This document shows positions 1 to 64,000 of a DNA stretch of 64,000 bases, piece after piece; position 1 is the first letter of the stretch, and each line of letters starts with the position of its first letter. The DNA is taken from assembly GCF_022370835.2 (NCBI RefSeq), contig NZ_CP092365.1, forward strand, positions 1,612,001 to 1,676,000, read 5' to 3'. This DNA is from Mycolicibacillus parakoreensis (lineage in GTDB: Bacteria; Actinomycetota; Actinomycetes; Mycobacteriales; Mycobacteriaceae). The translations under genes were made by a program, and so were the position numbers. Below the pieces are notes generated by a model. The model was not told where the DNA came from, did no database searches, and was given only the letters and a program-made list of their open reading frames with translations.

Positions 1-594
1 GTGGTGCTGGCCTGCCCGGTCTGGTTCTACCAGTTGTGGGCGTTCATCACCCCGGCGCTGTATCAGAAGGAACGCCGCTTCGCGGTCACGTTCGTGGTCA
101 GCGCGGTGGTGCTGTTCGTCGGTGGGGCGCTGCTGGCCTACCTGGTGTTGGCCAAGGCCCTGCACTTTCTGCTGACCATCGGCAGCGACGTGCAGGTCAC
201 CGCGCTCTCCGGTGACCAGTACTTCGGGTTTTTGATCAACCTGCTGCTGGTGTTCGGGATCAGCTTCGAGTTCCCGCTGCTGATCGTGATGCTCAACGCC
301 GTCGGGATGCTGCCCTACACGCGGCTGCGGCAGTGGCGCCGCGGGCTGATCTTCGTGGTGTTCCTGTTCGCGGCGATCTTCACCCCCGGCTCCGACCCGT
401 TCTCGATGATCGCGTTGGGGCTGGCGCTGACGCTGCTGCTGGAGGTGGCCATCCAGGTGGCCCGCCTGCACGACAAACGCCGCGCCAAACGGGAGGCCGC
501 CGGGGTGCCCGACGATGCCGCGTCGGTGATCGAGTCGCCGGCACCGGTGGGAAGTCCGGAACCGACACCCAGGGCCGATGACAACCTCACCTGA
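1..594 (+). CDS. tatC: Sec-independent protein translocase TatC, 5'-truncated by window edge
   Basis: This is the C-terminal part (197 residues) of TatC, the multi-spanning inner-membrane receptor that recognises twin-arginine signal peptides of folded exported proteins. Several hydrophobic helices are visible, including a run near residues 25-50 and others near 75-100 and 115-150. A charged cytoplasmic tail rich in Lys and Arg follows, then a Pro/Asp-rich end. The true start lies outside the window, because the visible GTG begins inside the conserved core. The 3' end overlaps the next gene by 17 bases. The order tatC-helY matches Rv2093c-Rv2092c as I recall it. A likely Tat client is the sugar-binding lipoprotein at 42301. 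Confidence 0.93.
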
Positions 595-3325
595 GCGACC
601 ACCCGAGGGCGCGGCGGCGGGCCACCTGGACCGCTTCACCGCGGCCCTGCCGTTCGGACTCGACGACTTCCAGCGCCGGGCCTGTGCGGCGCTGGACGCC
701 GGGCACGGGGTGCTGGTGTGCGCGCCCACCGGCGCCGGCAAAACCGTCGTCGGTGAATTCGCGGTGCACCTGGCGCTGGTCGGCGGCGGCAAATGCTTCT
801 ACACCACCCCGATCAAGGCGCTGAGCAACCAGAAGTACGCCGACCTGCGGGAACGCTACGGCGCCGAGCAGATCGGGCTGCTCACCGGCGACCAGTCGAT
901 CCACGGCGACGCCCCGGTGGTGGTGATGACCACCGAGGTGCTGCGCAACATGCTCTACGCCGACTCCCCGGCGCTGCGGGGACTGTCCCACGTCGTCATG
1001 GACGAGGTGCATTTCCTCGCCGACCGGATGCGGGGCGCGGTCTGGGAGGAGGTGATCTTGCACCTTCCCGAGCAGGTGCGGCTGGTCAGCCTCTCGGCGA
1101 CGGTCAGCAACGCCGAGGAGTTCGGCGGCTGGATCCAGGCGGTGCGCGGCGACACCACCGTGGTCGTCGACGAGCACCGCCCGGTGCCGCTGTGGCAGCA
1201 CATGCTGGTCGGCAAGCGACTCTACGACCTGTTCGACTACGACCGTGGCCGGCCCGGCGCACCCGGGGTGGTCAACCCCGACCTGGTGCGCCACATCGGG
1301 CACCGGCGGGAGGCCGACCGGCTCGCCGACTGGCAGCCGCACCGGCAGCGCCGGCGCCACCCGGTGCGCAGCTACCGCCCGCCGGGGCGCCCCGAGGTGA
1401 TCGCCACCCTCGACGGGGCGGGCCTGCTGCCGGCGATCACGTTCGTGTTCTCCCGCGCCGGCTGTGACGCCGCGGTCAAACAGTGCCTGCGGTCGCCGCT
1501 GCGGTTGACCACCGACACCGAGCGGGACCGCATCGCGGCGGTGATCGACCGGCGCTGCGCCGACCTGGCCGACGCCGACCTGGGGGTGCTCGGCTACTAC
1601 GAGTGGCGCGAGGGACTGCTGCGTGGGCTGGCCGCCCACCACGCCGGCATGCTGCCGGGTTTCCGGCACACCGTCGAGGAATTGTTCACCGCCGGCCTGG
1701 TCAAGGCGGTCTTCGCGACCGAGACGTTGGCGCTGGGCATCAACATGCCGGCGCGCACCGTGGTGTTGGAGCGGCTGGTGAAGTTCAACGGCGAGGAGCA
1801 CGCGGCGCTCACCCCCGGGGAGTACACCCAGCTGACCGGGCGCGCCGGGCGGCGCGGCATCGACGTCGAGGGCCACGCGGTGGTGTTGTGGCACCCCGAT
1901 ATCGAGCCGGCCGACGTGGCCGGGCTGGCCTCCACCCGGACCTTTCCGCTGCGCAGTTCGTTCGCCCCGTCCTACAACATGACGATCAATCTGGTCGCCC
2001 GGATGGGACCGGAGCAGGCGCACCGCCTGCTGGAGCAGTCGTTCGCCCAATACCAGGCCGACCGCTCGGTGGTCGGGTTGGTCCGCGGGGTGCGGCGGGG
2101 CCGGCGCATGCAGGAGGAGATCGCCGCCGAACTCGGCGGCACCGACGCGCCGATCCTGGAGTACGCGCGGTTGCGTGAGCAGATCTCGCAGCGGGAGAAG
2201 ACGCAGGCCCGCGCCTCCCGGCTGCAACGCCGCCGCGCGGTCAACGATGCGCTCGCCGCGCTGCGCCGCGGCGACATCATCAGCATCACCCGACGGCGCC
2301 GCGGCGGCCTGGCCGTGGTGCTCGACGCCGCCCGCGACGACGCCGACCCGCGGCCGCTGGTGCTCACCGAACACCGGTGGGCCGGTCGCATCTCGGCGGC
2401 CGACTACGCCGGCGGACCCGCCCTCGGGGCGATGCGCCTGCCGAAACGCGTCGAACACAAACAGCCCCGGGTGCGCCGCGACCTGGCCTCGGCGTTGCGC
2501 TCGGCCGCCGCCGGGCTGGCCGCGCCGCCGCGTCACCGCGACCCCGACCAGACCCCCACCGACCCGGAGCTGGTGACGCTGCGCACCCGGTTGCGCGACC
2601 ACCCGGTGCACCACGCGCCGGAACGCGACACCGGGTTGCGCGAAGCCGAACGTTACCTGCGCATCGAGCGCGACAACGCCGCACTGGACAAGAAGGTGGC
2701 CGCGGCCACCAACTCGCTGGCCCGCACCTTCGACCGGATCGTCGCGCTGCTCACCGAGCGGGGCTTCATCGCGGCCACCGACGGCGATCCGCGGGTCACC
2801 GCCGACGGCCGCCTGCTGGCCCGCATCTACAGCGAGAGTGATCTGCTGGTCGCCGAGTGCCTGCGTACCGGTGCCTGGAACGGGCTCAAACCGGCCGAAC
2901 TGGCGGCGGTGGCCTCCGCGGTGCTCTACGAATCCCGCGGCGACACCTACGGCGGGACCCACGGATTGGACGCGCCGACCGCGCCGATCCGGCGGGCACT
3001 GGCGGCCACGGTGCGGCTCTGCGCGCAGCTGCGCGCCGACGAACAGCGCCACCGGCTGGCGACCGGGCGCGAACCCGACGACGGCTTCGTCGCCGCGATC
3101 TACCACTGGGCGCGCACCGGTGACCTGTCGGCCGCACTGGCCGCCTCCGACGTCGCCGACACCGGTGCGCCGCTGTCGGCCGGGGATTTTGTGCGCTGGT
3201 GCCGTCAGGTCCTCGACCTGCTCGACCAGGTACGCAACGCCGCCCCGGAACCGGGGGTGCGCACCGCGGCCAAACACGCCGTCGACGCGGTCCGTCGCGG
3301 TGTCGTCGCGGTGGAGGGCGGGTAG
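578..3325 (+). CDS. helY: Ski2/Mtr4-like DEVH-box RNA helicase HelY
   Basis: A 915-residue superfamily 2 ATP-dependent helicase of the Ski2-like class, predicted to unwind structured RNA in the cytoplasm. Walker A (APTGAGKT) is near residues 49-56, the Walker B/DEVH box (MDEVHFL) near 141-147, motif III (SLSAT) follows, and the motif VI region TGRAGRRG lies near residues 415-422. The C-terminal half fits the family's DSHCT-type helical domain. The ATG at 578 overlaps the tatC stop, suggesting translational coupling. Length and position match Rv2092c. The RNA substrate in mycobacteria is not settled. Confidence 0.93.
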
Positions 3326-3385
3326 GCCGGTAGGCTGGGCGCGCACGGCCGCCACCGTCGGCGAAGGCAGCACACAGGAGACTTC

Positions 3386-4204
3386 ATGAGCGGACCGCAG
3401 GACCCCGATCCGGCGAACCCCTGGCAGCCCCCCACCGAGCAGGGTGATGCCGCGTCGGCGGACGGGTCGCAGGCGGCTGCCCCGGAGGGCTCCGGCGAGA
3501 CCTCCCAGTGGGCCTCCCCGGAGCAGCCGGCCGTCGAGGCGCAACCGCCGTACCCGCCGACCTATCCGGCGATCCCGGGCTACCCGCAGCCCGAGCAGTA
3601 CGGCCAGCCCACCCCGTATGTGCAGCCCGGCCAGCCCGGCGCCTATGGGCAGACCACCCAGTACGCCCAGCCCGGCCAGTACGGGCAGCCGATCCAGTAC
3701 GCCCAGCAGCCGGGGCCCTACGGGCAGACCACGCAGTACCCGCAGCCCGGACCGTACGGGCAGCCGGTGCCGGGCGTGCCGCCCGCTCAGCCCGGCGCCG
3801 CGGCCCCCACCGGCCACCACGAGCATCACCTGGTCGCCGATGCCCGCACGAAGTTTCTCGGGCTGCCGATCAGCGGCCGCGCCGCGGTCACCCTCGGGGT
3901 GCTCACCGCCGCGATCGTCGCCGCGGTGCTGGTGGTCGGTTTCGTCTGGCCCGGCTACTTCGTCACCACCAAACTGGACATCGAGAAGGCCCAGAACGGG
4001 GTGCAGCAGATCCTCGGCGACGAGACCAACGGCTACGGCGCCAAGAACGTCAAGGACGTCATCTGCAACGAGGGCAAGGGCGACCCGACGGTCAAAAGGG
4101 GCGACAGCTTCGACTGCGAGGTCAGCATCGACGGCACCAAACGCCGCGTGACGGTGACCTTCCAGGACGACGCCGGCACCTACGAGGTCAGCCGGCCGCG
4201 CTGA
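3386..4204 (+). CDS. Single-pass membrane protein with Pro/Gln/Tyr-rich head and DUF4333 domain
   Basis: A 272-residue protein homologous in position and layout to Rv2091c. Residues 1 to about 150 are a low-complexity Pro/Gln/Gly/Tyr-rich region, presumably cytoplasmic. One hydrophobic segment lies near residues 165-187. The outer C-terminal domain of about 80 residues is of the DUF4333 type, with two cysteines (VICNEG and FDCEVS) that probably form a disulfide. DUF4333 has no established biochemical role. The start is supported by AGGAG upstream (acacaggagacttcATG). It follows helY by 60 bases and may be co-transcribed with it. Confidence 0.85.
3540..3790 (+). repeat. Imperfect Tyr-Gly-Gln-Pro coding repeats in the DUF4333 protein
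   Basis: The DNA encodes short degenerate repeats such as [16 protein letters not shown] and QPGPYGQP, repeated about six times. Similar YGQP-type heads occur on other mycobacterial membrane proteins and are thought to be disordered interaction segments. Repeat number may vary between strains. Confidence 0.6.
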
Positions 4205-4214
4205 CCGGACCGGC

Positions 4215-5168
4215 TCACCGCGGCGCTTGCAGCGCGGCGCCGAGCCGCGCCACCGGCGAACCCACCCCGAGCCGGTCGGCCAGGGCCTGGACCCGCGCCG
4301 GGTCGGCGAACCGGTGGGGCAGCGCGTCGGTCGGCCGGGACAGCGTCACCGGCGCGTCGGTCACCACGGTGACCACCGGGCCGGCGGCGGCGATGTAGTC
4401 GGCGGCCGCGGTCAGTTTGGCGCGCAGCCCGGCGGCCATCGCCGAGTCGGGATCGGCCGCGGCGGCCAGCACCGCCGACAGCGACCCGTACGTCGTCAGC
4501 AGCTTCGAGGCGGTCTTCTCCCCGACGCCGGGCACCCCGGGCAGGCCGTCGGACGGGTCGCCGCGCAGCAGCGCCAACTCCGCGTAGCCCCCACCGGCTC
4601 GCTGCGGCGGCAGGCCGTAACGCTCGGCCACCTCCGCCGGGCCGAACAACGTGGCGTTGGCCAGCCCACGGCCCAGATACAGCACCCGCACCGGCACCGG
4701 GGCGTCGGCGACGACCTGCAGCAGATCCCGGTCGCCGGTGACCACCACCACCGGGTCGGCCGCTTCGCGCCGGGCCAGCGTGCCCAGCACGTCGTCGGCC
4801 TCGAAACCCTCGGCGCCGGCGGTGGTGATCCCGGCGGCGTCGAGCAGCTCCAGAATCCAGCCGACCTGCGGGCCCAGCTCGTCGGGCACCTCCTCGAGAT
4901 CCGGGTCGTCGTCGGCGCCGGCCTCCTCGACCCGGTGGGCCTTGTAGGAGGGGATCAGGTCGACCCGGAACTGCGGGCGCCAATCCAGATCCAGGCAGAC
5001 CACCAACCGGGACGGGCGGTGCGCGGTGACCAGGTTGGCCACCGAATCGAGGAACCCGCGCACCGCGTTGACCGGCGCGCCGTCGGGGCTGATGATCGAG
5101 GACGGCACACCGAAGAACGACCGGAACCACATGCTGGCGCCGTCGAGAAGCAGCAGGGGAGCGGTCAT
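4215..5168 (-). CDS. 5'-3' exonuclease (PolI-type FEN domain protein)
   Basis: A 317-residue stand-alone homologue of the 5' nuclease domain of DNA polymerase I, corresponding to Rv2090. The N-terminal PIN-like nuclease fold begins [14 protein letters not shown] with a first metal-binding Asp. Further acidic clusters follow ([16 protein letters not shown]). The H3TH DNA-binding segment is seen as [17 protein letters not shown]. It should process 5' flaps or RNA primers during replication and repair. The start is the ATG at 5168. It is convergent with the DUF4333 gene and divergent from pepE. Confidence 0.9.
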
Positions 5169-5232
5169 GGCGCGATCCTATGTGCCGCACCGGTGCGAAA
5201 CGGGCAGGTGCCCGCCGCGTGGGGTGCGCCGC

Positions 5233-5248
5233 TAACCTGACAGATGTG
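5233..5248 (+). promoter_or_regulatory. Likely leaderless promoter of pepE
   Basis: A -10-like hexamer TAACCT occupies 5233-5238. Seven bases beyond its last T lies the GTG at 5246. No Shine-Dalgarno sequence precedes the GTG, so a leaderless transcript, common in mycobacteria, is the simplest reading. It lies in the 77-base gap shared with the divergent exonuclease gene. Confidence 0.5.
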
Positions 5249-6367
5249 CCCGCCCGTTTTGACAGCGCCGTATACGCCCACCGCCTGACCGCCGCCGCGC
5301 AGGCCACCGCCGCCGCCGGGCTGGCCGGGCTGGTCATCACCCCCGGCTACGACCTGCGCTATCTGCTCGGGTCGCGGGCGCAGACCTTCGAGCGGCTCAC
5401 CGCGCTGGTGGTGCCCGCGTCGGGGCCGCCGACGATGGTGGTGCCCACCCTGGAACGGCCCGCCCTGGCGGACTCCGCGGTCGCCGAGCTCGCCATCACG
5501 GTGCACGAGTGGGTCGACGGCGAGGACCCCTACGCCCTGGTGGCGGCGGCACTCGGCGGCGGGACGGACGGTGCGCCGAGCGCGGTGACCGATGCGATGC
5601 CGGCGCTGCACCTGCTGCCGCTGGCCGACGCGCTCGGGGTGGCGCCGGTGCTGGCCACCCCGGTACTGCGCGAACTGCGCATGATCAAAGACCCCGCGGA
5701 GGTCGAGGCGCTGCGCCGCGCCGGTGCGGCCATCGACCGGGTGCACGCCGCGGTACCGGCGATGCTGATCGCGGGGCGCACCGAAGCCGAGGTGGCCGCC
5801 GACATCGCCGCGGCGATCGTCGCCGAGGGGCACACCGAGCCCGCGTTCATCATCGTCGGGTCCGGCCCCAACGGTGCTGACCCCCACCATGAATGCTCCG
5901 ATCGGGTCCTGCAGACCGGGGACGTCGTCGTGGTCGACATCGGCGGCCCGGTGGAGCCCGGCTACCACTCCGACTGCACCCGCACCTACAGCATCGGTGA
6001 GCCCGACGCGGACGTGGCCCACCGGTATTCGGTGCTGCTGGACGCCCAGCGCGCAGCCGTCGCGGCGGTACGCCCGGGGGTGAGCGCGGAACACATCGAC
6101 GCCGCCGCCCGCGACGTGCTCATCGAGGCCGGGCTCGGTGAGTTCTTCGTGCACCGCACCGGGCACGGCATCGGGCTGTCGGTGCACGAGGAGCCCTATA
6201 TGGTGGCGGGCAACGAGCTGTCACTGGCCGCCGGGATGGCGTTCTCGGTCGAGCCGGGCATCTATTTCCCGGGGCAGTGGGGGGCGCGGATCGAGGACAT
6301 CGTGGTGGTCACCGACACCGGCGCCGAACCGCTGAACCGCCGCCCCCACGACCTGCTCGTCGTGTGA
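5246..6367 (+). CDS. pepE: Xaa-Pro dipeptidase/aminopeptidase (M24 family) PepE
   Basis: A 373-residue cytoplasmic M24 metallopeptidase, matching Rv2089c. The N-terminal creatinase-like domain is followed by the pita-bread catalytic domain. Dinuclear metal ligands are visible in order: Asp in VVVDIGG, Asp in YHSDCTRTY, His in RTGHGIGLSVHE, Glu in SVEPGIYFPG and Glu in ARIEDIV. I chose GTG 5246 (MPARFDSAVYAHRL) over an upstream in-frame ATG at 5180. The extra 22 residues are not family-like, and a -10 element fits the GTG as a leaderless start. Confidence 0.9.
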   Translation: MPARFDSAVYAHRLTAAAQATAAAGLAGLVITPGYDLRYLLGSRAQTFERLTALVVPASGPPTMVVPTLERPALADSAVAELAITVHEWVDGEDPYALVAAALGGGTDGAPSAVTDAMPALHLLPLADALGVAPVLATPVLRELRMIKDPAEVEALRRAGAAIDRVHAAVPAMLIAGRTEAEVAADIAAAIVAEGHTEPAFIIVGSGPNGADPHHECSDRVLQTGDVVVVDIGGPVEPGYHSDCTRTYSIGEPDADVAHRYSVLLDAQRAAVAAVRPGVSAEHIDAAARDVLIEAGLGEFFVHRTGHGIGLSVHEEPYMVAGNELSLAAGMAFSVEPGIYFPGQWGARIEDIVVVTDTGAEPLNRRPHDLLVV

Positions 6368-6378
6368 TCGTGTCGCCG

Positions 6379-6792
6379 TCAGTCGGTGGTGCGTTCCAAC
6401 AGGCTCGCCGAGCCCAGCACCCGCTGGATGTGCACCTCGATGACCACGCGGGTGGGGTTCTCCCGGGGGGTGCGGTAGCGCTGGGCGTAACGCAACTCGG
6501 CGTCGCGCACCGCGTCGGCCTCGTCGCTGACGGTGGCGCTGCCCTCCAGCGACAGCCAGCGGGCACCGTCGACCTGGCTGAGCACCGCCACCGCGCCGCG
6601 CTGGGCGTTGACCGCCTTCTGCGATCCGCCGTTGGTGATCACCCGGGCGATGTGGGTGTTGGGGTCGAAGGTGAAGCCCACGGCCACCACGTGCGGCGAC
6701 CCATCGGCGCGCAGCGTGGTCAACATCGCCAGGTGACGTTCGGTGAGAAAAGCGTGCGCCTCGTCGGTGAGCCGGGTGGTGGTGTTCGCCAT
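6379..6792 (-). CDS. PPOX-fold F420-dependent oxidoreductase, Rv2074-like biliverdin reductase
   Basis: A 137-residue split-barrel flavin/deazaflavin protein with the same length and context as Rv2074. That protein has been described as an F420H2-dependent biliverdin-IX-alpha reductase. Visible family features are the N-terminal helix [20 protein letters not shown], a VAVGFTFD strand and the basic-pocket segment [15 protein letters not shown]. Assignment of the exact substrate rests on synteny and similarity, not on residues I can verify. It is convergent with pepE (11-base gap) and divergent from the SDR gene. Confidence 0.85.
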
Positions 6793-6827
6793 CGCTGCTC
6801 ACGCTAGCGCAGGAGATAATCACAGGC

Positions 6828-7577
6828 GTGGAGGACACGGTGAGCGGACCGATCGTGATTTTCGGCGGACGCAGCGAAATAGGCGTGCAGTTGGCCTGCC
6901 GGTTGGCGCCGGGGGCCACCGTCGTGTTGGCGGCACGCCACGCCGACCGGCTCGACGAGCCGATCGCGGCGGTCACCGCCGCCGGTGCGGCCGCGGTGCA
7001 CACGGTGGAATTCGACGCCGACGACGTGGCCGAACACGGCCGGGTGATCACCGAGCTCATCGCCGAGCACGGCGAAATCGACACCGCGGTGCTGGCATTC
7101 GGGATCCTCGGTGACCAGGAGCGGGCCCGCACCGATGCCGCCCATGCGGTCGCGATCGTGCATACCGACTACGTCGCGCAGGTCAGCCTGCTGACCCACC
7201 TGGCCCACGCGATGCGCACCGCCGGGCGCGGATCGCTGGTGGTGTTCTCCTCGATCGCCGGGGTGCGGGTCCGGCGCGCCAACTACGTATACGGTTCGGC
7301 CAAGGCCGGTCTCGACGGCTTCGCCAGCGGCCTCGCCGACGCGCTGCACGGCAGCGGAGTGCATCTGTTGATCGCCCGGCCGGGATTCGTGGTCGGGCGG
7401 ATGACCGCCGGGATGCGCCCGGCACCGCTGGCGAGCACCCCCGACACGGTGGCCGCGGCGACCGCCCGGGCGCTGGTCAAGCGTCGCCGCGTCGTGTGGA
7501 TCCCGTGGGCCCTGCGCCCGCTGGCCGCGGTGCTGCGGATGTTGCCGCAGCCGCTGTGGCGCAGGATGCCTCGATGA
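6828..7577 (+). CDS. Short-chain dehydrogenase/reductase (Rv2073c-like)
   Basis: A 249-residue classical-type SDR. The N-terminal nucleotide-binding motif is unusual (IFGGRSEIG instead of TGxxxGIG). The active site is conventional: a Ser in VVFSSIAG and the YxxxK motif in YVYGSAKAG. The C-terminus is Arg-rich. Length equals Rv2073c. Its stop overlaps the cobL start (ATGA at 7574-7577), so it is translationally coupled to the cobalamin genes, though no corrin-pathway role is established. Start GTG 6828; an in-frame GTG at 6840 is an alternative. Confidence 0.87.
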   Translation: MEDTVSGPIVIFGGRSEIGVQLACRLAPGATVVLAARHADRLDEPIAAVTAAGAAAVHTVEFDADDVAEHGRVITELIAEHGEIDTAVLAFGILGDQERARTDAAHAVAIVHTDYVAQVSLLTHLAHAMRTAGRGSLVVFSSIAGVRVRRANYVYGSAKAGLDGFASGLADALHGSGVHLLIARPGFVVGRMTAGMRPAPLASTPDTVAAATARALVKRRRVVWIPWALRPLAAVLRMLPQPLWRRMPR

Positions 7578-8755
7578 GCCGCATCGTGGTGGTCGGTATC
7601 GGCGCCGACGGTCTGGCCGGGCTCGGTGAGCACGCCCGGACCGAGTTGGCCACGGCGAGCCGGATCTACGGGTCGCGCCGGCAGCTCGACCTGCTCGACG
7701 GTGCGCTTGGCGGCGCCACCCGGCATCGTTGGCCGTCGCCGCTGTTGCCGGCGCTGCCGAGTCTGTTCGACGGCCCCGGCGACGTACACGTGCTGGCCAG
7801 CGGGGATCCGTTGCTGCACGGTATCGGCACCACGTTGATCCGGCTGTTCGGCGCCGAGCGGGTCACGGTGGTTCCGCACGTGTCGGCGGTGACCCTGGCG
7901 TGCGCACGGATGGGCTGGGCTGCACAGCAGACCGAGGTGATCAGCCTGGTCAACGCCGAACCGGCGACCGCGCTGCGCCGGGGCGGGCAGGCGATCGTGT
8001 TGTCCGCCGGGGCGGCGACACCGACCGCGCTGGCCGGGATGCTGGAATCCGCCGGACGCGGAGACTCGGCGTTCACCGTGTTGGAACAACTCGGCGGACC
8101 CGCGGAGCGACGCCGCGACTCCGACGCCCGCCGGTGGGCGCGCGAGGCGCCTGCCGACGTCGACGACCTCAACGTCATCGCGGTGCGCTATCGGCCCGAC
8201 GAGCGCACCCGGTTCCTGCCCGACGACGCCTTCGACCACGACGGTCAGATCACCAAGGCCGATATCCGCGCGCTCACCCTGCTCGCCTTGGATCCGCGTC
8301 CCGGTCAACGCCTCTGGGACGTCGGTGCCGGAGCCGGTAGCATCGCCATCGAATGGTGCCGCAGTTGGGGCGGCTGCACCGCAGTGGCGTTCGAACGCGA
8401 TCAGCGGCGCCGAATCCGCCTGGCCGGCAACGCTGATGCCCTCGGTGCCCGCGTCGAGGTGCGTGGCGCCGCGCCGGCGGCGCTCGGCGGCGCCGCCACC
8501 CCCGACGCGGTGTTCATCGGCGGTGGGCTGACCGAACCGGGGCTGCTGTCGGACTGCCTGGCCGCCCTGCCGCCCGGGGGAAGGCTCATCGCCAATGCCG
8601 TCACCGTGGAATCGGAATCGATTCTGGCCCGATCATATTCAGAATACGGCGGTGAGCTTCGACGGTTCCATCATGCGCAGGCGGTGCCGTTGGGCTCGCT
8701 GACCACCTGGCGGGCGCACCACCCGATCACCCAGTGGGCGGTGACGGTGTCGTGA
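7574..8755 (+). CDS. cobL: Precorrin-6Y C5,15-methyltransferase (decarboxylating) CobL
   Basis: A 393-residue bifunctional enzyme of the aerobic cobalamin pathway. The CbiE-like N-terminal half (MSRIVVVGIGADGLAGLG, then HVLASGDPLLHGIG) methylates at C5. The CbiT-like C-terminal half, with SAM motif LWDVGAGAGSIAIEW, methylates C15 and decarboxylates the acetate side chain. The product is precorrin-8X, the substrate of CobH at 14940. The ATG at 7574 overlaps the SDR stop. The 3' end overlaps cobM by 4 bases. Confidence 0.95.
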   Translation: MSRIVVVGIGADGLAGLGEHARTELATASRIYGSRRQLDLLDGALGGATRHRWPSPLLPALPSLFDGPGDVHVLASGDPLLHGIGTTLIRLFGAERVTVVPHVSAVTLACARMGWAAQQTEVISLVNAEPATALRRGGQAIVLSAGAATPTALAGMLESAGRGDSAFTVLEQLGGPAERRRDSDARRWAREAPADVDDLNVIAVRYRPDERTRFLPDDAFDHDGQITKADIRALTLLALDPRPGQRLWDVGAGAGSIAIEWCRSWGGCTAVAFERDQRRRIRLAGNADALGARVEVRGAAPAALGGAATPDAVFIGGGLTEPGLLSDCLAALPPGGRLIANAVTVESESILARSYSEYGGELRRFHHAQAVPLGSLTTWRAHHPITQWAVTVS

Positions 8756-9507
8756 CCGTGTATTTCATCGGCGCCGGCCCCGGCGCCGCCGACCTGATCA
8801 CCGTGCGCGGCCAGCGGCTGCTGCAGCGCTGTGAGGTCTGCCTGTACGCCGGGTCGATCATGCCCACCGACCTGTTGGACCACTGCCCGCCGCAGGCGCG
8901 CATCGTCGACACCGGACCGTTGACCCTCGACCAGATCATCGACGAGTGCGCCGCCGCCCACACCGCCGGCGCCGATGTGGCCCGGTTGCACTCCGGGGAC
9001 CCGTCGCTCTACAGCGCACTCGCCGAGCAGTGCCGGCGTCTTGACGCACGCGGCATCGACTACGAGATCGTGCCCGGTGTGCCGGCGTTCGCCGCCGCCG
9101 CGGCGGCCCTCGGCCGGGAGCTCACCGTGCCCGGTGTGGCGCAGACGGTGACCTTGACCCGGGTGGCGACGCTGTCGACCGCGATGCCCGCCGGGGAGGA
9201 ACTGGCCGCGCTGGCCGCACCCGGCGCGACGTTGGTGCTGCATCTGGCGGCCGCGCAGATCGACGCGCTGATACCGGATCTGCTGGCCGGCGGCTACCGT
9301 CCCGACACCCCGGCGGCGGTGGTGGCCTACGCCAGTTGGCCCGCACAGACCGTGCTGCGCGGCACCCTGGCCGACATCGCCGCGCAGGTCCACGCCGCGG
9401 GCGTCACCAAGACCGCGGTCATCATCGTCGGACAGGTGCTGGCCGCGACCGGGTTCACCGACAGCTACCTGTACTCCGCGCACCGGCGACGGGGTGGCGC
9501 CCCGTGA
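8752..9507 (+). CDS. cobM: Precorrin-4 C11-methyltransferase CobM
   Basis: A 251-residue SAM-dependent tetrapyrrole methylase that adds the C11 methyl group to precorrin-4, giving precorrin-5. The N-terminal VYFIGAGPGAADLITVRG, the central LHSGDPSLYSAL and the YEIVPGVPAFAAAAA segment are hallmark motifs. The GTG at 8752 overlaps the cobL stop (GTGA), and the resulting length equals that of the H37Rv enzyme as I recall it. An upstream in-frame GTG at 8734 lies inside cobL and is less likely. It overlaps cobK by 4 bases. Confidence 0.95.
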   Translation: MTVYFIGAGPGAADLITVRGQRLLQRCEVCLYAGSIMPTDLLDHCPPQARIVDTGPLTLDQIIDECAAAHTAGADVARLHSGDPSLYSALAEQCRRLDARGIDYEIVPGVPAFAAAAAALGRELTVPGVAQTVTLTRVATLSTAMPAGEELAALAAPGATLVLHLAAAQIDALIPDLLAGGYRPDTPAAVVAYASWPAQTVLRGTLADIAAQVHAAGVTKTAVIIVGQVLAATGFTDSYLYSAHRRRGGAP

Positions 9508-10241
9508 ACCGGCCGCGTCTGCTGCTGCTCGGCGGCACCGCCGAGGCGCGCGCCTTGGCCGCCGCCCTGCACCCCGAGACCGCGGTGATCAGCTCGTTGG
9601 CCGGGCGCGTTCCCGACCCGGCCCTACCGGTCGGCGCGGTGCGCGTCGGCGGATTCGGCGGCGCCGCGGGGCTGCGCACCTGGCTGGTCGCCAACCGGAT
9701 CGAGGCCGTGGTCGACGCGACCCATCCGTTCGCGGCGACCATCACCGCGACCGCGGCCACCGTCTGCGCCGAGCTGGGATTGCCGCATCGGGTGCTGGCC
9801 CGGCCCGCCTGGCCGCTCGGCGCGGCGTCACCGGTGGCCTCCACCGCCGAGGCCGCCGAGGTGGTGGCCCGCCGCGGGTTCGGGCGGGTGTTTCTCACCA
9901 CCGGGCGCTCCGGGCTCGCCGCGTTCACCGCCGGCGAGGCCTGGTTTTTGATCCGGGTGGTCACCGCCCCGGATCCCGCCGTGCTGCCGGCCCGCCACCG
10001 TGTGCTGCTGTCCCGCGGACCCTACCGGTACGACGACGAGCGCCGTGTGCTGCGCGAACACCGCATCGACGTGCTGGTCACCAAGAACAGCGGCGGAACG
10101 ATGACGCGGGCGAAACTCGATGCCGCCGCCGATCTGCGGATCCCGGTGGTGATGGTGCAGCGCCCACCGCAGCCCGCCGGAGTGCCCACGCTCGCCGACA
10201 TCCCGGCCGCCGTCGCCTGGGTCGAGGCCGTGCTCGGTTAA
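9504..10241 (+). CDS. cobK: Precorrin-6A reductase CobK
   Basis: A 245-residue NADPH-dependent reductase converting precorrin-6A to precorrin-6B, the substrate of CobL. Visible features are the N-terminal [15 protein letters not shown], the [16 protein letters not shown] segment, the [12 protein letters not shown] stretch, and near the end VTKNSGG. The GTG start at 9504 overlaps the cobM stop (GTGA). The same cobL-cobM-cobK order occurs in H37Rv. It ends in a 4-base convergent overlap with sigC. Confidence 0.94.
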
Positions 10242-10801
10242 CCGGTCAGGTCGTCGGCGTCGGGGTCGACCAGCAGCGCGTCGCGGGCCCGGGCGACCCG
10301 CGAGCGGATGGTGCCCACCGGGCAGTCGCAGACCGCAGCGGCGTCGGCGTAGGACAGGCCGAGCACCTGGGTGAGCAGCAGCGCCTCGCGCTGCTCGGCG
10401 GTGAGATCGGCGATCATCGTGGTCACCTCGACCACGTCCTCGAATCCCCGGCTGGGTCGCTGGCGCTCGGCGAGCAACTCCGGGTCGGCGCCGCCGGCGG
10501 CGCGCGGTCGGGACCGGGCGTGGCGGATGTGGTCGGCGACCACGCGGCGGGCGATCGCCAACAACCAGGTGCGCGCACTGGAGCGCCCGGAGAACCGCTC
10601 GATCGCGCCGATCGCCCGCAGAAACGTCTCCTGGGTCAGGTCGTCGGCGCTGCCGACGTCGGCGAGGTAGGCGACGAAGCGCCACACGTCCTGCTGGGTG
10701 GCCCGGATGAACGCCTCCAGCGCCCGGGCGTTGCGACCGGCGGCCGCCAGCGCCAGCGCGGTCACCGCCTCGTCGTCGCTGCGCGCGGTCATGGGGTCCA
10801 C
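10238..10801 (-). CDS. sigC: ECF RNA polymerase sigma factor SigC
   Basis: A 187-residue ECF sigma factor. Region 2 is seen as [25 protein letters not shown] and region 4 as [41 protein letters not shown] (described here by its ends: [13 protein letters not shown] to RSRVARAR). The ATG at 10801 is preceded by AAAGGTGG at good spacing. Position next to cobK matches Rv2069. In M. tuberculosis SigC affects virulence genes and has no adjacent anti-sigma gene. Here a zf-HC2 membrane protein gene lies directly upstream on the same strand. Confidence 0.93.
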
Positions 10802-10873
10802 CTTTGCGGATCGAACGGGTCGACCGAAGTCTACGACTTGCGGTCGTAGCGGCGGTAGGCGCCACTCAGGAAT

Positions 10874-11587
10874 TCACGCCGCCGACCGGTTCACCGGACG
10901 CAGGTGGTCGCGGCGGCGCACCTCCGCCAGCGGGGCGCCCAGCAGGGGGTCGGCGGCCTCCCGGTCGCGGCCGCGCCGCCGCGGCGGCCCGAACCGATCC
11001 CGCACCACCAGCAGCACGAACACCAACCCCACCAGGATCGGGATGTGGCTGAGGGCGCGCGCCGCGGTGACCTGGCCGCTGGCCGCGTCGACGGCGACGT
11101 AGCCGATCAACGCCACCGCGTAGGCGCCGGTCACCGCCGCCACCCCGACCGCGGCGACCGTCCAGATCCCGGCCGCGATCATCGCCACCCCCAGCCCCAC
11201 CAGCCAGGCGGTGGACTCGTGCAGCAGATGCGCGCCGGTCGCCGCGCCGTGGCCCTCGGTGTGCACCATCCCGAAATCCAGGCCCCCGATCTGCGCGGCC
11301 GCCACCACGATCTGGCCGACCCCGACCGCGATCAGGGCCCCGCGCCACCACAGTGAGGCGGTGCTGGCGGCGCGGGTGCGCACCGTCGCCAGAATCTGGT
11401 CGGTCAGGTCCGGGGCGCGACGGGCGCTGGCGGTGGCCAGCTGGGTGGTCTGGGCGGCCGCGCCGACCAACCAGCCGCGACATTGCGAACAGGACTGCAG
11501 GTGGGCGTCGATCCCGGGCGGCAGCAGCGGCTGTTGCTCCCCGTCGAGCCGGGCTGAGAGCGCCTCACGGACCACCGCACATTTCAC
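10874..11587 (-). CDS. zf-HC2 domain membrane protein, putative anti-sigma factor
   Basis: A 237-residue protein. The N-terminal zinc-binding anti-sigma-like domain shows the pattern HLQSCSQCRGWL (HxxxCxxC) near residues 30-45. About four to five hydrophobic segments follow between residues 75 and 205, and the tail is Arg-rich. The layout resembles Rv0093c-like proteins. It is encoded 72 bases upstream of sigC on the same strand, so co-transcription is likely. I chose GTG 11587 because GGAGAC precedes it; an upstream in-frame ATG (11629) adds 14 residues unlike the family. Regulation of SigC by this protein is inference only. Confidence 0.78.
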   Translation of the reverse strand: MKCAVVREALSARLDGEQQPLLPPGIDAHLQSCSQCRGWLVGAAAQTTQLATASARRAPDLTDQILATVRTRAASTASLWWRGALIAVGVGQIVVAAAQIGGLDFGMVHTEGHGAATGAHLLHESTAWLVGLGVAMIAAGIWTVAAVGVAAVTGAYAVALIGYVAVDAASGQVTAARALSHIPILVGLVFVLLVVRDRFGPPRRRGRDREAADPLLGAPLAEVRRRDHLRPVNRSAA

Positions 11588-11781
11588 GTCTCCATGGTGG
11601 CGTATCGGCACCAGTGAGCCAAACCACACGACACCGGCAGATCGGCGGGGAACTAATCCGGTCCGGCGACCGACCAGTGTAGGACCGCTGGGAAACCGCT
11701 GGAGCGCCGCTGGGCCGCGCCAGCGGACCGGAGGTCGCGATAGTCGGTGTCAGCGCGCAAGCGAAGGGGGTGACGGCGGGG

Positions 11782-13431
11782 ATGACCGCACCGGTCTGGC
11801 TGGCCTCGCCCCCGGAGGTGCACTCGGCGCTGTTGAGCAGTGGGCCGGGTGGCGGACCGATGCTGGCCGCCGCCGCCGAGTGGTCGGGGCTGGGGGCGCA
11901 CTACACCACCGCCGCCGAGGAACTCACGACGGTGCTGGCAGCGGTGCAGACCGGGGCCTGGCAGGGGCCCACCGCGGAACGCTACGTCGCCGCGCACGCC
12001 CCCTACCTGGCGTGGCTGAGCGAGAGCGCAGTCAAAAGCACGATCGCCGCCGCCGCGCACCAGACCGCCGCCGGGGCGCACACCGCGGCGTTGGCCGCCA
12101 TGCCGACCCTGGGCGAACTGGCCGCCAACCACGCCACCCACGCGGTGCTGATGGCCACCAACTTCTTCGGGATCAACACCATCCCGATCGCGGTGAACGA
12201 GGCCGACTACGTGCGGATGTGGATCCAGGCCGCCACCACCATGGCCGGCTACCAGGGGGTCGCCGAGCCGGCGTTGGCCTCGGTGCCGGCCCTGGCCCCG
12301 GCGCCGCCGATCGTGCTGCCCGGCGGGGAGGCCGCGGCGTTCGCGGCGGCGTCCGACGGCGCAGCCGCACAGCAGGGTGGTGAGTCCGGAGGACATCTGG
12401 CGGCCGCCGACACCACCGCCGACAAGCAGGCCGCCAGCAGCGGCGCCAGCTGGGACGAGCAGCTCGCCGACTGGCTCGGCGAGTACAACATGGGCTTCGC
12501 CGACCCGATCGCCAAAGAGCTGTGGAAACTGCTCGGTGTGGACGGCTACCCGCTGCCCCCGGTGGAGACCGCCACGCAGTTCGGTCAGCTGATCGGCCAG
12601 ATCCCGGGCATATCGCCGGTGCTCGCCTCCGCGCTGGGCTGGAGCGTGTATCACACCCTGATGCTGATCTGGCCGATGGGCCAGATCGCGGTGCAGATGG
12701 CCATCCCGGTGCTCGCCGGGGCGGTCCCGGTGATGGCGGCCTCCGCGGCCGGCGGCGCGGCCGGGCTGTCGGGGCTGGCCGGTTTGGCCGGCCTGGAGGC
12801 TCAGCCGGTGGACGCGCCGACGGGAGTGAGTGCACCGGCGCCCTCGGGCGCGCCCGCCGGGGTCGGTGCGGCGGCCGGCGCGGCCGGCGGGGGAGCCGGC
12901 AGCACCGCCGCGGCACCGTCGGGCTCGGCGGTGTCGGCACCGGGCGGCCCCCCGGCGGGCGGGCCGCCCGCCGGGGGGCCGGGCACCGGGTTCGGGCCCA
13001 CCCAGACAACCGGTGCGGGTCTCACCGACACGGTGTATGTGGCCACCGCGGTCGGCGCCTCGGCACGCGGCTCGGCGAGCAGCCGGCGGGGTGCGCGCCG
13101 CCCCGATCCGGCCGGCGTCGGCGACGACGCCGCCGAGCCGACCCGGGATTCGGCCGCGTTCGCCGCGCGGATGAAACACCGCCGGCGGCGCCGGGGAACG
13201 GCGACCGAGCGCGGCTACCGGTACGAATTCCTCGACGACGACCCGGTTTCGGACACCGACGGCCAGCCCGATCCCGCCGAGACCGACGCCTCGGAGGCCG
13301 GCGCGGGCACCCTGGGTTTTGCCGGGGCGGCCGACACTCGCGGTGTGCGCGCCTCCGGGCTGGCCAGCGTGGGTGCCGACACCGGCGGTGAGGTCACCAC
13401 TCCGATGATGCCGGCCAGCTGGGGCCGCTGA
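11782..13431 (+). CDS. PPE family protein, PPW subfamily
   Basis: A 549-residue PPE protein. The N-terminal domain (about 180 residues) has the [10 protein letters not shown] signature, the WxG-like turn [10 protein letters not shown] and the conserved [10 protein letters not shown]. The middle is Ala/Gly-rich with PAGGPPAGG repeats and the tail carries GFAGAAD and PxxPxxW (PMMPASW), which define the PPW subgroup. Such proteins are exported by ESX systems to the cell envelope, usually with a PE partner, but no PE gene is adjacent. Start ATG 11782 gives the family-typical [16 protein letters not shown] 11770 is possible. Confidence 0.92.
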
Positions 13432-13449
13432 CGCCGATGGCGACCGCGG

Positions 13450-14943
13450 TCAACCCGGGTACCGCCGCGGCGTGAACACGCGGTCGCCGTCGGCGCCGCG
13501 ATAGCGGCGGGTCTGCGACGATCCGATGATCATCAGGCAGCGCATGTCGATGCGTGCCGCGTCCAGTTCGCCCAGGGTGGTCACGGCGAGGTCCTCGCCG
13601 TCTCCCGGTTCGGCCCCCGAGACGTTGCGCCCCACCACCACCGGAGTGGTCGGGGCGCGATACTCCAGCAACACCTCACGCATCGCCTCGACCTGCCAGG
13701 TCCGGGTGCGCGACGCCGGGTTGTAGACCGCCAGCACCAGATCCGCCGCGGCCGCCGCCCGCACCCGCTCGGCGATCACCGACCACGGTTTGAGCCGGTC
13801 GGACAAGGAGAGCACCGCGTAGTCGTGTCCCAGGGGAGCGCCCACCCGACTGGCCACCGCGTGGGCGGCGGTCATCGCCGGGGTCACCCGCACCGGCACC
13901 GTCGGCCAGTTGCGGGCCTCCTCGATCACGGCGGCGGCCATCGCGAACACCCCCGGATCCCCCGACGACACCACCGCGACCGCCCGCCCCTGGTCGGCGA
14001 GGGTGCAGGCCAGCCGGGCCCGGTCGGCCTCCTCGGTGTTGTCGCTGGGGTGCCGGCGCTGGCCGTCGCTCGTCGGCACCCGGTCCAGGTACGGTCCGTA
14101 GCCGATCAGATCGGTCGCCGCGGCCAACTCGGCGCGACTCTGCGCGGTCATCCACGCCCCGTCGCCGGGGCCCAGGCCGACCACGGTGACCGTCCCGCGC
14201 GGTGCCGCGGCACGTCGACCGCCCGGCAGCAGGGCCAGCGAGAAATACGGCACGTCGGTGTCGTCGACGTCGGCGGCGGGCAGCACCCGTTGACCCGCGG
14301 TGCTCGCCCGCTCCACGTAGAACGTCTCGTCGAGTCGGCCCGACTCCGAGAGTGCTTGACGCACAGCAGGATAGGACCTTCCCAGTTTCATGATGACCGC
14401 GGCGTCGGTGTCGGTGAGCCGGCGGCCGAGCTCGGCGGCACCCAGGGTTCCGGGCAGTACCGAGAGCACCTCGGTGCCGGTCACCAGCGGGGTGGCGGTG
14501 GCCGCCGAGGCGGCGCTGATCGAGGTCACCCCGGGGATGATCACCGCGTTGAAGCGGGCGGTCAGCCGGGTGTGCAGATGCATGTAGGAGCTGTAGAACA
14601 GCGGGTCGCCCTCGGCCAGCAGGGCCACGTCGCGTCCGGCGCTCAGGTGCGCGGCGATCCGCTCGGCGGCGGCGGTGTAGAACTCCTGCATCGCCCCCGC
14701 GTACCCGCCGGGGTGGTCGACGGTCTCGGTGGTCACCGGATAGACCAGGTGTTCCTCGATCTGGCCGGGTCGCAGATACGGTGCGGCGATCCCGCGGGCG
14801 ATGCTGCGGCCGTGCCGGGCGCTGTGGTAGGCCACGACGTCGGCCTCGGCGATCACCCGGGCGGCTTTGAGGGTGACCAGCTCCGGGTCGCCGGGGCCCA
14901 GACCAACCCCGAACAGCGTTCCGTGCCTGACGTTCTCGCTCAT
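13450..14943 (-). CDS. cobIJ: Fused precorrin-2 C20-methyltransferase / precorrin-3B C17-methyltransferase CobIJ
   Basis: A 497-residue fusion of two tetrapyrrole methylases. The CobI half (residues 1 to about 240) begins [20 protein letters not shown] and makes precorrin-3A. The CobJ half begins [19 protein letters not shown] and catalyses C17 methylation with ring contraction of precorrin-3B to precorrin-4. The same fusion exists in M. tuberculosis (Rv2066, often labelled cobI). The ATG at 14943 overlaps the cobH stop by 4 bases, so the two are coupled. Confidence 0.95.
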
Positions 14944-15566
14944 TCTCTGCTGCTCGCGATCGCGTTGACAGCGGCGGCGGCCATTGCGCTGCCGCCGCGG
15001 CGCCCGGTCACCACCAGATAGGTCATCCCGCGGGGACGGTCGATCAGTTCCCGTTTGGACTGGGCGGACCCGACGAACCCGACCGGCCCGCCCAGCACCG
15101 CCACCGGCGGTGCGGCCCCCTCATCGATCAGCTCCAGCAGCCGAAACAGTGCGGTGGGGGCGTTGCCGATCGCCATCACGGTCCCGGCGAGGCGCTCGGC
15201 CCACAGTTGCACGCCCGCCGCCGAGCGGGTGGTGGACAGGCGTTCGGCCAAAGCGGCGGTGCGCGGGTCGGCGACCAGCGACACCACCTCGTTGTCGGCG
15301 GGCAGCCGTGAGCGGGTGATCCCGGCGGCCACCATCGACGAGTCGCAGAGCACCGGAGCGCCGGCGGCCAGGGCCGCGTGGGTGCGGGTGACGACGTCGT
15401 CGCGGTAGGCGATGTGATCGACCAGATCGACTTGCCCACAGGTGTGGATCAGGCGAACCACCACCCGGGCCACGTCGGCGGGAAACCGGGTCAGGTCGGC
15501 CTCGGCGCGGATCGTCGCGAACGACTGCCGGTAGATCTCGGCACCGTCGCGCAGATAATCGAGCAC
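14940..15566 (-). CDS. cobH: Precorrin-8X methylmutase CobH
   Basis: A 208-residue enzyme that moves the C11 methyl group to C12 of precorrin-8X, giving hydrogenobyrinate. Typical segments are the N-terminal [14 protein letters not shown], the IHTCGQVDL motif with its catalytic-region His, [13 protein letters not shown] and [13 protein letters not shown]. The GTG start at 15566 lies 9 bases after the cobG stop. cobG-cobH-cobIJ form one minus-strand operon. Confidence 0.95.
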
Positions 15567-15575
15567 CCGCTTACC

Positions 15576-16688
15576 CTACGGTCTGAGCGGGCGGTAGCCG
15601 TCCCCGGTAGCGACCAGCACCTGCCCGGCGGCGGGACTGCCGCAGGCTCGTTCGCAGCCGACGAAGTGGCGGTGGCCCGTCGCGGGGGCGGCGAGCGCGG
15701 CCGCCGCGTCGGCGCGCACATCGGCGCGGGCGTGGGCACAGCCGGGACTGCCGACGCAGGAGCTCACCGCCAACCAGCGCGACTGCGCGTCGAACACCAG
15801 CCCCAGCGGAGCCAGGACCCGCACCGCCGCATCGGCGGCCGCCTCGGAGAGGTCACCGAGGAGCAGCGAACGCCACGGGGTGACCACCACCGGCGTCTCG
15901 AGAGCCACCAGACACTGCGCGACCCGGGCCGTCAGCACCCCCAACGGCACCGCGGCGCCCAGCGTCACCCGGCCGTCGTCCTGCGGGATCCAGCCCACCG
16001 GCGGTCGTGTCGACGCCGGCCAGGTGCGCCCCGCCGCCTCGGTGGCCACGATGTCGCCGACCAGCACCGCGGGCCGGTCCAGCTCGGCGACCCGCCAGGC
16101 CGAGCCGCGCACGGTGAGGAACCGGGCGGCCACGTCGAGCAGGGTCGCCACCACCGCGCCGACCTCGATGCGCACCCCGGTGTCGCGTCCGGCCAGCAGC
16201 AGTGCGGCGCGATCGGGTGTCAGCAGATGCGCGGCGACGTCGGGGGCCAGCCCGCAGACGTCCCCGCGACCGTCGTCGAGCCCGAACCAGAACCGGCCCG
16301 GCAGGGCGACCAGCCCCGGGTCGGCGCGCAGCGCGCGGTCCAGATCGTCGAGGAGGGGGCGCACGTCGGCGTGACCGCCGGACCGCCCGGAGAGCGGGGA
16401 GGCGACGATGTTGCGGACCCGCTCGTGGCTGGCCGACGGCAACAGGCCCGCGGCGGCCACCGCCTCGGCGACCGCGGCGGTGTCGGTGAGCCCGCGCAGC
16501 TGGATGTTGCCCCGCGCGGTCAGCTCCAACGTCGCGGAGCCGAACTCGGCCGCCGCCGCGGCCAACGCCGCCAGCTGGGCGGAGCTCAGCGCCCCGCCGG
16601 GCAGCCGGATGCGCGCCAGCGCCCCGTCGGCGGCCTGATGGGTCTGCAGCGCGCCGGGGCAGGCGTCGACAGCACGGGTTCGGGCCAC
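15576..16688 (-). CDS. cobG: Precorrin-3B synthase CobG
   Basis: A 370-residue sulfite/nitrite-reductase-like enzyme that uses dioxygen to hydroxylate precorrin-3A, the step marking the aerobic B12 route. Cys ligands for a [4Fe-4S] cluster are visible near the C-terminus: SSCVGSPGCAHAR followed by GCERACGSP. The middle carries the ferredoxin-like repeat (LELTARGNIQLRG). Start GTG 16688 (VARTRAVDACPGAL) gives a length close to Rv2064. The frame stays open further upstream but that stretch is antisense to the next gene and not family-like. Confidence 0.92.
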   Translation of the reverse strand: MARTRAVDACPGALQTHQAADGALARIRLPGGALSSAQLAALAAAAAEFGSATLELTARGNIQLRGLTDTAAVAEAVAAAGLLPSASHERVRNIVASPLSGRSGGHADVRPLLDDLDRALRADPGLVALPGRFWFGLDDGRGDVCGLAPDVAAHLLTPDRAALLLAGRDTGVRIEVGAVVATLLDVAARFLTVRGSAWRVAELDRPAVLVGDIVATEAAGRTWPASTRPPVGWIPQDDGRVTLGAAVPLGVLTARVAQCLVALETPVVVTPWRSLLLGDLSEAAADAAVRVLAPLGLVFDAQSRWLAVSSCVGSPGCAHARADVRADAAAALAAPATGHRHFVGCERACGSPAAGQVLVATGDGYRPLRP

Positions 16689-16769
16689 ACGTTCACCGTA
16701 CGACGTGCCAGGTCGCAGGCGTAATATCGCTGCACACGCGCCATCCATCCGGGGAGGTGGTGGATTCCG

Positions 16770-19439
16770 GTGTCCGGGGATGCCGGCCCGCGGCCGGGCT
16801 GGCCGGTGGTGGGCCGCGAGGACGAGTTTCGTCAGGCGATGGCGATGCTCGGTGGCGGCGCGGACGGTCGCGGCGTCGCCCTGACCGGCGCCAGTGGGGT
16901 CGGCAAGTCGACGTTGGCGCGGGTGTTGGCCGCCGCGCTCGCCGCAGGCGGCAGGCAGGTGCGGTTCGTGTTGGGAACCGAGACCGGCCGCGCGGTCCCG
17001 TTGGGCGCGTTCTCCCGTGCGGTGCGGGTGGCGGGGGCTGAAGAGCCCGCCGTGATCTTGGCCGAGGCCTATGCCGAGCTGGCGCAGGACGACGACCTGG
17101 TGCTGGTCGTCGACGATGCGCACCTGCTCGATCCGCTGTCGGCGATGCTGGTGCACCAGGTGACAACCGGCGGCGTGGCGCACCTGATCGTGACGATCGG
17201 GCCCGGCGAACCGGCTCCTGAGGCGGTGACCGCGCTGTTGAGCGATCGCCGACTGCGATGCCTGCATTTGGAGCCGTTCGACCGGGAGCAGACCGCGCTG
17301 CTCGCCGGCGCCGTGCTCGGCGACGTGGTCGACGATCGGCTCATCGACGAACTGTTCCGGTGTAGCGGCGGCAACGCGTTGTTTCTGCGTGGTTTGTTGA
17401 GCGCTGGACCCGGCGACGGTGCCCTGGTTCACGCCCCCGACGGGTGGCATCTGGGCGGTCAGCTGCGCCCCGACAGGGAATTGGAGGATCTGCTGGAGTT
17501 GCGGTTGCGGGCGTTGGCGCCGGATGAACTGGACACCGTGGAAACCTTGGCGGTGGCCGAATTGTTGGATTGGCGGATTCTGCGCACCCTGTGTCGGGCC
17601 GAAGCCGTGGCGCGACTGGAGCGCCGTGGGGTGATCCAGATCGTCGCCGACGGTTCGGACCTGCTGGCGCGGCTGATCCACCCTGTCGTCGGTGAGGCGG
17701 CGTTGCGCCGCGCCGGTCGGGTGCGGGTGCGCGAGCTCAACGGGGCGCTGGCGGTGGCGTTGCGCGAACACCTGGGGTACCGCGCCGGGAAATCACGGCT
17801 TCCCGACGTCCGGGGCCGGATCCGGCTGGCGCAGTACATGATGCACAGCGATCTCGACCCCGACGTCGACGTGCTCGTCGCGGCGGCCGCGAGCGCGTTG
17901 ACGATGGCCATGCTCGAGTATGCCGAAGAGTTCGCCCGGTTCGCGTGGGATCACGACGGCGGGCTGCGTGCCGCGCTTGTTCTCGCGGAGACGCTGAGTT
18001 GGCAGGGTCGCGGCGCGGAGGCCGAGGCGCTGCTCGCCGAGGCGCAACCCGACGAGCAGGGCCAGTGGCAGCGATGGGCGCGCGCCCGGGTGAGCCACTT
18101 GTACTGGGGTTGTGGCCGCCTCGACGCCGCACGCGAGGCCCTCGTCGAGGCGACAGCCCGCGCGACCGGCGACCAGGATCGCGAGGCGCTGGCAGACCTG
18201 CGGGTCTCGCTCGCCTTCTTCTCGGGTGACCTGGGTACCGCCATCGACGCCGGTCTGGCGCTGCGATCGGACGTTCGCCACCGTCGCACACGGGCGTGGC
18301 AGACGATGACGACTTCGACTGCCTGGGCGCTGGGGCTGGCCGGCCGCTTCGACGAGGCGAGACGGGTGATCGATACCGAGCTGCGGCGTGCGGGAGTCGC
18401 CGCCGTGGGAATGCAACGTCTGGCCACCGGGCTTGCCGAGTTGACCACCTACCTCGAGGCCGGTGATCTGATCGCCGCCGATCGGGTATCCGCCGCGTAT
18501 GGCTCCGGGGGTGCCGGCTCCTCCGGGGGTGATGTCGTACAGGACGCCATCCGCGGTCTGGTGGATCTGGCTCGCGGGGCGGTAAGGGATTCGTGCGCCG
18601 CGCTGGCCGGTGCGGTGTCGGTCCTCAAGCAGGGCTTTCCCGACGGATGGGTGATGTTGGTCGCCGCCTGGTGTGCACAGGCGCAGGGAGCGTCCGGTGA
18701 TTCGGCTGCGGCCGCCGCCGCGCTGTACAACGCCGAGCAGGACGCCGGGCCCCAGGTGGCGGTCTTCGCCCCGGAACTGGAGTTGGCGCGCGCGTGGAGG
18801 CGAGCCGGTGTGGGCGAGACCACCGCCGCACGTTCTCACGCCGTGCGTGGCGCGCAGATGGCACACAGGGCCGGGATGATCGCGGTGGAGGCGCGTGCCC
18901 TGCACACGGCGGTCCGGTTCGGTGATCGGTCACTGTCGGGACGGCTCACCGAGTTGGCCGACAGGCTCGGCACGGAGATGGCGGCTGTCTGCGCGCTTCA
19001 GGCGCGGGGTTTGGCCGACCACCGCGGTGATCTGCTCGATGCGGCGTCCGCTCGGTTCCAGGCATTGGGGGCCATGGCGTTGGCCGCCGACGCGGCTGCG
19101 CAGGCGGCCGGTGAACACGCCCGCTGTGGCCGTCGGAGTGGCGCGTTGGCGGCAGCGCATCGGGCACATGTGCTCGCTGAAGCCGGCGGACTTGACTCAC
19201 CAGCGGTGCGTGCCGCGGCACGGCCACTTCCGATCAGTGCGCGGGAACGTGAGATCGCCGAGCTGGCGATGACCGGGTTATCGAATCGTCTTATCGCCGA
19301 ACGCCTATCGGTCTCGGTCAGGACGGTCGACGGTCACCTCTACCGAATCTTCGCAAAATTGGGTATAGCGCATCGCGACGAGCTCACGAGGCTGCTCGGA
19401 GGCCGGAATCATGGTGACGAAAACGTCGCATTGAGCTAG
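16770..19439 (+). CDS. Large AAA-ATPase LuxR-family (LAL) transcriptional regulator
   Basis: An 889-residue regulator. Walker A (GASGVGKST) is near residue 41 and Walker B (LVVDDAHLLD) near 112. A long helical TPR/MalT-like middle follows, then a C-terminal LuxR helix-turn-helix from about residue 818 (ISAREREIAELAMTGLSNR, then SVRTVDGHLYRIFAKLGI). GTG 16770 has GGGGAGG 12-19 bases upstream. It lies between cobG and cobN, where H37Rv has mazE7, so it is an insertion in the cobalamin cluster. Its ligand and targets are unknown. Codon use is slightly less GC-biased than the cob genes. Confidence 0.88.
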   Translation: MSGDAGPRPGWPVVGREDEFRQAMAMLGGGADGRGVALTGASGVGKSTLARVLAAALAAGGRQVRFVLGTETGRAVPLGAFSRAVRVAGAEEPAVILAEAYAELAQDDDLVLVVDDAHLLDPLSAMLVHQVTTGGVAHLIVTIGPGEPAPEAVTALLSDRRLRCLHLEPFDREQTALLAGAVLGDVVDDRLIDELFRCSGGNALFLRGLLSAGPGDGALVHAPDGWHLGGQLRPDRELEDLLELRLRALAPDELDTVETLAVAELLDWRILRTLCRAEAVARLERRGVIQIVADGSDLLARLIHPVVGEAALRRAGRVRVRELNGALAVALREHLGYRAGKSRLPDVRGRIRLAQYMMHSDLDPDVDVLVAAAASALTMAMLEYAEEFARFAWDHDGGLRAALVLAETLSWQGRGAEAEALLAEAQPDEQGQWQRWARARVSHLYWGCGRLDAAREALVEATARATGDQDREALADLRVSLAFFSGDLGTAIDAGLALRSDVRHRRTRAWQTMTTSTAWALGLAGRFDEARRVIDTELRRAGVAAVGMQRLATGLAELTTYLEAGDLIAADRVSAAYGSGGAGSSGGDVVQDAIRGLVDLARGAVRDSCAALAGAVSVLKQGFPDGWVMLVAAWCAQAQGASGDSAAAAAALYNAEQDAGPQVAVFAPELELARAWRRAGVGETTAARSHAVRGAQMAHRAGMIAVEARALHTAVRFGDRSLSGRLTELADRLGTEMAAVCALQARGLADHRGDLLDAASARFQALGAMALAADAAAQAAGEHARCGRRSGALAAAHRAHVLAEAGGLDSPAVRAAARPLPISAREREIAELAMTGLSNRLIAERLSVSVRTVDGHLYRIFAKLGIAHRDELTRLLGGRNHGDENVALS

Positions 19440-19573
19440 TTCGGTCAGTCTTCCGAAGGTCATACGAACGGTTGAATTTCTTGTATCACAATCTAATTCA
19501 TCCGTTTGGTTGAGGACATACGGACCGGGGCGTGGTGTTCTTTCTGAATCCACGCAACGGACGGAGATCAGAG

Positions 19574-19744
19574 ATGTTACACGTATTGCCCAGAGCCTCA
19601 TGGTGGCGTGTTGTTCGGGTCGTCGGCCGCGAACGCGTTCTCGTCGGACCGCATCACCGGTCGGCGCGGCGTGCGGACACCCCGCACGCAGAACCGCTCT
19701 TCATGCAGACGGCACGGATGGCTCGTGAGATGGATCACCTGTGA
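19574..19744 (+). CDS. Possible small Arg-rich protein, 56 residues
   Basis: A short open frame starting MLHVLPRASWWRVVRVVG and ending ARMAREMDHL. The ATG has a well-placed GGAG seven bases upstream (19563-19566). It sits in the gap after the LAL regulator, and about 120 bases upstream (19440-19560) are distinctly AT-richer than the surroundings, consistent with a promoter. It overlaps the convergent LuxR gene by 44 bases. It is strongly basic with a Trp pair and resembles no family I recognise. An open frame this short could arise by chance in high-GC DNA. Confidence 0.35.
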   Translation: MLHVLPRASWWRVVRVVGRERVLVGPHHRSARRADTPHAEPLFMQTARMAREMDHL

Positions 19745-20816
19745 CGGTACGGCCATTCGTGGGGGTACTACAAAGGGTATGTGCGAACAGCAGTCGAGCG
19801 AGTTCCGCTTGGCGATGCGTGTTCGTTTTGTCGAAAACCCGCTGTAGGTGGCTTTTCACGGTCGCGGTCGACAAGGTGAGTTCCTCGGCGATCGGTTTCA
19901 GGCCGTGACCGCGGGACACCATGATCGCCACTTCGGCTTCGCTGCGGGTGAGCCCGTAGAGGTATCGCAGGACGGCGGTGGGTGGTCGCGGTTGCACGTC
20001 GGGGTCGACGATCACCAACATCACGGTGCGCCGGGGTCGCTGCCGCTCGGCGAAGGACCGGGGCTGGGGCAGCACATGGACGATGAGCGGGCGTCCGCTC
20101 GACGGTCGCGCCCATAGTAGAGATCCGGCGGGAGGCGAGGCGTCGCCGCTCAGATAATCGGCGTTGACGCGCTCGAACAGCATGCGCATTCCCTGCTGTT
20201 CGGACAACAGTCGCTCGGCTGCGGCGTTGGCGTGGATCAGCCGGCAGTTCGGTGCCAACAGGACGATCCCGTGCTGCAAATGGTTGGTGGCGTGCACCAG
20301 GTCGTGGTTTCGGCCCTCGAGATCGACCAGAAGCTGTTGGGCGCGCACGGCACGCTGCAGATGGGGGACGAGGCGTTGAAACAGGTCGCGCTGCTTGGTC
20401 GCCTCGGCCTTGCGTGGGCGGCCCGGTGTGGCGACCGCGAACGTGATGGTCGAGGGGGAGTCGGTCAGGCGAGCGAACAAGCCGTCGACGAAGCCGTTGG
20501 GGGTGCACCAGTCATGGTGGATCTCCGAGGGGGGCAACGATGAGAGTAGTTCGGCGCGCGGGCGAACCACGCCGATCGTGCCGTGTTCGACCGCGGCCAC
20601 GATGTCGTCGCGCCGCGCGTAGTACCGGTTGTACGCGGTGGTCAACTCCGCCGGAAAGCTGGCGTGGGCGACGACACGGGACACACCGTCGTTGACCAGC
20701 AGTGCCGTCTGAGCACCGCCGAACGCCTCACCGATCTCGGCCACGGCGAGTTCCCAGTGCCGCGGGGTCAGCACCGTCTCGTAGATCTCAGACACCAGTC
20801 GGGAGAAGTCCTCCAC
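19701..20816 (-). CDS. LuxR-family regulator with PAS-like sensor region
   Basis: A 371-residue single-polypeptide regulator. The N-terminal 170 residues are an unassigned sensor. A PAS-like stretch (HGIVLLAPNCRLIHANAAAE) lies near residues 185-205. The C-terminal LuxR helix-turn-helix spans about residues 285-345, with LTRSEAEVAIMVSRG, then PIAEELTLSTATVKSHLQRV. No receiver domain or ATPase motif is present. The gene lies 35 bases downstream of the SnoaL-like gene on the same strand, suggesting an operon. With the LAL gene it makes a two-regulator island; targets are unknown. Confidence 0.85.
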   Translation of the reverse strand: MEDFSRLVSEIYETVLTPRHWELAVAEIGEAFGGAQTALLVNDGVSRVVAHASFPAELTTAYNRYYARRDDIVAAVEHGTIGVVRPRAELLSSLPPSEIHHDWCTPNGFVDGLFARLTDSPSTITFAVATPGRPRKAEATKQRDLFQRLVPHLQRAVRAQQLLVDLEGRNHDLVHATNHLQHGIVLLAPNCRLIHANAAAERLLSEQQGMRMLFERVNADYLSGDASPPAGSLLWARPSSGRPLIVHVLPQPRSFAERQRPRRTVMLVIVDPDVQPRPPTAVLRYLYGLTRSEAEVAIMVSRGHGLKPIAEELTLSTATVKSHLQRVFDKTNTHRQAELARLLFAHTLCSTPTNGRTVTGDPSHEPSVPSA

Positions 20817-20851
20817 GATCGGACTCCGATCGTCGTCGGCAGGGTTCAGCG

Positions 20852-21232
20852 TCAGCGCTGAAGTTTCGCGACCTTGGCGCTGTCGGCGTGGAACTCACTG
20901 CGGATCACCTTGCCGTCGGCGTTGAATCGGAGGATGTGGGCGTAAGGGCTTTTGACGCTGCCGGAGGCGTTGGTGAACTCTTGGGTGCCCAGCACGATCA
21001 CGTGGTCGTCCGCGTCCAGGTAGGTATGCGGCTCCAGCGACACCGCGGTCCAGTGATCGGCCATCCGGGAAAGCATGTCGAGCACGGCGTCGCGGCCATG
21101 GAGCTCGCCGCCGGGTTCGACCTCGTCAGAGGAGTACCAATCGGTCTCGGGGGTGAAATACTCTCCGAGGGCGGCGAGATCCCCGGTCGCGAACGCCTGG
21201 TAGGCGGATCTGGTGGATTCGATATTCGACAT
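20852..21232 (-). CDS. SnoaL-like / NTF2-fold small protein
   Basis: A 126-residue NTF2-like protein: MSNIESTRSAYQAFATGDLA at the N-terminus, then PETDWYSSDEVEPGG, GRDAVLDML and a C-terminal AHILRFNADGKVIRSEF strand. Such proteins act as isomerases, cyclases or ligand carriers, and no specific activity can be read. ATG 21232 has AAGGAG ten bases upstream; a start 12 residues earlier is open but lacks a ribosome site. It is the first gene of a short operon with the LuxR regulator and divergent from cobN. Confidence 0.8.
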   Translation of the reverse strand: MSNIESTRSAYQAFATGDLAALGEYFTPETDWYSSDEVEPGGELHGRDAVLDMLSRMADHWTAVSLEPHTYLDADDHVIVLGTQEFTNASGSVKSPYAHILRFNADGKVIRSEFHADSAKVAKLQR

Positions 21233-21428
21233 GGCGGCGACGCTCCTTGATCCTCTCGAGGCGGCCACGGTCAGCCCCTCGGCGTCAGTGTGCGACGGCG
21301 CCGTCGACGATCGTTAGGGCAATCGGCTACCCGAATTCACCGCGAGCATCCCAACCTGGGACATCTCCCCGGATTCCCGCGGGCAGTCGGGGCGTCCTGC
21401 GGATTCCGGCGTGGGGTAGGAATGAGGC

Positions 21429-25016
<3,588 letters not shown>

Positions 25017-25052
25017 GCCGCCGGCGCCGCGGCGCCCGGTAGATTGGCCGGC

Positions 25053-25436
25053 GTGGCCCTGACCTTCGCTGACCTCGCCGGTGCCGACTATCTGCTGCTC
25101 ACCACGTTCACCAAGGACGGCCGACCGAAGCCGACCGCGATCTGGGCGTCGCCCGACGGGGACCGGTTGCTGGTGATCACCCAGGAGAGCGCGTGGAAGG
25201 TCAAGCGGATCCGCCACACTCCGCGGGTGACGCTGGCGATCTGCGATGTGCGGGGCCGCCCGAAAAGCGAGGCCGTCGACGCGGTCGCCACGATCCTGCC
25301 CAAATCCGACAACGGCGCGGTCTACGCCGCGCTGTGCCGGCGCTACGGCCTGCTGGGCCGGGCGTTCACCGTCGTCAGCAAGCTGCGCGGGGGGATGCGC
25401 AACAACATCGGGTTGGAGCTGCGCGCGGCCGGTTAG
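25053..25436 (+). CDS. PPOX-class F420-dependent oxidoreductase family protein (Rv2061c-like)
   Basis: A 127-residue split-barrel protein with DYLLLTTFTKDGRPKPTAIW at the N-terminus, a WKVKRIRHTPRVTLAICDVRG region and the C-terminal RNNIGLELR. Its closest known counterpart by context is Rv2061c, which follows cobN in H37Rv. Cofactor and substrate are undefined. GTG 25053 is chosen; a TTG three codons upstream is possible. It may be co-transcribed with cobN (36-base gap). Confidence 0.82.
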   Translation: MALTFADLAGADYLLLTTFTKDGRPKPTAIWASPDGDRLLVITQESAWKVKRIRHTPRVTLAICDVRGRPKSEAVDAVATILPKSDNGAVYAALCRRYGLLGRAFTVVSKLRGGMRNNIGLELRAAG

Positions 25437-26128
25437 CTCCGCAGGTGCTCTCCGAAGAACGCGAAGACGCGCGCCCAGGCGTCCTCGGTGGCCTCGGCGT
25501 TGTATCCGAACCCGGCGATCCGCAGCAGCGGCTGGGCGGGCAGCTCGTTGGCGAAGCTGTGCCCGGCTTCGGGGTAGACCTTGATGTCGGTGGTCAGCCC
25601 GTGGTGGTCGGCGGCGCGCTGTAGCCGGTCGCCGGCGCCGATCCCGGTGAGGTCGCGGCGCCCGAAGCTGGCCACGATCGGGCAGGCGCCGGTCAGCACC
25701 TGCTCCAGGCGGCGGGGCAGCGGCGTGCCGTAGAACGGGGCGGCCGCGGCGAACCCCTGTGGCGCCAGGATCAGCGTGAACCTCCCGCCCATGCAGAACC
25801 CGGCCACCCCGACCGTTCCGGTGCACTCCGGGCGGGACTGCAGGTGGTCGCGGGCGGCCAGGATGTCGTCGAGGGCGCGGCCGCGTTGGGTCAGAAGCTC
25901 GCGGAACACCCGGGTGATGCAGCGGGCCCGCCCGCCGCGCGCATACAGGTTCGGGGTGAGCGCCAGGTAGCCGGCGTCCGCGATCCGCCGCGAGACCGAC
26001 GCCTTGTCCGGCCCATAGCCGACCGCGTCGTGGATGACCACCACCCCGGGAAACGGTCCGGCCCCGTCGGGCACATCGAGCAGGGCGTCGATCGGGCCGT
26101 CGGGGCACGGCAAGGTCATCGTCGTCAC
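25433..26128 (-). CDS. Dienelactone hydrolase family protein
   Basis: A 231-residue alpha/beta hydrolase matching Rv2054. The nucleophile elbow uses Cys, GFCMGGRF, as in true dienelactone hydrolases. The acid (FGRRDLTG) and His (YPEAGHSFAN) follow in the expected order. It should hydrolyse lactones or esters in the cytoplasm, with the physiological substrate unknown. I chose GTG 26128 (MTTMTLPCPDGPID); the frame stays open upstream without a better start. It overlaps the preceding PPOX gene end by 4 bases, convergently. Confidence 0.88.
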   Translation of the reverse strand: MTTMTLPCPDGPIDALLDVPDGAGPFPGVVVIHDAVGYGPDKASVSRRIADAGYLALTPNLYARGGRARCITRVFRELLTQRGRALDDILAARDHLQSRPECTGTVGVAGFCMGGRFTLILAPQGFAAAAPFYGTPLPRRLEQVLTGACPIVASFGRRDLTGIGAGDRLQRAADHHGLTTDIKVYPEAGHSFANELPAQPLLRIAGFGYNAEATEDAWARVFAFFGEHLRS

Positions 26129-26193
26129 GGTGACCAACTTAGGTCCGCGGTGCCGGCGGGGAACCCGAATGCCCGGATACACGTTGTGTCGGC

Positions 26194-26667
26194 ATGATCG
26201 CGCGCATGCTGTTGGTCTACGTGCTGGCCGAACTGGCGGTGCTGGCCGCGTTGGCCGCCACGATCGGGGCGGGCTGGACGGTGTTGCTGGTTCTCGGGGC
26301 GTTCGCGGTGGGGCTGGCGGTCGCCGGGGTGCAACTGCCGCGCCACGTCCGCGGGCTGCTCACCGGCTGGACCCGCCTGGACCGGGCGGTCGGCGACAGC
26401 GCCCTGGTGGGCACGGGAACGCTGCTGGTGCTGCTGCCGGGCCTGGCCAGCAGCGTCGTCGGGGTGCTGCTGTTGTGGCCGCCGACCCGGGCGGCGGTGC
26501 GGCCGGTGCTGACCGCGGTGACGATCGGACGGCTGACCCCGCGGGCCCCGACGGCCGCGCGCCCCGACTACATCGACGGTGAGGTCATCGACGTGACCGA
26601 CGTCAGCCCCGGCGCCGACGCACCCCAGGGGAGGCCACCGGCGCTGCCGACACCGCGCACCCCGTAG
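26194..26667 (+). CDS. fxsA: FxsA family membrane protein
   Basis: A 157-residue inner-membrane protein with hydrophobic segments near residues 4-24, 26-48 and 70-92 and a Pro-rich cytoplasmic tail. The family is named for suppression of phage F exclusion in E. coli; its bacterial function is unknown. Position between the dienelactone hydrolase and the amidohydrolase matches Rv2053c. The ATG at 26194 gives MIARMLLVYVLAELAVL, a good start into the first helix; an ATG three codons later is possible. Confidence 0.87.
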   Translation: MIARMLLVYVLAELAVLAALAATIGAGWTVLLVLGAFAVGLAVAGVQLPRHVRGLLTGWTRLDRAVGDSALVGTGTLLVLLPGLASSVVGVLLLWPPTRAAVRPVLTAVTIGRLTPRAPTAARPDYIDGEVIDVTDVSPGADAPQGRPPALPTPRTP

Positions 26668-26677
26668 TTTGCCTCTG

Positions 26678-28279
26678 GTGACCACTTTGCTGTGCGGGGG
26701 CCGTATCCACAGCCCCAGCCATCCCGATGCGACCGCGATGGCGGTCCGCGACGGGGTCGTGGCCTGGCTGGGCAGCGACGCGGTCGGCCGGGCCCAGTTC
26801 CCCGACGCCGACCTCGTCGATTTGGCCGGCGGCTTCGTCACCCCCGCGTTCGTCGATGCGCACGTGCACCTCACCGAGACCGGGCTGGGCCTGATCGGGC
26901 TGGATCTGCGCGCGGCCACCTCGCGGCCGCATTGCTTGCAGCTGATCGCCGAGGCGGTGCGCACCGTCGGCGGACACCCCGATTCGCTGATCTGGGGGCA
27001 CGGCTGGGATGAGACCCGCTGGCCCGACCCGGTCGCCCCCAGCACCGCCGAGCTGGACGCGGTCGTCGGGAACCGCCCGGTGTATCTGGCCCGCATCGAC
27101 GTGCACTCCGCGCTGGCCTCCACCGATCTGCGCCGACGAGTCGACGGGCTCGCCGCCCTGCCCGGGGACGGCGACCAGCGCCCGCTGGTCGAGGACGCCC
27201 ACCACCGGGTCCGCGCGGCCGCGCGGGCGCTGCTCACCGCCGACCAGCGCCGCGCGGCCCGACTCGCCGCCCTCGACGCCGCCGCCGCCCACGGCATCGT
27301 CGCGGTGCACGAGTGCGCCGGCCCCGAGATCGGGGGGCTGGGTGACTGGCAGGAGCTGCGTGACGTCGACCACGGCGTGCAGGTCGTGGGCTACTGGGGC
27401 GAGCCGGTGCGCACCGCGGCCGAGGCGGTCGCGTTACGCGAGGAGACCGGGGCGGCCGGATTGGCGGGGGATCTGTTCGTCGACGGCTCGCTGGGCTCGC
27501 ACACCGCATGGCTGGCCCAGCCCTACGCCGACGCCCCGGCCGACTTCGGCAGCCGCCGCCTCGACCCCGACACCGTCCTCGCGCACCTGATGGCCTGCAC
27601 CGAGGCGGGGGTGACCGCCGGGTTCCACGTCATCGGCGATGCGGCGGTCACCGCGGTCGTCACGGCATTAGCGCAGGTCGTCGACCGGTTCGGGGCGCCT
27701 GCGGTGGCGCGCTGCGGCCATCGGCTCGAACATCTGGAGATGGTCGGCGCCGCCGAGGCGGCCCAGTTGGGCGCGTGGGGCGTCATCGCCAGCGTGCAAC
27801 CCAATTTCGACGCCCTCTGGGGCGGGCCCGACGGGATGTACGCACGACGACTCGGTGTCGAACGCGCCGGTAACCTCAACCCGTTCGCGCTGTTAGCATC
27901 CCAAGGCGTGCCCCTCGCCTTCGGCTCCGACACCCCGGTCACCGCCCTCAACCCGTGGGCGACGGTGCGGGCCGCCGCGACCCATCGCACACCGGGCAGC
28001 GCGATCTCACCGCGGGCCGCCTTCGCCGCCGCCACCCGCGGCGGGTGGCGTGCCGGCGGCGTCCACGACGGGCTGACCGGCACCCTGGTGCCCGGCGCGC
28101 CCGCCTCCTACGCGGTGTGGGACACCGGTGAGCTCATCGTCAGCGCCCCCCGTGACGCGGTCCAGCGGTGGTCGACCGATCCGCGCTCGAGGGTTCCGGC
28201 GCTGCCGCGGCTGAGCGTCGAGGACCCGCTGCCGCAGTGCCGGCACACCGTCCACCAGGGCAGGGTCATCCATGGCTGA
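26678..28279 (+). CDS. Amidohydrolase family 3 metal-dependent hydrolase
   Basis: A 533-residue YtcJ-like amidohydrolase. The HxH metal motif is seen in [17 protein letters not shown]. Further landmarks are [16 protein letters not shown], the FHVIGDAAV His, [10 protein letters not shown] and the Asp of [15 protein letters not shown]. It presumably hydrolyses a C-N bond of a small cytoplasmic substrate that cannot be predicted. It matches the gene between fxsA and ppm1 in H37Rv (Rv2052c). GTG 26678 is preferred; TTG 26669 is possible. Its end overlaps lnt by 8 bases. Confidence 0.85.
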
Positions 28280-30329
28280 GCGGCCTGGGCGCCGGCGCCA
28301 CCACGACATCACCGAGATCATCCCGGTGGTCTCCGAGGAGCACCCGCACGGCCCCGACGACCTGGACGATTTGGATGATCGGGACGAACCCGACGGCGCC
28401 GGGGAGTCGCCCGCAGACGCCGAGGACCCCGACGGCGCCGGTGACAACGCCGACAACGAGGCGGGAGGCAGCGCCGATACCGGCGCCGATGAGGAGCACC
28501 ACGATCCCGAGACCGGCACCGCCGGTCGGCTGGCTGCGCGGGCGCGTGCGTTGGCCGCGACCGCCCTGCAGGTTCTCGCGGCCCTGCTGGCGCGCCTCGT
28601 CGGTGCCGCCGGCCGGCGCCTGGCCCGTCTCGGGGTGGCCACCGTCCCGCGTATTCCGCGACTGACCACCACCGCGGTGGCCGGTCTGCTGCTGTGCGCC
28701 GCCTTCCCGCCGTGGAACTGGTGGTGGGCGGCGGTGATCGCCTTCGCCCTGCTGTCCTGGGTGCTGATCCGCCCGGAGACCACAGTGCTCGGCGGTCTCG
28801 GCTACGGGTTGCTGTTCGGGCTGGTGTTCTACGTGCCGTTGCTGCCGTGGATCTCCGGGCTGGTCGGGGCCGTGCCGTGGCTGGCGTTGGCGCTGGTGTG
28901 CGCGATGTTCCCGGCGTTGTTCGGCCTCGGAGCCGCGGTGGTTCGGCACCTGCCCGGCTGGCCGGTCTGGTTCGCGGTGCTGTGGGCCACCCAGGAATGG
29001 CTGAAATCGATCTTCCCGTTCGGCGGTTTTCCGTGGGGCGTGGTCGGCTTCAGTCAGACCGACAGCCCGCTGCTGGCGTTGACCTCCCTCGGCGGAGTGC
29101 CGCTGCTGTCGACGGCGGTGGTGCTGGTGGGCTGCAGTGCCACCGTGATCGCGTTGGAGATCGGACGCTGGTGGCGTCAGGACCGGGCGCAGGCGGCCGC
29201 CGGACCGCCACCGGCGGTCGTGCTGCCCGGGGTCTGCATCTGTCTGGTGCTGTTGGGCACCGCGGCGGTCTGGCCGCAGGTCCGGCACGCCGGTTCGGGC
29301 GCGGGCAACGACCCGACGATGACCGTGGCCGCCGTGCAGGGCAACGTGCCGCGGCTGGGCCTGGACTTCAACGAGCAGCGTCGTCAGGTCCTCGACAACC
29401 ACGTGCGCGAGACCGAGCGGCTCGCCGAGGCGGTGCACGCCGGGCGTGCCCCGCAACCCCAATTCGTGGTCTGGCCGGAGAACGCCTCCGATATCGATCC
29501 GTTGATCAACGCCGACGCCGCCCAGGAGATCACCCGGGCCGCCCGGATGATCGGCGCGCCCATCCTGGTCGGCACCGTGCTGCGCGCTCCCGGCTGGACC
29601 ACCGAGAACCCGGTCGGGACGAATTCGGTGCTGGTCTGGGACCCCGAGTCCGGTCCGGTCGACCGCCATGACAAACAGGTGGTGCAGCCGTTCGGCGAAT
29701 ACCTGCCCTGGCGGGGGTTTTTCCGCCACCTCTCCGGATACGTCGACCGGGCCGGGTATTTCCTGCCGGTCGACGGTGACGGGGTGGTGCAGGCCGCCGG
29801 GGTGCCGGTCGGGGTCGCCACCTGCTGGGAGGTCATCTTCGACCGGGTGCCGCGCGAATCGGTGCTCGCCGGGGCCCAGGTACTGGTGGTGCCCACCAAC
29901 AACGCCACCTTCGACGCGGCGATGAGCGCCCAGCAGTTGGCGTTCGCCAAGGCCCGCGCCGTCGAGCACGACCGCTACGTGGTCGTCGCGGGCACCACCG
30001 GCATCAGCGCGATCATCGCCCCCGACGGACGCGAGCTGGCCCGCACCGAATTCTTCGAGCCCGCCTTCCTCGACGGACCGATCCACCTCAAAACGGCGCT
30101 GACCCCGGCCACCCGGTGGGGTCCGGCGGTGCAGTGGCTGCTCGTCGGGTTGGGGCTGGCCGCCCTCGTCGCGGCGGTCCTGCACAATAGGGGCCTGCTG
30201 CGTAGGCGGGGCCCGACCCACGCCACACCGGCTGCCGCGGCATCCGCCGCACCACCTGATGACGTCGGTGCCGCCGACGACGGCGAGGCGACCCCGGAGC
30301 GGTCCGGGGCAGACGAAGGAGCCACATGA
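28272..30329 (+). CDS. lnt: Apolipoprotein N-acyltransferase Lnt
   Basis: A 685-residue membrane enzyme that adds the third acyl chain to lipoproteins. An acidic Asp/Glu-rich head of about 80 residues precedes six or more hydrophobic segments (about residues 100-300). The carbon-nitrogen-hydrolase domain then carries the Glu-Lys-Cys triad: [21 protein letters not shown] and [10 protein letters not shown]. In M. tuberculosis this domain is fused to the mannosyltransferase (Ppm1); here it is a separate gene whose stop overlaps the ppm1 start by 4 bases (ATGA), as in M. smegmatis. Confidence 0.92.
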
Positions 30330-31105
30330 CCCCCGGCCGCCCGACGGACGCCGAACCCCGCCCCAGCCAGCGCAGCCTGGTGATCATCCCGACGTTCAAC
30401 GAACGGGAGAACCTGCCGCTGATCCTGGACCGGGTGCGTACCGTGTGCCCCGAGGTCGACGTGCTCATCGTCGACGACGGCAGCCCCGACGGCACCGGTG
30501 CGCTCGCCGACGAGCTCGCCCTCGCCGACCCCGACGCGGTCTCGGTGATGCATCGGGTCAGCAAGGACGGTCTGGGCGCGGCGTATCTGGCCGGGTTCGC
30601 CTGGGGCCTGGAGCGCGGGTACGCGGTGGTCGTGGAGATGGACGCCGACGGCAGCCACGCCCCCGAACAGCTGCACCGTCTGCTCGACGCCATCGACGAG
30701 GGCGCCGATGTGGCGATCGGGTCGCGTTACGTCGACGGCGGCGCGGTGCGCAACTGGCCGCTGCGCCGGCTGCTGCTGTCGAAAACCGCCAACACCTATT
30801 CGCGGCTGCTGTTGGGGGTCAAAATCCGCGACATCACCGCCGGGTACCGCGCCTACCGCCGCGAGGTGCTCGAGGAGATCGACCTCGACGCCGTCGACTC
30901 CAAGGGCTACTGCTTCCAGATCGACCTGACGTGGCGGGCGATCAACAACGGCTTCTCGATCGTCGAGGTGCCCATCACCTTCACTGAACGCGAACTCGGG
31001 GTGTCGAAGATGAGTGGGTCGAACATCCGCGAGGCCATGGCCAAGGTGGCCCGGTGGGGGATCGGCGGGCGCTGGGACCGGGCGCGCGGGGCGGCGCGAA
31101 CCTAA
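30326..31105 (+). CDS. ppm1: Polyprenol-phosphate mannose synthase Ppm1
   Basis: A 259-residue GT2-family glycosyltransferase transferring mannose from GDP-mannose to polyprenyl phosphate. The product is the donor for lipoarabinomannan assembly and protein O-mannosylation. Motifs: [13 protein letters not shown] near residue 16, [10 protein letters not shown], the DxD metal site in [15 protein letters not shown], and the acceptor loop with [15 protein letters not shown]. It is coupled to lnt through an ATGA overlap. In M. smegmatis the Lnt partner is reported to stimulate this enzyme, which the gene pairing supports here by inference. Confidence 0.94.
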
Positions 31106-31121
31106 CGGCGCCCATCCCGAG

Positions 31122-31793
31122 TCAGGGCCCGGCGTCGGTGGCTCCGCCGACGCCGGGTGAGGCGTGGATGCCGGCGATCAGCAGTCGGAGACCGAAGTCG
31201 AAACGCGCATCGAAGTCCAGCAGTCGCTGGACGGGGCTTGACGCCAGATGCCGATAACGCCCGGCCTGCACGACCCGGTGCAGCGTCTCGTTCTCCTCGC
31301 CGCGCGCACCCTGCTGCTCAAGAACTTCGCCGAGGACGTAGCAGAAGACCGAACTCGCCGCCCACAGGGCGTGTTCGCCCCCCAACCCGGCATCGCGCAT
31401 ACAGCCGACGAGGCTGTCGACATAGGTGAGGTTGGCGTGTTTGGCCGCATAGTTGCCGCCGACGATTCGCGCGCCGTCGCGTTGGGCGAGCAGAGCCGAA
31501 CGCAGACCTCGGGCGTGTCCGACGATGGGGTGCTCCCAGCCGCTCTGCTCTGCGGGGGAACAACGCGACAACGCGTGCGCCAGGATGGTCTCGGCCATCT
31601 CGTCGATGAGCGCGTCCTTGCCGTCGACCAGTCGGTAGATGGTCGGCAGGTGGGCGCCGAGCCGTTCGGCGAGGCGCCGCATCGTCAGCGACTCCAACCC
31701 CCCGGCATTGACGACCGCGAGCGCCTCGCCGACCACCGTGTCGACCCGTAACGCCGCCGATCCGACTGGGGCATCGGCAGACCCACTTGACAT
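31122..31793 (-). CDS. TetR-family transcriptional repressor
   Basis: A 223-residue regulator. The N-terminal helix-turn-helix is GGLESLTMRRLAERLGAHLPT then IYRLVDGKDAL; the C-terminal part looks like the TetR-class ligand domain. It is divergent from the reductase gene across 65 bases containing two matching palindromes. The ATG at 31793 has no ribosome site; a TAACAT -10 ends eight bases before it, fitting a leaderless transcript that starts inside the first palindrome. It most likely represses itself and the reductase-PPOX pair. The inducer is unknown. Confidence 0.87.
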   Translation of the reverse strand: MSSGSADAPVGSAALRVDTVVGEALAVVNAGGLESLTMRRLAERLGAHLPTIYRLVDGKDALIDEMAETILAHALSRCSPAEQSGWEHPIVGHARGLRSALLAQRDGARIVGGNYAAKHANLTYVDSLVGCMRDAGLGGEHALWAASSVFCYVLGEVLEQQGARGEENETLHRVVQAGRYRHLASSPVQRLLDFDARFDFGLRLLIAGIHASPGVGGATDAGP

Positions 31794-31794
31794 G

Positions 31795-31840
31795 TTAACG
31801 ATGTTATCAGTACGGTCTGACCTGGTATTAACAACGTTAA
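31795..31840. promoter_or_regulatory. Paired TetR operators TTAACnnnGTTAw
   Basis: Two copies of one palindrome occur in the divergent promoter: TTAACGATGTTAT at 31795-31807 and TTAACAACGTTAA at 31828-31840. Their centres are 33 bases apart, about three helical turns, so two dimers could bind the same DNA face. The first overlaps the -10 of the tetR gene; the second overlaps the likely -10 (TATTAA) of the reductase gene. Confidence 0.75.
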
Positions 31841-31858
31841 TCGAGGAGGGGGTGCGCG

Positions 31859-32848
31859 GTGTCGACCGAGCAGACCGGTGCCGGTGGGTCGCAGCGCCGG
31901 CCCGGGACCGGCCGGATCGACGTCGCCGTTCGCCAGCTCCGATGGGAGGCCGACGGGGTGATCTCGGTCCAGCTCCAAGCGTGCCCCGACGGCCCGCTCC
32001 CGTCGTGGGAGCCGGGGGCGCACATCGACCTGACGTTGCCGACCGGCATCCAGCGTCAATATTCGTTGTGCGGTCCGGTCGGCGAGCGCGGCTACTACCG
32101 CATCGGGGTACGACGCGAGCGGGCCAGCCGGGGTGGCTCGGAGTACGTGCATGCCTTCCTGCGCCCCGGTCAACGCCTCACGATGAGCGGTCCGCGGAAC
32201 ACCTTCCACCTGCGGCGCGCCCCCTCGTACACGTTTGTCGCCGGTGGAATCGGCATCACGCCGATCCTTCCGATGATTCATCGGGCCCAATCGTGGGGTG
32301 CGGACTGGCAGTTGCTCTACGGCGGTCACACGGCGGCCTCGATGCCCTTTCTTCACGAACTGCGCGAGTACGGCTCGCGCGTGCGCTTCTACCCGGCCGA
32401 CGCCGACAGGCGCATCCCGCTCGCCGAGCACTTCATCGAGATCCGGGACGGCATGCAGATCTACGCGTGCGGTCCGGCGGCCCTGCTCGCCGCCCTGGTG
32501 GACGCGGTCGCGCATTGGCCACCGGAGAGCGTGCACCTTGAACGTTTCAAACCCCGTGCGACGTCACGGTCGGTGCAGAACGAACCCGTCGAGGTGGCGT
32601 GCGCGGCCTCGAAGCAGACCGTCACCGTCGCGGCCGACCAGTCCATCCTCGCCGCACTGAACGACGCCGGCATCGACGTCGCCTCGTCGTGTCGCTCCGG
32701 GGTGTGCGGGGCCTGCGAGACCCGGGTGGTCGACGGAATCCCCGACCATCGCGACGACATCCTCTCGGAGAGCCAACGGGCGGACAACGACCGCATGTAC
32801 GTGTGCGTGTCCCGTGCCAGGACCCCTCGGCTGGTGCTCGACGTATGA
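31859..32848 (+). CDS. PDR/VanB-type ferredoxin-NAD(P)H oxidoreductase (FMN, [2Fe-2S])
   Basis: A 329-residue electron-transfer protein like phthalate dioxygenase reductase. The flavin-binding motif is RQYSLCGPV, the NAD motif AGGIGITPILPMI, and the C-terminal plant-type [2Fe-2S] site is CRSGVCGACETRV plus a later Cys in RMYVCVSRA. Such reductases normally feed a Rieske oxygenase or demethylase, but none is nearby. GTG 31859 is preceded by GAGGAGGGGG. It overlaps the following PPOX gene by 4 bases (ATGA). Control by the adjacent TetR is likely. Confidence 0.9.
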   Translation: MSTEQTGAGGSQRRPGTGRIDVAVRQLRWEADGVISVQLQACPDGPLPSWEPGAHIDLTLPTGIQRQYSLCGPVGERGYYRIGVRRERASRGGSEYVHAFLRPGQRLTMSGPRNTFHLRRAPSYTFVAGGIGITPILPMIHRAQSWGADWQLLYGGHTAASMPFLHELREYGSRVRFYPADADRRIPLAEHFIEIRDGMQIYACGPAALLAALVDAVAHWPPESVHLERFKPRATSRSVQNEPVEVACAASKQTVTVAADQSILAALNDAGIDVASSCRSGVCGACETRVVDGIPDHRDDILSESQRADNDRMYVCVSRARTPRLVLDV

Positions 32849-33561
32849 GCAGCCCGCACACCGACACTGAGCACGCCGATGACGGGGTGCCCCAGTCCCG
32901 ACCACCGACCGCGGCGCGGAGGTATCGACCGATATCGATGGCGCGCATCAGGGAAGTCGTCGGGTTTCCGGAGCGGTTCATCGCCGAGAAGAAGGAGACC
33001 AAACTCGGCGAGTTCTCCACACGATTCATCGCGCACAGCCCGTTCTTCTGCATGTCCACCGTCGGAGCGGACGGACAGCTCGACACCAGTCCGCGGGGTG
33101 ACCCCCCGGGGTCGGTGCGAATCCTGGACCCGTGGACGTTGGCCATACCCGACCGACCCGGAAACAAGCTCGCCGACAGCCACGAGAACATCACGAGCCA
33201 TCCCGCCGTCGGGTTGGTCTTTTTCGTCCCCGGTCTGCGGGAAGTCATCCGGGTCAACGGTGACGCGTTCGTCACCGACGATCCGGAACTGCTGGACATG
33301 CTCAGCGCCGACGGCAATCCGGCGGTGCTCGCGACGGTCGTCCGGGTCCGGGAGGTTTTCGGCCAGTGCGGTAAGGCCGTCATCAGGGCCAGGCTGTGGG
33401 AGGGCGACAGTCGCGGCCTCGCCGAGGCCGTCACCGTGGGCGGAGATTTCTACACCCTCACGATCGCCGAGAGCGCGGCGAAGATGGCCGACACGTTGGG
33501 CGAGCTCGCCGGCGTGCTGCACTCGGTCATCGATGACGAATACAAAAACGAACTGTATTGA
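32845..33561 (+). CDS. MSMEG_1061-type FMN-dependent PPOX flavoprotein
   Basis: A 238-residue pyridoxamine-5'-phosphate-oxidase-like protein. Family segments include HSPFFCMSTVGADGQLDTSP, the RGDPPGSVRILD turn, LAIPDRPGNKLADSHENI and VGLVFFVPG. The reaction is unknown; members bind FMN. The ATG at 32845 overlaps the reductase stop, giving translational coupling. A flavin link with the upstream FMN/2Fe-2S reductase is plausible, with the reductase supplying electrons, but this is inference. Confidence 0.87.
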   Translation: MSSPHTDTEHADDGVPQSRPPTAARRYRPISMARIREVVGFPERFIAEKKETKLGEFSTRFIAHSPFFCMSTVGADGQLDTSPRGDPPGSVRILDPWTLAIPDRPGNKLADSHENITSHPAVGLVFFVPGLREVIRVNGDAFVTDDPELLDMLSADGNPAVLATVVRVREVFGQCGKAVIRARLWEGDSRGLAEAVTVGGDFYTLTIAESAAKMADTLGELAGVLHSVIDDEYKNELY

Positions 33562-33604
33562 CCGGGGCGGCCGGGCACACCCCCGACGGGGACCGTCCCG
33601 ACGC

Positions 33605-33943
33605 CTAACTGCCGCGCCGGCGCGACTTGATCAACGCCAGCCGCTCCTTGAGCAGCTCGTCGAGATCCTCCAGGGAACGCCGCTCCAGCAGCATGTCCCA
33701 GTGGGTGCGCGGCGGCTTGACCTTCTTCGGCTCCGGCTGTTCGCCCTCGATCAGGGTGCCTTCCATGCCGTTGCGGCAGATCCAGGTGTGCGGGATCTCG
33801 GCGTCATCGGCGAACGGAACGTCGAATTCCTCACCGTTGTCGGTGCGATACCGGGCCACCTGGCGCGGCGCCAGGTCGTGATCCCGATCGGTTTCATAAC
33901 TTACCGCCCCCAGGCGGCTTCCTCGAAGAACACGATCAGCCAT
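33605..33943 (-). CDS. rbpA: RNA polymerase-binding protein RbpA
   Basis: A 112-residue essential actinobacterial transcription factor that binds RNA polymerase with group I/II sigma factors and stabilises the open complex. The sequence is near-identical in pattern to Rv2050: MADRVLRGSRLGAVSYETDR, the core barrel with ICRNGMEGTLIEG, the basic linker EPKKVKPPRTHWDMLLERR and the sigma-interacting C-terminal helix. GGAGGG lies nine bases before the ATG. The upstream 145 bases separate it from the small divergent Cys-motif gene. Confidence 0.96.
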   Translation of the reverse strand: MADRVLRGSRLGAVSYETDRDHDLAPRQVARYRTDNGEEFDVPFADDAEIPHTWICRNGMEGTLIEGEQPEPKKVKPPRTHWDMLLERRSLEDLDELLKERLALIKSRRRGS

Positions 33944-34088
33944 GGGTGCTCACCCTCCGCAACGTCACTCTGCACAATTTCCGTTCACGATCAATAACGC
34001 GGCGACCAGCCGGAAAGGTTCCCGGGGCCGCGACGCGACCACCCATGATACCGCGATCGCGGGTGGTGCCCGATTACACTCAACCGCC

Positions 34089-34427
34089 GTGACGCGGCGC
34101 CGCAGACCTCAGCCGTGCCGCTGGTGCGGCCGGGAAGTCGCCGACACCCCGACCGGGCGGCGGCGCCAATACTGCCGGCAGTCCTGCCGGCAGCGCGCCT
34201 ACGAACAGCGTGCCCACCTCGCCGCCGCCGCCGGGACGGGATTGCCGACGGACGCGGTGGTGCTCACCGCCGAGGAGGCCGCCGACCTGGCCGACCGCAT
34301 CTATCAGGTGCGCTGTGCCGCCGAGGACGTCGCCATCGCCCTCGACGAAGGAGCCGGGCACGACGAGCTGCGGCAACTGTGCGCGGCCATGCTGCGCACC
34401 GCCCAGGCCGCCGACGGATGGCGCTGA
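34089..34427 (+). CDS. Small zinc-finger-like protein (Rv2049c-like)
   Basis: A 112-residue protein with a likely zinc-binding head, CRWCGREV followed by QYCRQSCRQRAYEQR, and an Ala/Asp-rich helical tail. It occupies the place of Rv2049c next to rbpA. Function is unknown; the Cys pattern resembles small DNA-binding treble-clef proteins. I chose GTG 34089 because the family begins near the Cys cluster; the open frame extends 49 codons upstream toward rbpA without similarity. It is followed within 14 bases by the convergent lipoprotein gene. Confidence 0.75.
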   Translation: MTRRRRPQPCRWCGREVADTPTGRRRQYCRQSCRQRAYEQRAHLAAAAGTGLPTDAVVLTAEEAADLADRIYQVRCAAEDVAIALDEGAGHDELRQLCAAMLRTAQAADGWR

Positions 34428-34441
34428 CCGGTCTGCGCAGC

Positions 34442-35119
34442 TCAGCAGGCGAATTTCACCCCGACTCCCTCGGGCGCCGGCGCCGGCTGCAGACAGCCGA
34501 ACGGGTCGACGCCGTCCGGTGCGAGCCGCACCGCCGACTGGTGGGCGTAGTCGACGCAGAACACCCCGGCCGGTGCGGGCCGACAGCGGTAGTCCCCGAA
34601 CGCCAGCGTCTGGCCGTCCGGCAGCTCGGCGCCCTCGCCCTTGCCGAACGGACCGGGATCGCCGTGCACCGATCCGATCTGCAGACTGGCCCCGTCGTAG
34701 TCGACCCAGCCGGGTTTCCATTCGCCGTAGACCGCCTCCGGTTGCGGCGGCGGATCGGTGAGGTCGACCAGGCAGACCAGGGTGTTCTCGGCGTAGTGGG
34801 CCGCGGTCATGCACCGGGTGGTGCCGGAGGTGAAGGCGATGTCCTCGCCGAGGTCATGGGTGTCCTCGCCGCGGGTCGCGGTGTGGAAGGCGGCGGTGTC
34901 GGCGCGCCGGCCGGTCTCCACCCAGGCGATCACCGCCGCCACCGGCGCCCCCGCCGACGGCGGCTCGGCGGGATCGGCTCGCGTCCTCGACGGGACCGGC
35001 GACGATTCCGCCGCGCTCGACGAGGTCGTGGTGGCGGTCGTCTCCTCCGGCTGGCCGGTGATGGTCTGCGAACAGCCCGCCGACAGGGCGACCACCGCGA
35101 CCAGGACAACAAGACGCAT
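34442..35119 (-). CDS. Secreted lipoprotein, LppI-like
   Basis: A 225-residue predicted lipoprotein: signal peptide MRLVVLVAVVALSAGC with lipobox LSAGC, cysteine 16 being lipidated. A Thr/Ser/Pro-rich linker follows, then a domain with conserved Cys pairs (TTRCMTA, LVCLVD, YRCRPA, VFCVDY). Position between rbpA-side genes and lipT suggests it is the counterpart of Rv2046 (lppI). Function is unknown. It is divergent from lipT. Confidence 0.8.
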   Translation of the reverse strand: MRLVVLVAVVALSAGCSQTITGQPEETTATTTSSSAAESSPVPSRTRADPAEPPSAGAPVAAVIAWVETGRRADTAAFHTATRGEDTHDLGEDIAFTSGTTRCMTAAHYAENTLVCLVDLTDPPPQPEAVYGEWKPGWVDYDGASLQIGSVHGDPGPFGKGEGAELPDGQTLAFGDYRCRPAPAGVFCVDYAHQSAVRLAPDGVDPFGCLQPAPAPEGVGVKFAC

Positions 35120-35215
35120 GCGGCAAGGCTAACCGGCCGCGCCGCGATCGGCGGCAGGCACGGGACGAAACGCGGCCGGTTTCGCTACGGTCAAGGCTGG
35201 AACTAGGAGACGTGC

Positions 35216-36721
35216 ATGCATCAACGAAGGGTCCGCGCCGCCGTCGCCACGGGCATCGTCGAAGGCTTCACCCGCGACGGGGTGCATCGATGGCGGTCCA
35301 TCCCGTACGCGCAGGCGCCGGTCGGTGCGCTGCGGTTCCGCGCGCCCCGCCCGCCCGAACCCTGGTCGGGGGTGCGGCACTGTCACGGGTTCACCAACTG
35401 CGCTCCCCAGCAGCGGATCTACACCGCCCTCGGGGTGGGCCGGTTCCAGCCGATGCATGAGGACTGTCTGACCCTCAACGTGGTGGCCCCCGAAACACCG
35501 TCGGCCGACCGGCTTCCGGTGATGGTCTTCATCCACGGTGGCGGCTACATCTTGGGCAGCTCGGCCACCCCGATCTACGACGGGGCGGCGCTGGCGCGCC
35601 GCGGCTGCCTCTACGTGTCGCTGAACTACCGGTTGGGTGCACTGGGCTGTCTGGATCTGTCGTCGTTGTCGACGTCGGAGTACCCCCTGGAGAGCAACCT
35701 GTTCCTGCGGGACATCGTCGCGGCCCTGCAGTGGGTGCACGACAACATCGCGGCGTTCGGCGGTGACCCCGACAACGTCACCGTGTTCGGCGAGAGTGCC
35801 GGCGCCCACGCGGTCTCGGCGCTGCTCGCGGTGCCGGCCGCCGCCGGCCTGTTCCACCGGGCCATCGCCGAATCCCCGGCGGCGGGCATGGAACGCCCGC
35901 GCGAGATCGCCGGGCAGTTCGCCACCCGGTTCGCCGCGCTGCTCGGCGCCCGGCCCGCCGACGCCGCCGACACCGTCATGACCGCCACCCCCGCCCAACT
36001 CGTGGCCGCCCAAGACGAGCTGATCGACCAAGGCGTGCAGGAGACGCTGGGGGCCTTCCCGATCGGCCCGGTCTACGGCGACGACATCCTGCCGGAGCAC
36101 CCGGTGGAGGCGATGCGCTGCGGTGCGGCGCACCCGGTGCCGCTGATCGTGGGCACCAACGCCGAGGAAGGGCGGCTGTTCACCCGTTTCCTGCCGTTGC
36201 TGCCCACCAACGAAACCATGATCGAAGACCTGTTCACCCATGTCGAGCCGGCGACCCGGCGTCGCATCCTCGCGGCGTATCCGGACTATCCTGCCCGCGA
36301 GGCGTGTATCCGACTCGGCGGTGACTTCGCGTTCGGCGCCGCCGGATGGCAGATCGCCGAGGCGCATAGCGCCCATGCCCCCACCTACGCCTATCGCTAC
36401 GATTTCGCGCCGCGCGCGCTGCGCTGGACCGGGCTCGGCGCCACGCACGCCACCGAGCTGTTCGCGGTCTTCGACTTTTACCGCAGTGGGCTGGGGCTGG
36501 TGATGACCGCGGCCGGTGACCGCGGCCCGGCGCTGCGGGTGTCCAACGAGATCCAGAACCGGTGGCGAGCGTTCGCGCGTTCCGGGGTCCCCGGCGGGGA
36601 CTGGCCGGCCTATACCGAAACCGACCGGGCGGTACGGGTTTTCGATCGGCGTAGCCGCGTCGAGTTGGATCCGCACCGGGAACGACGGCTCGCGTGGGCT
36701 GGGTTCTCCCTCACCGGGTGA
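35216..36721 (+). CDS. lipT: Type-B carboxylesterase LipT
   Basis: A 501-residue alpha/beta-hydrolase of the carboxylesterase B family, matching Rv2045c. The oxyanion segment is FIHGGGYILGS, the catalytic Ser is in FGESAGAHAVS near residue 193, the Glu region is GTNAEEGRLF and the His is in TGLGATHATEL. It hydrolyses carboxylic esters; no signal peptide is evident. ATG 35216 has AGGAG eight bases upstream. It is followed after 19 bases by the kinase-lipocalin fusion. Confidence 0.92.
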   Translation: MHQRRVRAAVATGIVEGFTRDGVHRWRSIPYAQAPVGALRFRAPRPPEPWSGVRHCHGFTNCAPQQRIYTALGVGRFQPMHEDCLTLNVVAPETPSADRLPVMVFIHGGGYILGSSATPIYDGAALARRGCLYVSLNYRLGALGCLDLSSLSTSEYPLESNLFLRDIVAALQWVHDNIAAFGGDPDNVTVFGESAGAHAVSALLAVPAAAGLFHRAIAESPAAGMERPREIAGQFATRFAALLGARPADAADTVMTATPAQLVAAQDELIDQGVQETLGAFPIGPVYGDDILPEHPVEAMRCGAAHPVPLIVGTNAEEGRLFTRFLPLLPTNETMIEDLFTHVEPATRRRILAAYPDYPAREACIRLGGDFAFGAAGWQIAEAHSAHAPTYAYRYDFAPRALRWTGLGATHATELFAVFDFYRSGLGLVMTAAGDRGPALRVSNEIQNRWRAFARSGVPGGDWPAYTETDRAVRVFDRRSRVELDPHRERRLAWAGFSLTG

Positions 36722-36740
36722 CCCCACCGGCTATGTTGAG

Positions 36741-38768
36741 ATGATGCAGCGCAACAACATCGATGAAACGGATTCGCCGGTCATCGCCGATCCCTCCGCC
36801 CTGACCGCGCCGCGGCTGACCGAGATGCTCGGCTCACCGGCGGTGGCCGACTTCACCGCCGAACGCATCGGCACCGGTCAGATGAGCGACAGCTACCGCC
36901 TCAGCCTGCGCTATGCCGACGGGCCGACCGCCCCCGGACCGGCCTCGGTGGTGCTGAAGGTCGCCGCCAGCGATCCCACCAGCCGCCAAACGGGGCTGGC
37001 GCTGGGACTCTACGAACGGGAGGTGCGGTTCTACACCGACGTCGCCCCGCGGCTCGGCCCGGCGGTTGCCCACTGCTACGACGCCCAGATCGACTTGGAC
37101 ACCGGCACCTTCCACCTGTTGATCGGTGACGCCGCCCCGGCGACGGTCGGTGACGAAATCGCCGGTGCCAGCATCGATCAGGCCCGGCTGGCGGTCGATG
37201 CCCTGGCCCGGCTGCAGGCGCCGCTGCTCGGTGACGCCGCACTGGCCGACGCCCCGTGGCTCAACCGGGCCGCGCCGCTGAACCAGGGGCTGATCACCGG
37301 CCTGTACGCGGGGTTCACCGACCGCTACCGGGACACCCTCACCGCCGAGCAGCGCGTCGTCTGCGACCGGCTCGTCGACAGTTTCGACGGCTACCTGGCC
37401 GCCGAATCCGCCCCCGAGCGCCCCCAGGGGGTGGTGCACGGCGACTACCGCCTCGACAACCTGCTGTTCGGAACCGCCGAGGCGCCGCCGGTGACCGTGG
37501 TCGACTGGCAGACGGTCAGTTGGGGCCCGGCGCTGACCGACCTGTCCTATTTCCTCGGCGGGGCGCTCCCGGTGGAACTGCGCCGGGCCCACCACGAGGA
37601 GCTGCTGCGCGCCTACCACACCGGGTTGGGGCCGCAGCCCCCGCTGACCCTCGACGAGGTCCGCGAAGGTGTGCGCCGGCAGGCGTTTTTCGGGGTGATG
37701 ATGGCGATCGTGTCGGCGATGCTGGTGGAGCGCACCGATCGCGGCGACGCCATGTTTTTGACGCTGCTGGACCGCCACACCCACCATGTGCTCGACACCG
37801 AGGCGCTCGACGTGCTGCCGGCCCCGGCGACCGTGGCACCGCTGCAACCGGCCCCCGAGGATGAGCACGCCCACCCGCCGGGCGAGGAACCCCTGTGGAA
37901 TGAGAGCTGGTACTTCGATTTCGTCGATCCCGCCCAGCAGCTCGGCGGGTGGATCCGGCTGGGTCTGAACCCCAACGGTCCCGGTGCCTGGATCAACGCG
38001 ATGCTCTGCGGGCCGGGGCGCGAGACCATCGCGCTCAACGACTTCCAGGTGCCCCATCCGACGGACCCGACCGACGTCCACGGCGACGGCGTCCGGCTGA
38101 CCATGGAGGTGGTGGAGCCGTTGCAGACCTACCGGGTGCGGGTGGCCGGCGCCGGCGAGTCCTTCACCGACCCGGCGGGGCCGCTGCACGGTGCGACCGG
38201 CACGCCGGTCGAGGCGGAGATGGAGCTGGTGCTCACCACCGTCGGCGTGCCCTACCAGTACCGGGTGACACCGCGCTACGAGATGCCGTGCACCGTCTCG
38301 GGGCAGATACGCATCGGTGACCAGCGCTACCAGCTGCGCGACGTGGTCGGTCAACGAGACCACTCGTGGGGCGTGCGCGACTGGTGGGGCATGGACTGGG
38401 TCTGGAACGCGCTGCACCTGGAGGACGGCACCCACGTGCACGGGGTGGAGGTGCGCCTGCCACAGGCCGGCCCTCTGGGGATCGGGTACATTCAGGCGCC
38501 CGGCGAGCCGCTGACGGAGCTGCGCGGCATCGTCAACCGGGAGACCATCGCCGATGGCGGTTTGGCCGCGGCCACCGAGCTGGAACTGACCCCCGGTGAC
38601 CTCACCCTGACCGCCACCCCGGTGGCGCACGCACCGGTCACCTTGACCGCCCCCGACGGGCGGGTCAGCCACTTTCCCCGCGCCTGGGTACAGATCACCA
38701 GCGCCGACGGCCGGGGCGGCCACGGATGGATGGAGTGGAACCGCAATCAGCCGCCGGTCACGCCGTGA
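36741..38768 (+). CDS. Phosphotransferase (kinase-like) fused to lipocalin-like DUF7064/7065 region
   Basis: A 675-residue two-part protein. Residues 1 to about 365 form an aminoglycoside-phosphotransferase/EcKinase-type fold, with catalytic VVHGDYRLDNLLFG and metal-binding VVDWQTVSWGP. Residues from about 380 on resemble the lipocalin-like domains of hydroxyneurosporene- and tocopherol-cyclase-type proteins (ESWYFDFVD, then QRDHSWGVRDWWGMDW). Such fusions occur in mycobacteria and are suspected to act on sterol- or terpenoid-like lipids, but no reaction is proved. Start ATG 36741 or 36744. Its end overlaps the convergent RDD gene by 11 bases. Confidence 0.8.
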   Translation: MMQRNNIDETDSPVIADPSALTAPRLTEMLGSPAVADFTAERIGTGQMSDSYRLSLRYADGPTAPGPASVVLKVAASDPTSRQTGLALGLYEREVRFYTDVAPRLGPAVAHCYDAQIDLDTGTFHLLIGDAAPATVGDEIAGASIDQARLAVDALARLQAPLLGDAALADAPWLNRAAPLNQGLITGLYAGFTDRYRDTLTAEQRVVCDRLVDSFDGYLAAESAPERPQGVVHGDYRLDNLLFGTAEAPPVTVVDWQTVSWGPALTDLSYFLGGALPVELRRAHHEELLRAYHTGLGPQPPLTLDEVREGVRRQAFFGVMMAIVSAMLVERTDRGDAMFLTLLDRHTHHVLDTEALDVLPAPATVAPLQPAPEDEHAHPPGEEPLWNESWYFDFVDPAQQLGGWIRLGLNPNGPGAWINAMLCGPGRETIALNDFQVPHPTDPTDVHGDGVRLTMEVVEPLQTYRVRVAGAGESFTDPAGPLHGATGTPVEAEMELVLTTVGVPYQYRVTPRYEMPCTVSGQIRIGDQRYQLRDVVGQRDHSWGVRDWWGMDWVWNALHLEDGTHVHGVEVRLPQAGPLGIGYIQAPGEPLTELRGIVNRETIADGGLAAATELELTPGDLTLTATPVAHAPVTLTAPDGRVSHFPRAWVQITSADGRGGHGWMEWNRNQPPVTP

Positions 38769-39219
38769 CCACCTCGGTGCCGCCGGCGAGCTCATCGTGT
38801 TTGCCCTGCTTGGTGGAGCTACCGCTGATCGTCACACCGATCACCAGGTAGGCCAGCACCGCCAGCAGCGGGCCGACCACCGGCACCACCGGTAGCAGGG
38901 TGAACGCATTGCGGATCGCCGACTGCTTGACGTCGGCGCGCGGGGCGCCGCCCGGGCCGCGCACGCTCAGCCCCAGCAGCTTCTTGCCCGGGGTGGCGCC
39001 CTGGGCGGTCTCAAACAGCACGAAGTAGCCGAACATCAACACCCCGGAGAACAGGCCGGTCACCAGCCACGGGTAGTCGTCGCCGACGGCGAACAACGCC
39101 AACAGCACCGCCACGATGTTGACCAGGATCCCGTCGATGACCCGGGCCCAGAACCGGGACACCACCCCGCCGGGCCGCGGGTAGTGCGGGGCACCGGACT
39201 CAAATCCGCTCGCTGTCAC
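38758..39219 (-). CDS. RDD family membrane protein
   Basis: A 153-residue integral membrane protein. The family's Arg and Asp residues are seen in the first helix (VSRFWARVIDGILVNIVAVL); further helices are near residues 50-70 and 110-130. GATPGKKLLGLSV is the conserved loop. Function is unknown; some RDD proteins are Na+/H+ antiporter-like. GTG 39219 is chosen; TTG 39228 is in frame. Confidence 0.82.
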   Translation of the reverse strand: MTASGFESGAPHYPRPGGVVSRFWARVIDGILVNIVAVLLALFAVGDDYPWLVTGLFSGVLMFGYFVLFETAQGATPGKKLLGLSVRGPGGAPRADVKQSAIRNAFTLLPVVPVVGPLLAVLAYLVIGVTISGSSTKQGKHDELAGGTEVVTA

Positions 39220-39301
39220 AGACTCCAATCTACCGGTCGTCGGGTGCCGTGGTCGCGATAGAGTGCACCACCGGAGTCCCGCGAGATTGAGACGCGATGC
39301 G

Positions 39302-39679
39302 ATGTATCCGATCGTGGTGGCGGCGACCGTCGTCGCGCACTTGGCCTTTCTGGCCTACCTGGTCGTCGGCGGGTTCGTGGCGCTGCGGTTCCGCCGCAGC
39401 ATCGGGGTGCACGTGGTCACGGTGATCTGGGGGATCGCGATCACGGCCTGGCCCCTGGATTGTCCGCTGACCGGGTTGGAGCGGTGGGCCCGCGACCGGG
39501 GCGCGATGGCCCCGTTGCCCCCCGACGGATTCGTCGCCCACTACGTGACCGGTGTGCTGTACCCGGCCGGCTGGGTGAACGCGGTCCAGATCGCGGTGTT
39601 CGCCGTGGTCGCCGCCTCCTGGCTGGTCTACGGAGTGCAGGGCCGACGCCGGCTCGACCGCAAGGGCGCCCGGGGGTGA
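39302..39679 (+). CDS. DUF2784 family membrane protein
   Basis: A 125-residue protein with about four hydrophobic segments (MYPIVVAATVVAHLAFLAYL, VHVVTVIWGIAITAW, and two toward the C-terminus) and the conserved CPLTGLERW motif of DUF2784. No function is known for the family. The ATG at 39302 starts directly at the first helix. Its stop overlaps the next gene by 4 bases (GTGA). Confidence 0.82.
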   Translation: MYPIVVAATVVAHLAFLAYLVVGGFVALRFRRSIGVHVVTVIWGIAITAWPLDCPLTGLERWARDRGAMAPLPPDGFVAHYVTGVLYPAGWVNAVQIAVFAVVAASWLVYGVQGRRRLDRKGARG

Positions 39680-40386
39680 CCGGCACCTGGGTGCGCGTCG
39701 CCGACCGCATGTACCGGATGCGGCTGCGGTTCCTCGACGTGACCGTCGGCGTGGTGTGGGGCGACGACGCGGTGGTGTTGATCGACTGCGGCACAAACGT
39801 CGACGAGGCGACCCGCATCGACCGCGATGTGCAGCGACTGACCGGGCGGCCGGTCGACCACCTGGTGTTGACCCACCACCACTTCGACCACATTCTGGGG
39901 GCGCCGGTGTTCGCTGCGGCGCAGGTGTACGCCGCCCCCGCGGTGGGGACGGCGCTGACGGCGCGGGCCGCGGCGCTGTACGACGATGCGGTGGCCCACG
40001 GTGCCGACCCGGCCGCGGTCACGCGGGCGCTGGCCGCGGTCGCGCCCGTCGCGCAGCCCCGCCGGGAGGCGCTGCTCGCGCTGGGGGACCGCTGCGTCGC
40101 CGTGCGCCACCTCGGCGCCGGCCACACCGACCACGACCTGGTCGTGCTGGTCGAGCTGGCCGGCCCCGACGACCCGACTGTCGTGTTCTGCGGTGACCTG
40201 GTCGAACAGTCCGGTGACCCGGTCGTCGATGTCGACTCCGACCCGCTGGCCTGGCCGCGGACCCTCGACCGGCTGTTGGCCGCCGGCGGCCCCGACGCCC
40301 GCTACGTGCCCGGGCACGGTGCGGTCGTCGGGGCGGACTTCGTGGCCGCGCAACGCGACTGGCTGGCCGCCGGGAGGTTCCGGTGA
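39676..40386 (+). CDS. Metallo-beta-lactamase-fold hydrolase
   Basis: A 236-residue protein with the signature metal motif THHHFDHILG (HxHxDH), a second ligand His in GAGHTDHDLV, an Asp in FCGDLVEQ and the final His in YVPGHGAVV. It is an uncharacterised hydrolase, not predicted to be a true beta-lactamase. GTG 39676 overlaps the DUF2784 stop, so the two genes are coupled. It precedes pncA by 46 bases. Confidence 0.85.
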   Translation: MTGTWVRVADRMYRMRLRFLDVTVGVVWGDDAVVLIDCGTNVDEATRIDRDVQRLTGRPVDHLVLTHHHFDHILGAPVFAAAQVYAAPAVGTALTARAAALYDDAVAHGADPAAVTRALAAVAPVAQPRREALLALGDRCVAVRHLGAGHTDHDLVVLVELAGPDDPTVVFCGDLVEQSGDPVVDVDSDPLAWPRTLDRLLAAGGPDARYVPGHGAVVGADFVAAQRDWLAAGRFR

Positions 40387-40432
40387 TCGCGAGGGCTCGG
40401 GGCCACACCCCGATGGCGATACGGTGGTTGCT

Positions 40433-41788
40433 ATGCGGGGCCTGATCATCGTGGACGTGCAGAATGATTTCTGTGAGGGCGGTGCCCTGCCGGTCGCCGG
40501 CGGCACCGCGGTGGCCCAGGCGATCGGTCGGTATCTCGCCGACGGGGACCCCTACGACCACGTGGTGGCCACCCGCGACTGGCACATCGACCCGGGCAGC
40601 CACTTCTCCGAGACCCCGGACTTCGTGATGTCCTGGCCGCCGCACTGCCGTGCCGACAGCACCGGTGCGGCGTTGCACCCCGCGCTCGACGACGACCGGA
40701 TCGAGGCGATCTTCTCCAAGGGCGCCTACGACCCCGGCTACAGCGGGCTGGAAGGGGTGGACGCCGCGGGCACCGCGCTGCCGGACTGGCTGCGCGTCCG
40801 TCGCGTCGATGCCATCGACGTGGTCGGCCTGGCCACCGACCACTGTGTGCGGGCCACCGCCGAAGGCGCCGCGCGCGCCGGGTTCACCACCCGGGTGCTC
40901 GTCGATCTCACCGCCGGCATCGCCCCCGCCTCCACAGCCGCCGCCCTCGATGCGATGCGGGCGGCCGGGGTCGAGGTGGTAGACAGCGTCACCACCGGCG
41001 TGGAGCGCGACCTGCTGGCGGCGGTCGAGCAGTCGCCGCGTGCCGCCGCCGCCCACGATCGCGCCGGATGGGTGGGGCTGTTCACCGCGGACGGACGCGT
41101 GGAAGACCCGGTGGGATCACGCCCGCATGTGGGCACGGTGCAGATCGGTCGTTTCTACGACACGTTCATCGGTCCGCGCGACATCGTTTTCCACCGTGAC
41201 CTGGACATCGTCGACGAGACCGTCGTCATCCGCGACCTGGAACTCGAGGTCGCCATGGGGTCGGCGGTCACCATGCGCATCCCGGCATTCCTGCGCTATG
41301 AGATGCGGTCCGGCAACGGGCAATGGAAGATCACCTCGCTGCAGGCCTACTGGGAACTGCCCGCGATGGTCGGACAATTCCTGCGCAACGGCGCCCGGGC
41401 GCTGGCACCGATGCGGCAGCTGGGCGAGAGCCTGTACCGCAATCAGGGCATCGGCGGCGCGGCCGGTTTCCTGGCGGGCGTGCGCCGGCCCGGCTTCCGC
41501 AGTCACAAGGTGGTGCAGGCGTTCCTGGGCGCGGTGGCCCGCGATGACATCGCCGCCGCGCAGCAGGCGTTGAGCGACCACGCGCAGATCACGGTCGGCG
41601 ACACCCGTGCGTGTGGGCTTCCCGGGCTGGCCGCTCAGCTCGCCGGGGCCGACTGGACCAAGATGATCGGCGCCGGGCACACCGTCGTCGTCTCGGTCAT
41701 CTCCGACGCCGGCCGCGGGGTGTTGTTCAGCGAGATGTCCCGCCGTGGCCAGCAGATCGACCGGATCCGCTATTTCGCCCACCCTTAA
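40433..41788 (+). CDS. pncA: Nicotinamidase/pyrazinamidase PncA fused in frame to Rv2042c-like NTF2-fold domains
   Basis: A 451-residue fusion. Residues 1 to about 186 are PncA, which deamidates nicotinamide and activates pyrazinamide. Catalytic Asp8 (IIVDVQNDF), Lys (FSKGAYDPGYSG) and Cys (ATDHCVRAT) are present, as are the metal ligands Asp/His/His in RDWHIDPGSHF and His in WPPHC. The usual stop is missing. At codon 183 the frame reads straight into a 265-residue counterpart of Rv2042c with SnoaL-like segments (HDRAGWVGLFTADGRVEDP, GRFYDTFIGPRD). An in-frame GTG at 41000 could restart translation of the second part. Confidence 0.88.
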   Translation: MRGLIIVDVQNDFCEGGALPVAGGTAVAQAIGRYLADGDPYDHVVATRDWHIDPGSHFSETPDFVMSWPPHCRADSTGAALHPALDDDRIEAIFSKGAYDPGYSGLEGVDAAGTALPDWLRVRRVDAIDVVGLATDHCVRATAEGAARAGFTTRVLVDLTAGIAPASTAAALDAMRAAGVEVVDSVTTGVERDLLAAVEQSPRAAAAHDRAGWVGLFTADGRVEDPVGSRPHVGTVQIGRFYDTFIGPRDIVFHRDLDIVDETVVIRDLELEVAMGSAVTMRIPAFLRYEMRSGNGQWKITSLQAYWELPAMVGQFLRNGARALAPMRQLGESLYRNQGIGGAAGFLAGVRRPGFRSHKVVQAFLGAVARDDIAAAQQALSDHAQITVGDTRACGLPGLAAQLAGADWTKMIGAGHTVVVSVISDAGRGVLFSEMSRRGQQIDRIRYFAHP

Positions 41789-42186
41789 CGGTCCGGGACC
41801 TCCACCACCACATTGGTGGCCTTCACCGAGGCGACCGCCAGGCTGCCCGGCTCCAGGCCCAACTCGTCGGCGGCCTCCCGGCTCATCAGCGACACCATCC
41901 GAAACGGCCCCGCCTGAATATCGACCTGGGCCATCACCGTGTCGCGGATGACGTTGGTGACCAACCCGACCAGCCGATTACGCGCCGACGCGCCCAACAC
42001 CGGCTCCCGTGACAGCCGCTCGGCGACCGGGCGCTGCTGCACGAAACGTGCCAGCGCGGCCCCGTCGACGGTGCGCGGCCCCTCCCCGGCGGTGACCGGC
42101 AGTCGCCCGGCGTCGATCCAGCGCCGCACGGTGTCATCGCTGACCCCGAGCAGTTCGGCCACCTCGGAGATACGGAAACTCGGCAT
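41785..42186 (-). CDS. HTH plus Mop/TOBE molybdate-binding-type protein
   Basis: A 133-residue protein. The N-terminal MerR/excisionase-like helix-turn-helix is FRISEVAELLGVSDDTVRRW. The C-terminal Mop-type TOBE domain starts near residue 63, with ASARNRLVGLVTNVIRDTVM and ending SVKATNVVVEV. It could sense molybdate or tungstate and regulate uptake, as ModE-type proteins do. No mod genes are adjacent. It shares its stop region with the convergent pncA fusion (bases 41785-41788). Confidence 0.82.
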   Translation of the reverse strand: MPSFRISEVAELLGVSDDTVRRWIDAGRLPVTAGEGPRTVDGAALARFVQQRPVAERLSREPVLGASARNRLVGLVTNVIRDTVMAQVDIQAGPFRMVSLMSREAADELGLEPGSLAVASVKATNVVVEVPDR

Positions 42187-42300
42187 CGCGCCAGCCTATC
42201 GGGAGCACCCGCCTGCCACATCGGGTTCCCGGCCGGTGGCGCCACGCCGGAAACGCCGGCGGCCGCGCCGGGCCCGGGGAAGGGGGAGAATCAGCCTGTC

Positions 42301-43635
42301 ATGACCGGCACACGTATCTCCCGCCGCACGGCGCTGCGTGGCGCCGCCGCGGTGGGTGCGGCGGCGCTGGCCGGCGCCCCGGCCGGGTGCGGGCGCGGCG
42401 ACACCGACGCGCTGAGCTTCTTCTTCGCTGCGAACCCGGAGGAGGCCGACGCGCGACAGCGGATCATCGACGCGTTCTGTGCCGAGCATCCCGATATCCC
42501 GGTGCGCACGGTGCTCTCCGGCGGCAACCCGATGCAACAGCTGTCGATCTTCTGTGCCGGCGGCAAATGCCCCGACGTGGTGATGGCCTGGGAGTTCAGC
42601 TACGCCGGGCTGGCCGAGCGGGGCGTGTTGGCCGACCTGAACCCGTTTTTGGCGGCCGATCCCGATTTCGCCGCGGATCTGCGCGCCGACAGCATCGCGC
42701 CGCTGCTGCAGACCTTCGCCTACCGCGGAGACGACCGGTCGGGGCAGTTCGCCCTGCCCGAGCAGTGGTCGGGGAACTTCTTGTTCTACAACCCCGGGCT
42801 GTTCGCCGAGGCCGGGGTGGCCCCGCCACCGCGGAGTTGGCAACAGCCGTGGAGTTTCGCCGAGTTCCTCCGCGCCGCGCAGGCGTTGACCAAACGGGGT
42901 CGCACCGGGCGGGTCAGCCAGTGGGGGTTCGTCGACACCTGGGCGCCGCCCTATTCGGCGGCGTTGTTCGGCATGAACAACGGGGCGCCATGGTCGACAC
43001 CCCGGATGAACCCGACCCACCTCAACTTCGACGACGACGCGTTTTTGGACGGCGTGCAGTTCTACGCCGATCTGTCCACCCGCTACCGGGTCGCCCCGGC
43101 CGCCTCGGACGTCCAGTCGATGTCGACGATGGACCTGTTCTCCGGGGGGCGCGCGGCGATGGCCCTCGGCGGGCATTGGCGCTACCAGACGTTCGCCCGA
43201 GCCGAGGGCCTGGACTTCGACGTGACGGTGCTGCCCACCGGTCCGCGGGCCCGCCGCGCCCAATCCAACATCGGGACCACCGGCCTGGCGATCGCCGCCG
43301 ACAGCCCGCGGGCCGAACAGGCCTGGGAGTTCGTCAAGTTCGTGGGCGGACCGGTCGGCCAGACGCTGATCGCGGAGAGCGGTTTGTTCGTTCCGGTGCT
43401 GCGTTCGGCGATCTCGGCGCCGGGTTTCGCCGCCGCCCACCACCGGATCGACAACCTCGCGGTGCTCACCGAGGGCCCGGCCCACTCGGCCGGCATGCCG
43501 ATCAGCCCGGACTGGGAGAAGGTCAATGCGCTGATGGACCGCAACATCGGGCCGGTGCTGCGCGGTGCGCGGAAGGCCAGCAGCCTCAAACACACCCTCT
43601 GCGGTCCCGTCGACGAGGTGCTGGCCCGATCATGA
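42301..43635 (+). CDS. Sugar ABC transporter substrate-binding lipoprotein, Tat-type (Rv2041c-like)
   Basis: A 444-residue extracellular solute-binding family 1 protein. The N-terminus has a twin-arginine motif SRRTALRG, a hydrophobic Ala-rich core and a lipobox-like GAPAGC, so it is probably exported folded through Tat and lipidated. The mature domain shows PDVVMAWEFSYAGLAERGVL, EQWSGNFLFYNPGLF and GGHWRYQTF. By synteny it corresponds to Rv2041c; the sugar is unknown. Its end overlaps the first permease gene by 4 bases. Confidence 0.9.
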   Translation: MTGTRISRRTALRGAAAVGAAALAGAPAGCGRGDTDALSFFFAANPEEADARQRIIDAFCAEHPDIPVRTVLSGGNPMQQLSIFCAGGKCPDVVMAWEFSYAGLAERGVLADLNPFLAADPDFAADLRADSIAPLLQTFAYRGDDRSGQFALPEQWSGNFLFYNPGLFAEAGVAPPPRSWQQPWSFAEFLRAAQALTKRGRTGRVSQWGFVDTWAPPYSAALFGMNNGAPWSTPRMNPTHLNFDDDAFLDGVQFYADLSTRYRVAPAASDVQSMSTMDLFSGGRAAMALGGHWRYQTFARAEGLDFDVTVLPTGPRARRAQSNIGTTGLAIAADSPRAEQAWEFVKFVGGPVGQTLIAESGLFVPVLRSAISAPGFAAAHHRIDNLAVLTEGPAHSAGMPISPDWEKVNALMDRNIGPVLRGARKASSLKHTLCGPVDEVLARS

Positions 43636-44531
43636 CCCAACGGACAACGACGGCGGAACGTCGCCGGGCGCGGGCGGGCCGATGGTTCATCGCGCCCAAC
43701 CTCGCCGCGGTGGCGGTGTTTTTGATCTTCCCGCTCGGGTTCTCCGCCTATATGAGCGTGCAGCGTTGGGATCTGTTCAGCCCGCCCGAATACGTGGGCT
43801 GGGACAACTTCCGAACCTTGTTCACCGCCGATCCGCTGTTCGTCATCGCGGTGCGCAACACCGCGGTGTTCACCCTGGGCACCGTGATCCCCACCGTGGT
43901 GATCAGCGTGGTGGTCGCCGCGGCGCTCAACCGCAGACTCGCCGGGATCGGGGTGTTTCGCACCATCGTGTTCATGCCGCTGGCGGTCTCGGCGGTCGTG
44001 ATGGCGGTGGTGTGGCAGTTCGTGTTCAACACCGACAACGGTCTGCTCAACATCATGCTCGCCTGGGTGGGCATCGATCCGATCCCCTGGCTGGTCGACC
44101 CGCGCTGGGCGATGGTGTCGCTCTGTGTGATCAGCGTGTGGAAAAGCGTTCCGTTCGCCACCGTCATCCTGCTCGCCGCCATGCAGGGGGTGCCCGAATC
44201 GCTGTATGAGGCGGCGCGAATCGACGGTGCCGGGGAGCTTCGCCGGCTCACCTCGATCACGGTGCCGATGATCCGCGGCGCGGTCTGGTTCGTCGTGGTG
44301 ATCTCGGTGATCGGGGCGTTCCAAGCGTTCGACCAGGTGTATGTGCTCACCGGCGGCAACGGTGGGCCCGAGACCGGCACCTACGTGCTGGGGATCATGC
44401 TGTTCCAGCATGCGTTCGCGTTCCTCGACTTCGGGTACGCCTCGGCGCTGGCCTGGGTGATGTTCGCGGTGCTGCTGGTGCTGACCGTGATCCAGTTGCG
44501 GCTGGCGCGACGCAACACGGTGGTGAGCTGA
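43632..44531 (+). CDS. Sugar ABC transporter permease, MalF/UgpA type
   Basis: A 299-residue inner-membrane permease with six hydrophobic segments. The cytoplasmic EAA loop that docks the ATPase reads ESLYEAARIDGAGELRRL. ATG 43632 overlaps the binding-protein stop (ATGA). The counterpart in H37Rv is Rv2040c. It pairs with the next gene to form the channel. The stop shares a base with the following ATG. Confidence 0.92.
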   Translation: MTQRTTTAERRRARAGRWFIAPNLAAVAVFLIFPLGFSAYMSVQRWDLFSPPEYVGWDNFRTLFTADPLFVIAVRNTAVFTLGTVIPTVVISVVVAAALNRRLAGIGVFRTIVFMPLAVSAVVMAVVWQFVFNTDNGLLNIMLAWVGIDPIPWLVDPRWAMVSLCVISVWKSVPFATVILLAAMQGVPESLYEAARIDGAGELRRLTSITVPMIRGAVWFVVVISVIGAFQAFDQVYVLTGGNGGPETGTYVLGIMLFQHAFAFLDFGYASALAWVMFAVLLVLTVIQLRLARRNTVVS

Positions 44532-45373
44532 TGGCCGTTCGGTCGGGCGCGCCACGGCGCATCGCGCGGACGGTCGCCCTCTACACCGCGCTGGTCGCCA
44601 TCGCCTCCTGTGCGCTGTTTCCCGTTCTGTGGGGTCTGTCGGGGTCGTTGAAAACCGACGCCGAGGTCACCGAACCGATTCTGCTGCCGGCCGATCCACA
44701 GTGGTCGAACTATCGGGAGGTGTTCGCCCTGATGCCGTTCTGGCGGATGTTCGCCAACACGGTCCTCTACGCCGGCTGTGTCACCATCGGTCAGGTCTTC
44801 TTCTGTTCGTTGGCGGGATATGCGTTTGCCCGCCTGCAGTTTCGGGGACGTGACACACTGTTCGTGCTGTATCTGGGCACCCTGATGGTGCCGTTGACGG
44901 TGACGGTGATCCCGCAGTTCATCATCATGCGGACCTTCGGTTGGACCGACACGATGTGGGCGATGATCGTTCCGGGGCTGTTCGGCAGTGCATTCGGCAC
45001 CTATCTGATGCGACAGTTCTTCCTCACCCTGCCCAGCGATTTGGAGGAGGCCGCCACCCTGGACGGCTGCACGCCCTGGCAGATCTACTGGCGGGTGTTG
45101 CTGCCGCACGCCAAACCGGCGGTCATGGTGCTCGCGGTGCTCACCTGGGTCAACGTCTGGAACGATTTCCTGTGGCCGCTGTTGATGATTCAACGTGAGT
45201 CCATCGCCACCCTTACCCTGGGGCTGGTGTGGATGCAGGGCCAGTACGTGTCGCGGTGGCCGGTGTTGATGGCCGCCTCGATGCTCATCCTGGTGCCGCT
45301 GGTGGCCGCCTATGCGGTGGCTCAACGTACCTTCATCCGCGGCATCGCCGCGACCGGACTCGGGGGTCAGTGA
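44531..45373 (+). CDS. Sugar ABC transporter permease, MalG/UgpE type
   Basis: A 280-residue permease with six hydrophobic segments, the first beginning about residue 17. The EAA loop is [19 protein letters not shown]. It matches Rv2039c. The ATG at 44531 overlaps the previous stop by one base (TGATG). The four genes 42301-46473 are tightly packed and must form one operon. Confidence 0.92.
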
Positions 45374-45375
45374 GG

Positions 45376-46473
45376 ATGGCGGCGGTACGGTTCGAGCGGG
45401 CGACACGGTGCTATCCCGGCGCGGAGCACCCGGCCGTCGACGGGTTGGAGCTCACCGTCGACGACGGGGAGCTCATGGTGCTGGTCGGCCCGTCCGGGTG
45501 CGGCAAGACCACGTCGCTGCGGATGGTGGCCGGTCTGGAACCGGTGGATTCGGGCCGTATCCACATCGGGGATCGCGACGTCACCGACGCCGACCCGAAA
45601 GACCGCGACATCGCCATGGTGTTCCAGAACTACGCGCTGTATCCGCACATGACCGTTGCCCAGAACATGGGGTTCGCACTGAAGGTGGCCAAAACCGCCA
45701 AGGCCGAGATCCGGAGCCGGGTGCACGAGGCCGCCCGTCTGCTGGATCTGGAGGCGCTGCTGGACCGCAAACCGAAGGACCTCTCCGGCGGTCAACGGCA
45801 ACGTGTGGCGATGGGTCGCGCGATTGTTCGCCACCCTCAGGTGTTTTTGATGGACGAGCCGTTGTCGAACCTGGACGCGAAACTGCGGGTCCAGACCCGC
45901 AACCAGATCGCGCAGCTGCAGCGGCGACTGGCGACCACCACCGTCTACGTCACCCACGACCAGGTGGAGGCGATGACGATGGGCGACCGGGTGGCGGTGC
46001 TCTGCGACGGGGTGTTGCAGCAGTGCGCCGCACCCCGTGAGCTCTACCGGCGGCCGGCGAACACCTTTGTGGCCGGTTTCGTCGGCTCCCCGGCGATGAA
46101 CCTGTTCTCCGGCGTCGTGCGTGACGGTGCGATCACGGTGGGCGACGGCGGGATTGCGGTACCGCGGCACCTCGCCGGTGACGCCGAGCAGATCGTCGTC
46201 GGGGTGCGCCCCGAACACCTCGGCGTCGACGGGACGACGGACACCGGCGCCGACGCCGCAGGCGGCATCGACGTGGTCGTCGACGTGGTCGAGGATCTCG
46301 GCGCCGATGCCTTCGTCTACGCCCATCTCGCCGGTGCCCGCGACCCCCAGACGCCGCCGCTGGTCGCGCGGGTGGACGGGTTGTGCCCCCCGCGCCGCGG
46401 AGACCGGCTGCGGTTACGCCCGGCCCCCCGGCACCTGCACTACTTCGACGCCGCCGGTCGGCGCCGCGATTGA
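45376..46473 (+). CDS. Sugar ABC transporter ATP-binding protein (MalK/UgpC type)
   Basis: A 365-residue ATPase. Walker A ([10 protein letters not shown]), Q-loop ([11 protein letters not shown]), signature ([13 protein letters not shown]), Walker B ([13 protein letters not shown]) and H-loop ([10 protein letters not shown]) are all intact. A C-terminal TOBE-like regulatory region starts near residue 240. It corresponds to Rv2038c. ATG 45376 is chosen; GTG 45370 overlaps the permease stop and is also possible. It probably energises only this importer. Confidence 0.93.
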
Positions 46474-46542
46474 TCGTTCGCGTCAGCAGATCGGGGGATA
46501 AAACACCGCACAGCGGTCTCGGCGGCGACCTATTGTTGGGTC

Positions 46543-47499
46543 ATGGGTGCGATACCCGCATTACGCGCCGACCTGGTGTGCGAGGGCGGCGGGGTGCGCG
46601 GGGTCGGGCTGGTCGGAGCGGTCCATGCGCTGGCCGCCGCCGGCTACCGGTTTCCCCGGACCGCCGGCTCGAGCGCCGGCGCCGTGGTGGCCGCGTTGGT
46701 CGCGGCACTGCAGGCCGCCGGTGAACCGTTGGGGCGGCTGACCGACCTGATGCGCTCGATCGACTATCGCCGCTTCGCCGACCCGGGGTGGGTGAGCCGG
46801 ATCCCGTTCATCGGCCCGGCGCTGGCGGTGGCGGCCTTCGACGGGATCTACCGGGGAGCCTATCTGGAACGGTTGATGACGCGCCTGCTCGACGATCTCG
46901 GGGTGCGCACGTTCGGGGACCTGCGCACCGGCGAGAGTGCCGAACAGTTCGCCTGGTCGTTGGTGGTCACCGCCAGCGACCTGTCCCGGCGTCGGCTGGT
47001 CCGCATCCCGTGGGACCTGGCCTCCTACGGGATCGATCCCGACGACTTCCCGGTCGCCCGCGCGGTGCGCGCGTCGGCGGCGATCCCGTTCATCTTCCGT
47101 CCGGTCCGGGTGAGCGGGGCGACCTGGGTGGACGGCGGTCTGCTGTCGAACTTCCCGGTGCAACTGTTCGACCGGGCCGAGCCGCGGTGGCCCACCTTCG
47201 GGGTCCGGCTCTCCGCGCGCCCCTGTCAACCGCCGGCCACCCACCCGGTGCGGGGACCGCTGTCGGTGGGGCTGGCCGCGCTGGAGACCTTGGTGAGCAA
47301 CCAGGACGCTGCCTACATCGACGATCCGTGCACCGTGCGGCGCACGGTGTTCGTGCCGGTGCCCGACATCAGCGCCCTCGATTTCGGCATCACCGCCGCT
47401 CAGCGGGAGAGCCTCTTCGCCCGGGGAGTGCAGGCCGGTGAACAGTTCGTGAAGGACTGGGATTTCGGGGAATATCTGACCGCCTGCCAGGCAACTTGA
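46543..47499 (+). CDS. Patatin-like phospholipase
   Basis: A 318-residue protein with a patatin catalytic dyad. The oxyanion glycine loop is CEGGGVRGVGL, the nucleophile Ser is in GSSAGA and the Asp in WVDGGLLSNFP. It should hydrolyse acyl lipids. It lies downstream of the sugar importer, as Rv2037c does, so it may be part of that operon or separately promoted from the 69-base gap. Confidence 0.88.
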   Translation: MGAIPALRADLVCEGGGVRGVGLVGAVHALAAAGYRFPRTAGSSAGAVVAALVAALQAAGEPLGRLTDLMRSIDYRRFADPGWVSRIPFIGPALAVAAFDGIYRGAYLERLMTRLLDDLGVRTFGDLRTGESAEQFAWSLVVTASDLSRRRLVRIPWDLASYGIDPDDFPVARAVRASAAIPFIFRPVRVSGATWVDGGLLSNFPVQLFDRAEPRWPTFGVRLSARPCQPPATHPVRGPLSVGLAALETLVSNQDAAYIDDPCTVRRTVFVPVPDISALDFGITAAQRESLFARGVQAGEQFVKDWDFGEYLTACQAT

Positions 47500-47644
47500 C
47501 CGTCCCGTGATCATCCCAACACCGGTTCTTAACGAAGCTTTACTGCTTACACCCGGCCACCTTAACTTGGCCGCCTAGCTTGGGAAGCAGGTTGAGGTGG
47601 CTACCTCGAACCGGACCGTCAGACTAGTGAGGCAGGAGGCCGTC

Positions 47645-48094
47645 ATGACTTCCACAAGCTCGACTCGGCGTTTCACCCACAGGTACGGCAATCCGGTTAC
47701 TGATTACGGCGACGCCCGGCTTCGGGTGCAATCCCGTCAACTGGCGACAGTGGTCACGATCAGTGGCCGGATCGATGAGACGAACATCGAGCGCATCCGC
47801 CAGTACGCCAAACGTTATGTGTTGGCGGAAAAGCCGTTTGTCCTCGACCTCAGCGATGTCACCTTTTTCTCGTCGCAGGGTATGTCGCTCCTGCACTGCC
47901 TCGAGGAAACATGCTGCACTGTAGGGGTGGAATGGTGCTTGATCGCAGGTCAGCCCGTTAAAGACATGTTGCGGGCATTCGGTGGCGAAGCCGCGTTCCC
48001 CACGGCCGACTCGACCCCCGAAGCGCTCAACCAATTCCTCGATGCCATGCACCAACGGCGTCGGTTGTTGCCCCTTCTCACCAAGACCGCTTAA
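47645..48094 (+). CDS. STAS-domain protein, anti-sigma-factor-antagonist type
   Basis: A 149-residue protein whose residues 35-145 form a STAS domain: TVVTISGRIDETNIERIRQY, VLDLSDVTFFSSQGMSLLH. The Ser-rich FFSSQGMS segment sits where anti-anti-sigma factors are phosphorylated. It may control a SigF-type partner-switching circuit; no kinase or sigma gene is adjacent. ATG 47645 follows AGGAGG at good spacing. The 145 bases upstream are AT-richer than average (TTAACGAAGC, TTAACTTGG), consistent with a promoter. A tiny open frame and a strong terminator follow. Confidence 0.83.
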   Translation: MTSTSSTRRFTHRYGNPVTDYGDARLRVQSRQLATVVTISGRIDETNIERIRQYAKRYVLAEKPFVLDLSDVTFFSSQGMSLLHCLEETCCTVGVEWCLIAGQPVKDMLRAFGGEAAFPTADSTPEALNQFLDAMHQRRRLLPLLTKTA

Positions 48095-48112
48095 CCAAAG
48101 GATGATCAGAAA

Positions 48113-48238
48113 ATGCTAATCGACATTCGGTGGCTGAGGTTCTTGCTGACGCATTGGCGCCAGCCGACCCGATCCGACCACGACGTGCAGGTGACCCCTG
48201 CCGCCGCCTCGTCGCACACCGTGCCGCACGCCGCGTAG
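48113..48238 (+). CDS. Possible 41-residue protein downstream of the STAS gene
   Basis: An open frame beginning MLIDIRWLRFLLTHWRQ and ending SSHTVPHAA, 18 bases after the STAS stop. AAAGGA lies about ten bases before the ATG. The head is basic and amphipathic, with two Trp and several Leu/Ile. A rho-independent terminator begins 24 bases after its stop, so the open frame would lie within the STAS transcript. I know no homologue; the length alone proves nothing. Confidence 0.4.
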   Translation: MLIDIRWLRFLLTHWRQPTRSDHDVQVTPAAASSHTVPHAA

Positions 48239-48261
48239 CGTCCCTCGGGCGCGACACGTCC

Positions 48262-48306
48262 CAGACCCCCACATCGGTCGAACGCCGACGTGGGGGTCTG
48301 CTTTTT
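48262..48306 (+). terminator. Strong intrinsic terminator after the STAS gene
   Basis: A 16-base-pair stem with one mismatch: the left arm starts CAGACCCCCACATCGG at 48262, the loop is seven bases (48278-48284), and the right arm CCGACGTGGGGGTCTG ends at 48300. TTTTT follows at 48302-48306. This is an unusually clear rho-independent terminator for a mycobacterium. Confidence 0.85.
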
Positions 48307-48583
48307 CTGTGAGCTGTCGAGGTCTTGCCTGCCGGTGTGGTGGACATCGGTTCGTGACGCTGATCTGCGGCCCGATTTCCGATAGACTCCGCAACTGCGA
48401 AAGAAACGCAGGATTTCATCCGTGTCTTCGGGTGTTTCCGCGGTTCTGACGGTCGTGGATCGCCGATCGGCAGCCCCTGTCCACGGCCGGTCGCGGTGAT
48501 GGCGCAGCGCCGCAGTGACGCTGGGTGGGCGAGGCCGAGAGGAGCCGGCGACAGATGTCCTCGCATGCGGAGCAGGAGTTAGC
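48307..48583. other. Intergenic region upstream of the second PPE gene
   Basis: These 277 bases between the terminator and the PPE start hold no gene I can support. AGGAG lies about six bases before the GTG at 48584. Presumably the PPE promoter lies here, but no confident -10/-35 pair is visible. Confidence 0.5.
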
Positions 48584-50191
48584 GTGACCGCGCCGATCTT
48601 CATGGCCAGCCCGCCGGAAGTCTGGTCAACCTCGTTGTCCAGCGGACCGGGCCCGGGCGCACTGCAGGCGGCGGCCAGCAGTTGGCAGGCGCTGAGCATC
48701 GAGTACGCCGAGGTCTCCGCCGAATTGACGACCCTGCTCGGTGACGTGGAGGCAGCCGCCTGGCAGGGGCCCAGCGCGGCCGCCTACGGGGCAGCGCACA
48801 TGCCGTTCCTTGCGTGGTTGACCGAGGCCAGCGGCAAAAGCGCCGCGGCGGCAGCCCAACACGAGGTCGCTGCGTCCGCTTACGTGGGCGCGCTGGCCGC
48901 CATGCCGACGATGGCCGAACTCACCGCGAACCATGTCGTGCATGGCGTCTTAATCGCGACGAACTTCTTCGGGATCAACACCATCCCGATTGCACTCAAC
49001 GAAGCCGATTACCTGCGGATGTGGGCTCAGGCCGCCGCGACGATGACCACCTATCACGCGGTCAGCACCACGGCGGTGGCCACAACCCCCCAGACAACGG
49101 CGGCCCCGATGATCATGAAGGCCGATATGGACCGGATGTCGTCAGCCGCAGGCGACCCGGCGAACGGCGGCAAGCCCCCGATGTATTGGATGATGGGCGA
49201 CCACATTCCCCAGAGTCTCGAAGATTGGTATCACGCGCTCTTCCCTCCCCAGTTCAATCCGTTCGATCCAGGATCTTTCGGGAAAATGTCGCCGAGTTTG
49301 GTCAAATTCCTCCCACGCATCGGTGAGATGTTCACCGCGTATTCGGGAAACCCGGCGCAACTCGTCGAGGCGATGTTCTTTCTCGGTGCGCAATTCATCG
49401 TGCACCGGACGTTGTTTTTGACCTGGATCGTGCTCAACAACCCGGCGATGTTCGGCACCTTCATCACCGCCAACCCGATTTACTCGGCCGGGCTGGCCGC
49501 GATCCCGCTCGTTGCCGCACCGGCCGTCGCGGCCCCGGCGGCAGGTCTGGCCGGACTCGCCGGATTGGGGTCGATCACCCCTGTACCACCGGTGGTGGCC
49601 GCACCTCCGATGGCGCCGATGCCGCCGCCGGGCTCCGCACCGTCGCCGCCTCCCACGATGCCATCGGCGCCGGCCACTCCGGCCACACCGCCACCGAGCG
49701 CGCCGGCCGTGCCCTCGACGGCCCCGCCGCCGTCCGGACCTCCGCCGGCGCCGGTGTTGGGGCCCGAATCCACCATGGCCGCGCACAACGCGATCTATCC
49801 CTACCTCGCGACCGCGGTGAGTTCGCGATCGGGGGAGGTGGAGCGGCGCCGCAAACCGGCACCGAGCTCGCAGGAAGCCGAACGGGAGGCGTCGGCGGCG
49901 ACAGCGCAACACGCGCAGGACAGGCAGCGGCGCCGCCGTCGCAAGAAAATGACGATGGTGGGTCGCGGTTATGAGTACATGGACCTCGAGCCGGAGCCCG
50001 ATGAGGGGTCTCCCGGCGGTGCAAGGGTTGTCGCCTCGGGGTTAGGCGCAGCAAACGTCGGGTTCGCCGGAACGGCCGGCGCGGTGACGGCCCCGGCGGG
50101 ACTCACGTCGGTCGTCGACGACACGTCGACCAGCGCACATCGCATGCCGATGATGCCCGGCAGCTGGCAGGGCACTACTCCGCCGGAATGA
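48584..50191 (+). CDS. PPE family protein, PPW subfamily
   Basis: A 535-residue PPE protein. The N-terminal domain has MASPPEVWSTSL, AWQGPSAAAYG and [12 protein letters not shown] Met-rich linker, a hydrophobic central part, a Pro/Ala-rich segment (about residues 340-400) and a basic RRRRRKK stretch follow. The tail contains GFAGTAG and PxxPxxW (PMMPGSW), so it belongs to the same subgroup as the PPE at 11782. Export by an ESX system is expected. No PE partner is nearby. GTG 48584 gives the family start VTAPIFMASPPEV. Confidence 0.92.
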   Translation: MTAPIFMASPPEVWSTSLSSGPGPGALQAAASSWQALSIEYAEVSAELTTLLGDVEAAAWQGPSAAAYGAAHMPFLAWLTEASGKSAAAAAQHEVAASAYVGALAAMPTMAELTANHVVHGVLIATNFFGINTIPIALNEADYLRMWAQAAATMTTYHAVSTTAVATTPQTTAAPMIMKADMDRMSSAAGDPANGGKPPMYWMMGDHIPQSLEDWYHALFPPQFNPFDPGSFGKMSPSLVKFLPRIGEMFTAYSGNPAQLVEAMFFLGAQFIVHRTLFLTWIVLNNPAMFGTFITANPIYSAGLAAIPLVAAPAVAAPAAGLAGLAGLGSITPVPPVVAAPPMAPMPPPGSAPSPPPTMPSAPATPATPPPSAPAVPSTAPPPSGPPPAPVLGPESTMAAHNAIYPYLATAVSSRSGEVERRRKPAPSSQEAEREASAATAQHAQDRQRRRRRKKMTMVGRGYEYMDLEPEPDEGSPGGARVVASGLGAANVGFAGTAGAVTAPAGLTSVVDDTSTSAHRMPMMPGSWQGTTPPE

Positions 50192-50218
50192 CCGACGGCG
50201 GCCACGTCCGCTGAACGG

Positions 50219-51055
50219 TCACCGAAGACTGCGCCGGCGCCACCGCGGCTGGTCTTTGGATGCCGCTGCTTTGCGGGCGATTTTGTGGTTGGCCCCGGTG
50301 ATCAGCCGCAGCTGCAGCACCGTCTCGGTCCAGAACGCCCGGCGCGGCGTACGGGTCCAGGTGTCGTGAAACAGCCGCTTGGCCGCCGCCAGACCATCGG
50401 GGGAGCGGGTGATGAGCTGGGCGGCGAACGCCTCGGCGTCGGCGAGCGGCTCGTCGCTGACCTCGGTCACCAACCCGTACTCCTTGGCCGCGCGCCCGTC
50501 GAACACCTCGGCGGTCATCGTCAGGCGTTTGGCGGTGTCCAGCGGCACCAGCTCGCGTAGTGTGACCGATCCGGTCATGTCGGGGATCAGACCGTATTTG
50601 CCTTCCATGACGGAGAATTCGCATCCCGGGGTGGTGTAGCGGAAATCAGCGGCGAGGGCCAGTTGGAATCCCGCCCCGTAGCAGTAGCCGTCGACGACGG
50701 CGATCACCGGCACCGGCAGCGTGCGCCACACCCAGATGGCCTGTTGGAACAGGTTGGTCCGCTTGCCCGGCCACTTACCGGCGGCCCGCAGCTGGCTGAG
50801 CAGGGATTCCTCTCGAAACACCGTGAAGTCCAGCCCCGCACAGAAGGCCGGGCCCGCCCCCTGCAGCACCACCGCGCGGATGTCGCGGTTCTTGTCGATC
50901 CGTTTAGCCGCGGCGACCAGAGCGCGCAGCATCGCGAAATCGACTCCGTTGTACTTCTCGGGGCGGTTCAGCGTGACATAGGCGATCCGATCACGCACCG
51001 ACGTCACGACACGGTCGCCGGCACCCGGTGATTGCCGAGGGGAGTTGACGGTCAC
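50219..51055 (-). CDS. Enoyl-CoA hydratase/isomerase family protein
   Basis: A 278-residue crotonase-fold protein. The first oxyanion segment is AGPAFCAGLDFTVF and the second GYCYGAGFQLALAADFRY; a Glu at the usual catalytic position is in FSVMEGKYGLIPD. It probably hydrates or isomerises an acyl-CoA in a beta-oxidation-like pathway. GTG 51055 has AGGAG eight bases upstream. It is divergent from the SDR remnant, decarboxylase-like and acyl-CoA dehydrogenase genes, which suggests a shared pathway. Confidence 0.88.
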   Translation of the reverse strand: MTVNSPRQSPGAGDRVVTSVRDRIAYVTLNRPEKYNGVDFAMLRALVAAAKRIDKNRDIRAVVLQGAGPAFCAGLDFTVFREESLLSQLRAAGKWPGKRTNLFQQAIWVWRTLPVPVIAVVDGYCYGAGFQLALAADFRYTTPGCEFSVMEGKYGLIPDMTGSVTLRELVPLDTAKRLTMTAEVFDGRAAKEYGLVTEVSDEPLADAEAFAAQLITRSPDGLAAAKRLFHDTWTRTPRRAFWTETVLQLRLITGANHKIARKAAASKDQPRWRRRSLR

Positions 51056-51156
51056 AGGAACACTCCTACAGACGGTGACAACGCAGGGCCACGATTCCCA
51101 CAGTAGGCGCACTTGCCGGCGTGGAGGCTGGCGCTGCGGTGTGAGAGCCTGACAGG

Positions 51157-51336
51157 ATGACTCAGGTCACAGGGCTGCGGGTGGCGATCACCGGCGGGGC
51201 GCGCGGGGCCGGGCCCCTGCCCGCCGCTTTGGTAGACGGTGCGTTTCGCCTCGCCGGCGGTGAGAAGGTGACCGCCGGACTGAATCACGCCGAGCGAGTG
51301 GCCTACCAGGCGCGGATCGAGGGTCGCAATGAGTAG
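51157..51336 (+). pseudogene. Internally deleted SDR remnant
   Basis: A 59-codon frame that starts like a short-chain dehydrogenase (MTQVTGLRVAITGGARGAG, the TGxxxGxG cofactor loop). It then jumps directly to what looks like a mycobacterial SDR C-terminus (residues 20-59, ending VAYQARIEGRNE). Roughly 200 residues, including any YxxxK active site, are absent. The two parts remain in one frame, so a single large deletion explains it. The stop overlaps the start of the decarboxylase-like gene by 8 bases, so the deletion kept the operon's translational coupling. Confidence 0.7.
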
Positions 51337-52045
51337 CGACGAACCGCCGGCCCGCCTCGAACTCAGTGGCCTGCCCGGGATCCCCGAGGTGGCGTTGAGC
51401 GCCGGGCTGCTGGCCCGGTTGCCGCAGAACAGCGCGCCGGCACCCTGGCACTGCCAATGCTCGGCGGTGGTCTGGCTCGGCCGCGGGGGACGCGCCGCCA
51501 CCGCCGCACTACCGTCGGGGCTGACCACCAACTCGGCACTGATGACCGTCGGTGGTTTCGTCCGTTACACCGACACACCGGTGGGGCCCTACGACGAGGT
51601 GCTGGGTCTGATCGGTTCCCGCAGCGGGGCCACCCCCTGGGGCACCGTGGCGCTCATGGCGGTGGATTCCGCGGCGAGCCTGGTCGGTGGACGCACCAAC
51701 TGGGCCATGCCCAAAACCCTGGCCCGTTTCGACGGCGAGCCCGCCGCCAACACCACCATGACCGCCCGCGGCGACGATGCGCTGCAGTGGGAGGTCGGCG
51801 CGCGCCCACGGGTGCTGCTGGGCCCGTCGATCCCGGTCAAGGCCGCGGGTGCTGCCCGGCAAGTGTTCAGCGACGGTCGCATCGGGGAATCCCGGCTGAG
51901 GTTTTCCGGTCGCGTCCGCCCAGCGCTGGTCAACGTCACCGTCACCTCGGCCGGCTCCCTGTCGAGCTGGTTGCGGCCGGGCCGCCACCTCGGCGCCGTC
52001 ATCGATTCCGCCGCCTTCACCCTGGATGAGCCGCGGTTCCGGTGA
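51329..52045 (+). CDS. Acetoacetate decarboxylase-like protein
   Basis: A 238-residue protein of the acetoacetate-decarboxylase-like fold. A family segment is YTDTPVGPYDEVLGLIG; a Lys in NWAMPKTLARFDG is a candidate Schiff-base residue, which I cannot confirm. Many actinobacterial members have unknown substrates. ATG 51329 overlaps the SDR-remnant stop. Forty bases and a good AAGGAG lead to the next gene. Confidence 0.75.
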   Translation: MSSDEPPARLELSGLPGIPEVALSAGLLARLPQNSAPAPWHCQCSAVVWLGRGGRAATAALPSGLTTNSALMTVGGFVRYTDTPVGPYDEVLGLIGSRSGATPWGTVALMAVDSAASLVGGRTNWAMPKTLARFDGEPAANTTMTARGDDALQWEVGARPRVLLGPSIPVKAAGAARQVFSDGRIGESRLRFSGRVRPALVNVTVTSAGSLSSWLRPGRHLGAVIDSAAFTLDEPRFR

Positions 52046-52085
52046 GCCGCACCGGGCTTGCGACGCCTCACGATAAGGAGCACTG

Positions 52086-53315
52086 ATGGATCTGGCTTGG
52101 TCCCCGGCGGACGCCGCGTTCCGCGACGAGGTACGCGCATTCCTCGACGCCAAACTCACCCCGGAGCTGCGTCGCGCCGGCCAATTGATGACCAGTGTGT
52201 ACTCCGACCATGAGGCCAGCATGCGCTGGCAGGCCATCCTGCACGAGCGCGGCTGGGCTGCACCGCAATGGCCTGTGGAGTATGGCGGCTGCGACTGGAC
52301 GATCGCCCAGCACTACCTGTTCAGCCGGGAGTGCACGCTGGCCGGCGCGCCACCGCTCTCCCCGATGGGGATCAGAATGGTCGCCCACGCCATCATCGAG
52401 TTCGGTACCGACGAGCAGAAAGACCATTTTCTGCCGCGCATCCTCACCGGGGAGATCTTCTTCTGCCAGGGCTACTCCGAACCGGAGTCCGGCTCGGATC
52501 TCGCGTCGCTGTCGATGGCCGCGGTCGACGACGGTGACGCACTGATCTGTACCGGCAGCAAGATCTGGACCACGCACGCCACCGAGGCGAACTGGATTTT
52601 CTGCCTGGTGCGCACCACGCGCACCGCCAAGAAGCAACAGGGGATCACCTTCGTGCTGATCGACATGACGTCCCCGGGTATCGAGATCCGCCCATTGGTG
52701 ATGACCTCAGGCGAAGAGGTGCAGAACCAGGTGTTCTTCGACGCTGTCCGGGTGCCGAAGACCAACGTGCTCGGCGAGATCGACGACGGCTGGACCGTCG
52801 CGAAATACCTGCTCAACTTCGAGCGCGGTGGCGCGATGGCCCCGATGCTGCAGGTCTGGGCCGACGAGGTTGCCACGCAGGCCGCTGCGCAGCCCGCGCC
52901 GAGCGGCACCACCCTGCTGGCGGAGCCCGCGTTTCGGCTGCGGCTGGCCGACGCCCAGGTGCGCACCGAGGTGTTGGAGATCCTGGAGTTTCGCACGATC
53001 ACCGCGCTGGCGCAGGGCCGTGACCCCGGACCGGCGGCTTCGATGCTCAAGGTGCTCGGCACCGAATTGAGCCAGACGATCAGCGAACTCGCCCTGCAAG
53101 CGGCCGGACCGCGGGCGCGGGCGTATCAACCGCACGCCACCATGCCGGGTGGGCCGGTGCCCGACTTCGTGGCCCCACCCGATGGCTACGTCAGTGGCGA
53201 ACCGTGGCAGGCGGTGGCGCCGCTGCGTTACTTCAACGACCGGGCCGGCTCAATTTATGCCGGCAGCAATGAGATTCAACGCAACATTCTGGCCAAAGCG
53301 GCATTGGGGCTCTAA
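52086..53315 (+). CDS. Acyl-CoA dehydrogenase (FadE), first of a pair
   Basis: A 409-residue flavoprotein subunit. Landmarks are GWAAPQWPVEYGG, YSEPESGSDLASL and the C-terminal IYAGSNEIQRNI. In MCAD-type enzymes this last motif begins YEG with the catalytic Glu; here it is YAG, so the base must be elsewhere or in the partner. AAGGAG precedes ATG 52086. The next gene starts immediately after its stop. Paired FadE genes in mycobacteria often encode alpha2beta2 heterotetramers acting on steroid-type acyl-CoAs, an inference here. Confidence 0.88.
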   Translation: MDLAWSPADAAFRDEVRAFLDAKLTPELRRAGQLMTSVYSDHEASMRWQAILHERGWAAPQWPVEYGGCDWTIAQHYLFSRECTLAGAPPLSPMGIRMVAHAIIEFGTDEQKDHFLPRILTGEIFFCQGYSEPESGSDLASLSMAAVDDGDALICTGSKIWTTHATEANWIFCLVRTTRTAKKQQGITFVLIDMTSPGIEIRPLVMTSGEEVQNQVFFDAVRVPKTNVLGEIDDGWTVAKYLLNFERGGAMAPMLQVWADEVATQAAAQPAPSGTTLLAEPAFRLRLADAQVRTEVLEILEFRTITALAQGRDPGPAASMLKVLGTELSQTISELALQAAGPRARAYQPHATMPGGPVPDFVAPPDGYVSGEPWQAVAPLRYFNDRAGSIYAGSNEIQRNILAKAALGL

Positions 53316-54467
53316 ATGGACTTCGCCTTCACCGAGGAACAGCAATTGTTGCGCGACACCGTCGCCAAATTCCTCGCCACCCGCTACACGATGGAGGGCA
53401 GCCGGGCTGCGGCCAAATCCGGCTCCGGGTGGCAGCCCGAGATCTGGCGGGCCTTCGCCGGTGAACTCGGCATCCTGGGTGCCACATTCCCGGAGGCGCT
53501 CGGCGGATTAGACGGAGGGCCGACCGAGTTGATGATCATCACCGAGGCCCTCGGCCACGCCCTGGTGATCGAACCCTATGTCGAGACCGTGGTGCTCGGC
53601 GGCGGGTTGCTGCTGCGTGCCGGTGGTCCCCGCGCCGAGGCGGTGCTGCAGCAGATCGCCGCGGGCCAGGCCGTCGTGGCGCTGGCCGCCGAGGAACCGA
53701 CCTCCGGGGGCGCCTGGCACGACGTCGCCACCACCGCGCGTCGCGACGGTGAGCACTGGGTGCTCGACGGCGAGAAGATCATGGTGTCCGCCGCGCCGTT
53801 GGCGACTCACCTGTTGGTGACCGCGCGCACCGCCGGATCCCGCCGGGACACCGCCGGTATCTCCGTGTTCGCGGTGGAGATCGCGTCCACCGACCCGTCT
53901 TGTGGGCTCACGATGCACGCGGTGCGCACGATCGACGACCGTCGCGCCGCGGATCTGACGCTGACCGATCTGCGTCTGCCCGCCGAGGCGCTCCTGGGGG
54001 CGGAGGGCCAGGCGTGGGCGTCGTTGGAGCGCGCCTACGACGAAGCGGCCGCCGCGGTGGTGTCCGAAGCGGTCGGATGTCTACGGCGGGTGTTGGCCGA
54101 CACCGTCGACTACGCCAAGCAGCGCCACCAATTCGGCCAGCCGATCGGACGGTTTCAGGCGTTGCAACACCGGATGGTCGACATGTACATGGAGGTCGAG
54201 CAGGCCGTCGCCGCACAGTATCTGGCGATTTTGAAACTGGACGCCGAACCCGGCGAACGTGCTCGCGCGGTGTCGGCGGCGAAGGCCACCGCTGCGCGCG
54301 CCGCCCGATTCGTCGGCCAGAACGCGGTGCAGTTGCACGGCGCGATGGGCATGACCGAGGAGTTGGCGGTCGGCCACTACTTCAAGCGGCTCACCGCCAT
54401 CGAATCGGAATTCGGTAGCCGAGACCGGCATCTGAACCGCTACGCGGCGCTGGCCGACGGCGGTTGA
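53316..54467 (+). CDS. Acyl-CoA dehydrogenase (FadE), second of a pair
   Basis: A 383-residue flavoprotein subunit. Landmarks are LGILGATFPEALGGLDGG, RHQFGQPIGRFQALQHRM (FAD-binding region) and VQLHGAMGMTEELAVGHYFK. The usual EP(G/A)AGSD-type segment is altered to AAEEPTSGGAWHD. The divergence fits a non-catalytic or half-site role beside the upstream subunit. The ATG at 53316 directly abuts the previous stop. The pair, the decarboxylase-like protein and the divergent hydratase form a plausible acyl-CoA side-chain module. Confidence 0.88.
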   Translation: MDFAFTEEQQLLRDTVAKFLATRYTMEGSRAAAKSGSGWQPEIWRAFAGELGILGATFPEALGGLDGGPTELMIITEALGHALVIEPYVETVVLGGGLLLRAGGPRAEAVLQQIAAGQAVVALAAEEPTSGGAWHDVATTARRDGEHWVLDGEKIMVSAAPLATHLLVTARTAGSRRDTAGISVFAVEIASTDPSCGLTMHAVRTIDDRRAADLTLTDLRLPAEALLGAEGQAWASLERAYDEAAAAVVSEAVGCLRRVLADTVDYAKQRHQFGQPIGRFQALQHRMVDMYMEVEQAVAAQYLAILKLDAEPGERARAVSAAKATAARAARFVGQNAVQLHGAMGMTEELAVGHYFKRLTAIESEFGSRDRHLNRYAALADGG

Positions 54468-54484
54468 CTCCCGACCCACACAGG

Positions 54485-54503
54485 GTTAGGTAGGCTAACC
54501 TAA
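54485..54503 (+). promoter_or_regulatory. IdeR/DtxR-like iron box overlapping the promoter of the iron importer
   Basis: GTTAGGTAGGCTAACCTAA lies directly before the start codon. Its right 13 bases match the iron-box consensus TTAGGTTAGGCTAACCTAA exactly; the left half matches best if one T is missing. TAGGCT inside it (54491-54496) is a plausible -10, which would place the transcript start at the ATG (54503). Iron-loaded IdeR would then block transcription. Confidence 0.75.
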
Positions 54504-55624
54504 TGTTGCGGGTGCGTGGCGTGACGCGGGTGTTCTCCACCCGGTCGGAGGCCGTGCATGCGCTGTGCGGGGTCGATCTCGACGTCGCCGAGGGCAGCCT
54601 CACCGCGGTGCTGGGTCCCTCCGGATGCGGCAAGACCACCCTGCTGCGGATCCTGGCCGGCTTCGACCGGCCCGACTCCGGCGAGGTGTGGCTCGGCGGT
54701 CGCCTCGTGGCGGGTCCGACGACGTTCACCCGCCCCGAACGGCGCAGCATCGGCGTCGTCGCCCAGGAGGGCGCGCTGTTCCCGCACATGACCGTGGCGG
54801 CCAACGTCGCCTACGGGTTGGCGGTGCCGGGGCGCGCGGCGCTGAGCGTCGAGGCCCGCCGGCGCCGACGCGCCCGGGTGCGGCAGATGCTGGAACTGGT
54901 CGGCCTGCCGGAGCTGGGGGACCGGCGCCCCGATGAACTCTCCGGAGGCCAACAGCAGCGGGTGGCCGTGGCTCGCGCGTTGGCCCCCGGACCGGCGGTG
55001 CTGCTCCTCGATGAGCCGTTCTCCGCGCTGGACGCCGCGCTGCGGGTGAGTCTGCGTGAGGAGGTGCGCGACCTTTTGCGCTCCATCGACGCCACCGCGG
55101 TGCTGGTCACCCACGATCAGGCCGAAGCGCTCTCGCTGGCCGACCAGGTGGCGATCATGCGCGACGGCACCGTGATTCAGACGGGCAGCCCGGCGACGGT
55201 TTACACCCAACCGGTGGACCCGCAAGCGGCTGCGTTCCTCGGCGACTCGGTGGAACTGCCCGTGCGGTGGCGGCGCGGCGCCGACCCGGAGCGCATCGAG
55301 GTCGACTGCCCTCTGGGAACGCTGCAGGTGGCGGCGTCAGCGGTTCATCCGGCGCCGGCCGCCGCCGACGAGCCGGGCGGGTCCGACGGTACGCCCGCGC
55401 GGCTGGTGTTGCGCCCCGAACAGTTGTTGCTGGCCGACGACGGCGTACCGGCCACGGTGGTGACCACCAGTTTCTTCGGCCGAGACGGGTTGGTCCGGGT
55501 GGCTCTGGGTGATGGGACCCGGCTTCTGGTGCGCCTCGACGGCCGGCACATGCCCGACGTGGGCGCGGGGGTACGGGTGCGGCCGGCACCGGAGTTGGAG
55601 AAGCCTCCGCCGGTGTCGACATGA
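54503..55624 (+). CDS. Ferric iron ABC transporter ATP-binding protein (FbpC-like)
   Basis: A 373-residue ATPase. Walker A ([10 protein letters not shown]), Q-loop (VVAQEGALFPHM), signature (LSGGQQQRVAVAR), Walker B (VLLLDEPFSALDA) and H-loop (LVTHDQAEALS) are intact, with a TOBE-like tail. The neighbouring Fbp-type binding protein and double permease show it drives ferric iron uptake. The ATG lies at the end of the iron box with no room for a leader. An iron-repressed leaderless mRNA is the best reading. Its stop overlaps an ATG (55621) of the next frame. Confidence 0.92.
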   Translation: MLRVRGVTRVFSTRSEAVHALCGVDLDVAEGSLTAVLGPSGCGKTTLLRILAGFDRPDSGEVWLGGRLVAGPTTFTRPERRSIGVVAQEGALFPHMTVAANVAYGLAVPGRAALSVEARRRRRARVRQMLELVGLPELGDRRPDELSGGQQQRVAVARALAPGPAVLLLDEPFSALDAALRVSLREEVRDLLRSIDATAVLVTHDQAEALSLADQVAIMRDGTVIQTGSPATVYTQPVDPQAAAFLGDSVELPVRWRRGADPERIEVDCPLGTLQVAASAVHPAPAAADEPGGSDGTPARLVLRPEQLLLADDGVPATVVTTSFFGRDGLVRVALGDGTRLLVRLDGRHMPDVGAGVRVRPAPELEKPPPVST

Positions 55625-55662
55625 TGCGCCATGACGCGCCAACCAACTACCGAGAGCAAAGG

Positions 55663-56709
55663 ATGTCTGCGGTGAGCACAGCGAAGAAAGTGGCGGCACT
55701 GGTCGCGGCGGTGGTGGTCGGTGCCGGCCTCGGCGCGTGTTCGGACGGATCCGGACGCGAGGACACCGGCGCGAACGCCGGGACGCTGACGATGTACTCG
55801 GGTCAGCACGAGGAGCTCGCCACGGCGTTGGCCGCCGGGTTCGAGGAACAGACCGGAATCCACATCGCCGTGCGGGCCGGCAAGGACGCCGAGATGGTGG
55901 GGCAGATCATCGAGGAGGGGCAGCGCTCCAAGGCCGACGTCGTGCTCACCGAGGAGCCCGGTCCGATCGGGGAGCTGGACACCCGTGGACTGCTCGCGGC
56001 GGTGCCCGCCGAGGTGCTGGAGGTGCCGGATCACCGGTTCGTCCCGTCCACCGGAAACTGGCTGCCGTGGGCGGCGCGCTCGCGGGTGCTGTTCTACAAC
56101 CCCGACCTGATCGCCGAATCCGACCTGCCGACCAGCATCTTGGATCTGGCCGATTCGAAATGGAGCGGACAGTTCGCCTACGCCCCGTCGGGCGCGTTCA
56201 AATCCACCACCGCCTATCTGATCAACACCGTCGGCGCCCAGACCACCCTGGAGTGGCTGGCGGCGATCAGGGACAACGGGACCAACGAACAGAAAAACGG
56301 CAAGGTCCGCGACAGCGTCGAGGCCGGACAGCATCCCTTCGGGCTGAGCAACCACTACTACTGGTACATCCTGGCGCGCGACAAGGGCGGCCCGCAGAAC
56401 CTCACCTCGCGGGTCGCCTATCTCAACAACGACGACGCCGGGGCGTTGATGCTCGCCTCGGGCGCGGGAGTGCTGCGCTCCAGCCCGCACCAACAGCAGG
56501 CTCAACAGTTCCTGGCCTGGCTGGCCGACCGTGACGGCGGCCAGCGGATCGTGGCCGAGGCCAGCCCCCAATTCCCGCTCACCCCGGGGGTGGACAGTGA
56601 CTATCCGCTGCCGAGCCTCACCGAGCTGACGTTCCCCGACTTCGACCAGGCATCGCTGCAGAACGTCGACGAGGCCAATGCGCTTTTGGTGCAGAGCGGG
56701 ATCATCTGA
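55663..56709 (+). CDS. Ferric iron ABC transporter substrate-binding lipoprotein (FbpA-like)
   Basis: A 348-residue extracellular solute-binding protein. A signal peptide ends in the lipobox GLGACSDG. Family segments include LTMYSGQHEEL, VLFYNPDLIAESDLPTSI and a Tyr pair in LSNHYYWYILAR at the site where FbpA proteins bind Fe(III). The start is uncertain: ATG 55663 gives a clean signal peptide, GTG 55672 has AAAGGA well placed, and ATG 55621 would overlap the ATPase stop but adds a charged head. It is the second gene of the iron operon. Confidence 0.9.
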   Translation: MSAVSTAKKVAALVAAVVVGAGLGACSDGSGREDTGANAGTLTMYSGQHEELATALAAGFEEQTGIHIAVRAGKDAEMVGQIIEEGQRSKADVVLTEEPGPIGELDTRGLLAAVPAEVLEVPDHRFVPSTGNWLPWAARSRVLFYNPDLIAESDLPTSILDLADSKWSGQFAYAPSGAFKSTTAYLINTVGAQTTLEWLAAIRDNGTNEQKNGKVRDSVEAGQHPFGLSNHYYWYILARDKGGPQNLTSRVAYLNNDDAGALMLASGAGVLRSSPHQQQAQQFLAWLADRDGGQRIVAEASPQFPLTPGVDSDYPLPSLTELTFPDFDQASLQNVDEANALLVQSGII

Positions 56710-56741
56710 GCAGCCCGGCGCGCCGTGCCCCGCGGACCCTG

Positions 56742-58280
56742 GTGGTGCCGGGGCTGCTGATCGCCGCGGCCGCACTCGCCCCGGCGGCCTACCTGCTGCT
56801 GCGGGCCGGGTTCAGTGTCCCGTTGCTGCGCGCCCAGCTGGCCGCACCGACCACCGTGCCGCTGCTGGGGAACACGCTAGGGCTGTTGCTGACCGTCGGC
56901 GGAGGGTCGGCCACACTCGGGATCGGGATGGCGGTGCTCATCGCGCGCACCAGCCTGCCGCTGCCGCGGTTGTGGACGGTGCTGTTCACCCTGCCGCTGG
57001 GGGTGCCGACGTTCGTCGGCTCCTACGCGTGGCTGGCGTTCTTCTACGAATACCTGCCCGCCTCGCAGCTGATCTTCGGGTTGCGTGGCGCGTCGGCGGT
57101 GTTGACGCTGACGCTGTTTCCCTACGTCTTCTTGCCGGTGCTCACCGCGCTGCGTCGGCTCGACCCCGCCCAGGAGGAGGCCGCGCGCGCACTCGGCCAC
57201 GGCCCGGTGTCGGCGTTCGTGCGGATCACCCTGCCGCAGTTGCGCCCGGCGATCGCCACCGGACTGCTCATCATCGGGCTGCACGTGTTGGCCGAATTCG
57301 GGGCGGTGGAGATGCTGAACTACTCCACGCTGACGACCGCGATCGTCCAGCGGGCGACGGTGCTGGGTATGCCGGAGTCGGCACGGGCGCTGGCGGTGGT
57401 CCTCGCCGGCGGAGCGATCCTGCTGCTTCTCCTCGACCGGCTGTTGCGGGGCAGGCCCGCCCCGGTGCGCAGCGGCGGTGGTGCGGCCCGGCCCCCGCTG
57501 CGCTGGCGGTTGGCGGCCACCACGCCGCTGTTCGTGGCGCTCAGCGTGGCCGTGAGCCTGGCGGCGTTGGCCGTCCCGCTGTGGGTGACGGTGACGGGGC
57601 TTATTCGCCGGCTGGGCGGGGCCGGCGGGCGCATGGACTGGACGGCGCTGGCGGTGGCCACCACCCACACCGCCCAGTGGGCCGGGGCGGCGGCGCTGGT
57701 GGCCACCGGGTGCGCGCTACCGATCACCCTGCTGGTCGTGCGCTACCCGGGGCGACTGACGGTGCTGATCGAACGGACCACCTGGATCGCCCACGCCCTG
57801 CCCGGGGTGATCATGGCCCTGGCGCTGGTGTACCTGGCGGTGCGCTTCGCCTACCCGCTGTATCAGACCAGTGCCCTGCTGGTGGCCGGCTACGTGGTCC
57901 TGTTCCTGCCGTTGGCGATCGGTGCCCAACAGGTCGGCATAGCTCAGGCCGCACCGCAATTCGAGGAACTCTCCCGATCGTTGGGTAAGGGGCCGCTGCA
58001 GACGTTCACCCGGATCACCGCCCCGCTGGCGCTACCGGCCATCGGGGTGGGCGCGCTGCTGGTCGCCCTGGACGCCGGCAAAGAGCTGACCACCACGTTG
58101 CTGCTGCGCCCCACCGGCGCCCATTCGCTGGCGACCGCGCTGTGGGCGACCACCGAGGGGGAGGTGCTCGACTTCACCGCCGCCGCACCCTACGGCGCGG
58201 TGCTGTTGGCGATCGGGGCGGTCCCGGCCGCGCTGCTGGCGCGCTCAACGCTGCGCACCACCGGATCACACCGCAGTTGA
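56742..58280 (+). CDS. Ferric iron ABC transporter double permease (FbpB-like)
   Basis: A permease of at least 512 residues with about 12 hydrophobic segments, made of two binding-protein-dependent transport domains. Each has its own EAA-type loop: AQEEAARALGHGPVSAFV and APQFEELSRSLGKGPLQTF. It would form the whole membrane channel. The first GTG is at 56742, but the frame upstream (SSPARRAPRT) looks like a natural basic head. It could begin at CTG 56706, which overlaps the binding-protein stop by four bases. Confidence 0.9.
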   Translation: MVPGLLIAAAALAPAAYLLLRAGFSVPLLRAQLAAPTTVPLLGNTLGLLLTVGGGSATLGIGMAVLIARTSLPLPRLWTVLFTLPLGVPTFVGSYAWLAFFYEYLPASQLIFGLRGASAVLTLTLFPYVFLPVLTALRRLDPAQEEAARALGHGPVSAFVRITLPQLRPAIATGLLIIGLHVLAEFGAVEMLNYSTLTTAIVQRATVLGMPESARALAVVLAGGAILLLLLDRLLRGRPAPVRSGGGAARPPLRWRLAATTPLFVALSVAVSLAALAVPLWVTVTGLIRRLGGAGGRMDWTALAVATTHTAQWAGAAALVATGCALPITLLVVRYPGRLTVLIERTTWIAHALPGVIMALALVYLAVRFAYPLYQTSALLVAGYVVLFLPLAIGAQQVGIAQAAPQFEELSRSLGKGPLQTFTRITAPLALPAIGVGALLVALDAGKELTTTLLLRPTGAHSLATALWATTEGEVLDFTAAAPYGAVLLAIGAVPAALLARSTLRTTGSHRS

Positions 58281-58319
58281 ACACCGGTACCGCCGGACCC
58301 AGGTAAACTCGGCGGTACG

Positions 58320-58339
58320 GGTGTCGGGCGCCCGACACC
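58320..58339. promoter_or_regulatory. 20-base perfect palindrome upstream of the metal-dependent hydrolase gene
   Basis: GGTGTCGGGCGCCCGACACC is a perfect inverted repeat 24 bases before the ATG. A TAAACT -10-like hexamer lies at 58304-58309. The palindrome would therefore be at or just after the transcript start, as a repressor operator or a 5' hairpin. No T-run follows, so it is not a classical terminator for the upstream permease. Confidence 0.55.
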
Positions 58340-58363
58340 GCCCCGGCAAGACAGGAGAGCACA

Positions 58364-59239
58364 ATGACCACGACGCCATCGCCTGGGTCCGGTCGGCACC
58401 TCCCGATCAGGGCTCGGCGCGTGAAGTTCACGTTCCCCAGCGGAGCCCGCCACCACCATTTCGTCGACAACGATCTGGTGATGAGCCACTTCGTCGCGGT
58501 GCTCTCGTCGGTGTTCCCCGAGGGGGAGGACTTCTTCATCCGGTCGGTGCGCAACTACAGCGACCAGATCACCGACCCGCAGCTGCAGCAGGACATCAAG
58601 GGGTTCATCGGGCAGGAATCCAGCCACAAAAGCCAGCACCGCATGCTCAACGAACGCCTGCAGGCGATGGGATATCCCACCGCCAAGATCGACCGCCACG
58701 TCAAGCGCCGGCTCAGCCGCGCGGAGCGCGTCTACTCCACCGAGATGCGGCTGGCGGCCACCGCCGCGCTGGAGCACTACACGGCGACCTTCGCCGAGAT
58801 TCTGCTGAACGACGACGATCTGCTCTCGCTGCTGGACGGATCCGACGTCCGGTCGATCCTGCTGTGGCACGCGTTCGAGGAGGCCGAGCACAAGGCGGTG
58901 GCGTTCGACGTGTACCAAGCGGTCGGCGGAAGCGAACGCAACCGGGTGCGCGCCATGCGGATCGCGACGACCATCTTCATCATCGAAATGGTTCTGCAGA
59001 CGACCCGTTCGCTGCTGCGCGATCCGGCGACCTACAACCCGGTGCGGCTGCTGCGCAGCCTCAACAAGTTCCGCAAGTCGCCGTTGTTCAGCCGGGACGC
59101 GTTGCGCCGCTACGCCTCCTACACCCGACCCGGATTCCACCCGAATGACTGGGACAGCACCGCGACCCTGGAGCACTGGTCTGACGAGCTGCTCGACGCC
59201 AGCGGCAGGCCGATGTACGCCGAGGCGCCCGGAGGCTAA
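58364..59239 (+). CDS. Ferritin-like metal-dependent hydrolase family protein
   Basis: A 291-residue helical protein of the family annotated as metal-dependent hydrolases (PF10118 type). Probable di-metal ligands are in FIGQESSHKSQH, ALEHYTATFAE and WHAFEEAEHKAVAFDVY. Function is not established. ATG 58364 has AGGAGAG upstream (acaggagagcacaATG). The mobile element begins immediately after its TAA stop, so the coding sequence is intact. Confidence 0.83.
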   Translation: MTTTPSPGSGRHLPIRARRVKFTFPSGARHHHFVDNDLVMSHFVAVLSSVFPEGEDFFIRSVRNYSDQITDPQLQQDIKGFIGQESSHKSQHRMLNERLQAMGYPTAKIDRHVKRRLSRAERVYSTEMRLAATAALEHYTATFAEILLNDDDLLSLLDGSDVRSILLWHAFEEAEHKAVAFDVYQAVGGSERNRVRAMRIATTIFIIEMVLQTTRSLLRDPATYNPVRLLRSLNKFRKSPLFSRDALRRYASYTRPGFHPNDWDSTATLEHWSDELLDASGRPMYAEAPGG

Positions 59240-60060
59240 GGCGTGTCGAACAACTGGGTGTGGTCGAGTTGGCGTAGCAGTAGGGGGATTTGGCTGAGGT
59301 TGAGGAAGCCCTCGTGTGCTTGGAGGGTGGTTTCGTGGTGGCGGTCGAGTCGGTGGCAGTGGTTGATCCAGCCGTTGGTGCGTTCGACGACCCAGCGGCG
59401 GGGCTGGATCTGGAGCCTGCTGGCGGGTTTCGGCCCGGACACGATCTCGAGGCTGACACCGGGGCGCTGGGCGGTTTGAGCGACTGTGACGCCGGTGTAG
59501 TCCTTGTCCAGCCAGACGTGAGCAATAGTCGGGGTGATTTTCTTTGCTTTGCGCAGCAAGGCGGGGAAGGCGGCGCGGTCCTGCACGTTCGCGGCGGTGA
59601 GGGTCGCGGCTATGAGGATGCCTGCGGTGTCAACGAGGATGTGGCGTTTTGTTGCCGTTAACCTTCTTGGCACCGTCGAATCCACGCGGTCCGGTCACCG
59701 GGGATGTTTTCGCCGGCGAGGAATCGCCCGCTGCTGCTGAGGGCGGCCGGCAGCGGCCGGTGCGGGCACGAACCTCGCCGTGCACCGCGGTGAGCACCTT
59801 GACCCAGATGCCGGCGCGGTACCAGCGCAGGAAATGCTTATGCGCCGCTGACCAGGACACGGCGAAGTCGTGGGGCAGGTGCTGCCACGCGCAGCCGGTG
59901 CGCAGTACGTACAGCACAGCATTGAGGTATTCACGTCGGCGCTGCGGCGGGCAGGGCCGCCCGCCGTGCGGATGCTCGGCAATGATGAATCGTGCGATGC
60001 GTGCCCAGGCGGTGTCGGACAGGTCGGAGGCATACCGGCGCCGGGGCGGTGCGAGGTCAC
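59236..60060 (-). pseudogene. IS5-family DDE transposase, frameshifted
   Basis: Conserved IS5 segments are present in order: RYASDLSDTAWARIARFII, REYLNAVLYVLRTGCAWQHL, GFDGAKKVNG, KRHILVDTAGILIAATLTAA, HVWLDKDYTG and WVVERTNGW. The DDE Asp (GDSSPAK), Asp (LDKDY) and Glu (VVER) can all be found. They lie in different frames. An extra A near 59647-59654 (NG-N-KTPHPR versus KRHIL) breaks the middle. A likely lost C in the 60043-60046 run separates GTG 60060 (VTSHRP) from RRRYASDL. Its stop is at 59236-59238, in flanking DNA. It is presumed inactive. Confidence 0.8.
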
Positions 60061-60144
60061 ATGACCGCCGATCCTGACGACGGCCTCTGGCACCCCGCGC
60101 CTGGTCGGCGGTGTTTGTCGGTGCCTTATGTGATGCTGCGCGTG

Positions 60145-61593
60145 ATGGCCCGGCACACGACGTTCAAGTTCTGCCTCGACCCCACCGTCGAGCAAGAAGC
60201 GGTGCTGTCCCGGCATGCCGGGGCGGCCCGGTTCGCGTTCAACCAGTGCCTGCGCATCGTCAAAACCGCACTCACCGACCGCAGGGCCGACCCGGACACC
60301 ACGGTGCCGTGGACCGGGTTCGATCTGATTGACACCGTCAACGCCTGGAAGAGGACCGAGGCTGCCGGCCGGGTGTTCACCGTCGATACCGCCGGTGACA
60401 TTGAGCTGTATGTGACGGGGCTGTCGTGGCGGACGGAGGTTTGCCAGCAGGTGTTCGAGGAAGCCGCCGTGGATCTGGGCAAAGGTTTGAAAGCGTGGTC
60501 GGACTCCCGGACGGGGAAACGCAGAGGCAAGCGGGTTGGCTTCCCACGATTCAAGAAGAAGACCACGTCGGTTCTGTCGTTGCGGGTGCGCAACAAGCAC
60601 GCCAAGGGCGGGCGGGCATCGATTCGTGTTGGCGACGGCGACCGGCCGCGGTCGCTCACCTTGCCCGGCATCGGCCAGATCGCCGTGCACGACGACACCC
60701 GCCGTCTGCGCCGTATGCTCGCTCAGGGCCGGGCCACGATTCTGTTCGCCACCGTCACCGAGCGTGCGGGCCGCTGGTGGGTGTCGCTGAACATCGAAGC
60801 CGCCGACCTGCACCCGGCATATCAGCACCCGCCCCGCGACGCCGTAGACAACGGTGATTGGGTCGGGGTAGATCGGGGACTTTCGGCGTTCGCGGTCGCT
60901 GCCACCACCAGCGGCGCCGAGATCGCCCGAATCGCCGATGCACCCAAAGCACTGGCCGCCGGCATGAGTAAGCAACGTCGGCTGGCGAAGTCGTTGTCCC
61001 GCAAACAGAAAGGATCACATAACCGCCGAGATGCCGCTGCCCGCCTGGGGCGGCATCACCGCCGTGTCGCCAATGTGCGCCGACATTTCACACACCAGGT
61101 CTGCAACCAGTTGGTCAAGACTCACGACCGGCTCGTCATCGAGAACCTGCATGTGGCCGGGATGCTGGGCAATCACCGGCTGGCCCGCGCCATCTCCGAT
61201 GCCGGCTGGGCCGAGTTCGCCCGCCAACTGCACTACAACCGCCAACTGCACTACAAACAGTCCTGGTGCGGCGGCCAGGTCATAGAGGCCGACCGCTGGT
61301 ATCCCTCAAGCCAGCTCTGCTCGGTCTGCGGTGATCGCCGCACCGACCTGAGCCTCGCCGAGCGGGTATTCACCTGCGCAAACGGTCACCGGCTGGATCG
61401 TGACCTCAACGCGGCGATCAACCTGGCCCGCTGGGGCCAAACCCATCACGACTCACACCGATCCCCGGACCCCCAAGCAGGAGGCCGGGTCACCAACGCC
61501 CGCCGACAGGACGGCTCTGACCAACACCTGCGTGTTGGTGAAACCAGCCTGAACGACGCGGGAACCAACGTTCACACCCCACCAGCGGCCTGA
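60145..61593 (+). CDS. tnpB: TnpB, RNA-guided RuvC-type nuclease of transposon origin
   Basis: A 482-residue TnpB. The RuvC triad is visible as Asp243 (VGVDRGLSAFA), Glu333 (VIENLHVAGM) and an Asp in RLDRDLNAAINL (about 418-420). The zinc finger reads CSVC at 392-395 and CANGH at 411-415, the last ligand being His instead of Cys. The N-terminus MARHTTFKFCLDPT and FPRFKKK are typical. The last 50 residues are low-conservation and probably overlap the omega RNA. No TnpA (HUH or serine recombinase) is present. ATG 60145 is chosen; 60133 and 60142 are in frame. Confidence 0.88.
   Translation: MARHTTFKFCLDPTVEQEAVLSRHAGAARFAFNQCLRIVKTALTDRRADPDTTVPWTGFDLIDTVNAWKRTEAAGRVFTVDTAGDIELYVTGLSWRTEVCQQVFEEAAVDLGKGLKAWSDSRTGKRRGKRVGFPRFKKKTTSVLSLRVRNKHAKGGRASIRVGDGDRPRSLTLPGIGQIAVHDDTRRLRRMLAQGRATILFATVTERAGRWWVSLNIEAADLHPAYQHPPRDAVDNGDWVGVDRGLSAFAVAATTSGAEIARIADAPKALAAGMSKQRRLAKSLSRKQKGSHNRRDAAARLGRHHRRVANVRRHFTHQVCNQLVKTHDRLVIENLHVAGMLGNHRLARAISDAGWAEFARQLHYNRQLHYKQSWCGGQVIEADRWYPSSQLCSVCGDRRTDLSLAERVFTCANGHRLDRDLNAAINLARWGQTHHDSHRSPDPQAGGRVTNARRQDGSDQHLRVGETSLNDAGTNVHTPPAA
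61222..61257 (+). repeat. 18-base tandem duplication inside tnpB
   Basis: CGCCAACTGCACTACAAC at 61222-61239 is followed directly by CGCCAACTGCACTACAAA. The copies differ only in the last base and insert six residues (QLHYNR) in frame between RuvC motifs II and III. Confidence 0.9.
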
Positions 61594-61651
61594 ACCGAGG
61601 AACGCCCGAGAAGGGCGGTGCCGAACACCCACCAGAGTTGTTCGACACGCT
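61500..61651 (+). ncRNA. Candidate omega (guide scaffold) RNA region at the tnpB 3' end
   Basis: In TnpB systems the guide RNA comes from the 3' end of tnpB and its downstream flank. Here that region contains a hairpin CGCCC-GAGAA-GGGCG (61603-61617) just after the stop codon and ends at the right inverted repeat. The boundaries are approximate and there is no direct evidence of an RNA. The guide, if used, would begin near 61651 in flanking DNA. Confidence 0.35.
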
Positions 61652-62431
61652 TTAAAGGGCCGGCTTGGTCGCGGTGATGATCGCCCCGTGCATGCCTTCG
61701 GCGACCTCATGGGTGAACGTGACCGAGGCGTCGGCGAAGCCGACGCGAGCCAACCCCTCGAGGTACTCCCGCCGGGACAGCGCCCCGGCGATGCAGCCCA
61801 CATGGCTGCCCCGCTCGGCACGGTCGGCGGGCGAGAGGTGGTCGTCGGCGACGACGTCGGAGATGCCGATGCGCCCGCCGGCAACGAGCACACGGAAGAT
61901 CTCGGCGAGGACAGCGGGTTTGTCCGCCGACAGGTTGACCACACAGTTGGAGATCACCACGTCGACCGCGGCGGCGGGCAGGGGGATGTCTTCGATGGTG
62001 CCCTTGCGGAATTCGACGTTGGTGACCCCGGCCTCGGTCTTGTTGGCCTCGGCCAGCGCGAGCATCTCGTCGGTCATGTCCACGCCGTAGGCGAACCCGG
62101 TCGGCCCGACGCGGCGTGCCGAGAGCAGCACGTCGAGCCCACCCCCGGAGCCCAGATCCAGGACCCGTTCGCCGGGGCGCAACTCAGCGACGGCGGTGGG
62201 ATCTCCACAGCCGAGACTGGCGGTGACGGCGTCGAGTGGCAGGTCGGCATGCACGCCGTCGGTATAGAGACCGGCGCCGAAGATCGTGCCCACGTCGACC
62301 GCATCGCTGGAGCCGCAGCAACTGGCCGCGGTCAGCACCTCGCTGTTGGTGACACCGGCACTGAGCGTGCTGGCGGCTTCCCCGTAGCGGGTGCGCACCT
62401 CGTTGCGCAGGTCGTCGGCGCTGTCACCCAT
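61652..62431 (-). CDS. arsM: Arsenite methyltransferase ArsM
   Basis: A 259-residue SAM-dependent methyltransferase that converts As(III) to methylated arsenicals. As-binding cysteines are visible: the pair in AASCCGSSD (38-39), one in [10 protein letters not shown] and one in HVGCIAGAL. The SAM motif is [17 protein letters not shown] 62431 has GGAAGGGG upstream. It is divergent from arsR with a shared operator region. Its stop lies at the right edge of the mobile element. Confidence 0.93.
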
Positions 62432-62444
62432 CCGGCACCCCTTC

Positions 62445-62499
62445 CATCGATATCTGTCGATGCGATTAGCATGCACTGTATATCGATAGTTGTCAATAT
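62445..62499. promoter_or_regulatory. Two matching ArsR operators in the arsM/arsR divergent promoter
   Basis: CATCGA-TATCTG-TCGATG at 62445-62462 and ATATCGA-TAGTTG-TCAATAT at 62480-62499 share the form ATCGA-N6-TCrAT. The first is a perfect inverted repeat; the second has one mismatch per arm pair. The region is AT-rich and must hold both promoters. ArsR bound here would repress both genes until arsenite releases it. Confidence 0.72.
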
Positions 62500-62517
62500 G
62501 TGCGCTACGGTGGGCCC

Positions 62518-62907
62518 ATGACCACCTCCGCGTTCACGGCGCGCGATCAGACCGAGCAGGATCTGCAGGCGTGCTGCCAGCCGATCACCGACACCGTGTT
62601 GGACCCCGGTGCCGCCGAGCGGCTCGCCGAGCTGCTCAAGGCGCTGGCCGAGCCGACGCGTCTGCGCCTGGTGTCGCTGATCGCCGGTCACGAGGGCGCC
62701 GAAGCCTGTGTCTGCGACCTGACCGCGCCGGTGGGGTTATCCCAGCCGACCGTCTCACACCACCTGAAAATCCTCGTCGAAGCCGGGCTGCTGGACCGCA
62801 CCCAGCGCGGACGCTGGGCGTACTACCGGGTGGTCCCGGCCGCCCTGGAGGCGTTGGCGCGATCCTTCGCCCGCGGCGCGGACCGAACGCATGGTGCGCC
62901 GCACTGA
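62518..62907 (+). CDS. arsR: ArsR-family arsenic-responsive repressor
   Basis: A 129-residue winged-helix repressor. The metalloid-binding motif CVCDL is in the DNA-recognition region (EACVCDLTAPVGLSQPTVSHH), as in classical ArsR, and an extra CC pair occurs in LQACCQPITD. The LAEPTRLRLVSLI segment precedes it. It is predicted to repress arsR and arsM through the paired palindromes upstream. Confidence 0.9.
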   Translation: MTTSAFTARDQTEQDLQACCQPITDTVLDPGAAERLAELLKALAEPTRLRLVSLIAGHEGAEACVCDLTAPVGLSQPTVSHHLKILVEAGLLDRTQRGRWAYYRVVPAALEALARSFARGADRTHGAPH

Positions 62908-62965
62908 TCGCGGACCCGCAGCGGGGCCCGTCGCACTGACCCGGTGAGCCGTTACCCTTCACGGG

Positions 62966-64000
62966 GTGGCCGAACCGTCTCTAGCAGCACCGTCCCCAGC
63001 AACACTGCGCCGTCGCCTCGACGCCGTGAGCCTGCGCGACGCCGCCCATTTCGGACGCCGGCTGAAGAGACTGCGCGGGGCACCGCCGGAGCAACTGCGC
63101 GCCCTGGCTGAGCGCCTCGACACCGCCGAACAGGTGATCGCCGACCGGCGCGCGGCGCTGCCGGCGATCACCTACCCCGACCTGCCGGTCAGTGCGCACC
63201 GCGACGACATCGCCGCCGCGATCGAGGCGAGCCAGGTGGTGGTGGTGGCCGGGGAGACCGGATCGGGCAAGACCACCCAGCTGCCCAAGATCTGTTTGGA
63301 GCTCGGCCGCGGGATCCGCGGCACCATCGGCCACACCCAACCGCGCCGGCTTGCCGCACGCACGGTCGCACACCGTCTGGCCGAGGAACTGGCCAGCCCG
63401 CTGGGCGAGGTCGTCGGCTACACCGTGCGGTTCACCGATCGGGCGAGCGAACGCACCCTGGTCAGGCTGATGACCGACGGCATCCTGCTCGCCGAGATCC
63501 AACGCGACCGCCGGCTGCTGCGCTACGACACCCTGATCATCGACGAGGCCCACGAGCGCAGCCTCAACATCGATTTCCTGCTCGGCTATCTGCACGGGCT
63601 GCTGCCGCGGCGCCCGGAGCTGAAGGTGATCATCACGTCGGCCACCATCGACCCGGGGCGCTTCGCCGCCCACTTCTCCGACGCGCCGGTCGTCGAGGTC
63701 TCCGGGCGGACCTACCCGGTGGAGATCCGCTACCGCCCGCTGGAGATTCCGGTCGCCGACCGCGGTGGTTCCGGCGGGCCGGAGGATCCCGACGATCCGG
63801 ACCGCGAGCTCACCCGCACCCGGACCCGCGACGAGATCGAGGCGATCCTCGACGCGGTCGATGAGCTGGCCACCGAACCGCCCGGCGACATCTTGGTGTT
63901 CCTCTCCGGTGAGCGCGAGATCCGCGACACCGCCGAGGCGCTGCGTGGCCGGACCAGCGGTCCCCAGCAGCCCGAGGTGCTGCCGTTGTACGCCCGGCTG
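62966..64000 (+). CDS. hrpA: ATP-dependent RNA helicase HrpA, 3'-truncated by window edge
   Basis: The first 345 residues of a DEAH/RHA-family helicase. Walker A is [16 protein letters not shown] near residue 92, QPRRLAAR (motif Ia) follows, then TDGILL, the DEAH box [11 protein letters not shown] and motif [12 protein letters not shown] unwinding linked to mRNA processing or ribosome rescue is known for the family. GTG 62966 starts [11 protein letters not shown]; no strong ribosome site is seen. The gene continues beyond the window. Confidence 0.9.

Follow-up and report, generated by a model that had tools for sequence, protein, structure and literature searches.

TnpB nucleases are known from the literature as partners of HUH (single-strand) and serine transposases. 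Elements of the IS200/IS605 family encode an HUH (Y1) TnpA and have neither inverted repeats nor target duplication according to an excerpt of PMC3627910, and IS607, as described in the abstract of PMC6188088, encodes a serine recombinase TnpA, likewise with no inverted repeats or target duplication. In ISDra2, the RNA bound by TnpB runs from the 3′ end of tnpB across the right end of the element and into ~16 nt of flanking DNA (PMC8612924, in part), and the TnpB of IS607 is guided by a RAGATH-18-derived RNA with the TAMs AGGAG or GAGGG (PMC11061315, in part). Fanzor1 occurs in eukaryotic and viral DDE elements, i.e., Mariner, IS4-like, Sola, and MuDr (excerpt of PMC3627910). Full-text searches of open-licence papers turned up no bacterial DDE element described as carrying TnpB.

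The window analyzed here, a stretch of 64,000 nucleotides from Mycolicibacillus parakoreensis, carries a composite element at 59239-61652 (read from the sequence, with the flanking TA excluded on each side). Its left terminal inverted repeat, AGGCGTGTCGAACAACT (59239-59255, plus strand), and its right terminal inverted repeat (61636-61652, plus strand) contain a perfect 15-base inverted repeat (59241-59255 and 61636-61650). With up to two mismatches, this 15-base repeat had two matches in the window versus 0.15 expected (a count reached by 1 of 100 shuffles), and the longer inverted-repeat arm comprised 19 nt with 95% complementarity. Enclosed by the repeats are an IS5-type DDE transposase gene on the minus strand (59242-60082) and, divergent from it, tnpB on the plus strand (60145-61593), which confirmed a sequence-only reading in which perfect 15-base repeats enclosed a DDE transposase remnant and an intact, divergent TnpB. 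Between the end of tnpB and the right repeat lie 42 nt, and the 59 nt from the stop codon to the element end are occupied by conserved hairpins; that reading had proposed inspecting the sequence before 61636, and no separate IS605/IS607-type end is visible between tnpB and the right repeat. The element is flanked by TA on the left (59237-59238, site CTAA) and on the right (61653-61654), where the duplication of TA was demonstrated at the sister copy L039 rather than here, and a predicted guide would by analogy with ISDra2 start at the right TA or the next bases.

As in the IS5 family, a DDE transposase, short terminal inverted repeats at both ends, and a short TA target duplication were all found; unlike IS5 elements, the unit is ~2.4 kb long and carries tnpB as a second, divergent gene. 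The transposase presumably belongs to the IS427-like branch of IS5. The features that define IS200/IS605 and IS607 were not found in the window element, whose TnpB scored below the IS607_TnpB cut-off. In common with those families, as far as ISDra2 is described in the excerpt of PMC8612924, tnpB ends beside the right end, conserved RNA hairpins reach the element end, and the flanking DNA is the predicted guide. In contrast to them, the element has a DDE transposase, true inverted repeats, and a target duplication, no HUH or serine transposase is present, and the two genes leave ~60 nt uncovered. The RAGATH-18-guided IS607 TnpBs are the group to which the top-scoring protein model, IS607_TnpB, points, but the site here is CTAR and no Rfam family was found at the 3′ end. 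Fanzor1 offers a parallel, since this relative of TnpB was captured by DDE transposons that in part have inverted repeats and target duplication (PMC3627910, in part); here, however, host and TnpB are bacterial, the transposase is IS5-type, and the inverted repeat overlaps with a predicted stem of the guide RNA.

The transposase of the window was read in two frames (59242-59667 and 59648-60082, with DUF4096 and DDE_Tnp_1 domains), the frame changing at about 59648-59667. Three related copies (L045, L047, L061) had both genes open, L047 with one undetermined residue, and their transposase was a single open frame; the frame break in the window is therefore damage, in keeping with the earlier label of remnant, and programmed frameshifting was rejected since the open relatives read as one frame. 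Two further copies (L043, L048) were also partly open, with out-of-frame stretches. Open relatives scored 188.7 (P0001) and 175.5 (P0002) against NF033580 (transpos_IS5_3; cut-off 110), compared to 85.1 and 58.3 for the two window pieces, which were below the cut-off. In the three open copies, the transposase C-terminus is QLFDTL, QLLDAL, or QLLDTL, the codons for these residues form the left repeat, and the stop codon includes the target TA.

TnpB matched the Pfam domains OrfB_IS605, Cas12f1-like_TNB, and HTH_OrfB_IS605 and scored 218 against NF040570 (cut-off 100). Its long open frame starts at 59992, and the likely start was placed at about 60145, giving 482 aa, because the relative L045 begins at MVMARHTTF. 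The best model was IS607_TnpB with 310.8 for the window and 324.1 for L045, i.e., below the cut-off of 350, which hints at capture of an IS607-type TnpB. The frame is open in the window and retains the RuvC residues D, E, and D. Among 80 loci, 53 had one long TnpB match, and in the 50 of these that were stop-free, with no selection on these residues, D and E were present in 50/50 each and the third D in 48/50 (two not aligned). The fourth zinc-finger Cys was found in 29 of 34 TnpBs, a set filtered on motifs that include two RuvC residues; it was replaced by Arg in L039 and by Asn in the window, L043, L048, and L054, so that the Asn of the window looks like a shared variant. For the closest 25 of 379 pairs under the divergence limit, tnpB dN/dS was 0.20-0.40 in 24 and 0.55 in one; judging from these ratios, tnpB is under purifying selection.

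Searching 198 congeneric genomes yielded seven other full-length copies in six genomes besides the own one (query 1-2412, 73-76% identity); at E 0.001 or better, the element query matched 66 of the 198, many matches being short and near the limit. The own genome holds two more shortened copies that are 82-85% identical and keep both ends (C1:706694-707444 and C1:2508515-2509311). One extra match there comprised 39 bases and was chance-like. A translated search of reference genomes with TnpB returned 239 relatives, from which 79 loci were kept, in Mycobacterium sensu lato, Nocardia, Catellatospora, Promicromonospora, and others. L045 and L047, from two genomes, were 2% apart in both halves, and L057 and L061, on two contigs of one genome, were 2-3% apart; flanks differed within each pair. 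Such near-identical units at different sites indicate recent mobility, and a one-off event is made less plausible by the sister copies, which share the same pair of ends. The window copy is a damaged member of a mycobacterial family of two-gene elements, in which an IS5-type DDE transposase and TnpB almost certainly share one pair of inverted repeats. Intact copies at other mycobacterial sites, which the sequence-only reading had suggested looking for, were thus found (L045, L047, and L061 being open), and its option of an IS5 variant carrying TnpB, as opposed to a nested unit, gained support from multiple copies that carry both genes between the same ends in different locations; carriage stands, and the role of TnpB as an accessory is one that we infer.

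Of the 79 loci, 41 were from Mycobacteriaceae (L048, classified as Actinomycetes, and L115, with a distant TnpB, were excluded). Both IS5 repeats were recognized in 22 of these 41, the right one alone in 14, neither in 5, and the left one alone never, i.e., the left repeat was present in 22/41 and the right repeat in 36/41. The tnpB gene was open in 30/41; some transposase was present in 21/41, and an open one in 4/41 (3 without a shifted stretch). This decay pattern is supportive only, because the loci were found via tnpB, which favors the right end. With 14/41 keeping only the right repeat and 5/41 neither, some of the TnpBs may be decaying or otherwise employed. Three mycobacterial loci (L039, L040, L064) had both ends and no recognizable transposase, so either a linked transposase is dispensable as long as the ends are present, or these copies lost the gene once inserted. 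At L042 and L056, the element occupies the same genomic site in two genomes (flank 79% and element 77% identical), and the two look like one old insertion and not homing. L068 and L075 share flank sequence as well, but with a register shift of 45 bp (79% identity in the flank, 65% in the element). TnpB searches of phages gave no match at E up to 1e-30, and those of plasmids, at E up to 1e-50, gave a single TnpB with 46% identity.

The copy L039 lies between genes read as coaX and lysS. In the search for its empty site, 57 of 60 genomes matched the query and 30 loci were retrieved; the L039 flanks, joined with a single TA, matched the uninterrupted site of other mycobacteria in 8 of 10 junction-crossing alignments, and hence TA is duplicated on insertion. 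No empty site was found for L099, nor for the window copy, for which the available relatives were too distant. The eight empty sites have T before TA and L039 itself has C, so that, if T represents the pre-insertion site, the empty and the occupied state of this locus would not be distinguished by a CTA motif. Flanks were further compared for a set of 33 copies, each oriented by its tnpB and with mismatches as the sole criterion for the left end (L018 and L054 being one site and L091, from another genus, a doubtful match). Of these, 29 had TA at the left junction (28 of them as CTA) and 32 had TA at the right junction, where the next base was G in 22 copies, A in 10, and C in one. Insertion was mostly in CTAR with TA duplicated, and no strong base preference further out from the junction was seen in the copy flanks. 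A left/right asymmetry of the target was weak (C 26/28, G 19/28, p 0.04), two of the counted copies sharing one site and left ends being partly chosen by TA. Insertion at stop codons (17/25 vs. 38/88 background sites) was too weak to build on.

Distances of the transposase half and the tnpB half were highly correlated across ten full-length copies (Mantel r 0.92, a value reached by none of 10,000 permutations), and the two halves have long been inherited jointly. When an open transposase was used as query, 15 of the 198 congeneric genomes matched at E 1e-30 or better, and the best candidates, up to 12 per genome, were scored. This resulted in 20 distinct transposase copies of at least 50% identity, including the window and one sister, with 17 located beside tnpB or its remains; the three without tnpB (L128, L135, L139) were fragments covering no more than 128 of 296 residues, with L135 located at the end of its contig. 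At L131, the adjoining tnpB remnant was a 22-residue match only. Class-wide, the transposase search matched 42 of 394 genomes at E 1e-45, and no tnpB was found within the flanks (up to 1.5 kb per side, shorter at contig ends) of 26 other actinobacterial IS5 loci that were 38-43% identical. In a tree of 42 transposases, in which row L017 was flagged as long and of odd composition, the ten TnpB-associated rows were placed on one side of a branch with 96/77 support, slightly short of the level that the tool stars, and 31 IS5 rows lacking a nearby tnpB on the opposite side; the TnpB-associated rows grouped with L216 at 100/100. L216 is a 57% transposase from outside mycobacteria with its context cut by a contig end, and a tnpB fragment in its genome (L245) showed no matching end. 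L076, also from outside mycobacteria, had the same layout with its own repeats, and its transposase was broken too.

Two conserved hairpins follow the tnpB stop codon in 52 aligned 3′ ends, which were hand-chosen from the listed ends and on which the structure was also predicted. In the window, the first is CGCCC-gagaa-GGGCG (61603-61617, plus strand), part of the predicted guide-RNA scaffold, and the second is the terminal stem GUG.CGAA ... UUCG.CAC (61618-61648, plus strand), whose 3′ arm lies within the right inverted repeat and which showed double-sided changes in 6 of 7 pairs. For both helices, 46 cells were changed on both sides compared to 11.5 in shuffles, none of the 500 shuffles reaching that number, a comparison in which kinship among sequences alone can exceed shuffles; after sliding partners by 1-3 columns, at most 18 double-sided changes were counted. 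The RNA fold of the window alone was ordinary (z -1.2; 20 of 200 shuffles as good). At gathering score, Rfam gave no 3′ RNA match in the window (two sub-threshold matches had E of 5 and 7, far below their cut-offs), and of three matches in the loci of seven relatives, none was at the 3′ end. By analogy with ISDra2, the right repeat seems to be both a transposon end and the end of a guide-RNA scaffold.

Outside mycobacteria, TnpB-only units with other repeats were found in Nocardia, Catellatospora, and Promicromonospora. The ends of Catellatospora L082 and L083 were CTACGGCGTGTTTCATAAGT / AGTTATGAAACAGGCCGTAG with 18/20 positions matching, compared to 17/20 in L093 (Promicromonospora) and 15/20 in L081, and all four units sit in CTAG-like sites; the Nocardia unit L066 has perhaps another repeat. 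Repeat searches in two Catellatospora genomes and one of Promicromonospora, and in four Nocardia genomes, gave 4 and 1 matches, respectively, only to the units' own ends, i.e., no autonomous IS5 partner was found, and no transposase domain was present in ten ORFs near tnpB at six loci.

From sequence comparisons, we infer how the element would spread, i.e., the action of the transposase on the ends, an RNA with its guide, a CTA(R) motif, cutting, and homing. The transposase would cut the element out at the repeats and insert it mostly at CTAR, thereby duplicating TA. Transcription of tnpB would run outward to the right end, the RNA spanning the 3′ end of tnpB and the right repeat would serve as the guide scaffold, adjoining host DNA would supply the guide, and the right repeat would double as DNA end for the transposase and as closing stem of the scaffold. 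After excision, TnpB may recognize the restored site, with CTA before the guide match, and cut it, and repair from the sister chromosome would restore the element, such that TnpB would help it to persist. Since the guide match is preceded by TTA from the element at an occupied site and by CTA at an excised CTAR site, occupied sites would escape cutting if the motif required this C. For a TnpB motif, CTA(R) is short. The guide-RNA and homing mechanism is likely, and so is, as the best explanation overall, the composite element together with guide-RNA homing. Chances are about even that the repeat has two jobs in a bacterial DDE transposon, that the target-adjacent motif of TnpB equals the CTAR target preference of the transposase, and that donor sites are recut.

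The sequence-only reading had also considered that a TnpB unit was dropped once into an IS5 copy of this genome. TnpB-only relatives in Nocardia, Catellatospora, and Promicromonospora show that tnpB can live without the transposase, but full-length composites with both genes and the same ends occur at different sites in six other genomes with equally diverged halves, which contradicts such a one-off nesting; it was rejected as extremely improbable. Of the pair of observations that would have spoken for it, separate TnpB-only units do exist, and a complete element of the same IS5 without TnpB was not found among the best up to 12 candidates per genome in the 198 genomes. TnpB might instead have been captured once as a passenger, its 3′ end overlapping the repeat by chance and with no role in spread or retention, given that IS5 elements transpose without TnpB and that three loci keep both ends without a recognizable transposase. 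Purifying selection on tnpB, the kept catalytic residues, the compensatory changes in the terminal stem, and the excess of loci with open tnpB over those with open transposase count against a passive TnpB, which is unlikely.

Co-option of TnpB for host regulation or defense, with the inverted repeats as relics in most copies, would agree with the 14 loci that have tnpB and the right repeat without the left one and with the site shared by L042 and L056; it is nevertheless quite improbable, as the nuclease residues are kept, unlike in TldR regulators, which are nuclease-dead, and near-identical units at different sites speak for recent mobility. Equally little probability was given to the terminal stem being a DNA hairpin or a transcription terminator rather than a guide-RNA end. 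Hairpins are common at transposon ends, the stem follows closely behind the stop codon, and in 62-nt folds the repeat was paired about equally at both ends (9.2 of 17 bases left, 10.7 right). Against this, an exact inner complement of at least 6 nt to the repeat was present beside the right repeat in 19/33 copies and beside the left in 1/33, the mean fold energy was -21.5 kcal/mol on the right (including the first hairpin) versus -10.2 on the left, only three T follow the stem, and the covarying rows include TnpB-only relatives with other end sequences.

If the composite element with guide-RNA homing holds, a stable partnership of TnpB with a bacterial DDE transposase would demonstrate the portability of RNA-guided homing between prokaryotic transposition chemistries, as Fanzor suggests for eukaryotes, and recutting of empty donor sites would make a cut-and-paste element effectively copy-making. 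Matching of the TnpB motif to the transposase target becomes testable, with CTA(R) as the candidate motif and the transposon end as the scaffold. Both repeats and the inner stem arm of the RNA would also have to co-change, and this pattern was seen among the mycobacterial, L076, and Catellatospora ends.

The flanks of the window element (positions 59236-59239 and 61652-61655) read CTAA when joined, and open frames of at least 100 codons terminate at this joined sequence on both strands, so that the element appears to have been inserted at a stop common to two convergent genes. Of these two genes, the right-hand one appears to encode an arsenite methyltransferase. Within the tnpB gene of the element, a perfect tandem duplication of 18 nt (positions 61221-61256) adds six residues in frame; in a by-eye comparison, these duplicated residues were absent from the TnpB of L045, a mycobacterial copy with both transposase and tnpB open.

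In L042 and L056, the element is present at one genomic site in two genomes, and because flank (79%) and element (77%) have diverged equally, the sequences argue for an old insertion that has been retained. The right flanks of L068 and L075 are related with a register offset of 45 bp and the elements are only 65% alike; these may represent independent insertions close to one place.

Downstream of the open two-gene copy in L061, two group II intron matches were observed (L061:8298-10163), the closest lying about 1.7 kb from the element, and in L085 other DNA, about 1.3 kb in length, splits tnpB (L085:6026-7319). The stretch left of tnpB in L081, L082, L083, L093 and L107 belongs to TnpB-only units of Catellatospora and Promicromonospora with IS5-like repeats of a different type, of which only the left one was seen in L107.
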